A program made the position numbers and the translations under genes. This document shows positions 1 to 64,000 of a stretch of DNA of 64,000 nt, piece by piece. Under the pieces are notes generated by a model that ran no database searches, was not told where the DNA came from, and saw nothing but the letters and a program-made list of their open reading frames with translations. The DNA is from Geobacter sp. AOG1. GTDB lineage: Bacteria > Desulfobacterota > Desulfuromonadia > Geobacterales > Geobacteraceae. The first letter of the stretch is position 1; the number at the start of each line of letters is the position of its first letter. The stretch is from contig NZ_BLIZ01000001.1 of assembly GCF_019972315.1 (NCBI RefSeq), positions 1,128,513-1,192,512 on the forward strand, given 5' to 3'.

Positions 1-682
1 GGATGGGATGGCCGGTGATCTTGAAGTGCTGGCGGATCTGGTGCATCCGGCCGGTGACCGGCCAGACCGCCACGAAGGCGATCCCTTTTCCCTGGAACAG
101 GACGCGGAACCTGGTTTCGGCCTCCTTACCCTCCAATGCAGCCGAAATGCTCCCCGTCGGCGCCGGTTTTCCTGCCACCACCGCAAGGTACAGCTTGTCC
201 AGCCCCTCTTCCTGCAGCATCTGGCCGAACATGGCCGCAGATGCCGAACTCTTTGCCAGCATAACCACGCCGGAGGTCCCCCGGTCGAGCCGGTTGATCG
301 GCCGCAGCTTCCCTTCTCCCCCCCGTTCCGTCACGAGTTTCATCCCGAGCTCGACCAGGTTCCGCTCATCGACTTCCGCGGCCCGGTGCATGGGAAGGCC
401 GGGCTCCTTGTTGAACACCATGAGCCACTGGTCTTCGTAGAGGATGTCGAGGCCGGGCCGGCTGCCGGCCAGGAGTTGCCGGGTCCGGCCGCTCTCCTTG
501 AGGGTCACTGCATCCCCCAGGCGCAGGAGCGTGTCGAGGGAGGTGGGGGCACCGTTGACCTGCAGGTGGCCTGTTTTCGCCAGCTGTTTCAGGTAGCCGT
601 GGGGAGCGGCCGGGAGAAGGTTGTAGAGCAGGTTCTCCATCCGGCGGCAGTGATCGGTTTCCGTAATGCGGTAAGTAAACAT
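1..682 (-). CDS. RluA-family pseudouridine synthase, 3' end cut by window edge
   Basis: Isomerises specific uridines to pseudouridine in rRNA or tRNA. The 227 residues visible begin MFTYRI and contain an S4-like RNA-binding stretch (about residues 28-60) followed by the RluA catalytic motif NRLDRGTSG at about residues 130-138, with Asp133 as the expected nucleophile, and later the GRMHQIRQH motif typical of the family. The start ATG is at 680-682. The gene runs off the left edge, so the C-terminus is missing only because of the window. The substrate position in RNA cannot be told from the sequence. The first family residue is Asn rather than the more usual His before RLD; this occurs in RluA relatives and does not remove the catalytic Asp. 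Confidence 0.9.
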   Translation of the reverse strand, partial: MFTYRITETDHCRRMENLLYNLLPAAPHGYLKQLAKTGHLQVNGAPTSLDTLLRLGDAVTLKESGRTRQLLAGSRPGLDILYEDQWLMVFNKEPGLPMHRAAEVDERNLVELGMKLVTERGGEGKLRPINRLDRGTSGVVMLAKSSASAAMFGQMLQEEGLDKLYLAVVAGKPAPTGSISAALEGKEAETRFRVLFQGKGIAFVAVWPVTGRMHQIRQHFKITGHPI

Positions 683-770
683 GGGGGGAGTATAGCCCGC
701 GAAGCGGGAAGGCGCAAGCCGATTTGTCCCTGTCTGCGTATGAGCACGGTCCCTGCCACTCAACAAAAAA

Positions 771-792
771 AGGCCTGCAACAGTGCAGGCCT
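771..792 (-). terminator. Rho-independent terminator of tpx/rubrerythrin genes
   Basis: A perfect 9-bp stem (771-779 with 784-792, loop ACAG) is followed on the minus strand by a run of seven T. It lies just downstream of the rubrerythrin-like gene. Confidence 0.85.
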
Positions 793-819
793 TCTTCCCG
801 TTATCCATACCCGCGACGG

Positions 820-1317
820 TCATTCCCGCACGTAGGTATCCATGTCCGAATCGTGGACCATCCCCATGACCCGGGCGTACTCCGCTTCGATAACCTCGAA
901 GTGATTGTGGGTCTCCCGGGCATTGAGCTCGAAAACCGCCCGTACCTGCTGGTTCTCTATTTTGGCGGCAGTTTCCCGCAGGGTCTTTTCGAGCTTCTGC
1001 TCGTTTTTCAGTGCCAGTTCCAGCGCTTTCTGCTCATTGAACCCTTCGTCGATGGTCTTGGCCATGGCGGCCAACCAGGTTGACTCTTCTTCAGGAGGGG
1101 CATTCATGAAGTCGTCGAAGGATGCAATGTCACTGCCGTCGTACGCCTTGAAAAAATGGCCGGCATGGACACGCTCTTCCTGAGCCAGGAGCTCGAAAAC
1201 TCGCTTGGCGTCCCTGTCCTGCATTAGCCGTGCCCCAAGCTCGTAAAAATTCATGGCGTTTTTTTCCGTTTGTATCGCCTTTCTCACCGCTCCCTGCACA
1301 CCGATGTTGTCGAACAT
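820..1317 (-). CDS. Ferritin-like / rubrerythrin-type di-iron protein
   Basis: A 165-residue protein starting MFDNIGVQ, chosen over an upstream start (1356) because GGAGG lies just before the ATG at 1315-1317. It is almost entirely alpha-helical with two ferritin-like helix pairs: an N-terminal EKNAMNFYE plus EERVHAGHF segment and a C-terminal ELNARETHNHFEVIEAEY segment, giving the Glu and ExxH ligands expected for a di-iron site. No rubredoxin-like CxxC domain is present, so this is the short erythrin form. Such proteins reduce peroxide in anaerobes. It follows tpx on the same strand and shares its terminator, so the two probably form a peroxide-defence operon. Confidence 0.85.
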   Translation of the reverse strand: MFDNIGVQGAVRKAIQTEKNAMNFYELGARLMQDRDAKRVFELLAQEERVHAGHFFKAYDGSDIASFDDFMNAPPEEESTWLAAMAKTIDEGFNEQKALELALKNEQKLEKTLRETAAKIENQQVRAVFELNARETHNHFEVIEAEYARVMGMVHDSDMDTYVRE

Positions 1318-1362
1318 TATCGCCTCCAAATGTAGTTCTGTGCCGCGGAATGCCACCGAAGG

Positions 1363-1878
1363 TTACAGCAACCCCTTCACCGCGTTCATGACCGCCCCGT
1401 AATCCGGCTCCGTGGTGACTTCCGGCACATGCTGGATGTAGCGGATGGTGTCCTGGGCGTCCACCACGAAGATGGAGCGTGAGAGGAGCTTCAGTTCCTT
1501 AATGAGCACCCCGTAGGAGAGGCCGAAGGAACGGTCCTGGTAGTCGGAGAGGGTTCGAACCCGGTCGATCCCTGCCGCACCGCACCAGCGCTTCTGGGCA
1601 AAGGGGAGGTCGAGGCTCACCGTGAGCACCACCACCGAATCGGGAAGGGTGGCCGCCTCCTGGTTGAAACGGCGCGTTTCCATGTCGCATACCGGCGTGT
1701 CCAGAGAGGGGACGGCGCTGAATATCTTGATCTTGCCGGCAAAATCCGCAAGGGCCAGCGGCGCAAGGGCGGTATCGACCACCCGGAAATCGGGAGCCCG
1801 GTCTCCGACCTTGAGTTCCGGGCCAACAAGTGTTATGAGGTTCCCCTTGAAGGTAACGCTACCCGTTCTTTCCTCCAT
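1363..1878 (-). CDS. tpx: Thiol peroxidase (Tpx, atypical 2-Cys peroxiredoxin)
   Basis: Reduces hydrogen peroxide and alkyl peroxides using thioredoxin. The 171-residue protein has the Tpx signature SLDTPVCDMETRRF with peroxidatic Cys64 and the resolving Cys99 (KRWCG), at the same spacing as in characterised Tpx enzymes. Length is normal for the family. The start ATG is preceded by AAAGGAGA. The rubrerythrin-like gene follows 45 bp downstream, and the two share one terminator, which suggests co-transcription. Confidence 0.95.
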   Translation of the reverse strand: MEERTGSVTFKGNLITLVGPELKVGDRAPDFRVVDTALAPLALADFAGKIKIFSAVPSLDTPVCDMETRRFNQEAATLPDSVVVLTVSLDLPFAQKRWCGAAGIDRVRTLSDYQDRSFGLSYGVLIKELKLLSRSIFVVDAQDTIRYIQHVPEVTTEPDYGAVMNAVKGLL

Positions 1879-1934
1879 CGTGTGTCTCCTTTTGCTGTTA
1901 TGATCACGTCGCCATGGCGGACAATTGTGTGCTG

Positions 1935-2276
1935 CTAACCCGGGACTTCTCTGTCCAGGTGGGCCAGTTGCTCCTGGGGTTCGTTGAACACGATGCCGAG
2001 ATAATAGGCTCCGTTTCCGTAGGACTCCGCATGGACAACCCGCCCCTGCACGGGGAGAAGCGAGTTCTCCAGGTCGAGTTCCATCTCCATGGAAGAGCCG
2101 ATGCCGATCTGCTGAAACACCTCCATGCCGACCCCGTTCTTGCTGATGTTCAGCGTCCGCCCCAGGGAAACAGGGGTTTTCTGCTCCTCCCCCTCCCGGT
2201 TGACATAGGCGATGAAGAACAGTTTATTGACCCGCGGACAGGCCCGGTGCTTCCCCGAAAATTCGTTCGTATCCAT
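1935..2276 (-). CDS. PilZ-domain protein (c-di-GMP binding)
   Basis: A 113-residue single-domain protein. It has the two halves of the PilZ cyclic-di-GMP signature: RxxxR (R11-A-C-P-R15) and N43-x-S-x-x-G48 (NISKNG, an N in place of the common D). The rest is beta-rich, as expected for the PilZ barrel, ending with the YYLGIVFNEP strand. There is no other domain, so it would act as a stand-alone c-di-GMP effector on an unknown target. RBS AAAGGAAG precedes the ATG. Confidence 0.8.
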   Translation of the reverse strand: MDTNEFSGKHRACPRVNKLFFIAYVNREGEEQKTPVSLGRTLNISKNGVGMEVFQQIGIGSSMEMELDLENSLLPVQGRVVHAESYGNGAYYLGIVFNEPQEQLAHLDREVPG

Positions 2277-2386
2277 GGCCGGCTTCCTTTGAGTGATGTA
2301 ATGTCAAGCCACGTCAAGTATACCATAACGACTGCATACGCAACCCCCATGTGGTGGACTCCCCGGGAGTTTCCTCCCGACAAAAA

Positions 2387-2408
2387 CAGGCCTGCGGAGG
2401 CAGACCTG
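2387..2408 (-). terminator. Terminator of the desulfoferrodoxin gene
   Basis: Nine-bp stem (2387-2395 with 2400-2408) with one position that is a G-U wobble on the minus-strand transcript, followed on that strand by a TTTTTG run. It lies 46 bp after the desulfoferrodoxin stop codon. Confidence 0.7.
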
Positions 2409-2453
2409 CTTTTGTCCATGGAAAACCGCGGTGGAGCGGTGCCGAGACCGTTG

Positions 2454-2834
2454 TCAGCTCTTGGCCGACCACTGGCCGTGGAGATTGCAGTACTCACGCA
2501 CCACCACGTGCTCCGCGCTGATGGGGAACGTCGCCTGGGGCGCATCCCCCGGTTTGAGACCTTGCCGATAGACCTTGCCGTCGGCGATGACCTCGATCCA
2601 TTCTATGTAGTGCTTTTCCTCCATGGGATGGGGGACACTCCCTACGTTGACCGTCAGGGTGCCGTTCCCCTTTTCCATGACCGGGACGTGCTTTTCCTTG
2701 GCCGCATCCACCGTATTTTCGGCCTGCAACTTCATCGGCTCACCGCAGCAGACCAGTTCGCCGCCACCGGCATGGAATACCTCGACGATATTGCCACAGA
2801 GTTCACACTTGTACACTTCCAGATTGTTTGCCAT
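2454..2834 (-). CDS. dfx: Desulfoferrodoxin (superoxide reductase)
   Basis: Reduces superoxide to hydrogen peroxide without making oxygen. The 126-residue protein has the N-terminal desulforedoxin domain with C10xxC13 and C29-C30 (FeCys4 centre) and the superoxide reductase domain with ligands His49, His69, His75, His119 and Cys116 of the catalytic iron. Two ATGs lie close together (2840 and 2834); the second is chosen because AAGGAGGAG is then about 10 nt away and the protein begins [10 protein letters not shown] as usual for the family. The nearby peroxidases would remove the peroxide it makes. Confidence 0.95.
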
Positions 2835-2969
2835 GAACATGCTCCTCCTTGTTATTTACCTGAATCCGCGGGAGCTGAGCGCCCACGGGACACCCATTCC
2901 CCACGGATTCAAGATGTATAGGTGTGTCAGTTGCAGATTTTTGTATACGCATCTCAGCCGGGGCACCGG

Positions 2970-3734
2970 CTACTTGAGCCACTGAACAAGGTTATCCGCA
3001 AGATGCCGATTGTCAACATCAAGAAACCGGTTCTGGAAAATGGCGTCGTCGCCGAACACCACGAACCGCCCCTGCCCCAGTTTCCCTGCGACGGCCACGC
3101 CGAAAGACTGGACCGCCTGCAGAGGCTTTCCGTCAGCCCCCGTTCCCAGATCGACAGACGCACGGGCTCCGGTGGACGCGATGATTGTCGCGCGGGAATC
3201 GATGTTGGTCAGTGCCCAGCAGCCGTAGACACTGAAACCGCCGAGGCCGGCCAGAAGGGGATCGCCGGCCAGGCTGGTAACCCGGAAGTTGAGCGGCTCA
3301 TCCCCGATGACGTTGTCATGCTCCCTGATGACGCCGTTGGAAAAATCGACGCCGATCCGGTGCAGGACATCTCCCAGAGGGGGGGCAACATGGAGCATCA
3401 CGGCCAGGCGTCCCCCCCGTTCGAGAAAATGGGCGATGGCGGCAACCTCGTCGGGTGCATAGGGGGTGAACGGTCCGGACAGTACCAGGACGTCGGTGGC
3501 TGCCAGTGTCCCATCGGCAAGTATGCCGGTGCTCTGCGTCACTTCGAACCCGCCCATGCGGAACCGTTCGGCCAGGCCGGCCAGATGGAGGGGACCCTTT
3601 TCTCCGATGGAGAATCGCTGGCCGTGCCCTTCATCGAACAGCACCACCTGCTTGGCACTGGCGTTGCTGACACCGGCCATACACAGCACAATCAACACTA
3701 CGGTCATTCCTGCAATGACTCTAACGCGTTCCAT
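2970..3734 (-). CDS. Exported protein with DUF4350/GATase-like fold
   Basis: A 254-residue protein with an N-terminal signal peptide (about residues 1-27, ending NASA). The mature part looks like the DUF4350 / class I amidotransferase-like fold seen in periplasmic proteins: VVLFDEGHGQRF at the start, a TDVLVLSGPFTPY strand-turn, HFLERGGRLAVML, and FVVFGDDAIFQN near the end. I do not see a catalytic Cys-His-Glu triad, so enzymatic activity is unlikely. Function is unknown. GGGAGGAG precedes the ATG. A consensus sigma-54 promoter sequence in the opposite direction lies within the signal-peptide coding region (3653-3667). Confidence 0.65.
   Translation of the reverse strand: MERVRVIAGMTVVLIVLCMAGVSNASAKQVVLFDEGHGQRFSIGEKGPLHLAGLAERFRMGGFEVTQSTGILADGTLAATDVLVLSGPFTPYAPDEVAAIAHFLERGGRLAVMLHVAPPLGDVLHRIGVDFSNGVIREHDNVIGDEPLNFRVTSLAGDPLLAGLGGFSVYGCWALTNIDSRATIIASTGARASVDLGTGADGKPLQAVQSFGVAVAGKLGQGRFVVFGDDAIFQNRFLDVDNRHLADNLVQWLK
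3653..3667 (+). promoter_or_regulatory. Candidate sigma-54 (-24/-12) promoter
   Basis: TGGCAC, five bases, then TTGC: an exact match to the sigma-54 core consensus. It reads toward the triheme cytochrome gene at 4028, giving a leader of about 350 nt. It lies antisense in the signal-peptide region of the 2970-3734 gene, so chance occurrence is possible. The 3735-4027 spacer has no other recognised element. Confidence 0.35.
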
Positions 3735-4027
3735 CTACTCCTCCCCGGCATCTATGAAGATGAATTGACGATAAAAGACAAAATAGGTCTTGTTGGTTTA
3801 TAGCATCAGACCGTGGCCGATGCAACTGATTTTCTTTCGGCCCGCGAGATGGAACTTTCGCTTCACGGCGCACTCACCCTTTCAGGGTCAGGACAAAACG
3901 ATGCGTCGATGTCCCGAGCCGAGGTTTCCTGTTGACAGAAAGAGTGGCAACGATGTAATAGAAGAGAGCTTGTGGAGGCTGACGCGATGCTGTCGCGCAG
4001 TGGCCCGACCAGGAAGGAAACCGTGAT

Positions 4028-4291
4028 ATGAGAGAGTTGCTGGGAGCCGTTGTCATTCTGCTGGCTGTCGCTTTTGGTGCCGATGCCATAAACCTCAAGG
4101 CCTACAACGGCAACGTAGATTTCGACCATATGGCACACCGAAAGAATTTCGGCTGTGCCGACTGCCACGAAGGCCCCCCCCGCTATATCGAGATGACCAA
4201 GGAATCCGCCCACAAACTCTGCCTGGGGTGCCATAAAAAAGTGGGAGCCGGACCGGTCGTTCATTGCAGCGACTGCCACAAGGCTTCCTAG
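4028..4291 (+). CDS. Small triheme cytochrome c7-type protein
   Basis: An 87-residue protein with a signal peptide (about residues 1-20) and three CxxCH haem motifs: CADCH, CLGCH and CSDCH. Histidines in DFDHMAH and in KESAHK match the positions of the extra axial ligands in PpcA-type c7 cytochromes, so all three haems can be bis-His. It is more divergent than the three PpcA-like proteins at 32-36 kb, with PPRYIEM in place of the lysine-rich KGPGKIEGF region. It should be a periplasmic electron carrier. AGGAAGG precedes the ATG at 12 nt. Confidence 0.85.
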   Translation: MRELLGAVVILLAVAFGADAINLKAYNGNVDFDHMAHRKNFGCADCHEGPPRYIEMTKESAHKLCLGCHKKVGAGPVVHCSDCHKAS

Positions 4292-4370
4292 AACTAGCCT
4301 ACTACACCAACTCATTGCGCAACGGTCGGTTCCTGCAGAAGTGACGACCTGCGCAGCCGATTTTTGCGCC

Positions 4371-4520
4371 CTAACAGGCGCCTCTCGTCCCGGCACCGAC
4401 CCGTATCCATCTGCTGTCATCCCGGTATTTCAGTATCGAGCCCGCGGCGATCATCTCACCCAGGAACTGTTCCATCACCACGTCATAAATCCTGTCCCGT
4501 TTCTGTACCAGTATCCCCAT
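4371..4520 (-). CDS. Small hypothetical protein, 49 residues
   Basis: An open frame from ATG (4518-4520) to TAG with AAGGGAGA seven bases before the start. The predicted protein begins MGILVQKRDR and is a plausible folded peptide: a helix with alternating charges (RDRIYDVVMEQFLGEMI) then KYRDDSRWIRV. No signal peptide, membrane segment or metal motif. I do not recognise the family. The well-placed RBS and protein-like composition support it; the lack of a family is the main doubt. Confidence 0.45.
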   Translation of the reverse strand: MGILVQKRDRIYDVVMEQFLGEMIAAGSILKYRDDSRWIRVGAGTRGAC

Positions 4521-4970
4521 GATCTCTCCCTTCCGGAGTATGTTTTCTCTTCTCGTTCCGGTATTATCCCTTGCAGTGACCGTACCATTATTATAAAAAG
4601 TTTATGATAACTTTGTAACGTGGTAGAATGATTCCCCAAAACACTATCTCTACCAAGTTGGGAACGGCCTGATGTCGTCTCTTTTGTATGTAAATAATAT
4701 GCAGGGGGTCAGGCGGGGTTTTTGATGGTAACCATCGCTACAAGTCATAATTGCTTGTAATTTCCCTGTGTTGAAAAAATTACGGTACGAAGGAAAACGA
4801 GCGGTGTTTCGCCTGATTTGTATGAGAAATTTATACATGCATGATGGCGCTATCCGCAAACGCAGACGGCGGGACGATGACCGGAGGAGACGGTTGACAA
4901 GGAGGTGCTCCAGCTTGTATGCTCGGCCTGTGTCTGCACGATGTTACTCTATCAACGAGGTGTTCTCACC
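4521..4970. other. AT-richer intergenic region upstream of the S1 gene
   Basis: About 450 bp with no gene I can support. It is visibly more AT-rich than its surroundings at 4560-4770. It holds a 13-base palindrome (GATGGT-A-ACCATC, 4724-4736) and, three bases later, a dyad TACAAG-9nt-CTTGTA (4739-4744 with 4754-4759). These could be an operator for the downstream S1/greB genes. No convincing -35/-10 pair, riboswitch or terminator was identified. Confidence 0.4.
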
Positions 4971-6182
4971 ATGACCGACAATGACAAACCAGTGAACGAA
5001 GAAAACAACGGCGAAGAGAATTTCGCCGACCTCCTTGCCCAGAGTTTCGCCGCGACTCCCCGCCTGGCGCCAGGAGACAAGGTGGAAGCGAAGGTCCTCA
5101 AGATCTCCGGAGAGTGGATATTCCTCGATACCGGCCGCAAAGGGGAGGGGGTGCTGGAGCGGAAGGAGCTCCTGGACGCGGAGGGGAACCTGACGGTCCG
5201 GGAAGGGGACACGGTCACCGCCTGGTTTCTCTCCTCCCACCATAATGAAATGCGGTTCACTACCAAGGTCGGCGGCGGGGTGGCCGGCAATGCCCAGCTG
5301 GAAGATGCATGGCGCAGCGGCATCCCCGTGGAAGGGCGTGTGGAAAAGGAGATCAAGGGGGGCTTCGAGGTTAAGCTCGGGACGGTCCGCGCCTTCTGCC
5401 CTTACTCCCAGATGGGGTTGAAACGGGTCGCCGATGCCGCCGTCTATGTGGGACAGCACCTCTCTTTCAGGATCACCGAATACGGGGAAAAGGGGCGCAA
5501 CATCGTCCTTTCCCACCGGGCGGTGCTGGAAGAACTGCAGCACCAGGAAAAGGAGCGGCTCAAGGCTGCCCTTCAGGTTGACCAGACCGTCACCGGCACC
5601 GTCACATCCCTGCGGGACTTCGGCGCTTTTGTCGACATCGGCGGGGTGGAAGGGCTCATCCCCATGGCCGAGGTGGGGTGGGGACGGGTGACCGATATCC
5701 GGGACGCCCTCAGCGTGGGGCAGCAGGTGCAGGTGGTCATCAAGCAGCTTGACTGGGACAAGGACCGCATCTCCCTGAGCCTGCGTGAGACGCTGGCCGA
5801 CCCGTGGGAAAAGGCGGTGATGAGCTATCCGGAAGGCTCCTTCCATACCGGCCGGGTGGCACGCCTGGCCCAGTTCGGCGCCTTTGTCACCCTCGGCGAA
5901 GGGATCGACGGTCTTATCCATATCTCCCGTCTCGGTGCGGGGAAGCGGATTAATCACCCGCGGGAAGTGCTCAAGGAAGGTGAGGAGGTGGAGGTCAAGG
6001 TGGAGAGTGTCGACCGGGACAACCGCCGCATCTCCCTCGCCCTGGCAGGCGTGGCCCGGGCCGCCGACGAAGAGGAGGCAACCCTTGCCTCGTTTCGGAA
6101 GAGCGCCGAGGAGAGTTCGGCCCAGTCCCTCGGGTCGCTGGGGGAACTTTTGAAGGCGAAGCTGGAAAAGGGAAAGAACTAA
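4971..6182 (+). CDS. S1 RNA-binding protein with four S1 domains
   Basis: A 403-residue protein made of four S1-type OB domains at about residues 30-95, 100-180, 185-265 and 270-355; the last two carry the classic DFGAFVDIGG-VEGLIP and QFGAFVTLGEG-IDGLIH pattern. It is shorter than ribosomal protein S1 of Proteobacteria (six domains) and resembles stand-alone S1 proteins. The ATG at 4971 is preferred to an in-frame GTG at 4905, although an AAGGAGG sits just before that GTG. It binds RNA; a role in translation or RNA turnover is likely. greB follows after 4 bp, so the pair links an RNA-binding protein with a transcript cleavage factor. Confidence 0.85.
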   Translation: MTDNDKPVNEENNGEENFADLLAQSFAATPRLAPGDKVEAKVLKISGEWIFLDTGRKGEGVLERKELLDAEGNLTVREGDTVTAWFLSSHHNEMRFTTKVGGGVAGNAQLEDAWRSGIPVEGRVEKEIKGGFEVKLGTVRAFCPYSQMGLKRVADAAVYVGQHLSFRITEYGEKGRNIVLSHRAVLEELQHQEKERLKAALQVDQTVTGTVTSLRDFGAFVDIGGVEGLIPMAEVGWGRVTDIRDALSVGQQVQVVIKQLDWDKDRISLSLRETLADPWEKAVMSYPEGSFHTGRVARLAQFGAFVTLGEGIDGLIHISRLGAGKRINHPREVLKEGEEVEVKVESVDRDNRRISLALAGVARAADEEEATLASFRKSAEESSAQSLGSLGELLKAKLEKGKN

Positions 6183-6186
6183 TACA

Positions 6187-6702
6187 ATGGAGAAAGAACC
6201 GGCGGCACAGGCGTCCCGGGCGGACTACATCACCCCCGACGGGGCGAAGCGCCTGCGGGAAGAACTGGACTGGCTCTGGAAGGTGGAGCGTCCCAAGGTG
6301 ACCCAGGGGGTGTCCGATGCGGCGGCTGAGGGTGACCGCTCGGAGAATGCCGAATACATCTACGGCAAGAAGCGCCTGCGGGAGATCGACCGGCGCATCC
6401 GCTTCCTTACCAAGCGGCTCGACCTCCTGACCGTGGTCACGTCACCTCCCTCCAGCACCGACCGGGTTTACTTCGGTGCCTGGGTGCGGCTGGAAGACGA
6501 GGCGGGGGAGGAACGGGTCTACCGCATCGTCGGCCCGGACGAATCGGATGCCGCCCAGGGGTGGATCAGCCTCGATGCCCCCATGGGGAGGGCGCTGCTC
6601 GGCAAGCGGGAGGGGGACGAGGTGATGGTCCGCCGGCCGGCCGGGGACGCCACTTTCACCATTCTCGATGTCAGCTACCAGCCGCTCACCAGCGACCTAT
6701 AA
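6187..6702 (+). CDS. greB: Transcription elongation factor GreB
   Basis: Stimulates cleavage of backtracked RNA by RNA polymerase. The 171-residue protein has the N-terminal coiled coil (residues about 15-90), including EGDRSENAEYIYGKKRLREI with the acidic tip residues that reach the polymerase active site, and the C-terminal FKBP-like domain (VWVRLEDE region to TFTILDVSYQPL). The YIYGKKRLREIDRRIRFL stretch fits GreB rather than GreA. It starts 4 bp after the S1 gene stop codon and the two are surely co-transcribed. Confidence 0.93.
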   Translation: MEKEPAAQASRADYITPDGAKRLREELDWLWKVERPKVTQGVSDAAAEGDRSENAEYIYGKKRLREIDRRIRFLTKRLDLLTVVTSPPSSTDRVYFGAWVRLEDEAGEERVYRIVGPDESDAAQGWISLDAPMGRALLGKREGDEVMVRRPAGDATFTILDVSYQPLTSDL

Positions 6703-6723
6703 TTCCGTGCAAAACGAAAAAAA

Positions 6724-6741
6724 GCCGCTGTTGCCAGCGGC
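6724..6741. terminator. Bidirectional terminator between greB and the lysine-rich gene
   Basis: Seven-bp stem GCCGCTG/CAGCGGC with loop TTGC, flanked by A7 on the left and TTTT on the right. It can serve greB (plus) and the convergent gene at 6777-7172 (minus). Confidence 0.85.
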
Positions 6742-6776
6742 TTTTCCCGTGAATATTCGATAAAAACGAGAATCCG

Positions 6777-7172
6777 TTATTTGCCGATCTCTTTGATATC
6801 CTTGAGGTCCTGTTTTCCCTGCTCCTGAACCCCTTTCACCGCCTTGGTCGTATCTTCCTTCTTTTTCTTCAGGGCAGCCTTTTTCTCTTCCGCCTTCTTC
6901 TTCTGCGCGGCGGCTTTCTCGTCCGACTTTTTCTTCTTCTCCTGCAGTTCCGCCTCTTTTTTCTTGGCCTTATCCGTTACTGCCGATTCCTTTTTGGCAG
7001 CCTTCTCCTTCATCTCCCCCTCTTTTTTTACGGCCTTTTCCTTCATCTCGTCGTGCTTTTTCATGAGATCGGTGGTGGGGGAGTACTCCTTGGCAGGCTC
7101 TGCGGCCCAGGCGAGGCCGGCAAAGGCTGTGGCGGTAAGGGTAGCGGCAAGAACGGTCAACAGTTTTTTCAT
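6777..7172 (-). CDS. Exported lysine/glutamate-rich coiled-coil protein
   Basis: A 131-residue protein with a clear signal peptide (MKKLLTV through LAWA-AEP, cleavage near residue 24). The mature part is mostly Lys, Glu and Ala, in a long charged helix with KEGEMKEKA / KKESAVTDKAKK / KKKAEEKKAALKKKK repeats. It has no Cys and no enzymatic motif. Low-complexity composition means similarity searches will give spurious hits. The RBS TTGGAGG precedes the ATG. Function unknown; a periplasmic or envelope-associated charged protein is likely. Confidence 0.7.
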   Translation of the reverse strand: MKKLLTVLAATLTATAFAGLAWAAEPAKEYSPTTDLMKKHDEMKEKAVKKEGEMKEKAAKKESAVTDKAKKKEAELQEKKKKSDEKAAAQKKKAEEKKAALKKKKEDTTKAVKGVQEQGKQDLKDIKEIGK

Positions 7173-7407
7173 GTGACACCTCCAACGAAATTAATTTTGG
7201 GGGAGTTTAGCATGGAACGAAGGGGGTCGCAACCCGTTTTCCCCGGGTACGGTGCAGGAGGCTGTCCCCGCTTGCCTGTTGCTCTCCCCTCTGCTATACC
7301 TGTAGCTGAACGTGACGCCAGCAGGCGACGCACGGTAGCGAGGTGATGTTGCCCAAGCCGGTACGCGGATGCCGTTTTCGATGTTACCACGAACTACAGG
7401 AGTCTTC

Positions 7408-10400
7408 ATGACCATCCCCCATTACGACCCTTCAGGCCAGTTTCCCGTCGAACGGGATGCCTGTGCCATAATCTGTTACGTCAACAAGGAGGTCCGGCCG
7501 ACCCACGGCAACGTGCAGCGGACCATCGAGGCCCTCATCAAGATGGGGCACCGGGCCGGCGAGATCAACGGCGAAGGGGACGGCTGCGGCATCCTCACCG
7601 ACATTCCGCGGCTCATCTGGCGCGAGATTCTTGCCGAGGCCGGCCTCGACCCGGAACTGGCCGAGGAGGCCGGCTTTGCCGTCGGACACCTCCTTATCCC
7701 CCGGGAGGATCTTGTCGCCACGCCGGACCTGCACGCCGCCATTCGGGACTGCTGCCGTGCCGCCGGCGTGGAGTTGCTCCTGGAACGGGACGGTCTCGTC
7801 AGGAACGAAGTGCTTTCCGCCATGGCAAAGGCCGGGGAGCCTCTCTTTCGGCAGATCGCACTCTTCTGCCCCGACCCGGCCGTGGCACCCGCGCTCCTCT
7901 ATGGCCTTCAGGTCGAGCTGGAACGGCGGTTTCCGGTCCACGTCGCATCCCTCTCCACGACCGTCGCCGCCTACAAGGTCCACGGCGCGCCGGAGATCCT
8001 TTCCCGCTACTATCCGGAGCTGAAGAGGCGGGATTTTCTCTCCGCCGTCACCATCGGCCACAGCCGCTACTCCACCAACACCCTCCCCACCGTTCTCCGC
8101 GCCCAGCCCTTTTCACTACTCGGCCACAACGGCGAAATCAACACCATCGCCCGGCTACGGGAAGAGGCCAGGATGATGGGGATCGACCTCACCAGCGACG
8201 GCAGCGACTCCCAGGATCTGAACCGGACCCTGGAAGGGCTCATGTTCCGCTCCGGCCTCACCCTGTTCGAGGCGATGGAGATGGTCTTCCCTCCCATCTT
8301 CAGCCAGATGGAGCAGTTTCCCCCCGAGCTCAAGTCCATGTACGGCTGGATGCGTCGCTATCTCAAGGCCTCCGCCCAGGGGCCGGCCGCCATCATCGCC
8401 CGTCACCGTGACCTTTGCGTCTTCAGCGTCGATGCCATGGGGCTCAGGCCCCTCTGGTTCGGCGAGACGGAAAAGGAGCTGTTCGCCTCCTCCGAGCTGG
8501 GTGTGGTACCCCACGAGGAGATCAGCTCCGACCCGAAACCACTGGCACCGGGAGAGAAGATCGGCCTCCGGCTCGCCGCCGGGAAGCGGGTCCAGGTGCT
8601 GGAGCACCAGGATCTCCGGAGCGAGGTCTACCAGCTGTTCCGCCGCCGGACCAACCTGGCGGGCCATGCCGGAAATCTGGTTGAGGCAGCGGCACTTTGT
8701 AGGGATACCCCTCGCGGGTATCCTGATGCCGGGCGCCCGCAGGGGGCGCCCCTACAGGGCACCGCAGCCAACACCGGTACAGCCGGCAAAGCAAGGCCCC
8801 CTCTCCGCGACAACTTCCTCTCCGCCCTGGCCTGGAAAAGCACCGACCTGCAGAACCTGCGGGACATGGCCCGCACCTGCCAGGACCCCATCGCGTCCCT
8901 CGGCTATGACGGTCCCCTGGCCGCACTCTCCAACCTGCGCCAGAACCTCTCCGACTATTTCAAGGAACAGGTGGCGGTGGTGACCAACCCGGCCATCGAC
9001 CGGGAGCGGGAGGCGGAGCACTTCTCCACCCGGGTCTACCTCGGTCCACGTCCCACCCTGCGGGGAAAAGCGGAGCGGAGCCTGTCCCTCGACGTACCGC
9101 TCCTCACCGGTGGCCGGCCGGGAGAAGAGTCCTTGGCCGACCGGGATGCGGCCCGGGAATTCGGCACCTGCACCCTGGAGGTGCTGATCGGTCATTTCGG
9201 CCCCCGTGGCAGCCGCACGCTCCCCTGCACGCTCCGACGCGGCGAGACCATCGATCAGGCCGCCGCCCGGTTAGCGGCGGAGGCGATAGCGGCCGTCAAA
9301 CGGGGCGCCCGCCTGCTCGTGCTGGACGACACGGCGGTCTTTGCGCCCGGTCGCGATTTCCTCGATCCCTACCTGGCGGTGGCGGTCCTTCACAAGGGAT
9401 TGAAGGAGGCGACCCTCGCCGACGGCAGCAGCCTGCGGCGAAAGGTTTCCCTGGTGGTCCGTTCCGGGGCGCTCCGCAACCTCCACGACCTGATCTTCGC
9501 CCTCGGCATGGGTGCCGATGCCCTCTGTCCCTACCTCATGTGGGAACTGGCAGGGGAGGAGGTGAACGGTACCCGCAACCTCCTCTCCGTCCTCGCCAAG
9601 GGGCTGGAGAAGGTGATATCCACCATGGGGACCCACGAGATCGGCGGCTACGGCAAGTATTTCGCCTCCATCGGCCTCTGCCGGCACCTGGCGGGAATAT
9701 TCGAGACCCCCAACTTCTGCGGTTCCGGCGAGGGGGGACTGACCCTGGCCCGGCTGGAACAGGAGAACCGGAGCCGCACGGCAGTGGCCAGGAGCCGGGC
9801 GAAACAGCCGGCCCAGGTGCAGTTCCGTCTCTATCCCCGCATCTGGAAGATGGTCGGCGCTGTGGCCAGGATGGATGAGACCTATGCCGATCTCTCCCGC
9901 CTCATCCAGCAGCTGGAGGGGGAGAACCCCCTGGCGGTTCGCCACCTCATCGACCTTCGCTTCCCCGACGAGCTTTCCGTCGATCCGGAGGAGGTGGACA
10001 CGGGAATCGGCAGCCACAGCCTCCCCATCCTTTTCTCCGCCATGAGCTTCGGCTCCCAGGGAGAGACGCCGTTTCGCATTTACGCCGAGGCGGCGCGCCG
10101 TCTCAACATCATCTGCATGAATGGCGAAGGGGGGGAGATCGCCGACATGCTCGGTGCCTACCGGCACAACCGTGGCCAGCAGATTGCCTCCGGCCGCTTC
10201 GGCGTATCCATGGAGTTCCTCAATTCGGTGGACTTCCTGGAGATCAAGGTGGGGCAGGGGGCCAAACCGGGAGAAGGGGGACACCTCCCCGGTTTCAAGG
10301 TGACCGAGAAGATTGCCGCCGCCCGCCATGCCACGCCGGGAGTCGCCCTCATCTCCCCCTCCAACAACCATGACATTTACTCCATCGAGGACCTGGCCCA

Positions 10401-11994
10401 GATCATCGAGGAACTCCGCACCGCCAACCCCCGGGCCCGCATCTCGGTGAAAGTGCCGTCGGTGGCGGGGATCGGCACCATCGCCCTCGGCATCGCCAAG
10501 GCGGGAGCGGACATCATCACCATCAGCGGTTATGACGGGGGAACCGGTGCGGCGCGCAAGCATGCCATCAAGTTCGTCGGCTTCCCGGCCGAGATCGGGG
10601 TACGGGAAGCCCACCGCGCCCTGACCCAGGCGGGGATGCGCCACAAGGTTGAGCTTTGGGCCGATGGCGGCGCCCGCACCGGCCGCGACGTGCTCAAGCT
10701 GATGCTCCTGGGGGCCAATCGGGTCGGCTTCGGCACCATGGCCATGATCATCGTCGGCTGCACCGCCTGCCGCGGTTGCCACCTGGGGACCTGCCACGTG
10801 GGGATCGCCACCCAGATCGAGACCGTGGAGGAGGCGGAAAAACGGGGTTTAAAGCGGTTCGTACCGCGGGTGCTGGAAAACGGCGTCATCTACGAGACCA
10901 CCTTCTTCCGGGGAATGGCACGGGAGATCCGTATCCTCACCGCCAGGCTCGGCTTCAAACGGACCCAGGACCTGGTGGGCCGTGCCGATCTGCTGGTCCA
11001 GGCCCGGGGACTCGACCGTCTCGACCTGACGGAACTCCTGGCCCCGGTTCCGGCAGGAAGCTCCAGGCCGGCGGAAGCCAAGGTACGCATCATCCGCAAG
11101 CCACTCAACTACCTCACCTCTCTTGTTTCCAACCTGGTGACCAGCGCCTTCGATGCCGGCGAAGAGCGGGTTCGCTATGAGGACGACAATGCCACCAGTT
11201 CCGATCGCGCCATCGGCACCCATCTCGCCGGCGCGCTGGTGCGCGGTCTCGAAGAGGGGCGCTTCAGTGGCGGCAACGAGGCCCTCCTCCATTTCCATCG
11301 CGACGCCATTCCCGGCAACGGGCTGGCGGCCTTCAACACCCCCCGCATCAACATCCGCGTCGAGGGTGGCGCCCAGGACGGGGTCGGCAAATCGGCCCGG
11401 GGGGGGAAGATTGTCATCCTCAAGGGGGAGAACCGCAACGGTCAGCGGGTGGGGGGATCGGTGGGGAAAGGGCTTGCCTACGGCGCCCAGGGGGGGACCT
11501 TCATCATCCAGGGTGACGCCGACAGCCGGGCCGGCATCCGCCTCTCCGGGGCGGACGTGGTAATCGGCGGACGGCTACGGGGCCCGCGCAACGACGTTGT
11601 CGGCAACCTGGCCGGACAGGCCAATATCAAGGGGTTCGCCTTCGAATACATGACCGCCGGCCGGGCAGTGGTGCTGGGGGATCCGGGGCCATGGCTCTGT
11701 TCCGGCATGACCGGCGGCATCGTATACTGCCATCTGGACGAAGAGCTGGGGATGACTCGCGATGCCCTCCGGCGCCGGATTGCCCGGGGAGCATCGGTGG
11801 AGATCCGCGACTTGGAGGAAAGTGACATCGCCCAGGTCGAGGAACTGCTCCTCGCCTATCACCGGGAGCTCCTCCACTCCCACCAGGAAGATGAGGCGGA
11901 CTGGGTGGAGAGTGCCATCGCCCGGTGCCGGAGTCGCTTCGTGAAGATCGTGCCGGTAGCCGGAGATGTCCCTCCCCGGCTGATAACGGAATAA
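7408..11994 (+). CDS. gltB: Glutamate synthase (GOGAT) large subunit
   Basis: Makes two glutamates from glutamine and 2-oxoglutarate. The 1528-residue protein starts at the ATG with AGGAG 6 nt upstream (7408), not the in-frame upstream start. It has the N-terminal class II glutaminase domain (Cys19 in ERDACAII, then HRAGEINGEGDGCGIL), a central domain, the FMN domain with GEGGEIADM and GGARTGRD, the 3Fe-4S cysteines in CTACRGCHLGTC, and a C-terminal beta-helix domain with repeated G-G-I/V turns. Between the glutaminase and central domains (residues about 431-450) it contains a translated 59-bp palindromic element. No gltD small subunit is beside it, so the electron-donating partner is elsewhere or different. 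Confidence 0.95.
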   Translation: MTIPHYDPSGQFPVERDACAIICYVNKEVRPTHGNVQRTIEALIKMGHRAGEINGEGDGCGILTDIPRLIWREILAEAGLDPELAEEAGFAVGHLLIPREDLVATPDLHAAIRDCCRAAGVELLLERDGLVRNEVLSAMAKAGEPLFRQIALFCPDPAVAPALLYGLQVELERRFPVHVASLSTTVAAYKVHGAPEILSRYYPELKRRDFLSAVTIGHSRYSTNTLPTVLRAQPFSLLGHNGEINTIARLREEARMMGIDLTSDGSDSQDLNRTLEGLMFRSGLTLFEAMEMVFPPIFSQMEQFPPELKSMYGWMRRYLKASAQGPAAIIARHRDLCVFSVDAMGLRPLWFGETEKELFASSELGVVPHEEISSDPKPLAPGEKIGLRLAAGKRVQVLEHQDLRSEVYQLFRRRTNLAGHAGNLVEAAALCRDTPRGYPDAGRPQGAPLQGTAANTGTAGKARPPLRDNFLSALAWKSTDLQNLRDMARTCQDPIASLGYDGPLAALSNLRQNLSDYFKEQVAVVTNPAIDREREAEHFSTRVYLGPRPTLRGKAERSLSLDVPLLTGGRPGEESLADRDAAREFGTCTLEVLIGHFGPRGSRTLPCTLRRGETIDQAAARLAAEAIAAVKRGARLLVLDDTAVFAPGRDFLDPYLAVAVLHKGLKEATLADGSSLRRKVSLVVRSGALRNLHDLIFALGMGADALCPYLMWELAGEEVNGTRNLLSVLAKGLEKVISTMGTHEIGGYGKYFASIGLCRHLAGIFETPNFCGSGEGGLTLARLEQENRSRTAVARSRAKQPAQVQFRLYPRIWKMVGAVARMDETYADLSRLIQQLEGENPLAVRHLIDLRFPDELSVDPEEVDTGIGSHSLPILFSAMSFGSQGETPFRIYAEAARRLNIICMNGEGGEIADMLGAYRHNRGQQIASGRFGVSMEFLNSVDFLEIKVGQGAKPGEGGHLPGFKVTEKIAAARHATPGVALISPSNNHDIYSIEDLAQIIEELRTANPRARISVKVPSVAGIGTIALGIAKAGADIITISGYDGGTGAARKHAIKFVGFPAEIGVREAHRALTQAGMRHKVELWADGGARTGRDVLKLMLLGANRVGFGTMAMIIVGCTACRGCHLGTCHVGIATQIETVEEAEKRGLKRFVPRVLENGVIYETTFFRGMAREIRILTARLGFKRTQDLVGRADLLVQARGLDRLDLTELLAPVPAGSSRPAEAKVRIIRKPLNYLTSLVSNLVTSAFDAGEERVRYEDDNATSSDRAIGTHLAGALVRGLEEGRFSGGNEALLHFHRDAIPGNGLAAFNTPRINIRVEGGAQDGVGKSARGGKIVILKGENRNGQRVGGSVGKGLAYGAQGGTFIIQGDADSRAGIRLSGADVVIGGRLRGPRNDVVGNLAGQANIKGFAFEYMTAGRAVVLGDPGPWLCSGMTGGIVYCHLDEELGMTRDALRRRIARGASVEIRDLEESDIAQVEELLLAYHRELLHSHQEDEADWVESAIARCRSRFVKIVPVAGDVPPRLITE
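8698..8756. repeat. Palindromic REP-like element inserted in frame in gltB
   Basis: TGTAGGG (8698-8704) and CCCTACA (8750-8756) bracket two hairpins: GGATACCC-CTCGC-GGGTATCC (8703-8723) and GGGCGCCC-GCAGG-GGGCGCCC (8731-8751). The structure is that of an intergenic REP/MITE-type unit, but it lies inside the coding sequence and is read through in frame, giving an Arg/Gly/Pro-rich insert. Confidence 0.8.
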
Positions 11995-12045
11995 TCTGTG
12001 GTACACTTGTCCGGTTGACGTCCACCACACTGAAGAGGAGGAAGC

Positions 12046-12540
12046 ATGTCACTTGAAGGGAAGCAGGCGCCGGCCTTCGAACTGGCCGGAAGCGACGGCA
12101 GGATGCATTCATTGACGGAGTATGCCGGCAAGACCGTCGTCATCTATTTTTACCCCCGCGACAATACGCCGGGTTGCACCAAGGAGGCATGTGGCTTTCG
12201 TGACCACCACCAGACCCTGACGGGGCTTAATGCGGTGGTGCTCGGCGTCAGCAAGGATAGCCTCACGTCCCACGACAAGTTCATCGCCGATTTCAAGCTC
12301 CCCTTCGTCCTCCTCTCCGACCCCGACGCGAAGATGATGGCGGCCTACGGCGCCTTCGGGGAAAAGGTGATGTACGGCAAGAAGACCACCGGCACCATCC
12401 GCTCCACAGTCATCGTCGGCCCGGACGGAAAGGTCGTCAGGCACTGGGCAAAGGTGGCCAAGGCGGAGGCCCATCCGGCGGATGTGCTTGCCTTTCTGCA
12501 GCAGAAACAGGGTGTTTTAGCCGCCGGCGCATCCAAGTGA
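12046..12540 (+). CDS. bcp: Peroxiredoxin, PrxQ/Bcp type
   Basis: Thiol peroxidase of 164 residues with the PrxQ signature YPRDNTPGCTKEACGF; peroxidatic Cys44 and resolving Cys49 are five residues apart, as in Bcp with an intramolecular disulfide. It is cytoplasmic (no signal peptide). GAGGAGG lies just upstream of the ATG. It is followed closely by hemerythrin and the probable selenocysteine thioredoxin, which is a natural reductant for it. Confidence 0.93.
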   Translation: MSLEGKQAPAFELAGSDGRMHSLTEYAGKTVVIYFYPRDNTPGCTKEACGFRDHHQTLTGLNAVVLGVSKDSLTSHDKFIADFKLPFVLLSDPDAKMMAAYGAFGEKVMYGKKTTGTIRSTVIVGPDGKVVRHWAKVAKAEAHPADVLAFLQQKQGVLAAGASK

Positions 12541-12572
12541 AACATACAACGTGAGAAGGAGACACACCTACC

Positions 12573-12983
12573 ATGGGAGTAGAATGGCGACCGGAACTTG
12601 CCATTAACGTGGCGGAAATAGACAAACAGCACCAGGAACTTTTCCGCCGTTTCGACGAACTGCTGAAGGCCTGTGACAGCGGTCAGGGACAGAAGGAGAT
12701 CGCCCGACTGCTGGATTTTCTCGACGATTACGTCCGGACCCACTTCCGCGACGAGGAACGGATCCAGGCCAACAGCAACTTCCCGGGGTACACGGAGCAC
12801 CGCCGACAGCACCAGCAGTTCGTTTCCCGTCTCAACGATCTGAAGCGGCAGCTGGCCACGGACGGCGCCTCGCTCCCCGTCATACTCCAGACCAACCACA
12901 TGATGGTGGACTGGCTCATCAACCACATCTCCAAGCTTGACCGGCAGATCGGCGACTACCTCGCTGCCAAGGCCGGGAAGTGA
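12573..12983 (+). CDS. Bacteriohemerythrin
   Basis: Oxygen-binding four-helix di-iron protein of 136 residues. All expected ligands are present: His20, His57, Glu61, His76, His80, His118 and Asp123 (motifs DKQHQ, HFRDEE, HRRQH and HISKLD). It is a stand-alone domain with no signal peptide, so cytoplasmic. In microaerobic or anaerobic bacteria such proteins store or deliver oxygen, or sense it. It lies 32 bp after bcp and 27 bp before the thioredoxin gene, in what looks like one oxygen-defence transcript. Confidence 0.92.
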   Translation: MGVEWRPELAINVAEIDKQHQELFRRFDELLKACDSGQGQKEIARLLDFLDDYVRTHFRDEERIQANSNFPGYTEHRRQHQQFVSRLNDLKRQLATDGASLPVILQTNHMMVDWLINHISKLDRQIGDYLAAKAGK

Positions 12984-13010
12984 GCAAAGGGAACCGGAGG
13001 AAGGTAGCCC

Positions 13011-13472
13011 ATGACGACCGACAGCACCGTTTTCATCGTGGCCTGCCCGCAGTGCGGCACCGCCAACCGGGTTCCGGCAAGTCGTGAAGGGGATGCGGGG
13101 AGATGCGGCAACTGCCGCGCCCACCTCCCCCCCCTGTATTCGACGCCGGTCCCCCTCACCGACCAAAGCTTCGACTCGTTTGTTAACGCTTATCCGGTAC
13201 CGGTTCTGGCCGAGTTCTGGGCCCCCTGGTGACCGCACTGCCGCGATTTCGCGCCGGTGGTGCGGGAAGTGGCCAGGGGACTGGCCGGGCAGACAGCCGT
13301 CGTTCAGGTCAATACGGAGGAGAACCCCCGGCTTGCCCAGCGGTTCGGCATCCGGGGGATACCGGCCCTTCTCATCCTCCGGCAGGGGAGGGTGCTCGAT
13401 TCCTTCAGCGGCTCCCGCGACAAGAGCTCCCTCATTGCCTGGTTCCACCGGGTGATCCGGCAAGAACGTTGA
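13011..13472 (+). CDS. trxC: Thioredoxin 2-type protein with in-frame TGA, probable selenoprotein
   Basis: A 153-residue thioredoxin with the N-terminal zinc finger of TrxC (C12PQC15 and C32GNC35). The active site reads W-A-P-W-(TGA)-P-H-C77: the TGA at 13230-13232 (codon 74) sits exactly where the first Cys of the CxxC motif should be, and the frame continues through the rest of the fold (FAPVVREVARGL, VNTEENPRLAQRFGIRGIPALLIL) to TGA at 13470. This is the pattern of selenocysteine replacing cysteine. A SECIS-like hairpin follows. Alternative: a nonsense mutation (TGC to TGA) that has made a recent pseudogene, but the downstream half is intact. GGAGGAAGG precedes the ATG. It lies between hemerythrin and nuoA. 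Confidence 0.82.
13248..13266 (+). promoter_or_regulatory. Candidate bacterial SECIS element
   Basis: A hairpin inside the coding sequence, just after the in-frame TGA: CGCGCC (13250-13255) pairs with GGTGCG (13259-13264) including one G-U, extended by two U-G pairs (13248-13249 with 13265-13266). The apical loop is GGT (13256-13258), beginning 24 nt after the TGA. A short stem with a G-led apical loop at this distance is what SelB-dependent bSECIS elements show. Confidence 0.6.
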
Positions 13473-13541
13473 CAAGCAGAGGGTACCGGCTAACATTTTA
13501 GATGCTGCACCCGGTCAGTCGGGGCATGTGCAGAGGGGACG

Positions 13542-13979
13542 ATGCCAAAACCGCCAATTAATACCGTATCGCTACCGACCCCCACTCTCCAGGGGGAGCT
13601 GGCGCCGCTCATTGCCTACACGGCCATAGCGGTCCTTCTCATCGGGGTGCTCCTCCTGGCGGCCTGGTGGCTCGGTGCCCGGCGGCGCAGCGACGTCAAG
13701 GACGAGGCGTACGAATCGGGGGTCATCCCCACCGGTACCGCCCGTCTCGCCTACCCGGTTCCCTTCTACCTGGTTGCCATCTTCTTCATCGTCTTCGACG
13801 TGGAGGCGGTTTTTATCTTCGCCTGGGCCGTGGTCTGGAACGAGCTGGGACTTCCCGGCCTCATCCACATCTCCTTCTTCATCGTGGTGCTCCTGCTGGG
13901 GCTTGTCTGGCTCTGGATCAAAGGGGGGTTAGATTGGGGCCCTTCGCGCGAACAGCTCAAGGATGCTGATGGAAACTGA
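13542..13979 (+). CDS. nuoA: NADH-quinone oxidoreductase subunit A
   Basis: Membrane subunit of complex I, 145 residues with three transmembrane helices (about residues 24-45, 78-100 and 106-127). The conserved acidic segment is present: DEAYESG and the [25 protein letters not shown] block. GAGGGGACG precedes the ATG. It overlaps the start of nuoBCD by 11 bp. This is the first gene of the long nuo operon. Confidence 0.95.
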
Positions 13980-16341
13980 AACACCCGACAATATCCTCCT
14001 CACCCGCCTGGACGATCTCATCAACTGGGGGCGGGCCAACTCCCTCTGGCCGATGTTCTTCGGGCTCTCCTGCTGTTTTGTCGAGATGATGACCTCCTTC
14101 ACTTCCCGGTACGACATCTCCCGCTTCGGCGCCGAGGTGCTGCGCGGTACCCCGCGGGAGGCGGACCTGATGGTGATCGCCGGGACGGTCTTCAAGAAGA
14201 TGGCCCCCTCCATACTTCGCCTCTACGAGCAGATGGCCGAGCCCCGCTGGGTCATCTCCATGGGGAGTTGCGCCAATTCCGGCGGCATGTACGATGTCTA
14301 CAGCGTGGTGCAGGGGGTAAACCAGATCCTTCCCGTAGACGTGTACGTCCCCGGTTGCCCCCCCCGTCCCGAGGCGTTCCTCCAGGGGCTCATGCTGCTG
14401 CAGGAAAAGATCAGGCGGGACGAGCGGCCGGCCCGGCCGGTATTCCACCTCCAGGGTGGCATCCAGGGGACCACGGCGCCGGTCCTCGTGGACGGTGTGA
14501 CCAAGTCCCGTGATACCCGTGGCCCCGGCATGGAGGGAACCGCCATCCGCGGCACGTCGGTGCAGCACCCCCGGTTCTGGATGCCCCGCTCCGACGAGAT
14601 GTGGCGTCCTCCCGCCCCGAAACACCCCTATCCCGATTTTGGCCTTCCCGGCGAACTGGAGCGCGTCTTTGAAGGACGGGTTGCCATCGACCCGGTTGCC
14701 ACCGACATGCTCACCTACCGGGCCCCGGCGGAACTGGTGCCGGAGGTGCTGAAGTTTCTGAAAAGCCGCGGCACCAACCCGTTCCGTCGCCTGGAGGACG
14801 TGGCGGCCGTGGACGAGTCGTGCCGCCGCGAGCGTGACTGCTTTCCCGATTTCACCCTCAACTACCACCTCCTCTGTTTCGACACCCCTGGCCATATCCG
14901 GATCAAGACCGACCTGAAAGGTGATTTTCCCGAGCTGCCGAGCGTGGCCCCCGTCTTCCCCGCCGCCAACTGGTACGAGCGGGAAGTCTTCGACATGTTC
15001 GGCATCCGGTTCGCCGGCCACCCCGACCTGCGGCGCATCCTCATGCCCCCCGACTGGGAGGGGCACCCCCTCAGGAAGGAGCACCCGTTCCGGGCGACGG
15101 AGATGCCCCCCTACACCACGGAGGATGCCCGGCGCCACCAGCCGCTCCCCGCGAGTGATTTCTTCGACCGGGTAGACGATGAAACGCTTATCCTCAACCT
15201 CGGACCCCAGCATCCCGGCACCCACGGCATCATCCGCTTTATCCTGAAGCTGAACGGCGAGGAGATCGTCGACATGGACACGGATATCGGCTTCCACCAC
15301 CGGGGGGCGGAGAAGATCGGCGAACGCCAGCACTGGAACCAGTTCATCCCCTATACCGACCGGATCGACTACCTGGCGGGGGTGCAGAACAACCTGGCCT
15401 ATGTCACGAGCGTGGAGAAGCTCTGCGGTATCACCGTTCCCGAGCGGGCCGTCACCGTTCGGGTCATGCTGGCGGAGCTGTTCCGGATCGCCAGCCACCT
15501 GGTCTGGCTCGGCACCTTCGCCGCCGACGTGGGAGCCATGACCCCGGTCTTCTACACCTTCACCGACCGGGAAAAGATCTTCGACATCGTGGAGCAGATC
15601 ACCGGCGGCCGGATGCATCCGGCCTGGTTCCGGATCGGTGGCGTGGCCGAGGACCTGCCCGACGGATGGGAAGGACCGGTGCGTGAGCTCCTCGCCTGGA
15701 TGCCGCAGCGGCTCAAGGAGTACGAGGATCTGCTGAACGGCAATCCGATCTTCACCGCCCGACTCAAGGGAATAGGGGTGATCACCGCGACGGAGGCCAT
15801 GGAGTGGGGGCTTTCCGGCCCCAACCTGCGGGCCTGCGGGGTAGAGTGGGACCTGCGCAGGAAGATCCCCTATGCCGGATACGAGCGGTTCGACTTCGAT
15901 GTGGCGGTGGCGGAAGGTGGGGACTGCTGGGCTCGCTACCTGGTCCGGATGGAGGAGATCCGCCAGTCGCTCCGCATTGTCCGGCAGTGCCTCGAAGATA
16001 TGCCGGTTGGCCGCTGGATCACCGATGATTATCGTTTCGTCCTGCCACAGAAACGGGACACCCTGAACGACATCGAGTCGCTCATCCACCACTTTGTCAA
16101 CAGCACCCGGGGGATGGCGCCGCCGGCCGGGGAGTGCTATCATGCCATCGAGGCCCCCAAGGGGGAGAACGGCTACTTCGTCGTCTCCGACGGCCTCAAC
16201 GTCCCGTACCGGGTCCGGATCAAGACCCCCAGCTTCCCCCACATCCAGGCCCTTCCCCTCATGAGCAGGGGGTGGCTCGTGGCGGATTTTCTGGCGATCA
16301 TCGGGTCGATAGATTTCGTGCTGGCGGATCTGGACAGGTAA
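13969..16341 (+). CDS. nuoBCD: NuoB-NuoC-NuoD fusion subunit of complex I
   Basis: One 790-residue polypeptide holding three complex I subunits. Residues about 1-160 are NuoB with the N2 cluster cysteines ([24 protein letters not shown]). About 230-385 is NuoC with [13 protein letters not shown] and [15 protein letters not shown]. About 400-790 is NuoD with [18 protein letters not shown] and a C-terminal VLADLDR. The linker at about 165-230 is not recognised. The ATG at 13969 is preferred (AAGGA at good spacing); another ATG lies 6 nt upstream. A single chain would fix the subunit ratio and join the quinone site to cluster N2. Confidence 0.93.
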
Positions 16342-16352
16342 AAAAGGTTTTC

Positions 16353-16835
16353 ATGATTCCAGAATCACTCAAAACTGAAATCCAGGCCCGCATTGCCGCC
16401 GCCGTCACCCCCCGCGAGGCGGCGGTGGACGTGATGAAGGAGTTGCAGCGGCACGACGGCTGGCTGACCGACGAGGCGGTGGGTGAAGCGGCGGAACTCC
16501 TCGGTCTCACGCTGCTCCAGGTGGAGGAGCTGGCGACCTTCTACGAGATGATCTACCGCCGGCCGGTGGGGAAGCGGGTGATCCATGTCTGCGACTCCAT
16601 ATCCTGCTGGGCGGTTGGGGGGGAGACCATGCTGGCACATCTTGCCCGGCGTCTCGGCGTGGAGCCGGGGGAAACTACCGGTGACGGGGTCTTCACCCTC
16701 CTCCCTTGTTGCTGTCTCGGTAATTGCGGCGAGGGGCCGACCATGATGGTCGGCGACACCCTTTACGGTCGGCTGACCGCCGACAGAATCGATGAGATAC
16801 TTGCCGAGGAGCGCGCGGGCGCTGAACGGCACTGA
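16353..16835 (+). CDS. nuoE: NADH-quinone oxidoreductase subunit E
   Basis: Carries the N1a [2Fe-2S] cluster of the NADH module; 160 residues. Ligand cysteines are seen in VCDSISCW and in CCCLGNCGEGP (TRX-like ferredoxin fold). The N-terminal helical part (AAVDVMKELQRHDGWLTDEAVGEAAELLG) is typical. The ATG at 16353 starts 11 bp after nuoBCD; the RBS is weak. Two cytochrome c genes follow instead of nuoF. Confidence 0.93.
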   Translation: MIPESLKTEIQARIAAAVTPREAAVDVMKELQRHDGWLTDEAVGEAAELLGLTLLQVEELATFYEMIYRRPVGKRVIHVCDSISCWAVGGETMLAHLARRLGVEPGETTGDGVFTLLPCCCLGNCGEGPTMMVGDTLYGRLTADRIDEILAEERAGAERH

Positions 16836-16859
16836 TCGCCAACCCATGAGGAGGAAGAA

Positions 16860-17201
16860 ATGAACAGGATGAAACAAGGCGTACTCACTACCGTTTGCAT
16901 GCTTGCCCTGACTGCATTTGCCACCGGCAGCTTCGCGGACACGAAAAAGGGGCAGAAGATCGACGGCAAGAAGGAGTTCGAGGAGCACTGTGCCGTCTGC
17001 CACAAGGATGGCGGCAACATCGTCAATCCGGCCAAGACCCTCAGCAAAAAGGACCGGGAGGCAAGCGGCGTGAAGAACGCCAAGGATATCACCGCCACGA
17101 TGCGCAAACCCGGCCCGGGGATGACTGCCTTCGACAAGAAGACCATCTCCGACAAGGAAGCGAAGGCAATTGCCGACTATATCCTGAAGACATTCAAGTA
17201 A
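16860..17201 (+). CDS. Monoheme class I cytochrome c (first of tandem pair)
   Basis: A 113-residue exported cytochrome with signal peptide (to about residue 26), one haem site CAVCHKDGG and a probable axial Met in MRKPGPGMTAF. The C-terminal helix ADYILKTFK is of the class I (c6/c5-like) type. It is 40% or so similar by eye to the next gene, which shares the haem region, the PGPGMT motif and the C-terminus, so the pair arose by duplication. It lies between nuoE and nuoF and is co-oriented with them. GAGGAGGAAG precedes the ATG. Confidence 0.88.
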   Translation: MNRMKQGVLTTVCMLALTAFATGSFADTKKGQKIDGKKEFEEHCAVCHKDGGNIVNPAKTLSKKDREASGVKNAKDITATMRKPGPGMTAFDKKTISDKEAKAIADYILKTFK

Positions 17202-17242
17202 CGTTATCTGACCCGTAATCCAACCACCCGTGGAGGTATGCA

Positions 17243-17551
17243 ATGAAACGTTTCACGACCGCAGCAGTGACCCTGGCAGCATCCACCCTGTTTGCCGCAA
17301 CGGCGTTCGCGTCCGGCGAGGATATCTTCAAGGCGAAATGCATGGCCTGCCATCCGGACGGCGGCAACATCATGAAAAAGGAAAAGACCCTGAAGGGGAA
17401 GGACCTAGCCGCCAACAAGCTGAACAACACCAAGGCGCTGGTCAAGTATATGCGTAACCCCGGCCCCGGCATGACCAGGTTCGACGCCAAGGCCCTGCCG
17501 GACAAGGACGCCAAGGCCGTGGCGGAGTATATCCTGAAGACGTTCAAGTAG
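17243..17551 (+). CDS. Monoheme class I cytochrome c (second of tandem pair)
   Basis: A 102-residue exported cytochrome with signal peptide (to about residue 23), haem motif CMACHPDGG and axial Met in MRNPGPGMTRF, ending AEYILKTFK. It is a paralogue of the preceding gene, 41 bp away. Its place inside a complex I operon suggests a periplasmic electron carrier expressed with the respiratory chain, though nothing shows a direct contact with complex I. A GC-rich dyad (17562-17586) follows but has no clear T-run. Confidence 0.88.
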   Translation: MKRFTTAAVTLAASTLFAATAFASGEDIFKAKCMACHPDGGNIMKKEKTLKGKDLAANKLNNTKALVKYMRNPGPGMTRFDAKALPDKDAKAVAEYILKTFK

Positions 17552-17610
17552 ATTGCCGGCTCTGTGGGGGCACCCCCCGTGGGTGCTCCGCTCTTTGAGG
17601 TGTCATTACC

Positions 17611-17949
17611 ATGATCAAGCTCAAACGCATTTACGACCCTCCGGCGCCGGACGACGGGAGACGGGTGCTGGTGGACCGCCTCTGGCCCCGCGGAATCGCG
17701 AAGGAGGAGGCGCGGCTCGACGACTGGCTGAAAGAGATCGCTCCGAGCGACGCACTGCGGAAGTGGTTCGGCCACGACCCGGCGAAGTGGGAGGAGTTTC
17801 GAACCCGATACCGTACCGAGCTGCAATCCCATGCTGAGACATTGGCAACGCTGCGCGCCGCGGCGAACAAGGGGACCGTCACCCTCCTCTACGCGGCAAA
17901 GGATGAAGAACACAACAATGCGCTGGTGCTGAAAGAACTGCTCGATTAG
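17611..17949 (+). CDS. DUF488-family protein
   Basis: A 112-residue cytoplasmic protein of the DUF488 (YeaO-like) family, recognised from [33 protein letters not shown] and [15 protein letters not shown]. The family has no settled function. It has no membrane segment or metal-binding cysteines. It sits between the two cytochromes and nuoF, 25 bp from nuoF, so it is probably transcribed with them. Confidence 0.8.
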
Positions 17950-17974
17950 CCACAGGGGATTCAGAGAACTTTCC

Positions 17975-19243
17975 ATGGAACAGCTCCTCTTCCGCCATAA
18001 CCGCCCCGGCCGGGCGGTCACCTTTGCCGAGTATGCCGGTGAGGGGGGATTCGACGCTCTCCGGAAGGCGCTCCGTGAGCTCTCTCCCGATGCCGTTCAG
18101 CAGCTGGTGATCGACGCCAACCTGCGCGGCCGTGGTGGCGCGGGCTTCCCGACGGGGAAGAAATGGTCCTTCGTCCCCCGCGATCTCCCGGGCCCCCGCT
18201 GGCTCATCTGCAACTGCGACGAGATGGAACCGGGGACCTACAAGGACCGGGTGCTCCTGGAGGCTAACCCCTACTCGCTGGTGGAAGGGATGGTGCTGGC
18301 TGCCTACGCCATCGGCGTCCGCCACGCCTTCATCTTCATCCGGCGCGGATACGAGACGGCGGCGGCTAATCTCCGGCGGGCCATCGTCGAGGCGCAGGAA
18401 GCGGGGCTACTGGGGGAGAATATCCTGGGGAGCGGCTTTTCCTGCGACATCGACGTGCACGTCTCCGCAGGCCGCTACATCTGCGGCGAGGAGACGGCCC
18501 TCATGAACGCCCTGGAGGGGCGGCGGGCCAACCCCCGCGCCAAGCCACCCTTCCCGGCGGTGAAGGGGCTCTGGGGCGGGCCGACGGTGGTGAACAACGT
18601 GGAGACCCTGGCAAACATTCCCGCCATCGTTGCCCATGGCCCCGCCTGGTTCAAGGGGCTGGCGCGGATCCCCGAGGCGTCGGGAACCAAGCTCTTCTGC
18701 ATCAGTGGCCACGTCCGGAACACTGCCTGCTTTGAGCTCCCTCTCGGGATGCCTCTGGGAGAGATCATCGACGGCCCCTGTGGCGGGATGCTCCCGGGGC
18801 GGGAGTTTAAGGCGTGCATCCCCGGCGGCGCCTCGACGCCATTTTTCACGAAGGAACACTGGGGGGTCCCCATGGACTTCGACGCCGTGGCCAAGGCCGG
18901 CTCTCGGCTGGGAACCGGCGGTATCGTGGTCTTCGACACGGACACCTGCATGGTGGCGGCGACCCTGAACCTCATCTCCTTCTACGCCCGGGAGTCGTGC
19001 GGCTGGTGCACCCCCTGCAGGGAAGGGCTTCCTTACGTGCGGTGGATTCTTGAGGAGATTGAGGCGGGACGGGGTACGAAGGAGCATATCGCCATGCTCC
19101 GGGAGCATGTGCAGTATCTCAATTACGCCTTCTGTCCCCTTGCCCCTGGTGCCATGGGGCCGGTAGAGGGGCTTCTGCGACTGTTCGAGGACGAAATCCG
19201 GCAACATATCCTCAGGAAGAGCTGTCCGTTCTCCAATCATTGA
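17975..19243 (+). CDS. nuoF: NADH-quinone oxidoreductase subunit F
   Basis: Binds NADH and FMN and carries the N3 [4Fe-4S] cluster; 422 residues. NADH/FMN motifs GRGGAGFPTGKKW and GRYICGEETALMNALEG are intact. The N3 ligands are in ESCGWCTPCREG and CPLAPGAMGPV. It is the entry point for NADH electrons. It follows DUF488 and is followed by a GGDEF gene starting 27 bp later. Confidence 0.95.
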   Translation: MEQLLFRHNRPGRAVTFAEYAGEGGFDALRKALRELSPDAVQQLVIDANLRGRGGAGFPTGKKWSFVPRDLPGPRWLICNCDEMEPGTYKDRVLLEANPYSLVEGMVLAAYAIGVRHAFIFIRRGYETAAANLRRAIVEAQEAGLLGENILGSGFSCDIDVHVSAGRYICGEETALMNALEGRRANPRAKPPFPAVKGLWGGPTVVNNVETLANIPAIVAHGPAWFKGLARIPEASGTKLFCISGHVRNTACFELPLGMPLGEIIDGPCGGMLPGREFKACIPGGASTPFFTKEHWGVPMDFDAVAKAGSRLGTGGIVVFDTDTCMVAATLNLISFYARESCGWCTPCREGLPYVRWILEEIEAGRGTKEHIAMLREHVQYLNYAFCPLAPGAMGPVEGLLRLFEDEIRQHILRKSCPFSNH

Positions 19244-19270
19244 ACGGTGGCGCAAAAAAGGAAGGTCATC

Positions 19271-19930
19271 ATGAAAGCCCCAGAGCGGAAGATCATTCAG
19301 CAACTGACGACTGCTATCGAATCGTTTCTCGAAAACAAGTCGCTGCAGCAGCATCTCTCCAGCGGCGAATCCAATGCCGATCTGGCGCTGCTTTGCAGGT
19401 CCATCGATCGCCTTGTCACCGCTACGGGCCATGCCATCGAACAACTTACAGCCTCCGAACGGCACTCTTTCCTTGCCGGCCGTGACTCTCTCACCGGACT
19501 TTACACAAGGGACTATTTCGAAGAGGTACTTGCCCTCCATGAGCGGGGAAGGCAGTTCCCGGTCAGCATTATCCTCGTCGAACTGGACGGGCTGGGCGAT
19601 CTCGGTACCCACCAGGGGAAGGTGGCCCGTGACCAGCTCATCCGCAACACGGCGTTGGTTCTCCAGCGAGTGGTCCGGGGAGGGGATGTGGTTGCCTGGT
19701 ATGGGGATGGCGCATTTGCCATGCTCCTGCCGAAGGCCAACATGAACGCATCCGGTGTAATACTGGAGCGGATCAGAGAATTTGAGATCGAAAAGAACCG
19801 GGAGGACAATGGGCCGATACTCGGCATCTCCATCGGAATGGCGACAGCCGACCGCCCGGGGACCCTTGGTGAAGCTCGCCATCTGGCAGAACAGCGCATG
19901 AAGGAAGACCGGGAAGCACGGCTCCGCTGA
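19271..19930 (+). CDS. Degenerate GGDEF-domain protein
   Basis: A 219-residue cytoplasmic protein with an N-terminal helical region (about 1-75) and a C-terminal GGDEF domain (about 78-215: RDSLTGLYTRDYFEEVL start, SIGMA strand near the end). The signature loop reads YGDGAF instead of GGDEF, losing the catalytic Glu and changing the second Gly, so diguanylate cyclase activity is not expected. The RxxD inhibitory site is not evident either. It may bind a nucleotide or act by protein contact. The ATG at 19271 has GGAAGG 7 nt upstream and is preferred to a GTG at 19247. It sits between nuoF and nuoG. Confidence 0.75.
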   Translation: MKAPERKIIQQLTTAIESFLENKSLQQHLSSGESNADLALLCRSIDRLVTATGHAIEQLTASERHSFLAGRDSLTGLYTRDYFEEVLALHERGRQFPVSIILVELDGLGDLGTHQGKVARDQLIRNTALVLQRVVRGGDVVAWYGDGAFAMLLPKANMNASGVILERIREFEIEKNREDNGPILGISIGMATADRPGTLGEARHLAEQRMKEDREARLR

Positions 19931-19955
19931 GCGCACCCCAACACGAGAGGGAACA

Positions 19956-20519
19956 ATGTCAAACGACGTCGATTTCGGCACGATTATCAACCGTGCGACA
20001 AGCTTATGGAAGGGTAATTTTGGCACCCTTGTCCTGATCAGCTTCGTGTTTCTCCTGGTTGTCTGGATACCGGTTGCCAATGTGGCGTTCGTGGCCGGCT
20101 ATTTCCGGGCGGTCCTGAAGGTCGCCCGGGGAGAGAAGACGGAGGTCGGCGACCTTTTCCGGGCCTGGGATTGTTTCGGCGATCTCCTCGTCTACCTGCT
20201 GCTCGTGATCGTGGCCCAGTTTGCCGTGAACCACCTGCCGCTCCTTGGTCAACTGGCGGGGTTCGTCCTGTCGGTGGTGGTGGCCCCCGGCATGTTCGGA
20301 ATCATCGATCGGAAGATGAAGTTCATGGACGCCTTCCGCTGGAGCCTCCAACAGATCCAGGGGGACTTGGTCGGCTGGCTCCTGGCGGTGCTCATCGGCG
20401 GCATCTTTATTTCTGTAGGGGCGCTGCTCTTCGGGATCGGCATCATCATCACCCTCGGCTGGGGAAGTCTGGTCATGGCGCTGCAGTACGACAAGACTCC
20501 CCGGGTAATTATCCTGTAA
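19956..20519 (+). CDS. Membrane protein of unknown function
   Basis: A 187-residue protein with about four to five hydrophobic helices (roughly 27-55, 72-95, 97-112, 130-150, 152-172). The soluble parts, such as DRKMKFMDAFRWSLQQIQG, recall integral membrane proteins of the DUF975 type, but I would not assign the family. No known complex I motif. It lies between the degenerate GGDEF gene and nuoG with 9 bp to the latter, so it is part of the nuo transcript. Confidence 0.7.
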   Translation: MSNDVDFGTIINRATSLWKGNFGTLVLISFVFLLVVWIPVANVAFVAGYFRAVLKVARGEKTEVGDLFRAWDCFGDLLVYLLLVIVAQFAVNHLPLLGQLAGFVLSVVVAPGMFGIIDRKMKFMDAFRWSLQQIQGDLVGWLLAVLIGGIFISVGALLFGIGIIITLGWGSLVMALQYDKTPRVIIL

Positions 20520-20528
20520 GAAAGCTCT

Positions 20529-22427
20529 ATGCCGAAACTGACCATCGACAACATACCGGTTGACGTCCCCGCCGGCACCACCGTCCTGGAGGCGGCCAAG
20601 CGGGTGGGTATATGGATACCCCATTTCTGCTACCACCCCGCCTTGGGGAGCGTGGGGGCGTGTCGGGTCTGCGCGGTGAAATGCCTCGACGGGCCGGTGA
20701 AGGGGCTCCAGATGTCATGCATGCTGCCGGCCCAGGAAGGAATGGTGGTCTCCACCACCGATGCCGAGGCCCAGGAGATGCGTCGCCATGTCATCGAATG
20801 GCTGATGCTCAACCATCCCCATGACTGCCCGGTCTGCGACGAAGGGGGAGAATGCCTCCTCCAGGACTACACCATTGCAGGGGGGCACGGCATTCGTCGC
20901 TACGGGGGGAAGAAGCGGACCCACGTCAACCAGTATCTCGGCCTCCACATCGAGCACGAGATGAACCGCTGCATCCAGTGCTACCGCTGTGCCCGCTTCT
21001 ATCAGGAGTTTGCCGGCGGGAGCGATTTCGGCGTCATGGGGAGTGCCTCGCGGGTCTACTTCGGCCGGTTTGGGTCGGGGCCTCTGGAATCACCATTCGC
21101 CGGCAATCTGGTGGACATCTGTCCCACGGGGGTCTTCACCGACAAGACCTCCCGCTTCCGGGCCCGCTACTGGGACTACGACATGGCCCCGTCGGTCTGT
21201 CCCCACTGCTCCCTGGGATGTGCCATCACCCCTGCCGCCCGTTACCGGGAACTACTCAAGACCATGGGGCGGAGGAACGGCGCGGTGAACGGCTGGTTCA
21301 TCTGCGACCGGGGACGCTTCAGCAACGCGCCGGTGAACGATCCGATTCGTCCGCGCTCCCCACGGGTGGACGGTGTTGACGTGGGATGGGACGAGGCGAT
21401 GGATGCCCTCGTTATCCGCCTCGGCGAGCTACTCGACCTCTACGGGGAGGGGAGTGTGGCGGTGGTCGGTTCGCCCCGGCTGGCCCTGGAAGGGAGCGTG
21501 CTCCTGCCGATTCTCGCCGCCTGTGCCGATGCGGGGTTCCTCTCGTACTTTGCCGACGAAGGGGAGGGGGACCGGACGGCTGCAGCGGTCAGCCTGCTGA
21601 CAAAAGAAAATGCCGCTTCCCAGGCTGACGTGCGGGGGGCCGACGCCGTTGTCATGATGGCGTGCGATCTCCTGACGGAAGGGCCCATGCTGGCGCTGGC
21701 CGTGCGCCAGGCGTGGCGAAAAGGGGGACGGCTCTTCATGGTGGGGGGTGACGGGGGAGTAGCGCTGGCGAAAACGGTCGGCGTGGAGATCACCGCACTG
21801 GACACCATCGCCGCGGTGCCACTCGACCAGTTCCGGCAGCCGGTTGTCATTTGCAGCGCCGCCACGGCTGAGCTCGCCACCATCGAAGCCGCAGTCGCTG
21901 CTGGGATAAAGGTAGTCTATACCCTCCCCGGTCCCAATGCCTTCGCTGCGGCCCTCCTTTCCCGGGAGCACGGCGCCGGTTCCCTGGCGGAAGGGGTGGC
22001 AACGGGAAGGGTGAAGGGAATCATCGCCCTTGAGGCGGATATCCCGGCGGAGCTGCTGGCCGGAGTTCCCTTTGTTGTCGCCGCCGATTGGTTGCCGACC
22101 GCTGTCGTCCGACAGGCCCAGATCGTCCTTCCCACCACGTCCTGGGTGGAGATGGACGGGACCTTCGTCAACAACGAGGGACGGGCCCAACGGTTCAGGC
22201 AGGTGATGCAGCCGGGGCTCCCCATCAAAGGGATGGACCCGGCCGGTCATCCCCCCCGGGTCCATCGTGTCATGCCGCCGGGGGGTGACATCCTCCCCGC
22301 CTGGCGGGTAATCGCCGAACTCATAGAGCGGCTCGGCGGAGAGAAAATCGAAGAGCCACTCAGCGGTCGGTGGGAGAAGCTGCGCGACCTCGATCCGGAA
22401 GGGGAGGGGATGCTCATCCATGACTGA
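20529..22427 (+). CDS. nuoG: NADH-quinone oxidoreductase subunit G
   Basis: Iron-sulfur subunit of the NADH module, 632 residues. The N-terminal [2Fe-2S] ferredoxin domain has cysteines in HFCYHPALGSVGACRVCAVKC; the HPHDCPVCDEGGECLLQD segment supplies the His/Cys ligands of N5; CIQCYRC and CPTGVF supply N4. CPHCSLGC plus FICDRGRF would hold the distant N7 cluster. The molybdopterin-like C-terminal domain is short for the family, which usually exceeds 700 residues. Stop codon overlaps nuoH by 8 bp. Confidence 0.93.
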   Translation: MPKLTIDNIPVDVPAGTTVLEAAKRVGIWIPHFCYHPALGSVGACRVCAVKCLDGPVKGLQMSCMLPAQEGMVVSTTDAEAQEMRRHVIEWLMLNHPHDCPVCDEGGECLLQDYTIAGGHGIRRYGGKKRTHVNQYLGLHIEHEMNRCIQCYRCARFYQEFAGGSDFGVMGSASRVYFGRFGSGPLESPFAGNLVDICPTGVFTDKTSRFRARYWDYDMAPSVCPHCSLGCAITPAARYRELLKTMGRRNGAVNGWFICDRGRFSNAPVNDPIRPRSPRVDGVDVGWDEAMDALVIRLGELLDLYGEGSVAVVGSPRLALEGSVLLPILAACADAGFLSYFADEGEGDRTAAAVSLLTKENAASQADVRGADAVVMMACDLLTEGPMLALAVRQAWRKGGRLFMVGGDGGVALAKTVGVEITALDTIAAVPLDQFRQPVVICSAATAELATIEAAVAAGIKVVYTLPGPNAFAAALLSREHGAGSLAEGVATGRVKGIIALEADIPAELLAGVPFVVAADWLPTAVVRQAQIVLPTTSWVEMDGTFVNNEGRAQRFRQVMQPGLPIKGMDPAGHPPRVHRVMPPGGDILPAWRVIAELIERLGGEKIEEPLSGRWEKLRDLDPEGEGMLIHD

Positions 22428-23409
22428 CGTGACCCTCGACCTGCTGCTACTGGCCGCCAAACTCGGCTTGGTCTTTTTCGTCATCCTGACCCTTGCTGCC
22501 TACCTGGTCTTTGCCGAACGGCGTATTCTGGCCTGGATACAGGACCGGAAGGGGCCGAACCGGGTCGGGCCGCTGGGGCTCCTCCAACCGTTGGCCGACC
22601 TGATCAAGATGCTGGCCAAGGAGGATGTCCGGCCGGCCGGTGCCGACAAGTGGCTCTTCTACCTGGCCCCCGCCATGGCCGCTATCCCGGCCATCCTGAT
22701 CTTCGCCGTCATACCCTTCGGTGCGCCGGTCCCTATCTTGGGGCGGGTGATACCGATGGTGGTGAGCGACCTGAACGTGGGGCTCCTCTTCTTCATGGCC
22801 CTCTCCTCCATCGCGGTCTACGGCGTAGCCATCGGCGGCTGGGCGTCCAACTCCAAGTACGCTCTCCTCGGCTCCATCCGCGGCCTGGCCCAGCTCATTT
22901 CCTACGAGCTCTCCATGGGGCTCTCCCTCGTGCCGGTGGTGATGCTCGCCCGCTCCTTCCGCCTCACCGACATCGTCAACGCCCAGGCCGGCTGCTGGTT
23001 CATCCTCTACCAGCCCGTCGCCTTCGTCATTTTCCTCGCCAGCATCGCCGCCGAGTGCAAGCGGATCCCCTTCGACATCCCCGAGGCGGAAGGGGAGCTG
23101 GTGGCCGGCTTCCATACCGAGTACTCGGGGATGCGCTTCGGTCTCTTCTTCGTCGGCGAGTATATCAACATCATTGTCCTGGGAGGATTGGCGGCGACCC
23201 TCTTCCTTGGCGGCTGGCACGGCCCCCTTCTCCCCCCCGTCGTCTGGTTTTCCCTGAAGGTACTCGCCTTCGCCTTTTTCTTTATCTGGATGCGGGGCAC
23301 CCTGCCGCGGCTGAGATACGATCAATTAATGCATTTTGGTTGGAAAGTGTTGACGCCCCTGGCATTGCTCAATATACTTGTTACCGGCTGGTGGCTGATG
23401 CTCCGTTGA
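22420..23409 (+). CDS. nuoH: NADH-quinone oxidoreductase subunit H
   Basis: Membrane subunit at the quinone-binding interface of complex I; 329 residues with eight or so transmembrane helices. The conserved loops are present: AERRILAWIQDRKGPNRVGP, LIKMLAKED, and RIPFDIPEAEGELVAGFHTEYSG with its acidic residues. It overlaps nuoG by 8 bp and is followed by an ankyrin protein gene instead of nuoI. Confidence 0.95.
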   Translation: MTDVTLDLLLLAAKLGLVFFVILTLAAYLVFAERRILAWIQDRKGPNRVGPLGLLQPLADLIKMLAKEDVRPAGADKWLFYLAPAMAAIPAILIFAVIPFGAPVPILGRVIPMVVSDLNVGLLFFMALSSIAVYGVAIGGWASNSKYALLGSIRGLAQLISYELSMGLSLVPVVMLARSFRLTDIVNAQAGCWFILYQPVAFVIFLASIAAECKRIPFDIPEAEGELVAGFHTEYSGMRFGLFFVGEYINIIVLGGLAATLFLGGWHGPLLPPVVWFSLKVLAFAFFFIWMRGTLPRLRYDQLMHFGWKVLTPLALLNILVTGWWLMLR

Positions 23410-23460
23410 ACAGGTTTACCCATCTCTTGCTGAAGATGTCACCATAAGGAGGACGGGGCT

Positions 23461-23931
23461 ATGACAGAGATCGCAACGGGCAGCATGAACAGAAAGGGGG
23501 ACAGTGCTATGCAGAACGTCAATGTGGTCAACAAAAACGGACACACACCTCTGATGGATGCGGCAAAGGAAGGAGACGTGGAAGCTGTCAAGGACCTACT
23601 CCACCGCGGGGCCGAGGTGGAAGCGAAGAGTTCGAAAGGTAAAACGGCCCTCCACTATGCAGCCGCCAACGGCAAGGTCGAGGTGGTCAATCTCCTGATG
23701 GCCAGCGGTGCCGACTTGAACGCCCGTGACCGGGACTGGCATACCCCCCTGATGCTTGCCGCGATCTACGGATGCAACCACACTGTCCAGGCCCTCGTCA
23801 ACAACGGGGCCGATGTCAACGCCAAGACCCTTGCCGGTACCACCGCCATGATCTACGCCGAGAACAACGATCACCCCCTTGCCCACGCCCTTTTGAAAAA
23901 AGCCCAACGGGCGAAAGAAGCGACAGCGTAG
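23461..23931 (+). CDS. Ankyrin-repeat protein
   Basis: A 156-residue protein with about four ankyrin repeats: NGHTPLMDAAKEGDVEAVKDLL, KGKTALHYAAANGKVEVVNLL, DWHTPLMLAAIYGCNHTVQAL and AGTTAMIYAENNDHPLAHALL. No signal peptide, so it is a cytoplasmic protein-binding module with unknown partner. AAGGAGG lies 8 nt before the first ATG. It sits between nuoH and nuoI and is followed by a strong terminator at 23951-23975. Confidence 0.88.
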   Translation: MTEIATGSMNRKGDSAMQNVNVVNKNGHTPLMDAAKEGDVEAVKDLLHRGAEVEAKSSKGKTALHYAAANGKVEVVNLLMASGADLNARDRDWHTPLMLAAIYGCNHTVQALVNNGADVNAKTLAGTTAMIYAENNDHPLAHALLKKAQRAKEATA

Positions 23932-23950
23932 CCCGCACAATGTTCCGGAA

Positions 23951-23975
23951 AGGGGCGGGCATCCCGCCCCTTTTT
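23951..23975 (+). terminator. Rho-independent terminator inside the nuo operon
   Basis: Perfect 9-bp stem AGGGGCGGG/CCCGCCCCT with loop CAT (23951-23971) followed by TTTTT. It stands between the ankyrin gene and nuoI, so it should cut transcription between the two halves of the complex I operon. Confidence 0.88.
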
Positions 23976-23998
23976 GCGTCAAGCACGGAGCGTCTCCC

Positions 23999-24529
23999 AT
24001 GCCTCTCCTCACCGACATCAAAGCCCTCGTCACCGGCTTCTGGACCACCGGGAAGCATATGTTCCGCCGGCCGGTCACGGTCCAGTATCCGGAAGAGAAG
24101 CGAATCCCCTTTCCCCGTTATCGCGCCCGCATCGTATTGACCCGCGACCCGGATGGGGGGGAGCGCTGCGTCGCCTGCTACCTCTGTTCGGCCGCCTGCC
24201 CCGTGGACTGCATCTCCATGCAGGCCACCGAAGGAGAAAACGGCCGCCGCTATGCCGCCTGGTTCCGGATCAACTTCTCCCGCTGCATCTTCTGCGGCCT
24301 CTGCGCCGAGGCGTGCCCCACCATGGCGATCCAGATGACCCCCGATTACGAGATCTGCAAACGGGACATCATGGAGCTGGTCTACGAGAAGGAGGACCTC
24401 CTCATCGACGGCTGCGGCAAGGATTCCGCCTACAACTTCTACCGCCACACAGGGATTGGCGTGGTGAACCCGCGGGGGGGGAACCTGGACGAGGAACCAA
24501 CCGTGGATGTGCGGGGATTGATGCCCTAA
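23999..24529 (+). CDS. nuoI: NADH-quinone oxidoreductase subunit I
   Basis: Two-[4Fe-4S] ferredoxin subunit holding N6a and N6b, 176 residues. Motifs CVACYLCSAACPVDCI and CIFCGLCAEACPTMAI supply eight cysteines. GGAG lies before the ATG at 23999. It follows the internal terminator and so may need its own promoter, or read-through, for expression. Confidence 0.95.
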   Translation: MPLLTDIKALVTGFWTTGKHMFRRPVTVQYPEEKRIPFPRYRARIVLTRDPDGGERCVACYLCSAACPVDCISMQATEGENGRRYAAWFRINFSRCIFCGLCAEACPTMAIQMTPDYEICKRDIMELVYEKEDLLIDGCGKDSAYNFYRHTGIGVVNPRGGNLDEEPTVDVRGLMP

Positions 24530-24540
24530 CGACAGGCGCA

Positions 24541-24615
24541 AGGCAATGGGAACGAGGCAATAGGAAAGGCATGAAATCCGGTTATACATAACCTAGTGCC
24601 CATCGCCCATTGCCT
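24541..24615. repeat. Inverted repeat of heptamer-like sequence before nuoJ
   Basis: AGGCAATGGG (24541-24550) and its exact complement CCCATTGCCT (24606-24615) bracket 55 bp that also contain AGGCAATAGG. The units match the TTGCCYA heptamers at 61063-61146. Confidence 0.7.
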
Positions 24616-24624
24616 GGATTAATC

Positions 24625-25110
24625 ATGGAACAGATACTCTTCTACATACTGGCCGCCGTGGCAGTGATCGCCACCATCTTCGCCATCACGGAGAAGCACC
24701 CGGTGCATGCCATCGTCTATCTGGTCACCTCCTTCTTCGCCCTGGCGGTGGTCTTTTACCTGCTCGGCGCGCCGCTGGTGGCGGTGTTCGAGGTAATCAT
24801 CTACGCCGGCGCCATCATGGTCCTGTTCCTTTTCGTCATCATGATGCTCGATCTGGGACATCCGGAAAAGGCCGTCCGTCCCGGCGTGGGTGACTGGTGG
24901 CCGGCCCTCGTCTTGGCAGCAGTTATTGCCGGTGCGGTCATCGCCCTGGCAGCGACCCGTCCGGCCACAGCAACGGGGGATGTTCCCGTCATCGGCGTGC
25001 AGGAGTTCGGCCGTGCCCTGTTCCAGAAGTACGGCATCGCCGTGGAGATCATCTCCATGCAGTTGCTGTTTGCGCTGGTCGGAGCTCTTTACTTGGGGAG
25101 ACGGCGATGA
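24625..25110 (+). CDS. nuoJ: NADH-quinone oxidoreductase subunit J
   Basis: Membrane subunit, 161 residues with five hydrophobic helices. The YLVTSFFALAVVFYLLGAP and FEVIIYAGAIMVLFLFVIMML segments are characteristic, including the pi-bulge helix region. The ATG at 24625 is preferred to a TTG at 24610. The stop overlaps the nuoK start (ATGA). Confidence 0.93.
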   Translation: MEQILFYILAAVAVIATIFAITEKHPVHAIVYLVTSFFALAVVFYLLGAPLVAVFEVIIYAGAIMVLFLFVIMMLDLGHPEKAVRPGVGDWWPALVLAAVIAGAVIALAATRPATATGDVPVIGVQEFGRALFQKYGIAVEIISMQLLFALVGALYLGRRR

Positions 25111-25415
25111 TAGTCCCCCTGACCCACGTGCTCATCCTCGCCGCCATCCTCTTTGCCCTGGGGCTCGTCTGCGTCATGGTCTGGCGGTCGAACGTCATCA
25201 TGCTCCTCATTGGCATCGAGATCATGCTCAATGCCGCCATGCTTGCCTTTGTGGGGGGTGCGGCATCGTGGGGGGAGGCATCGGGCCAGGTATTTGCTCT
25301 CATGATCATGGCCATGACCTCCGCCGAGGTGTCACTGGCACTGGCGCTCGTGGTCTACCTGCACCGCCGGAAGAAGACGGTGAATGTGGATGAGTTCAAT
25401 GAGATGAAAGGATGA
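25107..25415 (+). CDS. nuoK: NADH-quinone oxidoreductase subunit K
   Basis: Membrane subunit of 102 residues with three helices. The proton-path glutamates are in the second and third helices (LLIGIEIMLNAAML and MTSAEVSLALALVV). It begins at ATG 25107 inside the ATGA overlap with nuoJ and ends in an ATGA overlap with nuoL. Confidence 0.94.
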   Translation: MIVPLTHVLILAAILFALGLVCVMVWRSNVIMLLIGIEIMLNAAMLAFVGGAASWGEASGQVFALMIMAMTSAEVSLALALVVYLHRRKKTVNVDEFNEMKG

Positions 25416-27283
25416 AACTCTACCTCGCCCTCATACTCATCCTCCCCCTCCTCGGGGGGACGGTGAACGCCCTCTTCGGCCGCAGGCTGCCGCGCCGCCT
25501 GGGGGAAGCCCTCGCCTGCGGCGTGGTGTGGGGGGCGTTCGGCTGCGGGGTTGCGGCCTTTACCGCCTACCAGGGACCGGTGACGGTAGAGCTCGCTTCT
25601 TGGCTGGCGGCATTCGACTTCCGGGCTCCCATTACCCTCTATCTCGACCCCTTGTCGCTGGTGATGGTCCTGATGATCACCTTCGTCTGCGGCCTGATCC
25701 ACGTCTACGCCGTCGGCTACATGGCCGGCGATCCCGGCTACGCCCGCTTCTTCGCGCTCCTCAACCTGTTCGTCTTCGCCATGCTCGTGCTGGTGCTGTC
25801 GGAAAACCTGCCGCTCCTCTACCTTGGATGGGAGGGAGTAGGCTTCTGCTCCTACGCCCTCATCGGCTTCTGGTACCGGGAGGAGAAGAACGCCACCGCT
25901 GGCCGCAAGGCGTTCATCGTGACGAGGATCGGCGACACCGCCTTCGGCATCGCCATCGTCTGGATGTTCCAGCTCTTCAACACGGTCTCCATCACCGAAC
26001 TGAACGGCATGGGGGTCCCCGTGCCTGCCGGGGTGATCACCGGCCTCGGCCTGCTCCTCCTCGTGGGCGCCATGGGGAAATCGGCCCAGCTCCCCCTCAC
26101 CGTCTGGCTCCCGGATGCCATGGCCGGCCCCACGCCGGTCTCCGCCCAGATCCACGCCGCCACCATGGTGACCGCCGGGGTCTATCTCCTCGCCCGGATG
26201 TTTCCCCTCATCGGCACGTCGGCCACGGTCCAGGCGGCCATCGCCTTGACCGGCGGCCTCACCGCCTTCTATGCCGCCACCTGCGCCCTGGCCCAGCGGG
26301 ACCTGAAACGGGTGCTGGCATATTCGACCATCAGTCAGATCGGCTTCATGATGCTCGGGGTCGGCTGCGGCGCCATCACCGCCGCCACCTTCCACCTGCT
26401 GGTCCACGCCTTCTTCAAGGCGCTCCTCTTCCTGGGGGCCGGCTGCGTCATCACCGCCCTCCACCACGAACAGGACATCTTCCGGATGGGAGGGCTGCGC
26501 ACGAGCCTACCGCGCACCTACTGGCCGTTCCTGGCCGGCGCCCTCTGCCTCGCCGGAGTCCCCCTCACGGGGGGCTTCTTCAGCAAGGACGCCATCCTCA
26601 TGACGGCCTGGGCGAAGGGGGGGCTCCTCTATGGCGGGCTCTACCTGCTGGGACTCCTCACCGCACTCCTCACCTCCATCTACACCTTCCGGATGGTTTA
26701 CCTGGTGTTCGGAGGGGAGGGGGCGCATCCCCACCCCCTGCCGCGGGTCATGGAGCCAATGCTCATCCCCCTTGCCCTGCTCGGGCTTTTCGGCGGTCTT
26801 CTCAACTTGCCGGAATATGCGGGGAGGGGGTGGCTCGGGGAATTCCTTGCGACGGCCTTCCGGCAGGGGGGCGCAACGGTTTCCCACGGTGAGGAACTGA
26901 TTCTCCAAGGAATAGCGGCGCTGGTGGCGCTGGCCGGCCTCGCCGCGGCCCGTTACCGGTACGGCGGAGCTCGGCGTGCCGAGCGGCTTGCGGCGGCGGA
27001 AGCGGAGCCGGCGGGAGTAACGGCGTTCCTCCTCAACGGCTGGTACCTGGACGATCTCTACCGGCATCTCTTCATCCGCCCCTACGAGGCCCTTTCCCGC
27101 TTCCTCTGGGTACGGGTGGACGAAGGGGTGATCGACGACTCCCTCGACCGGCTGGCGGACGGTTTCGGCAGGACCGGCCAGGGGCTTGGCAGCTGGACCA
27201 CGGGCCGGGTATCGCTCTATATCACGTGCTTCGCGGCGGGGTTGGCGCTGATCCTGGGGTGGCTGGCATGGGTGGTGTTCTGA
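25412..27283 (+). CDS. nuoL: NADH-quinone oxidoreductase subunit L
   Basis: Large antiporter-like proton pump subunit, 623 residues with about 15 helices. Signature blocks include FLGWEGVGFCSYALIGFWY-type sequence near residue 140, GKSAQLPLTVWLPDAMAGPTPVSA, and a C-terminal amphipathic region with the final helix AAGLALILGWLAW. The family Lys and Glu of the proton path lie in these blocks. Coupled by ATGA to nuoK. Confidence 0.95.
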   Translation: MKLYLALILILPLLGGTVNALFGRRLPRRLGEALACGVVWGAFGCGVAAFTAYQGPVTVELASWLAAFDFRAPITLYLDPLSLVMVLMITFVCGLIHVYAVGYMAGDPGYARFFALLNLFVFAMLVLVLSENLPLLYLGWEGVGFCSYALIGFWYREEKNATAGRKAFIVTRIGDTAFGIAIVWMFQLFNTVSITELNGMGVPVPAGVITGLGLLLLVGAMGKSAQLPLTVWLPDAMAGPTPVSAQIHAATMVTAGVYLLARMFPLIGTSATVQAAIALTGGLTAFYAATCALAQRDLKRVLAYSTISQIGFMMLGVGCGAITAATFHLLVHAFFKALLFLGAGCVITALHHEQDIFRMGGLRTSLPRTYWPFLAGALCLAGVPLTGGFFSKDAILMTAWAKGGLLYGGLYLLGLLTALLTSIYTFRMVYLVFGGEGAHPHPLPRVMEPMLIPLALLGLFGGLLNLPEYAGRGWLGEFLATAFRQGGATVSHGEELILQGIAALVALAGLAAARYRYGGARRAERLAAAEAEPAGVTAFLLNGWYLDDLYRHLFIRPYEALSRFLWVRVDEGVIDDSLDRLADGFGRTGQGLGSWTTGRVSLYITCFAAGLALILGWLAWVVF

Positions 27284-27424
27284 ACAAGGAGAGGGCCATT
27301 GCGGAAGATGACGACTTGCTCATCCCCCGCTTCTACCTGGTCAGCGGGCTTTTCGGGGACGGTTGCGTGACGGGGCAGACGCAATGAAATCCTGGAACAC
27401 TGAAGTGTAGGAGCTGGGTGAGTC

Positions 27425-28099
27425 ATGACAAAGTTGGTTGAAACATGGACAAACGCCACGAAGGCTGCCGGAGCCCGCTGGCCGGCGATCTTTGCGTTGC
27501 TGGCTCTCGGGGGGCTGTATGCGGCACTGCCCTCTTCCCTGCTTATCGGCGGTTCGCGCTGGCTGCTTTTGGCGGTGGTTTCGGTGCTTATCGTCCCTGC
27601 GTTGGTCAGCCACTACAAAGGGGCTCACACAGCGAACCAGGTCCTGGGCTATGTCCTGAACGGCGTGGTAACGGCAGCAATGATAGCGTCACTGGCACTG
27701 CTGATACGAGCGCTGCCTCTGCATCTGGAAAAGCCGCAGGAGCTACTGCAATCTGCAGCGGCGCTCTGGCTGGCCAATATTCTGGTTTTCGCCTCGTGGT
27801 ACTGGCGGCTCGATGCGGGTGGACCCCATAAACGGGCGCAACGGGCAGGCCACACAAGGGGGGCTTTCCTTTTTCCCCAGATGACACTGGCGCCGGACAA
27901 GAAGCATGGGGCGGGCTTTCAGGAGTGGTCACCAAATTTCGTGGATTACCTCTTTCTGGCCTTCAATACCTCCACGGCCTTCTCCCCGACGGATGTTCCG
28001 GTCCTGACCCGTTGGGCGAAAGTTCTGATGATGCTGCAGTCGCTCATCTCCCTGCTGGTGATTGCTCTTCTTGCGGCACGGGCGGTGAACATCCTGTGA
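27425..28099 (+). CDS. DUF1345-like integral membrane protein
   Basis: A 224-residue protein with five predicted transmembrane helices. The C-terminal segment FNTSTAFSPTDVPVLTRWAKVLMMLQSLIS is typical of the DUF1345 family, whose function is not known. It lies between nuoL and nuoM, in the place where some bacteria carry other accessory genes, and is transcribed in the same direction. The 140 bp before it contain no gene I can support. GAGCTGGGTGAGTC precedes the ATG; the RBS is weak. Confidence 0.78.
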   Translation: MTKLVETWTNATKAAGARWPAIFALLALGGLYAALPSSLLIGGSRWLLLAVVSVLIVPALVSHYKGAHTANQVLGYVLNGVVTAAMIASLALLIRALPLHLEKPQELLQSAAALWLANILVFASWYWRLDAGGPHKRAQRAGHTRGAFLFPQMTLAPDKKHGAGFQEWSPNFVDYLFLAFNTSTAFSPTDVPVLTRWAKVLMMLQSLISLLVIALLAARAVNIL

Positions 28100-28133
28100 A
28101 AGAGCGACTGACCATGAACAACGAAGGTAACCC

Positions 28134-29627
28134 ATGGCGATGAACTACCCCATTCTCACGATCCTCATCTTCCTTCCCCTGGCGGGGGCCCTCGCCCTGG
28201 TGCCGTTCTGGCGGCGGGAGCGGTGGGCGAAGGGGATTGCCATGGGCTGCGCCGTGGTTGAGCTTGCGCTGGCGGGACGGCTCCTGTTCGCTGCAGCGGG
28301 ACTGCCGGCGGCTTCAGGTGCGCCGGGGGGGTACTTCCTCTGGGAGGATCATGTCTGGATCGAGCGGTTCGGCATCCGCTACACCCTGGGGATGGACGGT
28401 ATCAGTCTTCTCATGGTGGCGCTCACCGCCTTTATCACCCTCCTCGCCATGCTCGTCTCCTGGCGGGGGATCAGGGAACGGGTGCCGCTCCACTACCTCA
28501 TGCTCCTCGTCATGGAGAGCGGCATCATGGGGGTCTTCCTGGCCCAGGACCTGTTCCTTTTCTACCTCTTCTGGGAGGTGATGCTGATCCCCATGTTCTT
28601 CCTCATCGGCATCTGGGGGCACGGCCGGCGCATCTACTCGGCGGTCAAGTTCTTCATCTATACCATGGCCGGCTCCCTCCTCATGCTCCTTGCCATCATC
28701 GGCATCTACCTCATCCACGGCGCCCGAGGGGGGAACTACACCTTTGCCCTCCACGACCTCATCGGCACCCCCCTTGATCCCGGCACCGCTCTCTGGCTCT
28801 TCGCCGCCTTCCTCTTTGCCTTCGCCATCAAGGTGCCCGTGTTCCCTCTCCACACCTGGCTTCCCGACGCCCATACCGATGCTCCCACCGCCGGCAGCGT
28901 GATCCTGGCCGGGCTGCTCCTGAAGACCGGTGCCTACGGTCTGATCCGTTTCGGCTACCCCCTCTTTCCCACGGCGGCCAAGGCGGTGACCCCGCTCCTC
29001 CTGACCCTGGCCGTCATCGGCATCGTCTACGGTTCCTGGGTCGCCTATGCCCAGGAAGACATGAAGCGGCTCGTCGCCTATTCCAGCGTCGGCCACATGG
29101 GATTCGTGGCCCTCGGTATCGCCGTCTGGTCCCCCGTGGCGCTCTCCGGCGCCGTATTGCAGATGGTGAACCACGGCATAACCACCGGCGCCCTCTTCGC
29201 CCTGGTGGGGATGCTTGACGAGCGGACCGACACCCGGGAGATTTCTGCCTATGGTGGGCTCTGGGGTAAGGTTCCGCTGCTCGCCTTCTTCTTTCTCCTC
29301 TTCTCCATGGCGTCGGCGGGGCTGCCGGGACTCAACAACTTCGTCGGCGAGTTCCTCATCCTGGCCGGGGCCTTCCGGGTCACCCCCGTGGCGGTGGTAA
29401 TCGCCTTCGTCGGCATCGTCTTGCCACTCATCTATACTGTCCGGCTGGTGCAGCAGCTGCTTTTTGTGGAAGAGCGCCGTCCCCTTACCCTCCCCGACCT
29501 TTCGCTCCGGGAGGGGGCGATCCTTGCGGTGCTGGCGCTGACAGCCGTCTACCTGGGGGTCCATCCTGCGCCGCTCCTCGGCCTGCTCAAGGTGTCGGTG
29601 GCGCTGCTGACGGGAGGGCTGCCATGA
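28134..29627 (+). CDS. nuoM: NADH-quinone oxidoreductase subunit M
   Basis: Antiporter-like proton pump subunit, 497 residues with 14 or so helices. It has LFYLFWEVMLIPMFFLIGIWG (with the conserved Glu) and KVPVFPLHTWLPDAHTDAPTAGS (with the conserved Lys). It is preceded by AAGGTAACCC and overlaps nuoN by ATGA. Confidence 0.95.
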   Translation: MAMNYPILTILIFLPLAGALALVPFWRRERWAKGIAMGCAVVELALAGRLLFAAAGLPAASGAPGGYFLWEDHVWIERFGIRYTLGMDGISLLMVALTAFITLLAMLVSWRGIRERVPLHYLMLLVMESGIMGVFLAQDLFLFYLFWEVMLIPMFFLIGIWGHGRRIYSAVKFFIYTMAGSLLMLLAIIGIYLIHGARGGNYTFALHDLIGTPLDPGTALWLFAAFLFAFAIKVPVFPLHTWLPDAHTDAPTAGSVILAGLLLKTGAYGLIRFGYPLFPTAAKAVTPLLLTLAVIGIVYGSWVAYAQEDMKRLVAYSSVGHMGFVALGIAVWSPVALSGAVLQMVNHGITTGALFALVGMLDERTDTREISAYGGLWGKVPLLAFFFLLFSMASAGLPGLNNFVGEFLILAGAFRVTPVAVVIAFVGIVLPLIYTVRLVQQLLFVEERRPLTLPDLSLREGAILAVLALTAVYLGVHPAPLLGLLKVSVALLTGGLP

Positions 29628-31033
29628 CGGTCACCGAGCTCTGGACCGTAATGCCGCTTCTGATTGTCGCCTGCGGCAGCGTGCTGGTGCTGCTCATAGG
29701 GGCTGTTGCGCCAGGGCGTCATCTGACCACGGTGGCGGTAACCACCTGTCTCGGCGCCGCCCTCTGGACAGTGCAGTTTCCTCCCGTGGCGGCTGCCCCC
29801 CAGCTCGGGGTGGCTCTGACTTCGCTGGCGCGCATCTTCACGGTCCTTTTCGCCCTTGCCGGGGCGGCCACGCTCCTCCTTTCCCGCGACTTCAACGAAC
29901 GACGCGGCATCCGGGGTGAGGAGTACCCGGCTACCATCCTCTTCGCCCTGTTCGGCATGGCGGTGCTTGCCGCCGCTACCACGCTCCTCACCCTCTTCCT
30001 CGGTCTGGAGGCGCTCACCTTTGCTTTCTATATTCTGGTAGCCATGGACACCGACAGCAACAGGGCGGCCGAGGCGGGTCTCAAGTACCTGCTTCTTGGC
30101 GCCATCTCCGCCGCCTTCCTCGCCTTCGGCATCGCCCTTATCTACGCTGCCACCGGTACGTTGGAGATAGTGCCGGCCATGGCGGGGGCGGCACGGAGCG
30201 TTGCCGGCCGCCCTCTGGCACTTGCCGGCTGGGGGCTCATCCTGGCGGGGGCCGCCTTCAAGATATCCCTGGTGCCGGCCCACCTCTGGACCCCGGATGT
30301 CTACCAGGGAGGACCCCCACCGGTGGTCGCCTTCCTCTCCACCGGTTCCAAGGGGGCGGCCGTCCTCTTCCTCATTGCCCTTCTCCAGCCGGCCGGCCTC
30401 ATTCCGGCGCTGCATACCCCCCTCTGGTGGCTCGCCCTTCTCTCCATGGCGGTGGGGAATCTGGCGGCACTTCGCCAGCAGAGCATCAAGCGGCTCCTGG
30501 CCTATTCCTCCATCGCCCAGATGGGGTACGTTGCCCTGGCGCTCCTCACCGGCAGTCGGGAAGGGTACGGGGCGGCGGCTTTCTACGTGGTGCTCTACAC
30601 CGCCATGAACCTGTCCGCCTTCGGCGCCATCGCCTCCCTGAGTGGCAAGGACGACCTGGAAACCATCGAGGAGTACCGCGGCCTCGGCTATGCACGGCCC
30701 TTTACCGCCGGCGTCCTGGCTCTCGCCCTCTTCGCCCTGGCGGGGATTCCCCCTACCGCCGGTTTTATGGGCAAATTCTTTATCTTCGCCGCCGCCCTTC
30801 GAGGGGGTGAACCGCTCCTGGCGGTTCTCGGCATCCTCACCGCCGCGGTATCGGTCTACTTCTACCTGCGGGTGGTAGTCAATCTCTACCTCAGCCCCGC
30901 GCTGGCAGAGACTACTGCCAATCGGCCGACCCCGGCCGAGATCGTCCCACTCGCCGCCACCTCCCTCGTCATCCTCGTGCTCGGCATCTATCCCGCACCC
31001 CTTATGGCGATTATCGAAGCGGCCCTTAACTGA
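29624..31033 (+). CDS. nuoN: NADH-quinone oxidoreductase subunit N
   Basis: Third antiporter-like subunit, 469 residues. It has LFLGLEALTFAFYILVAM, the KYLLLGAISAAFLAFGIALIY block and FKISLVPAHLWTPDVYQGGP. It is the last gene of the operon; a weak T-rich dyad (around 31036-31058) and the terminator of the convergent gene follow. Confidence 0.95.
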   Translation: MTVTELWTVMPLLIVACGSVLVLLIGAVAPGRHLTTVAVTTCLGAALWTVQFPPVAAAPQLGVALTSLARIFTVLFALAGAATLLLSRDFNERRGIRGEEYPATILFALFGMAVLAAATTLLTLFLGLEALTFAFYILVAMDTDSNRAAEAGLKYLLLGAISAAFLAFGIALIYAATGTLEIVPAMAGAARSVAGRPLALAGWGLILAGAAFKISLVPAHLWTPDVYQGGPPPVVAFLSTGSKGAAVLFLIALLQPAGLIPALHTPLWWLALLSMAVGNLAALRQQSIKRLLAYSSIAQMGYVALALLTGSREGYGAAAFYVVLYTAMNLSAFGAIASLSGKDDLETIEEYRGLGYARPFTAGVLALALFALAGIPPTAGFMGKFFIFAAALRGGEPLLAVLGILTAAVSVYFYLRVVVNLYLSPALAETTANRPTPAEIVPLAATSLVILVLGIYPAPLMAIIEAALN

Positions 31034-31119
31034 TCTTGGATGATCTGTTTTTTTAAGGCCGGTAACGGCGGAAGGGGACGCTCCTCCCGCCGCCAGGCGG
31101 CAGATAATCAAAAAGAAAA

Positions 31120-31139
31120 GGCGGGGATCGCTCCCCGCC
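31120..31139 (-). terminator. Terminator of the HTH regulator gene
   Basis: Eight-bp GC stem GGCGGGGA/TCCCCGCC with loop TCGC, followed on the minus strand by TTTTCTTTTT. It serves the 31170-32087 gene and may also help stop nuoN transcripts. Confidence 0.8.
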
Positions 31140-31169
31140 TCGTGCTGTCTCTCATATACCGTCATTATT

Positions 31170-32087
31170 TCACCTGATCACCACGAACTCCTGCCGTGCC
31201 CGGTCCCACGTGTATCCCTTGCCGCTCCAGATTGCCTCGATGGTCTTCCAGTCAAGGCCGAGCCCTTTCATCTCCTCGGTCAGGTAGTAGGCGGGCATGA
31301 TCTCATTGTCGTCGATCCTGCCGTCCCCATTGGCGTCTGCCCAATGCCGGCCGTTGATTGTCACCTTGCTTGGCCCACCGATGGCCTCCGTGCGGGTCGA
31401 GTCACCACTCTGCAGCACCACCTTGCCGGAAAACGATGCCGCCGAATCGAGAGGGGTGTCGGGGGAAATCTTTACCGTGCAGGAAATGGTGACGGTATCA
31501 CTGCCACCGGGGAGAAGCCATTTCACCTCGCCGCTCGATGGTTGACCTGCTGACGGCTGCGGTGTCGCGTTTACCAGCTGCCAGCCGGCGGGAAGCTGGG
31601 ATCTGACGATGATTCCACCCGTCCCGGCTTCCCGGCGCAGCACCTTGATCTGAACCGGGATGATTTCCCCCGGTGCTCCGAACGTGGGAAGCCAGCGGAC
31701 CGCAGCCGGAGCCGTGGCGATCGGGCGGGTCAGCAGCAGGGCCGCTACCAGGACCACGGTTGCCAGCAGGAGGAGCAGCAGCCAATGACGTCGGTGAGTC
31801 GGTGGTGGTAGGGAGGGCTCTTCTTCCGGTGGTGGTTCTTCCTCCCGGCGCAGAATTTCTTCGAGAGTAACCTCGAGGGCGGCGGCCAGTTTTTCCGCGT
31901 TGTCCCGTTTTATGGTGGGGTAGCGGTTGTTTTCCCAGCGGGAAATGGTGTCGGTTGTCACCCCGACCACGTTTGCCACGTAGAGCTGGGTCAGTTTTTT
32001 CATCTCCCGGATGCTTCTGACGCTGCTTCCGTCGACGGCAACGGCTTGGGCGAGGCTTTTTTCCGGCTTGTCGGTGTTTTCGTTCAT
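31170..32087 (-). CDS. Membrane-anchored XRE-type HTH protein with EF-hand-like segment
   Basis: A 305-residue protein with three parts. Residues about 20-85 are a Cro/CI helix-turn-helix (LTQLYVANVVGVTTDTISRWENN). A Pro/Glu-rich linker leads to one transmembrane helix (about 98-120). The outer part resembles a cohesin-binding beta-sandwich domain (LPTFGAPGEIIPVQIKVLRREAGTGG), and near the C-terminus DANGDGRIDDNE is an EF-hand/dockerin-type calcium loop. The ATG at 32087 is preferred (GGGGA before it) to one at 32096. It is likely a regulator that links a signal outside the inner membrane to DNA. It is divergent from the cytochrome at 32267. Confidence 0.75.
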   Translation of the reverse strand: MNENTDKPEKSLAQAVAVDGSSVRSIREMKKLTQLYVANVVGVTTDTISRWENNRYPTIKRDNAEKLAAALEVTLEEILRREEEPPPEEEPSLPPPTHRRHWLLLLLLATVVLVAALLLTRPIATAPAAVRWLPTFGAPGEIIPVQIKVLRREAGTGGIIVRSQLPAGWQLVNATPQPSAGQPSSGEVKWLLPGGSDTVTISCTVKISPDTPLDSAASFSGKVVLQSGDSTRTEAIGGPSKVTINGRHWADANGDGRIDDNEIMPAYYLTEEMKGLGLDWKTIEAIWSGKGYTWDRARQEFVVIR

Positions 32088-32266
32088 GGTCCCCATTCTA
32101 GCAGAAATAGGGCGAATTCCTTCTTTTTTTTACTGATTGCATGCCTGGTCGGAACCCGACATCGGGTCGCAAATAACCAGATGTCGGTGGCGGAGTGGGG
32201 AAAAGCGTGGTATTTTTTATCGCAATGGATGGCCCATCCAACTTTTTTTACGAAAGGAAACAAATC

Positions 32267-32539
32267 ATGAAAAGAATCATCGCAGCAGTAGCACTCACCC
32301 TGTTCAGTGCCGGCCTGGCCCTTGCCGCCGACACCATCACCCTGCCGGCCAAGAACGGCAACATCACCTTCCCCCACAAGAAACACCAGGAACTTCTGAA
32401 AGACTGCAAGGTCTGCCATGAAAAGGGGCCGGGAAAAATCGAAGGATTCGGCAAGGATTTCGCCCACAAGACCTGCAAGGGGTGTCATGAGACGAAGAAG
32501 CAGGGACCGACGAAGTGCGGGGAATGCCACAAAAAATAA
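32267..32539 (+). CDS. ppcA: PpcA-type triheme cytochrome c7
   Basis: Periplasmic electron shuttle of Geobacter-type extracellular respiration. The 90-residue precursor has a signal peptide ending LALA-ADT. The mature part is 70 residues with haem sites CKVCH, CKGCH and CGECH, extra axial histidines (mature His17, His20, His47) and the segment HEKGPGKIEGFGK shared with characterised PpcA. The ATG at 32267, with AAAGGA upstream, is preferred to an upstream in-frame ATG at 32195. The gene ends in a terminator nearly identical to that of its paralogue at 35959. The symbol denotes family; which Ppc homologue this is cannot be settled here. Confidence 0.85.
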   Translation: MKRIIAAVALTLFSAGLALAADTITLPAKNGNITFPHKKHQELLKDCKVCHEKGPGKIEGFGKDFAHKTCKGCHETKKQGPTKCGECHKK

Positions 32540-32544
32540 GTACG

Positions 32545-32660
32545 GCTTCGTCAAAAGTCCATCTGCGGCGTTGCCTGCCCCGTTCGTCACTGCGGCGTAC
32601 CTAGAGTACGCCTCATTCCTCAAGGGTCAAGCGCCTTGCAGCTGAAGCTTTTTACTGTGC
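32545..32660. repeat. Long imperfect palindrome (intergenic element copy A)
   Basis: Core GGCGTAC-CTAGA-GTACGCC (32594-32612) with imperfect arms extending about 45-50 bp each side and the segment GCGGCGTTGC in the left arm. Same design as the copies in the hyp operon at 51.8-53.7 kb. Confidence 0.65.
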
Positions 32661-32694
32661 CGTAGCGTGCCTTCGGCACGAGGAAAAATCAAAA

Positions 32695-32718
32695 AGGGGT
32701 GGTCGAACGACCGCCCCT
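32695..32718 (+). terminator. Terminator after the ppcA-like gene
   Basis: Eleven-bp stem (32695-32705 with 32708-32718, one T-G pair) followed by TTTTCT. Its sequence closely matches the terminator at 35911-35934. Confidence 0.85.
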
Positions 32719-32762
32719 TTTCTGTTGCGACGGGGGGGTAAAGATAGTATCTTCATGGCCTC

Positions 32763-35288
32763 ATGAAGCGCTATTTTTCCGATAACTCCCTCCTCCAGTT
32801 GCGGGAGTCGATTGACGATGCCGGCGGGAACGAGGTCTTCTTCCTCGGCCGGACCGACGAGACCAGGCTGGTGATCGAAGTCGAACCTCTCGCCCGGGGG
32901 AACCGGGATGCCGTGGCCGCCATCATGATCGCCACCTCCTTTGGCGATGTGGTCATCCACAATCACCCCACCGGTCACCTTACTCCCTCCCAGGCCGATC
33001 TGGAGATTGCCTCCATCTTGGGGAACCAGGGTGTCGGGTTCTATATCATCGACAACCGTGCCGAACGTTGCTACCAGGCGGTGGCCCCCTTTGCCCGCAA
33101 AGCGGTGGAACATCTTGCGTTTCCCGAGGTGGAGCGGTTCTATGCTTCCGACGGTCCCCTTGCTGCCGGTCTCCCCGGCTACGAATACCGGGAGGAGCAG
33201 ACCCGCATGGCCTTTGCCGTTGCCGAAGCCTTCAACGGGGAGAAGGTGGCGGTAATCGAAGCAGGGACCGGCACCGGCAAGTCCCTCGCATACCTTCTCC
33301 CCGCTGCCCTCTGGGCCACCCGCAACAAAGAGCGGGTGGTCATCTCCACCAATACCATCAACCTCCAGGAACAGCTCACCCGGAAGGACATTCCCTTTCT
33401 GCAGAGCCACGGTGGCCTGGAGTTCAGGGCCGTCCTCGTCAAGGGGCGGAGCAATTACCTCTGTCTCCGGAAATTGGCGACGGTCAAGAGCGAGCCGGCC
33501 CTTTTCAAGGACGAGGCTGCCGAGGAACTGGATGCAATCCTGGCCTGGAGCGACATAACCCGGGACGGCTGCAGGAGCGACCTCACGTTCATCCCCCGGG
33601 ACGATACCTGGGAGGAACTCTGCTGCGAGGCGGACCAGTGCGGCCGGGTCAAATGCCCCCACTATGCCCGCTGTTTCTTCTATACCGCCCGCCGTGCCGC
33701 CGCCAGCGCTGACCTCCTCGTGGTCAACCATTCCCTTCTCATGGCCGATGTGGCGGTGCGCCAGGAGACCGGCTACTCCTCCACGGCCATACTTCCCCCC
33801 TTCGAGCGGCTCATCGTCGACGAGGGGCATCACTTGGAGGACGTGGCAACCAGTTATCTTTCGAACCAGGTGACCCGCCAGGGGCTCGTGAAGCTGTTCG
33901 GCAAGCTTCAGCACCCCCGCAAGCCCCAGCGCGGGCTCCTTTCCCAGCTTTCCCTGCAGCTTTCACGGGAAGTCCCGGAGGCGCTGGACGATCTCTACAT
34001 GGAGATCGCCGCCATCCTGGAAAGCCGCCTCATCCCCCGCCGCGCCACGCTGGTGGAACGGGCATCCGGTACCCTGGACGCCATCGGTCTTGCCCTCCTT
34101 ACGCATATGAAACGGACCGGCGACAAAGTGGGGGAGCAGAAGCTCCGCGTCACCCCGGCGCTCTATGCTACCCCCTTCTGGCAGGAGACGGAAGACCGGG
34201 TCCGGGAACTGGCCCGGGAGCTGGCCGATTACACGGCGGCACTGCGGGGATTCCTCAAGGCATGCGGGAAACTCCCGGACAAGGCGGCGGAAAAGCTTGC
34301 GGGAAGTCTCATCGATCTGAAGGGGGTCGCGGGGCGCCTGGAAGGGGTGGTGGAACAGCTTCTTTTTTTCGCGGGGCGTGAGGAGGGTTTCTGCCGCTGG
34401 TTCGAGGTGAGCCGGGGACAGCGGGGGATGATGGTGCGCCTCTGCTCGTCCCCCCTGGAAGTGGCTGAATCACTCAAAAAGGTGGTGCTGGACAAATTCC
34501 GGACGGTGGTCGTTACCTCCGCCACCCTGGCGGTGGGGGAGAAGTTCGACTACCTGGAGCGGCGGACCGGCATCAGTCTTCTCCCCCGGGAACGGGTTAC
34601 GGAACTGCTCCTTGCCTCTCCCTTCGATTACGGTCGCCAGGCCTTCGTCGGCATCCCCGCCGACCTGCCGGAGCCGACCTCCCCCGCCTTCGAAGCAGCC
34701 CTCGGCGAGGTACTGCTGGAGGGACTGACCATATCCCAGGGGCGCGCCTTCGTCCTCTTCACTTCCTACGACCTGCTGAGCAGGGTCCATGGGCGATTGT
34801 CGTCCCCTCTTGTGGCCAGGGGGCTGACACCGCTCCGGCAGGGGGAACTCAATCGGCACCTCCTCCTCTCCCGGTTCAAAAAAGAGCAGAATGCCGTGCT
34901 GTTCGGTACCGATTCGTTCTGGGAGGGGGTGGACGTTCAGGGGAGGGCGCTGGAACTCGTGGTGATCACCCGGCTTCCCTTCCGGGTTCCGACCGAACCG
35001 ATCCTGGAGGCGCGGGCTGAGCATATCACCCGGATGGGGGGGGACCCGTTCATCGAGTACACAGTTCCCCAGGCGGTGATCAAGTTCAAGCAGGGATTCG
35101 GACGGCTCATCCGGAGCCGGGACGATCGGGGGGCGGTTCTGATCCTGGACAGCCGGGTGCTCTCCAAGAATTACGGACGCTATTTCCTCCAGGCACTGGC
35201 CGGGGTGGAGCCGGTCAGGGAAAAACGGGAGGAGGTACTGGCGCGGATGGCTGCCTTTTTCACCCCTTCTCCCGCATCAGGCGCTTAG
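32763..35288 (+). CDS. DinG/XPD-like helicase with N-terminal JAMM (RadC-like) domain
   Basis: An 841-residue protein. Residues about 1-110 form a Prok-JAB/JAMM domain with the full zinc signature H66-x-H68-x7-S76-x2-D79 (HNHPTGHLTPSQAD) and an upstream acidic EVFF. Then comes a superfamily 2 helicase of the DinG/XPD type: Walker A EAGTGTGKS (about 156), four-Cys Fe-S region (CLRKL, CCEADQC, CPHYARC), Walker B VDEGHH, and a C-terminal half ending with motif VI-like QGFGRLIRS. The helicase would unwind 5' overhang DNA or R-loops; the JAMM domain may be a metallopeptidase or a nucleic-acid-linked regulator. The gene overlaps the convergent 35260 gene by 29 bp. Confidence 0.9.
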   Translation: MKRYFSDNSLLQLRESIDDAGGNEVFFLGRTDETRLVIEVEPLARGNRDAVAAIMIATSFGDVVIHNHPTGHLTPSQADLEIASILGNQGVGFYIIDNRAERCYQAVAPFARKAVEHLAFPEVERFYASDGPLAAGLPGYEYREEQTRMAFAVAEAFNGEKVAVIEAGTGTGKSLAYLLPAALWATRNKERVVISTNTINLQEQLTRKDIPFLQSHGGLEFRAVLVKGRSNYLCLRKLATVKSEPALFKDEAAEELDAILAWSDITRDGCRSDLTFIPRDDTWEELCCEADQCGRVKCPHYARCFFYTARRAAASADLLVVNHSLLMADVAVRQETGYSSTAILPPFERLIVDEGHHLEDVATSYLSNQVTRQGLVKLFGKLQHPRKPQRGLLSQLSLQLSREVPEALDDLYMEIAAILESRLIPRRATLVERASGTLDAIGLALLTHMKRTGDKVGEQKLRVTPALYATPFWQETEDRVRELARELADYTAALRGFLKACGKLPDKAAEKLAGSLIDLKGVAGRLEGVVEQLLFFAGREEGFCRWFEVSRGQRGMMVRLCSSPLEVAESLKKVVLDKFRTVVVTSATLAVGEKFDYLERRTGISLLPRERVTELLLASPFDYGRQAFVGIPADLPEPTSPAFEAALGEVLLEGLTISQGRAFVLFTSYDLLSRVHGRLSSPLVARGLTPLRQGELNRHLLLSRFKKEQNAVLFGTDSFWEGVDVQGRALELVVITRLPFRVPTEPILEARAEHITRMGGDPFIEYTVPQAVIKFKQGFGRLIRSRDDRGAVLILDSRVLSKNYGRYFLQALAGVEPVREKREEVLARMAAFFTPSPASGA

Positions 35289-35727
35289 CGGCGAAGTTGT
35301 AGCACTGGAAGTAGGATAGGATCGTCAGGATGAAGGAAAAGTAGATGACGCTCAAGATGAACCGGTCCTGGGGCGCCTTGAAGATGAAGGTGATGAAGAA
35401 GATGAAGACGGCCGTCTTGATGCTCTCGCCAATGATCCGCTTGGTGCGGAGCACCTTCAGTTCCTCGACGGAAAGACCATCGGCACAGGAGTCCACCTCC
35501 CGTTCTGCATCCCGACCGGCAAGCTTGTTGAGAGGGTAGAATAAAGCAAGCTGAATGAGCAGCGTCACAACGACGCTGTGGAGAAAGCGCTGGGGGCGCC
35601 CCTCCGCCTGCAGGATGGTTTGGAAATTCATCGCCATGTAGACGAGGAGAATCACGAGGAACACCTGCACCACCAGATAGATGGTGGTCAACCGCCGCAA
35701 CCGTTTAAAATCAAAGCTTTTTGCCAT
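35260..35727 (-). CDS. Membrane protein, four helices, unknown function
   Basis: A 155-residue protein with four hydrophobic segments (about 15-38, 48-66, 100-118 and 122-140). Charged loops contain GRDAEREVDSC and LRTKRIIGE. No family recognised. GGAGAAACC precedes the ATG. Its 3' end overlaps the end of the helicase gene, which is convergent. Confidence 0.7.
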   Translation of the reverse strand: MAKSFDFKRLRRLTTIYLVVQVFLVILLVYMAMNFQTILQAEGRPQRFLHSVVVTLLIQLALFYPLNKLAGRDAEREVDSCADGLSVEELKVLRTKRIIGESIKTAVFIFFITFIFKAPQDRFILSVIYFSFILTILSYFQCYNFAAKRLMREKG

Positions 35728-35910
35728 GGTTTCTCCAGAATTAACAGGATGTTATTCAACTGCATGCAGGGCATACCATAACAAATCAAATAGCGTTTTA
35801 CAAGTAAAAGAATGCACGTTCTCTGGACTTCTTCCCAAGCCGGGAGAAATTCCTCTGGGTGCCCAGCCTGTCTCCGCTCCCTTTCCCATAATCACCTCCG
35901 TACACGAAAA

Positions 35911-35934
35911 AGGGGCGGTCTTTCGACCACCCCT
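35911..35934 (-). terminator. Terminator of the PpcA-like gene at 35959
   Basis: Ten-bp stem with loop TTTC; on the minus strand it is followed by T6. The stem is nearly the same sequence as the terminator at 32695-32718. Confidence 0.85.
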
Positions 35935-35958
35935 TTGTCAGGCTATTGAAGAAGCATT

Positions 35959-36228
35959 CTATTTTTTGTGACACTCACCGCACTTCGTCGGTCCCTGCTT
36001 CTTCGTTTCATGGCACCCCTTACAGAGCTTGTGTGCCGCATCCTTGCCGAGAGTAAGCTTCCCCGGATTCCCTGCACCGTGGCACTCCTTGCATTCCATG
36101 GCTGCGCTGTGCCCCTTGTGGTTGAAGGTAACATCGCCGTTCTTCGCCTTCATGGTCACCGTATCGGCAGCAGCCGCCGTCGTCGCGGCAAAAGCGACCA
36201 TCAATACACCAGCCAAAATCCTTTTCAT
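35959..36228 (-). CDS. PpcA-type triheme cytochrome c7 (paralogue 2)
   Basis: An 89-residue precursor; signal peptide ends AAAA-ADTV. Three haem motifs CKECH, CKGCH and CGECH, axial histidines in FNHKGHS and DAAH, and the C-terminus KKQGPTKCGECHKK identical to the gene at 32267. The middle differs (GAGNPGKLTLG in place of EKGPGKIEGFG). GGAGG precedes the ATG. It is next to a third copy at 36315. Confidence 0.88.
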   Translation of the reverse strand: MKRILAGVLMVAFAATTAAAADTVTMKAKNGDVTFNHKGHSAAMECKECHGAGNPGKLTLGKDAAHKLCKGCHETKKQGPTKCGECHKK

Positions 36229-36314
36229 ATTCCGCCTCCTAAATGGTTTTTGTTAAATCGTGTCTAATGTAGTTGCGCATTGATAACTTGTCAAGTCGTT
36301 TCGGTGTCGTGCAT

Positions 36315-36581
36315 CTATTTCCGGTGGCAGGCTTCGCACTTGGTCGGCCCGTGCTTCGTCTCGTGACACCCCTTGCAGAGTCTGTGGGCCGTGGCTTTGT
36401 TGATGTCGATCTTGCCGGGTTTCCCTCCGCCATGGCAAACCTTGCATTCGAGCCGGGCATTGTGCGCTGCATGGTTAAAGGTGACATTTCCGTTTTTCGC
36501 CGGCATGACGACCGTATCGGCAGCCACTGCCATTGTTGCGACACATGCAACCATCACTGCACCAGTCAGAATTCTCTTCAT
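36315..36581 (-). CDS. PpcA-type triheme cytochrome c7 (paralogue 3)
   Basis: An 88-residue precursor with signal peptide ending AVA-ADTV. Haem motifs CKVCH, CKGCH and CEACH; axial histidines in FNHAAHN and TAH. The C-terminus is one residue shorter (KHGPTKC rather than KKQGPTKC). It starts upstream of paralogue 2 and the pair is tandem, 86 bp apart. It has more neutral residues than paralogue 1, so its redox potential could differ. Confidence 0.88.
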   Translation of the reverse strand: MKRILTGAVMVACVATMAVAADTVVMPAKNGNVTFNHAAHNARLECKVCHGGGKPGKIDINKATAHRLCKGCHETKHGPTKCEACHRK

Positions 36582-36660
36582 GGATCTGCCTCCGCATGAG
36601 AATTGTTAATGCTGGCTAAATGTATTCTCGTAATGAAAGCTTGTCAAGCGTTTACCTCCC

Positions 36661-37377
36661 TCACGCCACGGCCCTGGCCACGGTAACCGCCCGGACTTCC
36701 GCTGCGCCCGCCCCTTTCAGCATTCGGGCGCACTCGGCCACCGTGCTTCCCGTAGTAAAGACGTCGTCTACCAGGATAATCCGCCTTCCCTCTACCCGGG
36801 ACGGAGCTCTGACGGCGAACGCCCCGCGCACATTGGCCGCACGCTCAGTAGCGGCAAGGTTGACCTGGGGTTCGGTCCAGCGGATGCGGCGCAGGCAGGT
36901 GCGGTCAAGGGGCAGTCGCAATTGGCTGGCCAGCACCTGGCCGAGCAGCACCGCCTGGTTGAACCCGCGCTGGCGCAGGCGCCGGACGTGAAGTGGCACC
37001 GGTACCACCAGGTCGGCAGCAGAAACAGCGGCCCAGGGGGCGAGAGTTTCGGCGGCAATCAAACCGAGGGGACGAACAAGCTGGACCCGCCGGTCATATT
37101 TGAAGCGATGGATCATGTCCCGGATCGGGCCGTCGAATTGAGCAGCGGCCCGGGCGGCGTCGAAGCGGGGGGGAGATAGGGAGCAGGCGCCGCAGCGGTG
37201 GTCGGAGCCGCCGATGGTTCCGAACGGCTTCCCGCAGAGTTCACAGAGGGGAGAGGAGATAGGGGTGATGGCATCCCGGCAGTTGGCACAGATGTGGAGC
37301 GGGCCAGCCGCCGGGATAAAGGTGCGGCAAACGTGGCAAAGGGGAGGAAAGAGAATATCGAGAAAGGCCCGCAGCAC
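36661..37377 (-). CDS. comF: ComF-family phosphoribosyltransferase
   Basis: A 238-residue protein from GTG at 37377 (in frame with CTG and TTG alternatives; the RBS is weak, so the start is uncertain). The N-terminal part has four CxxC-type zinc ligands (CHVC, CANC, CELCGKPF, CGAC). The C-terminal phosphoribosyltransferase domain has VVPVPLHVRRLRQRGFNQA and the PRPP motif IILVDDVFTTGST. ComF proteins are linked to DNA uptake or to purine/nucleotide salvage. It lies 8 bp after the LUD-domain gene, so the two are one transcript. Confidence 0.88.
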   Translation of the reverse strand: MLRAFLDILFPPLCHVCRTFIPAAGPLHICANCRDAITPISSPLCELCGKPFGTIGGSDHRCGACSLSPPRFDAARAAAQFDGPIRDMIHRFKYDRRVQLVRPLGLIAAETLAPWAAVSAADLVVPVPLHVRRLRQRGFNQAVLLGQVLASQLRLPLDRTCLRRIRWTEPQVNLAATERAANVRGAFAVRAPSRVEGRRIILVDDVFTTGSTVAECARMLKGAGAAEVRAVTVARAVA

Positions 37378-37385
37378 CCGCTGGC

Positions 37386-38039
37386 TCAGAGGCCCAGGTC
37401 TTCGTTCACCACCACCACCCGCACGTCGGTCAGGCGGGGCTTCCGCTCGATGACGGTGGTAATGCGGCAGATCCGGTCCGGCGAATTGCAATCGGAGCAG
37501 AAACCAGTCTTGGCGCAGGGGGTGTTGTAGTTGAGCCGTTTGGCGTTGGGGGGGGAGGCCCAGTCCTTTACCCGCTTGATGGCTGCGTTAACGTCGCCGT
37601 CCACCAGCTTGTTCCGACCGACAACCACGATCACCTGCCGGGGGCCGAAGAACATGGAAGCGGCCCGGTTGCCGACGCCGTCGATGTTGACGAGAATGCC
37701 GGACAGGGTCACGGCGTTGCAGCCGGTCAGGAACAGGTCGCAGGTCAGCTGGCGGCGCATGATGGCGATCCTTTCTTCCGGGGAGAGTCCCGGCACGCTA
37801 TGGATGAGCAGCTCCTTCCCCTGCCCGCGGAGTTCCTCGATGACCTGCAGGTCCGCAACCGACAGGGAGCCGCCGAATCCGACCGTCTGGGCGGCTGCCG
37901 CTTCCTTGAAGATGTAGTCCCGCGCGAACGCAGCAGTCGGGCAGTAGACGGCGTCAAAGCCGTTCTTGCCGAGGGATTCCACTGCTTTTTCACACTTCTG
38001 CTGGTGGGTCCATGCCACCAGTTCCTGAGTTTGTGTCAT
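37386..38039 (-). CDS. LUD-domain protein (LutC/YkgG-like)
   Basis: A 217-residue protein of the LUD (DUF162) family: VGFGGSLSVADLQVIEEL and VGNRAASMFFGPRQVIVVVG are family blocks. A C-terminal Cys cluster CAKTGFCSDCNSPDRIC could bind a metal or Fe-S centre. LutC-type proteins work with LutA/LutB in lactate oxidation, but no lutA/lutB pair is beside it here. The ATG at 38039 (GGAGG before it) is preferred to a longer frame; it overlaps the previous gene's stop by ATGA. Confidence 0.85.
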   Translation of the reverse strand: MTQTQELVAWTHQQKCEKAVESLGKNGFDAVYCPTAAFARDYIFKEAAAAQTVGFGGSLSVADLQVIEELRGQGKELLIHSVPGLSPEERIAIMRRQLTCDLFLTGCNAVTLSGILVNIDGVGNRAASMFFGPRQVIVVVGRNKLVDGDVNAAIKRVKDWASPPNAKRLNYNTPCAKTGFCSDCNSPDRICRITTVIERKPRLTDVRVVVVNEDLGL

Positions 38040-38833
38040 GCTTCGCCTCCGTTGGAAATAATTGCCGGCCAAGCTGCCGGGTCCTGCCGGTAGTAACGGC
38101 TCAGTTCCTCGTAGAGAGCCAGATGATGCTCTTTAAGCCCTCCAGGGTTCTCGAAGAACGCCTCCGTTGCCACGGCAAAGAACTCCGCCGGGCTTTCGGC
38201 GCCGTAGGGGTCGAGCACCAGGATACCCCCCCGGTCGACTTCCTTCTTCAAACGCTCGTATTCAGCCTCAAGGGTTCGCTGCCAGTGCTTCCGGACGGCA
38301 CGCCGGGGGAAAAAGGGTGCCGCGTCCGTGATGCCGTCTTCGGCGTCCAGCTGGTGGGCGAACTCATGGAGCACCACGTTGTAGGCACCTTCACCGTCTA
38401 CCCCGGCCATTTGCACATCTTCCCACGATAGCACGAGGGTTCCCTGCTCCCATGATTCGCCGCTGCGCCGGTCGGTTCCCGTCGTCACCACCCCCGACTC
38501 GTCCATCTCCTCGAAGGGAGCCAGGTACTCGTCCGGATAGACGACGATGGAGGAGAGCCCGGGATAGTAATCGGTCTCCCGGTGAAGCAGCAGCAGGCAG
38601 GCCTGGGCAGCGATAATCACCCGAATCGCGTCGGTCATGGAGAGGCCTCCCGCACCTTCGAACTGCTTCTCGGCCAGGAAGACCTGGATGTGCCCCTTGA
38701 GTTCCTGCCGGTCGGCGGTTGGCAACGAGTCGTAAATGGGGACCTCCCGCTCCAGTATCCGTTCCCAGTCGTGGGGGAACGGCTGGCTCCGGAGGCGTTT
38801 GCGACGTGAAGCGGTGATGAGGAGCATGGTCAC
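38036..38833 (-). CDS. mtfA: MtfA-like zinc peptidase
   Basis: A 265-residue protein of the MtfA (DgsA anti-repressor, M90) family. The zinc peptidase motif is HEFAHQLD, and AESPAEFFAVATEAFFE supplies the third ligand region. In E. coli MtfA binds the regulator Mlc; here the target is unknown. It has no signal peptide. Its stop overlaps the LUD gene start and it overlaps the thioesterase gene by 4 bp. Confidence 0.86.
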   Translation of the reverse strand: MTMLLITASRRKRLRSQPFPHDWERILEREVPIYDSLPTADRQELKGHIQVFLAEKQFEGAGGLSMTDAIRVIIAAQACLLLLHRETDYYPGLSSIVVYPDEYLAPFEEMDESGVVTTGTDRRSGESWEQGTLVLSWEDVQMAGVDGEGAYNVVLHEFAHQLDAEDGITDAAPFFPRRAVRKHWQRTLEAEYERLKKEVDRGGILVLDPYGAESPAEFFAVATEAFFENPGGLKEHHLALYEELSRYYRQDPAAWPAIISNGGEA

Positions 38834-39606
38834 TCACCTCGGTCGGTGGGGAACGCTTGCCAGCGGCTGACGAGCCGGGTCAGTTCCCGACCATCCTGCT
38901 CGTTCACTAGTTGGTGGACGAAGCAGTGGTTCGCCTCCTCTCCCGCCGGTGCGCAACGGGAGATGACCCAGTCGCCGTAGAGCGCCTCCGCCCGGAAGGC
39001 AATTTCCAGCTCAGCCAGGCGGAAGCCGTCGGCCACCGGTGGGGGGACCGTTTCCAGCGCCCACTCGGCATAGACCACGTTGTTCACGTGACGGTTCAGG
39101 TCGAGATCGGAGCGGCGCACCCGGAATGGCATCTCGCTCACCGCTTTCTTCAGCCGGGGGAGCGGCCCGAAATCGTCGTCCATGACCCGCCGCGGAAGGA
39201 GGGGATAATCGGGGAGGTGGTCGGCAAGGCGCACCGGCTTTCGGGTCGCCAGGTCAACCACCGCCCAGGAACTGGTGGCGAGCGCCAGCGGCGTATCGTC
39301 GGCTGCCAGTACCTCGAACTCGCGGCAGGAAAAGAGACCTTCCCTGCTGGAGGGCCAGCTGCGGATGCGGACCACCGCACCGGTCCCCACATCCCCCACG
39401 AACAGCAGGTGGTAACGGGAAATGACCCAGGTAAGGTTGTGCGCCATGAGATCGCCGACCGAAACACCCAGTTGACGGGCATGATCTCCCGCCACGTCCT
39501 GCAGATAGTTGAGGAGCGCAGTCGGGCGGAGTTTTCGCGCCAGGTCCACTTCATAGGTTCGGACCCGGAACTGTTTCTCGTAGATGAGATCGGTCGGGAG
39601 GTTCAT
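38830..39606 (-). CDS. Acyl-ACP thioesterase
   Basis: Hydrolyses acyl-ACP or acyl-CoA to free fatty acids. The 258-residue protein has two hot-dog domains, as in plant-type FatA/FatB: the first at about 10-130 (YEVDLARKLRPTALLNYLQDVA), the second at about 150-255 starting RVRRSDLDLNRHVNNVVYAEW, which carries the Asn-His catalytic pair. It is cytoplasmic and is joined by a one-base overlap to the GDSL esterase gene upstream. Confidence 0.87.
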   Translation of the reverse strand: MNLPTDLIYEKQFRVRTYEVDLARKLRPTALLNYLQDVAGDHARQLGVSVGDLMAHNLTWVISRYHLLFVGDVGTGAVVRIRSWPSSREGLFSCREFEVLAADDTPLALATSSWAVVDLATRKPVRLADHLPDYPLLPRRVMDDDFGPLPRLKKAVSEMPFRVRRSDLDLNRHVNNVVYAEWALETVPPPVADGFRLAELEIAFRAEALYGDWVISRCAPAGEEANHCFVHQLVNEQDGRELTRLVSRWQAFPTDRGE

Positions 39607-40205
39607 CAGAAGGCCCCGCTTTTGTGGAGCAGTCGGGTCAGGGCCATGGCCAGCTGCCGGTAGCCGGTGCCGTTGGGGTGGATGTAGTCTGCCTTGAGGG
39701 CACGTGATCCCAGGATGCGGGGAAGGGATTTGCCGTCGTAGGGGATGCCGAACTCACCGGCAATCTCGCCGTAGTATGAGGGGGGGTCCATGGTGAGGCT
39801 GAAGGCGGGCACTCCTACGAGGACTACGGAGATCCCCCGCTCCCGTGCCATCCGGATCATGGCGCGCAGATTGCTAGCCGTCTGCTGGCTGTCCAGGTGG
39901 CGAATAATGTCGTTCCCGCCAAGGCAGAGAATCATGAGTGCCGGTCGCTCCCGGTCGAGCACCTCGGGAAGCCTGGCCAGACCCTCGGCGGTCACCTCCC
40001 CCGGTACCCCGGCGTTCACTACCCGGAAGCCGGTTTCCCGGGCAAGAACCGTCGGGTAGCTCTCTTCCGGGGTGGCGCCGGTGCCGTGGGTGATGCTGTC
40101 TCCGAAGGCGAGCACCACCCCTCCTGGCGGGATGGGGGGAACCTTGGGACGGGACGGGCAACCGGTCAGGAGCACCAGAACCGCAATGGCGGCAAGAAAA
40201 CGCAT
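39606..40205 (-). CDS. GDSL-type esterase/lipase lipoprotein
   Basis: A 199-residue esterase with a lipobox (LLTGC, Cys16), so it is probably attached to a membrane facing the periplasm. SGNH blocks are all there: GDSITHG, an early Gly in NAGVPG, GGNDI and the C-terminal DYIHPNG with catalytic Asp and His. It resembles the TesA/arylesterase group. It precedes the acyl-ACP thioesterase with a one-base overlap, so acyl hydrolysis is a common theme. Confidence 0.88.
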   Translation of the reverse strand: MRFLAAIAVLVLLTGCPSRPKVPPIPPGGVVLAFGDSITHGTGATPEESYPTVLARETGFRVVNAGVPGEVTAEGLARLPEVLDRERPALMILCLGGNDIIRHLDSQQTASNLRAMIRMARERGISVVLVGVPAFSLTMDPPSYYGEIAGEFGIPYDGKSLPRILGSRALKADYIHPNGTGYRQLAMALTRLLHKSGAF

Positions 40206-40214
40206 CGTTTCCCC

Positions 40215-41219
40215 CTATCCCCGTACCGTTCCGGCCATAACCCCGGCACCATTGGGAAGCTCAAGGGGAATGCGCCGCACATCCGTGAGACCTGCGGCAG
40301 TCAGCATCTCTTTCAGTTCTCCTTCGGCATAGGCCTGCCCATGGGGGGTCCCCACGAGCATGTTGAGGGAGAAGAGGGCGGGGAACAGGGGGCCGTCCAG
40401 GGTATCGTCCAGGATGAATTCCTGCACCAGGAGAAGTCCCCCCGGCTCCAGGGCAGTTACGGCTCTTCGGAGCATTACGGCGCACCCTTCCGGTCCTTCG
40501 CCGTGGAGGATGTGGGAGAGCCAAGCGACATCATAGCGCCCCTCAATTTCCCGGGCGATGAAGTCACCGTCGGTGAAGGCGATCCGGTCGGACAGGCCGA
40601 AGCGGGCGATGGTTTTTTCCGCGAAAGGGCGCGTGGTGGGGAGATCCACTACCACTGCCGTGAGCTCCGGATTGTGGAGGCAGAAATGGATGGCATAGGT
40701 GCCGGGGCCTCCGCCCAGGTCGAGGAGCCGCCGGCGGCCAGTGAGATCGATACGGGGGACGATGCAGGGGGCCATCTGCATGGCCAGGTTGAACATCCCC
40801 ATCTCGAAGCTCTCCCGGGCCTCTTCGTCGGCAGCGTGGGAGACCCGCTCCCGGACCGGCGCGCCGCTGGCTACAGCCTTGTCGAGGTGGATCCAGCTCT
40901 CCATCAGGTGATGATGGTGCATGACGATGTGGCCCAGATAGGCGGGGGACGATTTAGACAGGTACTCAACGGCGAAGGGGGTGGCTGCGTAGCTCTCCCC
41001 CCGCTTTTCGACGAGCCCCATTGCTGCCAGGGCGTTCAGGAGCATGGCAAGCCCCCGGGGGTCAAGCTGCAGTCGGCCTGCCAGTTCTGGAGCGGTTGTC
41101 TCTCCCTCCGCCAGGGGGGTGAAAATATCCAGCTTCACCCCGGCGTGAAGGGTGCAGATGTTCCAGTACCCCCCGGAGAACTGCAACAGGTCAGGCACGG
41201 TCCAAGTCTTGTTTTCCAT
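40215..41219 (-). CDS. SAM-dependent methyltransferase (O-methyltransferase family 2)
   Basis: A 334-residue protein with an N-terminal winged-helix dimerisation domain (about 1-110) and a Rossmann SAM domain with motif LLDLGGGPGTYAIHF, as in acetylserotonin/caffeate-type O-methyltransferases. HILHGEGPEGC holds a His near the usual catalytic position. Substrate unknown. AAGGAGA precedes the ATG. It sits between the GDSL esterase and the Omp85-like gene on the same strand. Confidence 0.85.
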   Translation of the reverse strand: MENKTWTVPDLLQFSGGYWNICTLHAGVKLDIFTPLAEGETTAPELAGRLQLDPRGLAMLLNALAAMGLVEKRGESYAATPFAVEYLSKSSPAYLGHIVMHHHHLMESWIHLDKAVASGAPVRERVSHAADEEARESFEMGMFNLAMQMAPCIVPRIDLTGRRRLLDLGGGPGTYAIHFCLHNPELTAVVVDLPTTRPFAEKTIARFGLSDRIAFTDGDFIAREIEGRYDVAWLSHILHGEGPEGCAVMLRRAVTALEPGGLLLVQEFILDDTLDGPLFPALFSLNMLVGTPHGQAYAEGELKEMLTAAGLTDVRRIPLELPNGAGVMAGTVRG

Positions 41220-41285
41220 GGCATTCTCCTTGTGCTCGTCTGCTCCAAAGAGGTTATTTCATTGGGGATGAAAATTTGACGGTCT

Positions 41286-42536
41286 TCAGAACGGATAGCC
41301 AAGCCCGACGAACACCGCCGGCCCGTCATTGCCCCAACCGATATCCACTCTACCGATGAGGTTGGGGCGGACCACTGCCCGGACACCGAGACCGGGATTG
41401 AACTCGAAACTGCTGGATTTGAATTCGGCGAGGGACTTCATGACCGACCCGAGGTCGACGAACGGGGCCACTTCCCAGTCGGCGGTGACACCGAAGACCT
41501 CCCACCGGAACAGGCGTATCCTCTCCTCCAGGTTGAGAAGGAGATAACTGTTGTCGATGAAGCGGTTGCGGCCGTATCCCCGCAGGGTGGTCTCTCCCCC
41601 CAGGATGCTGCGCTCCAGGAAGGGGACGCTGGCCCCCAGGGTCTGGTTGTAAATGAGACGAAAGGCGCTGACGTAGCGTGCATCGTCCACGGGGATGAAC
41701 CCCTTGGCTTCCACCTCATAGTGGCGATAGTCGGCGGTGCTGCCGAGGATCTCCGAGCTGTTTTCCACCGACACCTTTGCGTAACCGCCGAAGGTCGGCA
41801 TGATGGGGGAGTTGAGGGTGCTGTAGACCAAGGCGAGCCTCTGGGCATGGGCGGTGAAGCCGTCGATGCCGGGAACGTCCTGTGTCGCGTAGCGGTCGCG
41901 GATGAAGGGGATAGAGGAGAAGGCCCCCCGCATGATGTTGACCCCTTTGAGGCGTTCGCCGAAAACCACCTGGTAGTATTTGCCGATCTTGTAGCCGGCG
42001 CTTACGTTGAAGCCGAATTCCTGGTCGGCGTAATTGGTTTCGCCCAGTTTGGTGCTGTTGGACTGGAAGCCAAAAAAGCGGGCTGAGCCGTCGGTTAGGT
42101 AGAAGACGAAGCTGTTCAGTTCCAGATCGTGACTGAAAAAGGTGGTGTCGCGAAACCGTACTTCCACATCGTCATTGATCTTGGATGATTTGGCGAGGTT
42201 GAACTCCCAGAAAAGATCCGCCGTGGGATAGAAGGCCCCGTAAAGGGTGGCGGTGGTGCCGAAGTTGGGATTGTAGTTTAGCTGCGGGGCCAGGAGGGTA
42301 TTGATTTCGTCATGTTTGTCGTGAATGAGGAAGGCGGTCAGGGCGCCGGAGGTGACCCCCTCGTTGGGGCTCGAAGCGATGACCGGGAGAGGAATGCTGA
42401 CGACCTTTACCGGGTCGCCGGATTCCCGGTTGCTCAGAGGGTAGGGGAGGTCCTTGCGGGGGACCATGCTGGTGCAGGCCGAGAGGCCCACGAGCAGCAC
42501 GAACAGGGTTAAGCGCATCATGACGTTACAGCACAT
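41286..42536 (-). CDS. Omp85/TamA-like outer-membrane beta-barrel lipoprotein
   Basis: A 416-residue protein with an N-terminal lipobox (LVGLSAC) and a C-terminal beta-barrel of the bacterial surface antigen (Omp85 C-terminal) family, with LERSILGGETTLRGYGRNRF as the barrel motif and a terminal Phe (GLGYPF) as the outer-membrane signal. No POTRA domains are evident because the N-terminal soluble part is short. A role in lipid or protein transport at the outer membrane is possible but not shown. The start could be at one of three ATGs (42536, 42521, 42518). Confidence 0.82.
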   Translation of the reverse strand: MCCNVMMRLTLFVLLVGLSACTSMVPRKDLPYPLSNRESGDPVKVVSIPLPVIASSPNEGVTSGALTAFLIHDKHDEINTLLAPQLNYNPNFGTTATLYGAFYPTADLFWEFNLAKSSKINDDVEVRFRDTTFFSHDLELNSFVFYLTDGSARFFGFQSNSTKLGETNYADQEFGFNVSAGYKIGKYYQVVFGERLKGVNIMRGAFSSIPFIRDRYATQDVPGIDGFTAHAQRLALVYSTLNSPIMPTFGGYAKVSVENSSEILGSTADYRHYEVEAKGFIPVDDARYVSAFRLIYNQTLGASVPFLERSILGGETTLRGYGRNRFIDNSYLLLNLEERIRLFRWEVFGVTADWEVAPFVDLGSVMKSLAEFKSSSFEFNPGLGVRAVVRPNLIGRVDIGWGNDGPAVFVGLGYPF

Positions 42537-42622
42537 TCGGCCATCTTTCGAATATCACGGGGTAAAAAGCGAAGGAAGGATACCCTTTTTCCCCATTCAG
42601 TTCAACCAAAACCTTACGGCGC

Positions 42623-45184
42623 CTACCCCCAGATCAGAAGTCCCGGTTCGTAGACTGACCCGAATGTGGGGTGTTTCGGCATGACCCGGACCAGGAACCC
42701 GTGACGACCGCAGAAGCGACACTCCATCTCGCCGCTTAACCGGTAATTGCCCTGCCCGAGGGGGGCAACCGATTCCAGGGGGATAAGCTCGCCGCCGACG
42801 ATGGCGCCACGGGAATCGAGGACGCCGAAGTAGGCTTCAACGGATACCTCTTCGATGGGAATTTCGCCACAGTTGATGGTGGCGCTGACCGGAATGCGGT
42901 CGCCGACGCTCACTTCCTGTGTGCCGTCCGCTTCGACTTCGTTGATTCTTACCTGGTGCCAGTGCCGGTGTACTTTTTCCTTCCATGCCGCAAGGTCGAT
43001 GGAGAGGGCAAATTCTTCGGTTTCAAGAACCTGGGACTGCTTTCTGGCGGGGACGTAAAAACGCTCGGTGTATTCGCATACCATGCGGTCGGTGGAAAAG
43101 ACCGGGCAGAGGGTTTGCAGGGAAGCCTTCATGCAGGCGGTCCAACCACGGGGTATGCCATCGACCCCCCGGTCGTAAAAGAGCGGCACGATCTCCTTTT
43201 CCAGGAGGTCGTACATGGCCCGGCTTTCCACCTCGTTCTGGTACTCGATGTCGTCGTAGACCTCGCCACTGCCGATGGCCCAGCCGTTGTTTCCCTTGTA
43301 TCCCTCGCACCACCAACCGTCGAGGATGCTCATGTTGAGCCCACCGTTGAAGGCGACCTTCATGCCGCTCGTACCGCTCGCCTCCATGGGACGGCGCGGG
43401 GTATTGAGCCAGACGTCCACCCCCTGCACCAGATGGCGTGCCACGGCCATGTCGTAGTCCTCGATGAAGACGATGCGGTGCCGGAATCGTTCCTGGTGGG
43501 ATAGCTGGATGATTTCGCGGATAAGTTCCTTTCCCTGGTGGTCAGCCGGATGGGCCTTGCCGGCGAAGATGATCTGTATCGGACGTGCCGGGTCGTTGAG
43601 AAGCCGCTCCAGTCGGTCCAGGTCACGCAACAGCAGGGTGCCGCGCTTGTAGGTGGCGAAACGGCGCGCAAAGCCGATGGTGAGGATGTCCGGGTCGAAT
43701 ACCTCGTCCGCAACGACGATCTCCTTGGCAGTGGCACCCACCTTGGTGAGCTGTTCCTTGAGCCGTCGCCGGGAAAAATCCACCAGTTTCTCGCGGCAGC
43801 GGTTGTGGGTCCGCCACAGTTCGGCATCGGGAATGCGGTTCACCTTGCGCCACAGGTTGTGGTCGGTGGAGTCTTCGAGCCAGCGGGTCCCCAGGTAGCG
43901 GATGAGAAGACCGGCCTTTTCGGTCGCAATCCAGGTTTTCATATGGACGCCGTTGGTGACGGATGCAAGAGGGAGCTGTTCCTCGGGGAGTTCGGGCCAG
44001 ATGTTTTTCCACATCTTGCGTGAGACGTCGCCATGGAGTTCGCTTACCCCGTTGCTGAAGTCGGCCAGTTTAAGGGCCAGCACCGCCATGCAGAAATTTT
44101 CATAGGGATTTTTGGGATTTTGCCGGCCGAGGCCGAGGAATTCTTCGCGGGAAAGCCCCATGCTTCGGTAATAGCGCCCCAGGTACTTTTCCAGCAGGTC
44201 GGGCTGGAAGTGGTCGATTCCCGCTTCCACCGGTGTGTGGGTGGTAAAGACGTTGCCCGCCTTGACCGCTTCCCGCGCTTCACTGAATTTGAGTTTTTTC
44301 CCTTCCATTATGAGTCGAATCCGCTCCAGGGCAAGGAAAGCGGCGTGCCCCTCGTTCATGTGGCAGACCTGGGGGTCGATGCCGAGGGCGCGCAGCGCCC
44401 GTACCCCGCCGATGCCGAGGAGTATTTCCTGACGGATGCGCATGTCCTGGTCGCCGCCGTAGAGGCGGGTTGTGATTTCCCGGTCTTCCGGAGCGTTTTC
44501 ATCCAGATTGGTATCGAGAAGATAGAGGGGGACCCGCCCGACCTGGACCCGCCAGATGTGAACCCGGACCCGCCGCCCTGCCATGTCCAGATCGAAGTTG
44601 ACGGGATTCCCCTCCGTGTCCCGTTCCTGGCTGAGGGGGAGGTTGTAAAAGTCGTTCTCCGGATAATATTCCTGCTGCCATCCCTCGATGTTCAGGTACT
44701 GGCGGAAATACCCCTGCCGGTAAAGGAGCCCTACGCCGCAGAGGGGAATCCCCAGGTCGCTGGCCGATTTCAGGTGGTCGCCTGCCAGGATGCCGAGACC
44801 GCCGGAGTAAATCGGGAGGGATTCGTGGATACCGAATTCCATGGAAAAGTAGGCGAACTGTACCCCCTTTTCCTTGCGCAGCCTTTCGTACCAAGTTCTG
44901 GCGGAGAGGTAGTCGTTGATTTTTTCCTCGACCCGGGCCAGGTGGGACATGAAGCCGTCGTCGTGTTTGAGGTTTTCCAGGGTGGCCTGCTGGAGGATGC
45001 CGAGCATTTCCACCGGGTTGTGGCGGGTCTCTTTCCAGAGTTCCTGGTCGAGGCGTTTGAAGAGTTCGATCGCTTCCGGCTCCCAGGTCCAACAGAGGTT
45101 GTAGGCGATCCTGTGGAGCGCTGCCAGTTCTTCCGGCAGGGAGGGGACCACCGTGAAACGGTGGAGCATTTTGGTGAAATCCAT
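42623..45184 (-). CDS. glgP: Alpha-glucan (glycogen) phosphorylase
   Basis: Releases glucose-1-phosphate from storage glucan. The 853-residue protein fits the TIGR02094-type alpha-glucan phosphorylases, with the N-terminal DUF3417-like region (TVVPSLPEELAALHRIAYNLCWTW), YSGGLGILAGDH, and PLP-site region RRPMEASGTSGMKVAFNGGLNMS. The start at 45184 (AAGGAG before ATG) is preferred to an in-frame longer form from 45256. With glgA at 54.8 kb this gives both ends of glycogen turnover. Confidence 0.94.
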   Translation of the reverse strand: MDFTKMLHRFTVVPSLPEELAALHRIAYNLCWTWEPEAIELFKRLDQELWKETRHNPVEMLGILQQATLENLKHDDGFMSHLARVEEKINDYLSARTWYERLRKEKGVQFAYFSMEFGIHESLPIYSGGLGILAGDHLKSASDLGIPLCGVGLLYRQGYFRQYLNIEGWQQEYYPENDFYNLPLSQERDTEGNPVNFDLDMAGRRVRVHIWRVQVGRVPLYLLDTNLDENAPEDREITTRLYGGDQDMRIRQEILLGIGGVRALRALGIDPQVCHMNEGHAAFLALERIRLIMEGKKLKFSEAREAVKAGNVFTTHTPVEAGIDHFQPDLLEKYLGRYYRSMGLSREEFLGLGRQNPKNPYENFCMAVLALKLADFSNGVSELHGDVSRKMWKNIWPELPEEQLPLASVTNGVHMKTWIATEKAGLLIRYLGTRWLEDSTDHNLWRKVNRIPDAELWRTHNRCREKLVDFSRRRLKEQLTKVGATAKEIVVADEVFDPDILTIGFARRFATYKRGTLLLRDLDRLERLLNDPARPIQIIFAGKAHPADHQGKELIREIIQLSHQERFRHRIVFIEDYDMAVARHLVQGVDVWLNTPRRPMEASGTSGMKVAFNGGLNMSILDGWWCEGYKGNNGWAIGSGEVYDDIEYQNEVESRAMYDLLEKEIVPLFYDRGVDGIPRGWTACMKASLQTLCPVFSTDRMVCEYTERFYVPARKQSQVLETEEFALSIDLAAWKEKVHRHWHQVRINEVEADGTQEVSVGDRIPVSATINCGEIPIEEVSVEAYFGVLDSRGAIVGGELIPLESVAPLGQGNYRLSGEMECRFCGRHGFLVRVMPKHPTFGSVYEPGLLIWG

Positions 45185-45334
45185 TGAACTACTCCTTCGT
45201 CGAGCGAAAGTCGGAATAAGCGGGGTTTGTACGAGACCTGCTAAGTCCCCATGCATGGTCGGGGTGACGATGCCGCAGGGGAGAACGATTCTTCCATGAT
45301 ATCAGATGGAGCACCGTCCACAAGAATGAGAAGG

Positions 45335-46699
45335 CTACGGTTTTTCGATACCGAACTTCTCCAGGCGGTACTGGAGGGTCTTGTAGCTCATGCCGAGGAG
45401 GGGGGCGGCCTTGCTGATGACCCATCCCGCACGGTCCATCGCCTTGACGATGAGGTCCCTTTCCAGGGTTTCGATTGATATCCCTTCGGCGGGGAACTCG
45501 AAGGGGAGCCGAGCGGCCGGCGTTCCGTCCTCGTGGATCTCGACCGGCAGGTCTTCCGGTTCGATGTAATCGCTCTCGGTCATCAGCACCCCCCGCTCGA
45601 TGACCGATTCCAGTTGGCGGACGTTGCCGGGCCAGCTGTAGTTGAGGAGGAGTTTCAGGGCCGGTTTGGCGATTCCTTTGAGCGGGATACCCGCTGCGGA
45701 ACTGTACTTCCGGACGAAGAAATCGGCCAGGGCGGCAATATCGCTTCCCCGCTCCCGCAGGGGGGGAAGGCTGATACGGATGACGTTGAGGCGGTAGAAG
45801 AGGTCTTCACGGAACTGTCCCCGCTTGATTTCCGCTTCCAGGTCCTTGTTGGTGGCGGATATTATCCGCACGTCCACCGGGACGTTTACCTTTCCCCCCA
45901 CACGGCGGATCTCCTTCTCCTGGATGGCGCGAAGCAGTTTGGCCTGCATCCCCACATTCATCTCGCCGATCTCGTCGAGAAAAACGGTCCCACCGTTGGC
46001 CGCTTCGAAAATGCCGATTTCCCGGCTGCCGGCGCCGGTGAAGGAGCCCTTTTCATGGCCAAACAGTTCCGATTCGATGAGGGTGTCGGGAATGGCGGCG
46101 CAGTTGATGGCGAAGAACGGCTTTTCCTTGCGGGGGCTGCCGTCGTGGATGGCTCTTGCGACCAGTTCCTTGCCGGTTCCCGATTCACCGTAGACGAGAA
46201 CCGTCGAAGTGGTGGGGGCGATCTTGTTGATGACGCGGAAGACTTCCCTGATTTTCGGGTGCTCGCCGATCATATTGGGGACCGTCATGGTCTCGGCCAG
46301 TTTCCTTTGGAGCACCTGGTTTTCCCGAAGGAGTCCGATATGCTCGAAGGCCCGCTGCAGTGTGAGGAGCAGGTCTTCCCGCTCGATCGGTTTCTCCAGA
46401 TAGTCGAAGGCTCCCTTCTTCATCGCCTCTACTGCAGAGTCCACTGTGCCGTGGGCGGTCATGATCACTACGCACTGCCGTTGGTTGGCGGCCAGCGCCT
46501 GCTCCATGAGCTCCATGCCGGACATCCCCTGCATCTTCAGATCGGTCAGAAGAAGGTCGAATTCTTCCTCGTCCAGCTTGGACATGGCTTCTTTACCCCC
46601 CGGGACGGTCGTGACCCGGTATCCTTCCCGAGTCAGAATCGCCTGGAGAATCTCGCGTTGTCCCTTTTCATCGTCTACAACCAGAATGCTGCCCGTCAT
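45335..46699 (-). CDS. NtrC-family sigma-54 response regulator
   Basis: A 454-residue protein with receiver domain (phospho-acceptor Asp53 in LLTDLKM), AAA+ domain with Walker A GESGTGKE, Walker B GGTVFLDEIGEM, and a C-terminal Fis-type HTH (VISKAAPLLGMSYKTLQYRLEKFG). The sigma-54 contact loop reads GSFTGA instead of GAFTGA. It is 27 bp downstream of its partner histidine kinase. Its targets are not known; sigma-54 promoters are candidates. Confidence 0.93.
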   Translation of the reverse strand: MTGSILVVDDEKGQREILQAILTREGYRVTTVPGGKEAMSKLDEEEFDLLLTDLKMQGMSGMELMEQALAANQRQCVVIMTAHGTVDSAVEAMKKGAFDYLEKPIEREDLLLTLQRAFEHIGLLRENQVLQRKLAETMTVPNMIGEHPKIREVFRVINKIAPTTSTVLVYGESGTGKELVARAIHDGSPRKEKPFFAINCAAIPDTLIESELFGHEKGSFTGAGSREIGIFEAANGGTVFLDEIGEMNVGMQAKLLRAIQEKEIRRVGGKVNVPVDVRIISATNKDLEAEIKRGQFREDLFYRLNVIRISLPPLRERGSDIAALADFFVRKYSSAAGIPLKGIAKPALKLLLNYSWPGNVRQLESVIERGVLMTESDYIEPEDLPVEIHEDGTPAARLPFEFPAEGISIETLERDLIVKAMDRAGWVISKAAPLLGMSYKTLQYRLEKFGIEKP

Positions 46700-46726
46700 A
46701 GGTCTCCCTTCTACCGCTACCTCTGC

Positions 46727-48145
46727 CTAGATTTTCTGCGGCAGGACCATGGTGAAGGTGGTCCCTTCCTCCAGGTTGCTTGTTACGGTGATTTCACCGC
46801 CATGTTCCTTGATGATCCGTTCCGTAATGGCAAGTCCGAGGCCGATCCCTGCTTCTTTCGTGGTAAAGTAGGGCTGGAATATCTTGTCCAGTTCGTCCGG
46901 CTCGATGCCCATTCCCTGGTCCGCGCAGGTGAGACGAAAAACGTTGAGCTCCCGGTCGTAACGTGCGCCCAGCGTGATCCGGCCGCCGTCGTGCATGGCC
47001 TGGGCTGCATTGGTGATGAAATTGAACAGGCAGTTGCGCAGCAATTCCTGGTCTGCCTGCATGGGGGGGAGGTCGTCGGGGATGTCCGTCACGATCTCAA
47101 TTTTTTGTTCATCGAGCTTGTCCTTGAGGAGCGGCAGCGCCTTGGCTACCAATTCCGGGTAGGCAAAGCGGGTGAGGCGGAGCTTGAGGGGGCGACCGTA
47201 ATTCATGAAGTTGAGCACCATGTAGTTGGCCCGCCGGACCTCTTCCTTAATCTTGTTGGTGAGGTTTTCCGCCTCCCTGCGGCGCTGTTCGGTACATTCG
47301 GGCAGAATCTCGCTCTTCAGATGATCGATGGCGAGGCTGATGTAGTTCAGGGGGTTGCGTATCTCGTGGGCGATGCCGGAGGCGAGCTGCCCGACCTTGG
47401 AGAGGTGCTCCGCCTCATAAAGTCGTTTTTCCAGGGTTTCTCTCTCGCGGAGTTTCCCCACCATCTCGTTGAAACTTTCCGCCAGGTCGCCAATTTCGTC
47501 GCCGCTCTCCACCGGGAAAGTGACCGACAAATCGCCGGCGGAAACCCGTTTGACATTCTCCGCCAGGCGATGGATCGGCCGGGTGTAGCGGCGGGCCAGA
47601 TAAAAAGTGAGAAAGATGCCGAGCATGAATACCAGTGACGTCGCCACCAGGCGGCGAAGAAAGTTGGCATGCTGGATATTGCTGATGTTGTCGAGGAGGA
47701 GGTTGATCTGAACATAGCCGAGCTGCTCGTCGCCGACGATGACCGGCACTACCAGGTCGTAGGGGCGCGTGGAGGAGGGGCCGGTAACGCCCCGAAGGGG
47801 GGAAGCCCGGAGGCCTTTTCCCAGTTTTCGTATTTCCCGTTTTTTGCCGACCTTTGCCGGGTCGGAAGAGTTGATGATCTCCCCCTCGTTGTCAATGATG
47901 TTGATCTCGTTGATACCTTTGTCCCGTGCCCCCTTCAGGTATTCCGACAGGCGTGAGGACTGGTCTTCCGACTCGGATGTCAGGTCTTCCACGGAGAGCT
48001 GGATCGCCTTGGAAACCTCGGTGGAGCTTTCCTGGATCTCGTGAACCAGGTCGTTCTGGCTATACTGGTTCATCGCGAACAGGGTCAGGATGGCGATGAC
48101 CAGGAGCGACATCATGATGATCACCAGTTTAGTATTGAGCTTCAT
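46727..48145 (-). CDS. Sensor histidine kinase, membrane-bound
   Basis: A 472-residue kinase with two transmembrane helices (about 8-28 and 168-190), a periplasmic sensor domain of PDC/CACHE type between them, HAMP (about 192-245), HisKA with GIAHEIRNPLNYI (phospho-His), and HATPase with NFITNAAQAM, DQGMGIEPDEL and GLGLAITERII. The start at 48145 (AAAGGA before it) replaces a longer one. It is upstream of the NtrC-type regulator on the same strand, and the two are a pair. Confidence 0.93.
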   Translation of the reverse strand: MKLNTKLVIIMMSLLVIAILTLFAMNQYSQNDLVHEIQESSTEVSKAIQLSVEDLTSESEDQSSRLSEYLKGARDKGINEINIIDNEGEIINSSDPAKVGKKREIRKLGKGLRASPLRGVTGPSSTRPYDLVVPVIVGDEQLGYVQINLLLDNISNIQHANFLRRLVATSLVFMLGIFLTFYLARRYTRPIHRLAENVKRVSAGDLSVTFPVESGDEIGDLAESFNEMVGKLRERETLEKRLYEAEHLSKVGQLASGIAHEIRNPLNYISLAIDHLKSEILPECTEQRRREAENLTNKIKEEVRRANYMVLNFMNYGRPLKLRLTRFAYPELVAKALPLLKDKLDEQKIEIVTDIPDDLPPMQADQELLRNCLFNFITNAAQAMHDGGRITLGARYDRELNVFRLTCADQGMGIEPDELDKIFQPYFTTKEAGIGLGLAITERIIKEHGGEITVTSNLEEGTTFTMVLPQKI

Positions 48146-48341
48146 ATAACGAGTCCTTTTACGCACCGGGGAGCGTTAATCCGCGAAATTATACACCAGC
48201 GGTGCCGGCGAAAACAAGGAGTTACTCCGTGCTGCGGTTTTATCGGCCGTCATGCTGTATACAACTTCTCTTCTCCGAAGGGATTTGTTACTATAAATTG
48301 CTTAAAGCGGTTTGACCATTTTACCCCCGGTGGAGTATTCG

Positions 48342-48674
48342 TTGCACGAACTTTCCCTGACCCAGAGCATCGTCGATATCTGTCTCCAGCACGGGGAGGG
48401 AAAGCGGGTAACCGTCGTGGTGCTGGAGATCGGCGACCTTTCCGGTGTCGTTCCCGATGCCGTCGAATTCTGTTTCGACGCCTGCAGTCGGGGGACCCTG
48501 CTTGAAGGGGCGCGCCTCGTCATTGAACGGATTCCGGCCCGTGGAGTGTGTCACGACTGCAGGGCCGAGTTTTCCCTTGGCACTTATTTCGACCCCTGCC
48601 CGTCCTGCGGCGGTTTCAGCCATGCCGTCATCTCCGGCGAGGAACTGAGGGTCAAAGAACTGGAGGTAGAGTAA
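48342..48674 (+). CDS. hypA: Hydrogenase nickel insertion protein HypA
   Basis: Delivers nickel to [NiFe]-hydrogenase precursors. It starts with TTG at 48342: this gives MHELSLTQ with His2, which is the nickel ligand of HypA, and GGTGGAG sits 6 nt upstream. A longer ATG start (48312) would bury His2 and is rejected. The zinc site has C70xxC73 and C86xxC89. 110 residues, normal length. First gene of the hyp cluster; divergent from the histidine kinase. Confidence 0.93.
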   Translation: MHELSLTQSIVDICLQHGEGKRVTVVVLEIGDLSGVVPDAVEFCFDACSRGTLLEGARLVIERIPARGVCHDCRAEFSLGTYFDPCPSCGGFSHAVISGEELRVKELEVE

Positions 48675-48677
48675 CGT

Positions 48678-49436
48678 ATGTGTACCACGTGCGGCTGCGG
48701 CCCCGACGAACATCACGACCACGATCATGGCGAGGGGCACCATCATCACCACCATGAAGGGGAGTCCCGCCCCGAGGCCGGCACCCGTATCGCGGTGGAG
48801 ACCGATCTGCTGGCGAAGAATCGCCACTTTGCCGAAGGGAACCGGCAGCTCTTCGCTGCCAGGGAACTGTTCGTGCTGAACCTGGTCAGCTCCCCCGGAT
48901 CCGGCAAGACCACCATCCTGGAACGGACCCTGCGGGACCTTGCGGGAGAAATACGGAGCGCCGTCATTGAGGGTGACCAGCAGACTGACAACGACGCCCG
49001 GCGGATCGCGGCGGCCGGGGTTCCGGTGCAGCAGATAAACACCGGTGCCGGCTGCCACCTGGATGCCCACATGGTCGGCCATGCCGTCGATCATTTCGAC
49101 CTCACCAACCTGGACCTCCTCTTCATCGAGAATGTGGGGAACCTGGTCTGTCCAGCTTCCTTCGACCTGGGGGAGCACCACAAGGTGGTGGTCCTCTCCG
49201 TAACCGAGGGGGAGGACAAGCCGCTCAAGTACCCCCAGATGTTCCATGCCGCCGATGTCATGCTTCTCAACAAGGTGGACCTCCTCCCCCACGTGGATTT
49301 TGACGTGGCCAAGTGCCGGGAGATGGCCCGCCGGGTCAACCCGGCCATCACCATCTTCGAGGTTTCCAGCCGGAGCGGGGAGGGGATGGCGGCGTGGTAC
49401 GGCTGGCTGCGGAAGAATGTGAAAGGTGAAAAGTGA
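48678..49436 (+). CDS. hypB: Hydrogenase nickel GTPase HypB
   Basis: GTPase that loads nickel with HypA; 252 residues. The N-terminus has C2TTC5GC7, the high-affinity metal motif, then a His-rich stretch (HHDHDHGEGHHHHHH) that can store nickel. GTP-binding P-loop is PGSGKTT (about 73-79). Starts 3 bp after hypA. Its last codons are inside the 12-bp inverted repeat at 49426-49437. Confidence 0.95.
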   Translation: MCTTCGCGPDEHHDHDHGEGHHHHHHEGESRPEAGTRIAVETDLLAKNRHFAEGNRQLFAARELFVLNLVSSPGSGKTTILERTLRDLAGEIRSAVIEGDQQTDNDARRIAAAGVPVQQINTGAGCHLDAHMVGHAVDHFDLTNLDLLFIENVGNLVCPASFDLGEHHKVVVLSVTEGEDKPLKYPQMFHAADVMLLNKVDLLPHVDFDVAKCREMARRVNPAITIFEVSSRSGEGMAAWYGWLRKNVKGEK

Positions 49437-49492
49437 AAGGAAAAGACGCGGGTTGCCTCTTGTCTTGCGGTTGTTCACCATTCACTTTTCAC
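49426..49492. repeat. Inverted repeat overlapping the hypB stop codon
   Basis: GTGAAAAGTGAA (49426-49437) and its exact complement TTCACTTTTCAC (49481-49492) with 43 bp between. The left arm contains the hypB stop codon, and similar GTGAAAG units lie just before it. Same style as the other heptamer-like dyads in this window. Confidence 0.7.
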
Positions 49493-49535
49493 TATTTTGC
49501 TTATGTGTAAGTTAGCAGAGATGTTGGGGTAACAT

Positions 49536-51836
49536 GTGGGGCTGATCAAAAGGATCAGGATCGAAATAGAAGGTATCGTCCAGGGAGTGGGGTTTCGTCC
49601 CTTTATCTACCGGCTAGCCGACAGGCATCGCCTGCGGGGATGGGTGCGCAATACCGGCCGCGGCGTCCTGGTCGAGGCGGAAGGGGAATCGGCAGACCTG
49701 GAGCCATTTCTGGCGGCAATCTCTTCGGAAGCCCCGCCGCTGGCGGTCATAACCGCACTCCGCTGCATGGAACTCAGTCCGACGGGGGAGGCAGGGTTCG
49801 CCATCCTTGCCAGCGGCGATGGCGAAAGCCGGGCGATGGTCTCCCCCGACTGCGACGTCTGCCCCGATTGCCTGGCAGAGCTGTTCGACCCCACTGACCG
49901 GCGCTACCGCTATCCCTTCATCAACTGCACCAATTGTGGTCCCCGGTACTCCATCATCACCGGCACACCCTATGACCGCCCCCTCACTACCATGGCCTCC
50001 TTTGCCATGTGCTCCGCCTGCCGGGCAGAATACGAGAATCCCGCCAGCCGCCGGTTCCATGCCCAGCCCAACGCCTGTCCGGCCTGTGGGCCGCGCCTCC
50101 GCCTCACCACGGCGGCGGGAGACGATGTCGCCGGTGACCCCCTTGACGGAGCGATCCGTTTGCTTCGGGAAGGGCGCATCCTGGCGGTCAAGGGGGTTGG
50201 CGGCTACCATCTGGCGGTAGATGCCGGCAACGAGGAAGGGGTGCGAGAACTGCGCCGGCGCAAACAGCGGGACGAAAAGCCGTTCGCCCTCATGGTTCCC
50301 CACCTGGCAGCTATTGCCGATTTTGCCCTGGTTGACGAAACGGAGGCCCGCCTGTTGAGCGGGACCGAGCGTCCCATCGTGATTCTCAGAAAGAAGGAAG
50401 CAAATGCCATCGCTCCGTCGGTGGCACCCGCCAACGGCTATTTCGGGGTGATGCTTCCCTCCACTCCCCTCCACCATCTCCTCCTGCGGGAGACATTCGA
50501 TGCCCTCGTCATGACGAGCGGCAACGTGACCGATGAGCCGATCGCCTTTCGGGACGAGGAGGCGCGGAACCGGCTTGCCGGCATCGCCGATGCCTTCCTG
50601 AGCCACGACCGGGAGATCCACACCCGGGTGGATGATTCGGTGCTGCGGCTTTTCCAGGGGAACCCCCTCTTTCTGCGCCGCTCGCGGGGGTACGTTCCTC
50701 GTGGAGTGCTTCTCCCTGCCTCGCAAAAAAGTGTCCTGGCGGTGGGGGCCGAACTGAAGGCCGCCGTCTGTCTCACCCGGGGGAACCAGGCGTTTCTCAG
50801 CCAGCATATCGGCGATCTGCAGAATGCCGCGACCCTTGTCTCCATGGATGAATCCGTCGCCCACCTGCAACGGCTCCTGGATGTGCAGCCGGAGATGGTG
50901 GCCCACGATCTCCATCCCGACTATCTCTCTACGGCCTACGCAGGGGGCATCGCCGATCTCCCTGCCCTGGCGGTGCAGCACCACCATGCCCACCTGGCCG
51001 CCTGCATGGCGGAAAACGGCCTGGAGGGCGAAACCGTCGGCGTGATCTTCGATGGCACCGGCTACGGCTTGGACGGCGCCATCTGGGGGGGAGAGTTCCT
51101 TCTCGGCGACTACCGGGGATTCCGGCGCGTCGGACAGTTTCGCTATGTTCCTCTCCCCGGCGGCGACGCGGCGGTGCGGGAGCCTTACCGGATGGCCATC
51201 TCCTGGCTTCACCGGGCGTATGGTGCGACGCTCTTTGCGCTTCCCCTCCCCTTCCTGGCGGACGTGGGGGAGACGGAGCGTGGCATTCTGCTCCGGATGC
51301 TGGAACGGGGGATCAATTCACCCCCGACCTCCAGCTGTGGCCGTCTCTTCGATGCCGCTGCTGCCATTCTGGGAGTTCGGTCCCGGATCAGCTACGAGGG
51401 GCAGGCAGCCATCGAACTGGAGGCGTTGGCGGAAGCGGGAGCGGCGGGGGAGCCGTTCCCCTTTGCTCTTTCCTATGAAGATGACAGGCAGGTGCTGGAC
51501 TTTGCCCCTCTGTTCAAGGCGATGACGGATGAGCTGCTTGCAGGAGGGTGCCGTGCCGGACTTGCGCGCCGGTTTCATGCCACCGTTGCCCTGGCTGCGG
51601 CATCGGTTTGCGACGAGGTCCGAAAGAACTCCGGGGTCAATCGCGTCGCCCTTTCCGGCGGAGTGTTCCAGAACCGGCTCCTGATCGAAGAGATGGTGAT
51701 GCTGCTTCGCGTACGGGGATTCGAAGTCCACACCCACCGCCTCGTTCCCCCAAACGATGGAGGGATAGCGTTAGGTCAGGCGGTCATCGCGGGGTGGAGC
51801 AACGTCGGCAATAATTTAATTTCAATACAGGACTAA
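49536..51836 (+). CDS. hypF: Carbamoyltransferase HypF
   Basis: Makes the thiocyanate group on HypE from carbamoyl phosphate and ATP, the source of the CN ligands. The 766-residue protein has the acylphosphatase domain (VQGVGFRPFIYRLA), two zinc-finger motifs (CDVCPDCLAELFD with INCTNCGP; CSACRAEYENP with ACPACGP), a YrdC-like domain (about 200-380) and a C-terminal Kae1-like domain (HHHAHLAACMAENG, GVFQNRLL). It starts at GTG 49536, which overlaps an ATG by one base. Confidence 0.95.
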   Translation: MGLIKRIRIEIEGIVQGVGFRPFIYRLADRHRLRGWVRNTGRGVLVEAEGESADLEPFLAAISSEAPPLAVITALRCMELSPTGEAGFAILASGDGESRAMVSPDCDVCPDCLAELFDPTDRRYRYPFINCTNCGPRYSIITGTPYDRPLTTMASFAMCSACRAEYENPASRRFHAQPNACPACGPRLRLTTAAGDDVAGDPLDGAIRLLREGRILAVKGVGGYHLAVDAGNEEGVRELRRRKQRDEKPFALMVPHLAAIADFALVDETEARLLSGTERPIVILRKKEANAIAPSVAPANGYFGVMLPSTPLHHLLLRETFDALVMTSGNVTDEPIAFRDEEARNRLAGIADAFLSHDREIHTRVDDSVLRLFQGNPLFLRRSRGYVPRGVLLPASQKSVLAVGAELKAAVCLTRGNQAFLSQHIGDLQNAATLVSMDESVAHLQRLLDVQPEMVAHDLHPDYLSTAYAGGIADLPALAVQHHHAHLAACMAENGLEGETVGVIFDGTGYGLDGAIWGGEFLLGDYRGFRRVGQFRYVPLPGGDAAVREPYRMAISWLHRAYGATLFALPLPFLADVGETERGILLRMLERGINSPPTSSCGRLFDAAAAILGVRSRISYEGQAAIELEALAEAGAAGEPFPFALSYEDDRQVLDFAPLFKAMTDELLAGGCRAGLARRFHATVALAAASVCDEVRKNSGVNRVALSGGVFQNRLLIEEMVMLLRVRGFEVHTHRLVPPNDGGIALGQAVIAGWSNVGNNLISIQD

Positions 51837-51855
51837 ACCACGAGACTAAACTTAA

Positions 51856-51973
51856 AAACGGACAATTTTTCGTTCTGGCAAGGCTGTCGAGGGAGTGCGC
51901 GGAGGTGTACTGGAAGTACGCCGCACAAACAGTCCCGAAGACTTACGCAGCCGGGGCGGAAAAGTGCCCGTTT
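51856..51973. repeat. Long palindromic element between hypF and hypC (copy B)
   Basis: 118-bp imperfect palindrome: ends AAACGG/CCGTTT, core GTACT-GGA-AGTAC (51907-51919). Arms carry CTGGCAAGGCTGTCGAG (left) and CCGAAGACTTACGCAGCC (right), which match the opposite arms of copy D in reverse. The hypC RBS lies at its right edge. Confidence 0.78.
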
Positions 51974-51985
51974 CCCGGAGGCGAT

Positions 51986-52216
51986 ATGTGTGTAGGGGTA
52001 CCGATGCGTATAATCAGCATTGACGGCACCGATGCGGTGGCAGAGATCGACGGGGTGAAGCGGGATGCGAGCCTCATGCTCATGGCAGATGAGCTGCGAG
52101 TGGGGGATTATGTCATCGTCCATGCCGGCTTTGCCATCTCCAAATTGGATGAAGACGAGGCCAGAGAGACGCTGGAGATGATGAGGGAAGTGTTCAAGCC
52201 CGAGGATATGCGATGA
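51986..52216 (+). CDS. hypC: Hydrogenase maturation chaperone HypC
   Basis: Small chaperone that carries the Fe(CN)2CO unit with HypD; 76 residues. The N-terminus MCVGVPMRI has the essential Cys2 right after the start. GGAGG lies 4 nt before the ATG. It begins 13 bp after repeat copy B, and its TGA stop is the first base of repeat copy C. A longer frame from 51905 would put the Cys inside and is rejected. Confidence 0.93.
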   Translation: MCVGVPMRIISIDGTDAVAEIDGVKRDASLMLMADELRVGDYVIVHAGFAISKLDEDEARETLEMMREVFKPEDMR

Positions 52217-52333
52217 AACGCTGCTTTTTCGCAATCTCTGCGTTGCTCGTCGGGATTCCTTGTGCGACGTAGCCCTGCTACGTCTCCGCGTCATCCCTTG
52301 AGCGCCTTGATCTTACAAAAAATCCGCGTTTCA
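52214..52333. repeat. Long palindromic element between hypC and hypD (copy C)
   Basis: 120-bp imperfect palindrome with perfect ends TGAAACGC/GCGTTTCA and core GACGTAGC-CCT-GCTACGTC (52266-52284). The left end includes the hypC stop codon. The left arm (TTTTTCGCAATCTCTGCGTT) matches the right arm of copy E in reverse. Confidence 0.78.
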
Positions 52334-52349
52334 AAGAACTGAGGTGGAA

Positions 52350-53441
52350 ATGAATTATCTGGATGAATTCCGTGACCGCCAGGTGGTGCTCGGCTTTGCG
52401 GAGCGCATCAGAGGGTTGGTCACCGGGCGGAGCACCCCCATGACTTTCATGGAGATCTGCGGCACCCACACCATGGCCATCTATCAGTACGGCATCCGCT
52501 CACTTCTGCCGGCGGAAGTGCGGCTCATCTCCGGCCCCGGTTGCCCGGTCTGCGTGACCCCCAACGGTTACGTGGACCGGGCCATCGCCCTGGCCCGCCT
52601 CCCCGGAACGGTCATCGCCACCTTCGGCGACATGGTCCGGGTCCCCGGCTCCAGTACCTCCCTCATGGAGGAGCGGGCGCGGGGTGCGGATATCCGCATT
52701 GTCTATTCTCCTCTGGACGCCGTCGCCTTGGCGGCCAGAAACCCCCAGCTGCAGGTGATCTTCCTCGGGGTCGGCTTCGAGACCACCGCTCCGGCCATTG
52801 CGGGGAGCATCCTGGCGGCGGAACAGCGGGGACTTGCCAATTATTTCGTCCTGACCGCCCACAAGACCATCCCGGTGCCGATGCAGATCTTGGCCGCGGA
52901 TCCGGAGCTTTCCATCGACGGCTACCTCTGCCCGGCCCACGTGAGCGCCATCATCGGCGCCAACGCCTACCGCCCCTTGGCCGAGGAGCAGGGAGTCCCC
53001 TGCGTAGTTACCGGGTTCGAGCCGACTGACGTGATGCAGGGAGTGGAGATGCTGGTCCGACAAGTGCTTGCCGGAGAAAGCCGGGTCGAAAACCAGTACC
53101 GGCGGGTGGTAACTGCGGAGGGAAATGCACGGGCCCAGGCGGTGCTGGCCCAGGTATTCACCCCCTGCGATGTTGAGTGGCGCGGCATTGGGGTGATTCC
53201 CGGCAGCGGCCTCAGGATCGCAGAGCCCTATGCCCGCTACGACGCGGAACGGGCCATACCCGTGGCGGTGGAGGAGTTGCAGGAACACCGGGGGTGCCTC
53301 TGCGGCGAGATACTCAAGGGGAAGGTGAGCCCCTTCGACTGCCCGCTCTTCGCCACCACCTGTACGCCGGAGGCGCCGGTGGGGGCGTGTATGGTGTCGA
53401 GTGAGGGGACCTGCGCGGCGGCCTACAAATACGGCCGTTAG
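52350..53441 (+). CDS. hypD: Hydrogenase maturation protein HypD
   Basis: Scaffold with a [4Fe-4S] cluster on which the Fe(CN)2CO unit is built; 363 residues. Motifs: MEICGTHTMAIYQYGIRSLLP, GPGCPVCVTP, the FETTAPAI segment, and Cys-rich C-terminal blocks (CLCGEILKG, CPLFATTCTPEAPVGACMVSSEG). ATG at 52350 is chosen because GAGGTGG sits upstream. It follows repeat copy C by 16 bp. Confidence 0.95.
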   Translation: MNYLDEFRDRQVVLGFAERIRGLVTGRSTPMTFMEICGTHTMAIYQYGIRSLLPAEVRLISGPGCPVCVTPNGYVDRAIALARLPGTVIATFGDMVRVPGSSTSLMEERARGADIRIVYSPLDAVALAARNPQLQVIFLGVGFETTAPAIAGSILAAEQRGLANYFVLTAHKTIPVPMQILAADPELSIDGYLCPAHVSAIIGANAYRPLAEEQGVPCVVTGFEPTDVMQGVEMLVRQVLAGESRVENQYRRVVTAEGNARAQAVLAQVFTPCDVEWRGIGVIPGSGLRIAEPYARYDAERAIPVAVEELQEHRGCLCGEILKGKVSPFDCPLFATTCTPEAPVGACMVSSEGTCAAAYKYGR

Positions 53442-53443
53442 GG

Positions 53444-53562
53444 GGAATGCCGCTTTTCCGCCCTGGCTGCGTAAGTCTTCGGAATCGCGTGTGCGGCGTA
53501 CCTCCGGTACGCCGCACACGCGATTCCTCGACAGCCTTGCCAGGACGAAAAATCGACATTCC
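53444..53562. repeat. Long palindromic element between hypD and hypE (copy D)
   Basis: 119-bp element with ends GGAATG/CATTCC. Its centre is an exact 22-bp inverted repeat with a 3-base loop (53481-53502 and 53506-53527), the strongest dyad of the family. The outer arms equal those of copy B in the opposite orientation. Confidence 0.85.
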
Positions 53563-53611
53563 TGTTTTTTATGTAGAGTTGCTTTTTAGAGGGTAAACCA
53601 TTGGGCTGTGA

Positions 53612-53710
53612 TTTTTTCGCAAGGTCAAGGCGGGCAAGGATTTGGGCGGAGGCGTAGCAGCGCTACGCCGCACAAACGAATCCGCCGCCCAACGCCGAGA
53701 TTGCGGAAAA
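53612..53710. repeat. Long palindromic element between hypD and hypE (copy E)
   Basis: Imperfect palindrome with outer arms TTTTTTCGCAA/TTGCGGAAAA and core GGCGTAGC-AGC-GCTACGCC (53651-53669). It is next to copy D in the same spacer, upstream of the hypE RBS. Confidence 0.75.
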
Positions 53711-53734
53711 GGCGCATCCCTTTCAGGAGGAGAA

Positions 53735-54745
53735 GTGGATAAAGACCTCATATTGTTGGGCCATGGCAGCGGTGGAAAGCTTTCCCACCAGCTCCTGGAC
53801 GAACTGATTATTCCGACCCTGTCGGGGGTTCCGGTGGCGGGGCAAAACGACGCGGCGGTGGTGGAGCACAACGGCCAACGGCTCGCCTTTACCACCGACT
53901 CCTACGTGGTCGACCCGATCTTCTTCCCCGGCGGTAATATCGGCAGCCTGGCGGTGAACGGGACGGTCAACGACCTGGCCATGATGGGGGCGCGGCCGCT
54001 CTTCATGAGCGTCGGCCTCATTCTGGAAGAGGGGATGAGCCGTCGGGAACTGGCCATAATCCTTGCCGCCATGCGGGAGGCGGCGGACAGGGCGGGGGTC
54101 GCCATTGTCACCGGCGATACCAAGGTGGTCCCCCGGGGGAAGGCGGACCGGCTCTTCATCAATACCTCCGGGGTCGGCGTGGTGGAAAACGGGGTGGAGA
54201 TCAACGGCTGCAAGGCCCAGGTGGGAGACCGGGTCATCATCAACGGCACCATCGGCGACCACGGCATCGCGGTGCTGGCGGCCCGGGAGGGGCTGGAGCT
54301 GGCCACCGACATCGAGAGCGACTGCGCTGCCCTGAACGGACTGGTGACCGAGCTGCTCCAGGACGGGGAGGCGCTCCACGTGCTGCGGGATCCGACCCGT
54401 GGGGGGGTGGCGACCACTCTCAAGGAGATCGCCATTCAGTCCGGTGTGACCATAACCCTGCGGGAGGAGGCTCTTCCCCTGAAGAGCGGCGTCAGGGGTG
54501 TCTGTTCCATTCTCGGTCTCGATCCTCTTTACGTGGCCAACGAGGGGAAGCTCCTGGCGATTGTCGCACCGGACCGGGCCGACGCCGCCCTTGCCCGGAT
54601 GCGCAGGCATCCCCTCGGCAGCGATGCCGCCATCATCGGCGAAGTGACCGGTGCCTCCGATGGCCGGGTGCAGTTGGAGACCTCCGTGGGGGGGGTGCGC
54701 GGGGTGGAAATGCTGGCGGGGGAGCAGCTGCCGCGGATATGCTAG
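53735..54745 (+). CDS. hypE: Carbamoyl dehydratase HypE
   Basis: Takes the carbamoyl group from HypF and turns it to thiocyanate by ATP-dependent dehydration. The 336-residue protein starts at GTG 53735 with AGGAGGAG upstream and begins DKDLILLGHGSGGKLSHQLL. It has PurM-like blocks (VNGTVNDLAMMGARPLF, DPTRGGVATTLKEIA) and ends with the required C-terminal Cys (LPRIC). Normal length for the family. Confidence 0.95.
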   Translation: MDKDLILLGHGSGGKLSHQLLDELIIPTLSGVPVAGQNDAAVVEHNGQRLAFTTDSYVVDPIFFPGGNIGSLAVNGTVNDLAMMGARPLFMSVGLILEEGMSRRELAIILAAMREAADRAGVAIVTGDTKVVPRGKADRLFINTSGVGVVENGVEINGCKAQVGDRVIINGTIGDHGIAVLAAREGLELATDIESDCAALNGLVTELLQDGEALHVLRDPTRGGVATTLKEIAIQSGVTITLREEALPLKSGVRGVCSILGLDPLYVANEGKLLAIVAPDRADAALARMRRHPLGSDAAIIGEVTGASDGRVQLETSVGGVRGVEMLAGEQLPRIC

Positions 54746-54815
54746 AAATGCCACGGTTCATGCGCTCTGAACCGGAGAATGTAGTTGCCGCATTTTAGAT
54801 ACGACGAGGTTCTGC

Positions 54816-56300
54816 ATGGGAATGAAGATTCTGATGGCCGCTTCGGAGGCGGTGCCTTTTGCCAAGGAGGGAGGGCTGGCCGATGTGGTCGGTGCGCTTC
54901 CTCGGGCGCTGGCCATCCGTGGTCACGACGTGCGGGTGGTGATGCCCCGCTACTACAAGGTTGACCGGGAACGGTACGGACTGAAACTCCTTCCCGGCGT
55001 GATCGCGGTTCCCATGGGGATTATAGGTGACATGCACTGCGGTGTCTACGAGGGGCGCCTTCCCGACAGCGACGTGCCGGTCTATTTCCTGGAGCATGAA
55101 GAGTTCTACGGCCGGGACCGCCTCTACGAGGAGGACAACGAGGGGTACCTGGACAACGACAACCGCTTCATCTTTCTCTCCAAGGCGGCACTGGAACTCT
55201 GCAAGATGCTCGACTTCCGACCCGACGTGGTCCATGCCCACGACTGGCATACGGCGGCGGTTCCGGTTCTTCTCAATACCCTCTACCGCGTCGATCCGTA
55301 TGTCGGCGCGGCTGCATCGCTCCTCACTATCCACAACATGCAGCACCAGGGGACGTTTTACGAGGGGGCTATGGATGTGCTCGGCATCGGCTGGGAGCAC
55401 TTCACCTTCCTCGGGCTGGAGAAGGACAACCAGGTCAACCTGCTCAAGGGGGGGCTCTACCACGCCACCCTCATCAATACCGTGAGCGAGGGGTATGCCC
55501 GGGAGATCCAGACCCCGGAGTATGGCTGGGGTCTGGAGGGGGTGGTGCGGGAACGGGGCGCCGATCTTTCCGGCATTCTCAACGGGGTTGACTATGCCGA
55601 ATGGAGCCCGGAGACCGACCCCCTCATTCCGGCCAGCTACACGTCCGGCGATCTGGGCGGGAAGAAAATCTGCAAGCGGGAGTTGCAGCAGGCCATGGGG
55701 CTTCCCGAGCGGGATGACGTCCCCCTCATCGGCATGGTGTCACGGCTCGTCAAACAGAAGGGGATCGATGTCCTGGCCGAGGCGATCCCCCGTATCCTGG
55801 GACTCGATCTTCAGTTTGTCATGCTCGGTGCCGGCGAGCCGTGGGCCCATTTCTACTTCGGCGACATCCAGGTCGCATACCCCGACACATTCCGCTGCAT
55901 CATCGGCTACGACAACCCCCTTGCCCACCGGATCGAGGCGGGGGCCGATTTTTTCCTCATGCCCTCCGCCTTCGAGCCGTGCGGCTTGAACCAGATGTAC
56001 AGCCTCCGCTACGGCACTCTCCCCATCGTTCGAGCCACCGGTGGTCTCGACGACAGCGTGGAGAACTTCGACGAACGCTCTCTCACCGGAACCGGCTTCA
56101 AGTTCTGGGACCTCAATGCCGGTGCGCTGTTCGACACCGTTGGGTGGGCCGTTCACACCTGGTACCACCGCAGGGATGCCATGGGGGCGCTCGTCCGGAA
56201 TGCCATGGCGCGGCGTTTCACCTGGGATGAATCGGCCCGAGGGTATGAAGAACTCTATGTCAAGGCGATGGTCAGGCGGGGGAGAGAGGCAGGTGTGTGA
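54816..56300 (+). CDS. glgA: Glycogen synthase (ADP-glucose)
   Basis: GT5 glycogen synthase of 494 residues. The ADP-glucose motif K-x-G-G is at Lys17 (FAKEGGLADVVGALP); the C-terminal domain has PSAFEPCGLNQMYSLRYGTLPIV with catalytic Glu. The in-frame ATG at 54816 starts MGMKILMAASE. It follows hypE by 70 bp and is not part of a glg operon here; the phosphorylase lies at 42.6 kb on the other strand. Confidence 0.95.
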   Translation: MGMKILMAASEAVPFAKEGGLADVVGALPRALAIRGHDVRVVMPRYYKVDRERYGLKLLPGVIAVPMGIIGDMHCGVYEGRLPDSDVPVYFLEHEEFYGRDRLYEEDNEGYLDNDNRFIFLSKAALELCKMLDFRPDVVHAHDWHTAAVPVLLNTLYRVDPYVGAAASLLTIHNMQHQGTFYEGAMDVLGIGWEHFTFLGLEKDNQVNLLKGGLYHATLINTVSEGYAREIQTPEYGWGLEGVVRERGADLSGILNGVDYAEWSPETDPLIPASYTSGDLGGKKICKRELQQAMGLPERDDVPLIGMVSRLVKQKGIDVLAEAIPRILGLDLQFVMLGAGEPWAHFYFGDIQVAYPDTFRCIIGYDNPLAHRIEAGADFFLMPSAFEPCGLNQMYSLRYGTLPIVRATGGLDDSVENFDERSLTGTGFKFWDLNAGALFDTVGWAVHTWYHRRDAMGALVRNAMARRFTWDESARGYEELYVKAMVRRGREAGV

Positions 56301-56362
56301 GGGGCTAACTACGTTGCGGCGCTGATCGATTTTACAGTGCTACAGGTAATCCGAGAATTGTC

Positions 56363-56435
56363 AGGAGGGGTCGGGCACTCTCCCTTCCAAAAGAGTCAAG
56401 CCTCACCTTTTACGAGAGCCCCCGACCCCTCCTGT
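56363..56435. terminator. Long hairpin between glgA and a convergent gene
   Basis: Stem of 14 bp (CAGGAGGGGTCGGG 56363-56376 with CCCGACCCCTCCTG 56422-56435), continued after a short bulge by CTCTC/GAGAG. It lies between convergent genes and is likely to stop transcription from both sides, although no long T-run follows. Confidence 0.6.
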
Positions 56436-56448
56436 CGACAGCTATTCG

Positions 56449-57324
56449 TCAGTTTTCCAGGACCTCGATTTCCACATAGTCGGACAGATTCGGGCCCCCC
56501 CCCTGCTTCAGGGTCACTTCCGTATAGTACATCACCCGGTTGCTGTAGGTGTAGCCAGCTACCGTAATTTGGCGGGCGAGGGTCCTGATGCCGAACAAGC
56601 CGGTTGGTGTGGGAGGGTCTGCAGGGTTGCCGGCGGTGGTGACGATGGGGTGGAGTTCCTTGAGGGTTTTCACATAGTAATCGCGAACGTCGGCAAGGGG
56701 TGCCCGGGCTGCGTAAACCAGCCGTTTCCGATCCCCCTGCCCCTCCGCAGGCGTTTCCGCCTGCCGCAGTCGTGCGCCGGGGTAGCGGCCGGCTTTCGAC
56801 TCTCCGTGGACAGGCTCCCGATCCGGCATGATGGTCAGTCGCTGCCACTTTCGGCCAAAGTCCCCTTCCACGGGGATGATCAGCTCTTTTTCGTTGACGA
56901 AGAGGGGCGGGACTGGCCTGTCCCCCACGATGGTTTTCACTGCGCTGGTGGATATGTCCACGGCGTCCGCATTGCCTGCGACTTTCCGGGTCATGGTAAT
57001 GGTGGCATCTACCGTCGAGCGGTTGCCATCGAAAGGGCCGTAAAAGGTGGCGCCGTAGATGCTGATTCCCCGGAAGAGGAGGGTGCTGGAATAGTCATCG
57101 AGCATCCCACCCTTGATGATTTGCTGCGTGACTATTTTCACCAGACAGTCATTCCGGTTGAAAGGTTCGACGTCGATACTCTTGATGGGGAAGGGAGGGG
57201 TAAAGGCACTGACGAGGAACTGATCCCCCTGTGCTCGTGCCACTGGCGATAACGGACCAGCAAGACAAGTCAGGAGGAAGAGCAGGGCGATGACTGCCCG
57301 CTGAATGTTGTGAATGCCAGACAA
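56449..57324 (-). CDS. Exported protein of unknown function
   Basis: A 291-residue protein with signal peptide (about 1-31, ending ARA-QGD). The mature part has one Cys (NDCLVK), many beta-like strands and a basic, Ala/Arg-rich middle (about residues 178-205). No family or catalytic motif recognised. Isolated on the minus strand between glgA and hppA. Function open. Confidence 0.65.
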   Translation of the reverse strand: MSGIHNIQRAVIALLFLLTCLAGPLSPVARAQGDQFLVSAFTPPFPIKSIDVEPFNRNDCLVKIVTQQIIKGGMLDDYSSTLLFRGISIYGATFYGPFDGNRSTVDATITMTRKVAGNADAVDISTSAVKTIVGDRPVPPLFVNEKELIIPVEGDFGRKWQRLTIMPDREPVHGESKAGRYPGARLRQAETPAEGQGDRKRLVYAARAPLADVRDYYVKTLKELHPIVTTAGNPADPPTPTGLFGIRTLARQITVAGYTYSNRVMYYTEVTLKQGGGPNLSDYVEIEVLEN

Positions 57325-57461
57325 GAGTACCTCCGGGGAAAGGACAAGCGAAGGGCGGTCCTTTAGTTGGAAACTTAACCAATGTTAACATTTAGCAGGT
57401 TTTCGGGATGATTGCCACAGATTTTGTGAGTTGCATAGCGCGGCGAAAGCAGCAGATCGAA

Positions 57462-57495
57462 AAAAGAGTGGCGGCCCGGAAGCCGCCACTCTTTT
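57462..57495 (-). terminator. Terminator of hppA
   Basis: Perfect 14-bp stem (57462-57475 with 57482-57495), A/T-rich at its base so that the minus-strand transcript ends in U-run. Lies 19 bp after the hppA stop codon. Confidence 0.88.
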
Positions 57496-57513
57496 GAGTC
57501 AATACCGTCCGTG

Positions 57514-59559
57514 CTACCCCATGCGATTGAGAAGGGGAACGATGAGCAGGGACACGATGTTGATGATCTTGATCATCGGGTTGACGGCCGGGCCGGCAGT
57601 GTCCTTGTAGGGGTCGCCGACGGTGTCGCCGGTGACGGCGGCCTTGTGGGCATCACCCCCCTTGCCCCCAAAGTGGCCGTCTTCGATGTACTTCTTGGCG
57701 TTATCCCAGGCGCCGCCCCCGGTGGTCATGGAGATGGCGACGAAGATGCCGGTGACGATAGTGCCGACGATGACGCCCCCCAGGGCCTTGGGGCCGAGGG
57801 TGAAGCCGACGATGACCGGTGCGGCGATGGGGATGAGTCCGGGGATGACCATCTCCTTCAGAGCGGTCTTGGTGACGATGTCGACGCAGGACGCGTAGTC
57901 CGGCTTGCCGGTTCCTTCCATGATTCCCTTGATCTCGCGGAACTGGCGCCGCACCTCGACGACTACCGCTCCACCCGCCTTGCCGACCGCTTCCATGCAG
58001 AGGGCCGCAAAGTAGTAGGGGAGCATGCCGCCGATGAACAGGCCGACGATGATGTAGGGGTCGGACAGGTCGAAGGTCTTGTTGGCGATGGTCAGTTCCT
58101 GCACATATGAAGTGAAGAGAATGACCGCAGCCAGACCGGCGGAACCGATGGCGTATCCCTTGGTGACTGCCTTGGTGGTGTTGCCGACGGCATCGAGCGG
58201 GTCGGTGACGGCGCGGACCGAGTCGTCCAGTTCGGCCATCTCGGCGATACCCCCGGCGTTATCGGTGATCGGCCCATAGGCGTCCATGGCGACGACGATG
58301 CCGGTAAGGGAGAGCATGGAGACGGCGGCGATGGCAATGCCGTAGACACCGGCTGCGTTGAAGGAAATGATGATGCCGGCGGCGATGACGATCACCGGTA
58401 GGGCAGTGGACTTCATCGAGATGCCGAGACCGGCGATGACGTTGGTGCCGTGACCGGTGGTGGATGCTTCGGCGATGTGCCTGACCGGCCCGTACTCGGT
58501 GGCGGTGTAGTATTCGGTAATCCAGAAAATGGCACCGGTCACCACCAGGCCGACGATGGCCGAGATGAAGATATTGGTGGCGGAGTAACCGGTGGGATTG
58601 CCGGCAGGGAACATGATAACGGTAACGAAGTAGAAGGCGATGCAGGCGATGACGGCAGAGGCGATCAGCCCCTTGTAGAGTGCCGGCATGATCTTCTGAC
58701 TGGCGCCGAGCTTGACGAAGAAGGTGCCGATGATGGAGGCGATGATGGAGATACCGCCGAGGATCAGCGGGTAGCTGACGGCGCCGGCGAAGTTGTTGAA
58801 GGTTATGGCCCCCAAAAGCATGGAGGCGATCAGGGTCACCGCGTAGGTTTCGAACAGGTCGGCTGCCATGCCGGCACAGTCACCCACGTTGTCACCCACG
58901 TTGTCGGCGATGACTGCCGGGTTGCGCGGGTCGTCCTCGGGAATGCCCGCTTCGACTTTTCCAACCAGGTCGGCACCGACGTCAGCCCCCTTGGTAAAGA
59001 TGCCCCCGCCGAGACGGGCGAAGATGGAGATGAGCGAGCCGCCGAAGCCGAGACCGACCAGCTGGCTGACGATATCCTTGACGGGAGCGCCCGGCATGAG
59101 CTTCTGCAGGATCAGGTAGTAACCGGCAACGCCGAGAAGGCCAAGGCCTACTACCAGCATGCCGGTGATGGCCCCACCCTTAAATGCGACGTTCAGGGCC
59201 TTGACGATACCCGATTTTGCTGCTTCGGTGGTCCGTACGTTAGCCCGGACCGAAACGAACATGCCGATGAAGCCGGTCAGACCGGAAAAGATGGCGCCGA
59301 TGGCGAAGCCGATGGCGGTCTTGTAGCCGAGAGTGGCAAAAAGTGCCACGAACATGATGGCACCAACCACGGCGATGATCGTGTACTGGCGTTTCATGTA
59401 GGCGCCGGCACCTTCCTGGATCGCCGCGGCGATCTGTTTCATCCGCTCATTTCCCTGGGGAAGCCCCAGGATCCACTGGGCCGAGATCAGTCCGTAGGCG
59501 ACGGCTGCCACGGCACAGACCAGGGCAAAGAGCACTGCATACTGTTCCATTGAAAACAT
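57514..59559 (-). CDS. hppA: Membrane proton-translocating pyrophosphatase
   Basis: Pumps protons using pyrophosphate hydrolysis; 681 residues with about 16 helices. Substrate loops [35 protein letters not shown] and DNAGGIAEM are intact. The family determinant [10 protein letters not shown] has Lys where K+-dependent enzymes have Ala, which points to a K+-independent H+ pump. It ends with [20 protein letters not shown]. Normal length. The ATG has AGGAGG upstream. Confidence 0.95.
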
Positions 59560-59763
59560 CCTCCTCTGTATAGTTGTGCCTCTGGAAAGGCGTGGTAACG
59601 AATGGGAAAAACGCAGAATTCTACGAGGAAAAGCGGATGATTGTCAATACTAAAGTGGTGATTCTGTCGAAGAAAAATGCCCCGCGAAACAACATCCCGT
59701 GCGGGAGCGGATGACGTCTTACATCTTGCGCTCTTGTCGTCCAAGGGGTATTATGGGCACATC

Positions 59764-61029
59764 ATGCTATTGAAATATGGAGATATGTCCTTTGCATGTG
59801 GTCTGTCCGGCGGGCGACTGGCAGGGATCATACGCGCGGAGGTGCCTGAGCCTGCTGCGGAGCCGGAACAGTTGGTGACTGCCGCGCTTGATGCCTGCGA
59901 AGAGTATCTGGCACTGTTCCAGCGGGGCGAGCGAGTGGTGATCGTCACATCGGACATTACCCGCCATACGGGGAGCGAGGTCTACCTGCCGCTCCTTGTT
60001 GAACGTCTAAACCGGGTGGGCATCAAGGAGAGCGACATCGAGATCGTTATCGCCCTCGGTATCCACCGGAAGCAGACCGACGCCGAACATAAAAAAATAG
60101 TGGGTACTCTCTACGGCAGAATCCGTGTCACAGACCATGACTGCGACGATCCGGGGAAGCTGGTCTACCTCGGGAAGACCGTCAACGGGGTAGGGGTCGA
60201 GGTCAACCGGCGCATCGCCGAGGCGGATCGGGTGATCCTGACCGGCACCATCGGGTTTCATTATTTCGCCGGCTTCGGCGGCGGCCGGAAGGCCATTTTG
60301 CCCGGCGTGGCAAGCAGGCAGGCATGCATGGCCAGTCACTTTGCCGTCCTCAATCCGGGAGAGGGGAGCGGCAAGAACCCCCGGGCGACAACCGGCAACC
60401 TGGAGGGGAACCCGGTCCATCAGGCGATGGACGAGGCGTGCGCCATGGTGCGGCCTGCCTTCATCCTCAACACGGTGCTTTCCCCCGACAAGCGAATTGT
60501 AGCCGCCTTTGCCGGCGACTGGCGTGACGCCTTTGCTGCCGGCTGCCGCTACTATGCCGAGCATTTCACCTGCCGTCTCGCCGTACCGGCGGACCTGGTG
60601 GTGGTCTCCTGCGGCGGGTTTCCCAAGGATATCAATTTCATCCAGGCCCACAAGTCCATGGAGTACGGGTGCCAGGCGCTGCGGGAGGGGGGCGTTCTCG
60701 TTCTCCTGGCCGAATGCCGGGACGGATACGGCAACGGCACCTTTTTCGACTGGTTCCGCTACAAGGAACTGCCGGATTTCGAGGCGGCGCTTCGGCGCCA
60801 CTACGAGATCAACGGCCAGACCGCCTATTCTACCCTGTACAAGGCACAACGTTACCGGGTCATTCTCGTTTCCGGCCTTCCTCCCGAAGAGGTGCGGTCC
60901 ATGGGGATGACCCCCGCGGCGTCGCTGGACGAAGCGCTTGTCAAGGCGGAGACGATGTTGCCGCAGGACTATACGGCGTATGTCATTCCGCAAGGCGGGA
61001 CGGTGCTGCCGGTTATAAATCGGGCTTGA
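59764..61029 (+). CDS. larA: LarA-like nickel-pincer lactate racemase family protein
   Basis: A 421-residue protein of the DUF2088 / lactate racemase (LarA) family. The catalytic set is at matching spacing: DITR (Asp64, Arg67), His101 (GIHRKQ), His166, Lys176 ([10 protein letters not shown], expected to hold the nickel-pincer cofactor) and His192. The ATG at 59764 starts [10 protein letters not shown], as in LarA; an upstream in-frame start (59677) is rejected. No larB/C/E genes are adjacent. It is followed by a D-lactate/glycolate-type oxidase, which supports a lactate or other 2-hydroxyacid substrate. Confidence 0.85.
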
Positions 61030-61062
61030 GGCGAGAGGCAATAGGCTAGGGGGAATTCTCCG

Positions 61063-61146
61063 TTGCCTATTGCCTATTGCCTATTGCCCATTGCCCATTG
61101 CCCATTGCCCATTGCCCATTGCCCATTGCCCATTGCCCATTGCCTA
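61063..61146 (+). repeat. Tandem heptamer array (TTGCCYA, 12 units)
   Basis: Twelve direct heptamers from 61063 to 61146: three TTGCCTA, eight TTGCCCA, one TTGCCTA. The inverse sequence AGGCAATAGGC lies 16 bp upstream (61036-61046), so a hairpin can form. The array ends 13 bp before the FAD-oxidase start codon; its translation in one frame gives a repetitive false ORF. Confidence 0.9.
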
Positions 61147-61159
61147 AAAGGAAAATTCC

Positions 61160-62542
61160 ATGCTCGAATCACGAATAATCGATGCCCTGAAAGAAATCGT
61201 CGGTGCGGAGAATGTGGCCACCGAAACCCAGGATCTCCTCTGCTACTCCTACGACGCCACCCAGATGGAGTTTCTCCCCGATGTGGTGGTCTATCCGGGG
61301 AACACTGAGGAAATCTCCCGGGTCCTCATGCTTGCCAACGGGGAATCTATTCCGGTCTTCCCCCGGGGTGCGGGGAGCGGGTTTTCCGGCGGCAGTCTGG
61401 CCAAGGGGGGAGGGATCTCCCTCGTCACCACCCGCCTCAATCGCATCCTCCGCATCGACCAGGAGAACCTTCTGGCGGAGGTGGAGCCGGGAGTGGTGAC
61501 AGAGCATTTCCAGTTGGAAGTGGAGAAGCTCGGCCTCTTCTATCCCCCCGATCCAGCTTCCCTCAAATTCTCCACCCTGGGAGGGAACGTGTCCGAGAAC
61601 GCCGGCGGCCCCCGGGCCGTCAAATACGGCGTCACCCGCGATTTCGTCATGGGGCTGGAGGTGGTCCTTCCCACGGGAGAGATCATCCGGACCGGCGGCG
61701 AAACCTACAAGGGGGTCGTGGGGTACGATCTCACCCGCCTCCTCGTCGGCTCCGAGGGGACCCTGGGGGTGGTCACCAAGATCATCTTCAAACTCCTCCC
61801 CTATCCGGAGGCAAAGAAGACCATGCTTACCACCTTCGACTCCATCGACGGTGCGGCCCGGGCGGTTTCCACCATCATCGGGAACAAGATCATTCCCACG
61901 ACCCTGGAATTCATGGACTATGCCACACTCCAGTGCGTCGACCGGCGGTTCAACCTGGGATTGCCGGTTGAGGCGCGGGCGGTACTCCTCATCGAGGTGG
62001 ACGGCGACCGGGAACTGATCGAAAAACAGGCGGCAAAGATCCACGAGGTGATCAAACCCCTGGGGCTCGTGGAGTTCAAGGTGGCGAAGGATGCCGCCGA
62101 GTCCGAGGCGCTCTGGAAGGTGCGACGGCTCGTTTCCCCGTCCCTGCGCGACGTGAACCCGGACAAGTACAATGAGGATATCGTCGTTCCCCGGAGCAAA
62201 GTCCCCGACGTCATCAGGCGCATCGAGCAGATCCAGAAGAAATACGACATCCCCATTGTCAATTTTGGTCATGCGGGGGACGGCAACATCCACGTCAACA
62301 TCATGATCGACAAGGCGGTGCCGGGGATGGAGGAGAAGGCCCACGAGGCGATCGCCGAGGTCTTCAGGGCAGCCCTCGATCTGGGGGGGACCATGTCGGG
62401 TGAGCACGGCGTTGGCCTTTCCAAGCAGCCGTTCATCCCGCTGGAACTGTCGCCGACCCAGATCGCAACCATGCAGGCGATCAAGAAGGCGCTCGATCCC
62501 AATAATATTCTCAATCCGGGCAAGATGTTTCCTGTTGGTTAA
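61160..62542 (+). CDS. glcD: FAD-linked D-lactate/glycolate dehydrogenase (GlcD type)
   Basis: A 460-residue flavoprotein of the GlcD/D-lactate dehydrogenase family. The FAD domain has [13 protein letters not shown], the substrate domain ends with [13 protein letters not shown] and [14 protein letters not shown], and the C-terminus [16 protein letters not shown] is typical. It is cytoplasmic. AAAAGGAAAA precedes the ATG directly after the heptamer array. The Fe-S partner is 102 bp downstream. D-lactate is favoured by the nearby LarA-like gene; glycolate is the alternative. Confidence 0.9.
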
Positions 62543-62544
62543 AA

Positions 62545-62615
62545 TTGGGACGCAGGGGACGAATAGGACATATTGAAAACTGTGTCCCAATGTCTCATCT
62601 GTCCCATAGGTCCTA
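62545..62615. repeat. Dyad with GGGAC-type units between glcD and glcF
   Basis: TTGGGAC (62545-62551)/GTCCCAA (62584-62590) and TAGGAC (62564-62569)/GTCCTA (62610-62615) form an interleaved pair of dyads in the 102-bp spacer. Similar in style to the other heptamer-type dyads here. Confidence 0.5.
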
Positions 62616-62644
62616 TATAGGTTGGTAAGCGAAAGGTACAGATT

Positions 62645-63907
62645 TTGGATCCGTTGAAACATGTCGAAAAAGAACTGAAGAAGTGCGTAAAGTGCGGGGC
62701 CTGCCGGGCTCACTGCCCGGCGTTCGCCGCCTGGCAGCGGGAGCCGGCGGCGGCCCGGGGGAAGGTGGCCCTAGCCCAGCACCTGATGAAGCAGGACATC
62801 ACCCTGGACGACCAGACCTATCTGGCCATGTCCAAGTGCCTCCTCTGCGGCAGCTGCGTGGAGAAGTGTCCCAACGAGGTGCCGACCGATGAGATCGTCA
62901 TCGCGGCGCGGGAGGCGCTGGCGCAAAGGCGGGGGCTGACCACCTTCCACAAGGCGGTCGGTCGGGTCATACGGAACCGCAAGCTGATGAACTTCGGTGC
63001 CTTTGCGGCTGCCATCCTGGGTCCCCTCTTCTTTCGCAAGGTTCCGGCCACGTCGGGACTCAGGCTTCGCTTTCCCCTCCCCTTCGTGGGGGGGAAACGC
63101 CATATTCCCCAGCTGGCGAAGAAGCCGTTTCTCAACCGGCATCCCGAGGTGATTCCGGGAGAGCCGGGGAAGCCGCGCATCGTCTTTTTTGTCGGCTGCA
63201 TGACCAACTTTGTCTACACCGAGGTGGGGGAGGCGGCCCTGGCCCTCTTCCGGCACCTGGGGTGCACGGTCATCATTCCGAAGGATCAGCAATGCTGTGG
63301 CCTGCCGGGGATGTCGGGAGGGGATTTGGCGACGGTGCGGGAGCTGGCGGAGAAGAACCTGGCGGCCCTGGAAAAATACGAGGCCGACTACATCATGACC
63401 GCCTGCGCCACCTGTGGTGGGGCGCTCCACAAGTTCTATCCGCTTGTGGTGGGGAAGAGGAACCCTGAGCTTATGGCGCGACTCAAGGCCATTGCCGAGA
63501 AGACTGTCGATGCTGCCCAACTCCTGCAGCAGCTCGGCCTGCACCCGGCGGAGACCGGCGCCGGTGAAAAGCTCACCATAACCTACCACGACCCGTGCCA
63601 CCTGCGCACCCGGGGAATCACCCGACAACCGCGGGAGCTCCTCCAGGGGGCGCCAGGGGTGGAACTGACTGAGATGGAGGGGGCCGACAAGTGCTGTGGC
63701 CTTGGGGGAACTTTCAATGTCTACCACTACGATACGTCCCTCAAAATCAATGCCGGCAAGAGCGAAGCCATACTTAAGACGGGCGCCGAGGCGGTGGTGA
63801 CCGGCTGTCCCGGCTGCATGATGCAGTTGTCCGACGGTCTCAAGCAGGCCGGCGCACGAACCAAGGTGATGCATACCCTGGAAATACTTGCGCGCAAGCT
63901 CCACTAG
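62645..63907 (+). CDS. glcF: Fe-S oxidoreductase subunit (GlcF/LutA-type CCG protein)
   Basis: A 420-residue electron-transfer subunit that starts at TTG 62645 (AAAGGT upstream). Two [4Fe-4S] motifs (CVKCGACRAHCP and CLLCGSCVEKCP) are followed by two cysteine-rich CCG domains (CCGLPGMSGGD, CATCGGAL, CHLRTRG, CCGLGGTF, CPGCMM). It accepts electrons from the upstream flavoprotein and passes them to the quinone pool or a cytochrome. Confidence 0.92.
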   Translation: MDPLKHVEKELKKCVKCGACRAHCPAFAAWQREPAAARGKVALAQHLMKQDITLDDQTYLAMSKCLLCGSCVEKCPNEVPTDEIVIAAREALAQRRGLTTFHKAVGRVIRNRKLMNFGAFAAAILGPLFFRKVPATSGLRLRFPLPFVGGKRHIPQLAKKPFLNRHPEVIPGEPGKPRIVFFVGCMTNFVYTEVGEAALALFRHLGCTVIIPKDQQCCGLPGMSGGDLATVRELAEKNLAALEKYEADYIMTACATCGGALHKFYPLVVGKRNPELMARLKAIAEKTVDAAQLLQQLGLHPAETGAGEKLTITYHDPCHLRTRGITRQPRELLQGAPGVELTEMEGADKCCGLGGTFNVYHYDTSLKINAGKSEAILKTGAEAVVTGCPGCMMQLSDGLKQAGARTKVMHTLEILARKLH

Positions 63908-64000
63908 CTCTGCGGTTCACCGTGCGTAATTTGACAAGCTGTTTTGTTTTCCGCATCACCCCCCGCCTGCATGGGCGCAAAAGCCGCTAAATGAAGCAAA

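Follow-up and report, generated by a model that had tools for sequence, protein, structure and literature searches.

Thioredoxins in which selenocysteine (Sec) is the first residue of a UxxC active site are treated as an established selenoprotein family in sections of two reviews (PMC13188914, PMC9312934). For Geobacter, the relevant part of PMC1794560 counts a thioredoxin as a selenoprotein in Geobacter metallireducens, sulfurreducens and "uraniumreducens," and Table 1 of PMC1914089 carries the entry "Thioredoxin TGA 3, Geobacter sulfurreducens (GSU3446)." GSU3446 adjoins complex I by number, since an excerpt of PMC5585712 assigns GSU3429–GSU3445 to a type E complex I. As far as these excerpts go, the gene described here resembles the Sec-thioredoxins of G. 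sulfurreducens (GSU3446), G. metallireducens and G. uraniireducens in its in-frame TGA and in belonging to the same bacterial group, and its map position is alike too, GSU3446 bordering the complex I cluster by number and the present gene preceding nuoA. The species are different as far as can be told, and the match is one of name, group and map position. A Sec-thioredoxin of Geobacter is already predicted in these printed sources, and its kind is known.

Another comparison is with TrxC (thioredoxin 2), which shares with the present protein the thioredoxin domain and an N-terminal zinc ribbon of the Thio2 family. In contrast to TrxC, however, our protein has Sec in place of the first Cys, falls below the NCBIfam cut-off for TrxC, and has P-H rather than G-P between the active residues (G-P is seen in Acinetobacter relatives). 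A literature search for a zinc-bearing Sec form of thioredoxin 2 found none, which is not evidence of absence. A Sec-thioredoxin, reportedly from Treponema denticola, was studied by Kim et al. in 2015; as it appears in the tables of two reviews (PMC9312934, PMC13188914), it is likewise a UxxC thioredoxin of Pfam PF00085. What the present analysis adds is a hairpin conserved across the order, three apparent replacements of Sec by Cys, and two TGA-form draft genomes without detected selA, selB or selC.

The gene and the selenocysteine machinery of its genome

The window, by which we mean the whole 64,000-nucleotide stretch analysed, contains a single thioredoxin reading frame on the + strand at 13011–13472, running from an ATG to a terminal TGA at 13470–13472 and holding one internal TGA at 13230–13232. 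This is codon 74, within a W-U-P-H-C motif, and the first-pass annotation was right to place it at the first active-site Cys. Read through the TGA, the gene encodes 153 residues including Sec74, an assignment drawn from the translation, the list of open reading frames (ORFs), Pfam and the relatives. That ORF callers would split such a gene had been foreseen, and the plain ORF list does cut it in two, at 13011–13232 and 13257–13472.

In profile searches of the window protein, for which U was entered as C, Pfam Thioredoxin (PF00085) matched residues 47–145 (93.3 bits, cut-off 23.5) and Zn_ribbon_Thio2 (PF21352) matched residues 11–37 (33.8 bits, cut-off 27.1), the latter corresponding to a CPQC ... 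CGNC ribbon at 13041–13121 (+). The best NCBIfam model is TrxC (NF008229), with 118.6 bits, below the equivalog cut-off of 125. Thus, of the earlier claim that the protein carries the zinc finger of TrxC, the ribbon holds, and strict membership of TrxC is not fully borne out. The cis-Pro residue of thioredoxins stands opposite the active site, and its loop appears to be represented in the window protein by R-G-I-P.

The genome holding the window (one contig of 3,677,207 bases) has all four genes for which a search had been proposed: selA (1.5e-184), selB (376.5 bits with its neighbour in frame, cut-off 242.25), selC, the tRNA-Sec (74.7 bits, cut-off 47), and selD (L017; 369.8 bits). A tRNA scan of the window found none, and selC sits elsewhere in the genome. 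The selD frame itself has one internal TGA, read as G-U-A-A-K near the N-terminus, and selD is therefore very probably another gene here that uses TGA as Sec. Thioredoxin reductase (trxB; 384.5 bits, cut-off 343.45) is also present, as is a second thioredoxin without an internal stop, at 36% identity. Within the window, 53642–54745 gives a distant match to the SelD family (50.2 bits, under the cut-off); this gene resembles HypE, and a presumably HypD-like gene adjoins it at 52344–53441.

Conservation of the codon and of a downstream hairpin

To collect relatives, we searched 141 genomes of the order and fetched every locus that scored above 100 bits, which gave 89 relatives in 84 genomes; among the matches listed, the other 57 genomes had lower-scoring ones or, for a single genome, no match at all. 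Eleven Geobacterales loci (L020–L030; 4 TGA, 7 Cys) are not counted here, since the contig of at least L020 agrees in length and place with one of genome G007. The check suggested for codon 74 came out clearly, with TGA in 77 relatives, TGC in 8, TGT in 4 and no other codon, so that all 89 carry either TGA or a Cys codon. The frame beyond the TGA is conserved, as had been claimed, without the decay expected of a dead gene: 75 of the 77 TGA relatives have 75 or more further open codons, and the two that fall short are one cut by a contig end (L070) and one broken copy (L064). The broken copy, in G004, is decaying, with a second in-frame TGA at the hairpin end and a short open frame upstream. 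The N-terminal C-x2-C ... C-x2-C pattern occurs in 85 of the 89 rows, and the four that miss it (L064, L089, L138 and L139) are truncated, broken or N-filled. The description of a zinc-ribbon Sec form as notable was overstated, since the ribbon is common to the local family and Geobacter Sec-thioredoxins had already been tabulated. The gene is real and intact, and its apparent internal stop codon is almost certainly read as selenocysteine.

Five genomes have two TGA-form copies each: L051 and L080 in G007, L066 and L081 in G006, L119 and L133 in G054, L129 and L137 in G055, and L101 and L111 in G096. The residue before Sec is W in one copy and T in the other in four of the five; both are T in G096.

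Starting 15 bases beyond the UGA, positions 13248–13266 (+) form a SECIS-type hairpin, supported by folding and by pair conservation, with an 8-bp stem and a three-base GGU loop at 13256–13258. In the TGA rows, 23 bases separate the TGA from the start of the three-base loop. All six core pairs are formed in 76 of the 77 rows (L081 lacks one pair), and the loop begins with GG in 76 of 77 (L069 has GT). The family thus shows a hairpin just after the TGA with a small loop in which G comes first, as is looked for in a SECIS, and we take the layout to be that of bacterial elements. A search of the genome with Rfam SECIS_1 (RF00031), which we take to be the eukaryotic element, found no match, and was uninformative because none was found in 14 controls either. 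In an Rfam scan of 12900–13600, four weak matches, presumably to animal RNA families, lay far below gathering scores and were judged to be chance.

Pair statistics were computed on the 64 rows, from the 77, that are distinct over 48 bases. The eight-pair stem is formed in 98.4% of cells, compared with 35–62% when the pairing is slid by 1–3 columns. Both-sided changes occur in three of the eight pairs (8 cells), including a switch of one pair from C-G to U-A in 4 rows. Of 500 shuffles, none matched the covariation score, but 5 reached the number of pairs changed on both sides and 103 the count of pair types, and two of the eight pairs are invariant. Synonymous codons, counted over all 77 TGA rows with near copies included, are frozen at the hairpin (Pro codon 8 is CCG in 77/77, Val codon 10 GTG in 77/77, Ala codon 7 GCA in 75/77) and unfrozen at comparison positions (Pro codon −28 CCG in 36/75, Val codon 23 GTG in 30/77, Ala codon 14 GCA in 22/77).

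In the window's own stem, one A-U pair is now G-U. When the 48 bases from the TGA are folded, a rival hairpin is the lowest-energy structure and the family hairpin has a probability of about 0.09. The family hairpin becomes the lowest-energy fold with the first 9 bases omitted (0.98–1.0) and with the first 15 omitted (0.83–0.84), but with 12 omitted its probability is about 0.2. Among the 77 TGA rows, 18 fold otherwise when all 48 bases are used, and 0, 3 and 1 do so with 9, 12 and 15 bases omitted. The first bases downstream would be hidden beneath a ribosome standing at the UGA, and such masking may operate in the window gene.

Cysteine forms and the distribution of sel genes

In ten of the 12 Cys forms the GG loop is gone, together with between one and four of the six core pairs; three of these ten have lost a single core pair, so that decay is partial there. 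The other two, L136 (G118) and L138 (G049), keep the whole loop and stem, and both genomes keep selA and selB. In a tree of 86 family rows and 3 Acinetobacter outgroup rows, from which L064, L089 and L139 (broken, truncated, or with a run of N) were omitted, the Cys label requires three changes: one in a clade of ten (100/97) and one each in the single rows L136 and L138. The branches that place L138 are below star level, yet it lies within a starred clade otherwise made up of TGA rows. All three Cys groups are nested among TGA rows, the pattern that Sec-to-Cys replacement predicts. The Cys forms probably arose by such replacement, which would be old in the clade and recent in the two single rows.

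Remnant SECIS structures behind Cys codons have already been described for other families, according to the part of PMC1794560 that deals with them. As it appears there, the Trx row holds 7 Sec sequences and dashes elsewhere, and the two middle columns of Table 1 give Sec/Cys conversions. Because of these dashes, Sec-to-Cys events in the Trx family may have gone uncounted in that survey.

A selB (E ≤ 1e-58) was found in 67 of the 72 TGA genomes and in 10 of the 12 Cys genomes. The five TGA genomes without selB are all drafts; three of them have selA, and G081 and G104 do not. In G081 (L108; 96% complete) and G104 (L106; 92%), no selA, selB or selC was found, the tRNA-Sec search having scored 150 candidates in each and detected the expected positives, G000 and G079. 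A selD is present in G104, and none over the cut-off was found in G081. Both L108 and L106 are TGA-form thioredoxins with an intact hairpin, and the two genomes may reflect either gaps in the draft assemblies or Sec decoding that was lost recently. In the Cys genomes G088 and G091, no selA, selB or selC was found, and selD is kept.

How the TGA is read, and what the gene may do

A first rival reading makes the gene an outright casualty, a Cys codon having mutated or been misread to a stop; the visibly broken relative L064 and the two TGA-form drafts without detected selA, selB and selC could be cited in favor of such a pseudogene or sequencing error. However, the same TGA occurs in 77 of the 89 loci with the tail intact in 75 of the 77, and silent positions within the hairpin are conserved, making this reading very improbable. 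The two drafts could also accommodate decoding of TGA as some other residue, such as Trp or Cys through near-cognate read-through. Against this stand selB at E ≤ 1e-58 in 67 of 72 TGA-form genomes, all four sel genes in the window genome, and a hairpin with the layout of bacterial SECIS elements, and we consider such decoding less probable still. We accordingly rejected a pseudogene, a sequencing error and non-Sec decoding alike, on TGA conservation, intact tails, hairpin and sel genes. As remote as non-Sec decoding is the idea that termination is deliberate, with the 73-residue zinc-ribbon piece as the main product and the TGA and hairpin acting as a selenium-sensing switch that gives the full length only if Sec-tRNA is plentiful. 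The frame before the TGA does comprise a complete zinc ribbon and the start of the thioredoxin domain, and UGA read-through is well known to depend generally on SelB supply, but the second half is maintained as protein sequence, and in 12 relatives an ordinary Cys codon occupies this place.

Selenocysteine insertion best fits the conserved TGA/Cys codon, the hairpin, the sel genes and the published precedent taken together. To judge from sequence comparison, we consider it very highly probable that the gene encodes a zinc-ribbon thioredoxin with Sec as the attacking active-site residue, inserted at UGA74 via the hairpin and SelB. With the ribosome at UGA74, the hairpin would recruit SelB carrying Sec-tRNA(Sec), and selenocysteine would be inserted at this codon. 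The U-P-H-C site of the protein, presumably located in the cytoplasm, would then reduce disulfides or peroxidase intermediates of partner proteins, and the oxidized site would be recycled by thioredoxin reductase, probably the TrxB encoded in this genome.

The neighbouring genes offer some hints as to partners. Upstream on the same strand lie a peroxiredoxin at 12046–12540, which we take to be of the Bcp type from the first-pass annotation and its motif, and a protein at 12573–12983 that the same annotation named hemerythrin-like; downstream, 13542–13979 (+) encodes a presumably NuoA-like protein at the start of a complex I cluster. With flanks of 45 to about 4,240 bases available per locus, so that some neighbours were out of view, 16 of the 89 loci have a nuoA relative that begins 268–502 bases downstream of the TGA, 8 have a Bcp relative upstream, and 5 have a hemerythrin relative a short way upstream in the same orientation. 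An association with complex I and oxygen defense is thus a feature of the branch to which the window gene belongs and of a few more, rather than of the family at large. These neighbours suggest an oxygen-defense role for the Sec-thioredoxin, and Bcp might, at a guess, be an electron acceptor. As a more speculative and rather unlikely proposal, in the branch where complex I and Bcp are neighbours, the Sec-thioredoxin could be a dedicated fast electron donor that couples the removal of peroxide to electron flow in respiration and to the supply of selenium. If true, the several changes from Sec to Cys in other parts of the order would point to lineages that have lost that demand, or selenium.

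At the level of annotation, one intact selenoprotein gene is recovered that would otherwise be annotated as two false genes. For the family, the order-wide set amounts to a natural experiment, in which the same protein occurs with Sec and with Cys in close genomes and the decay of the hairpin after replacement can be traced.
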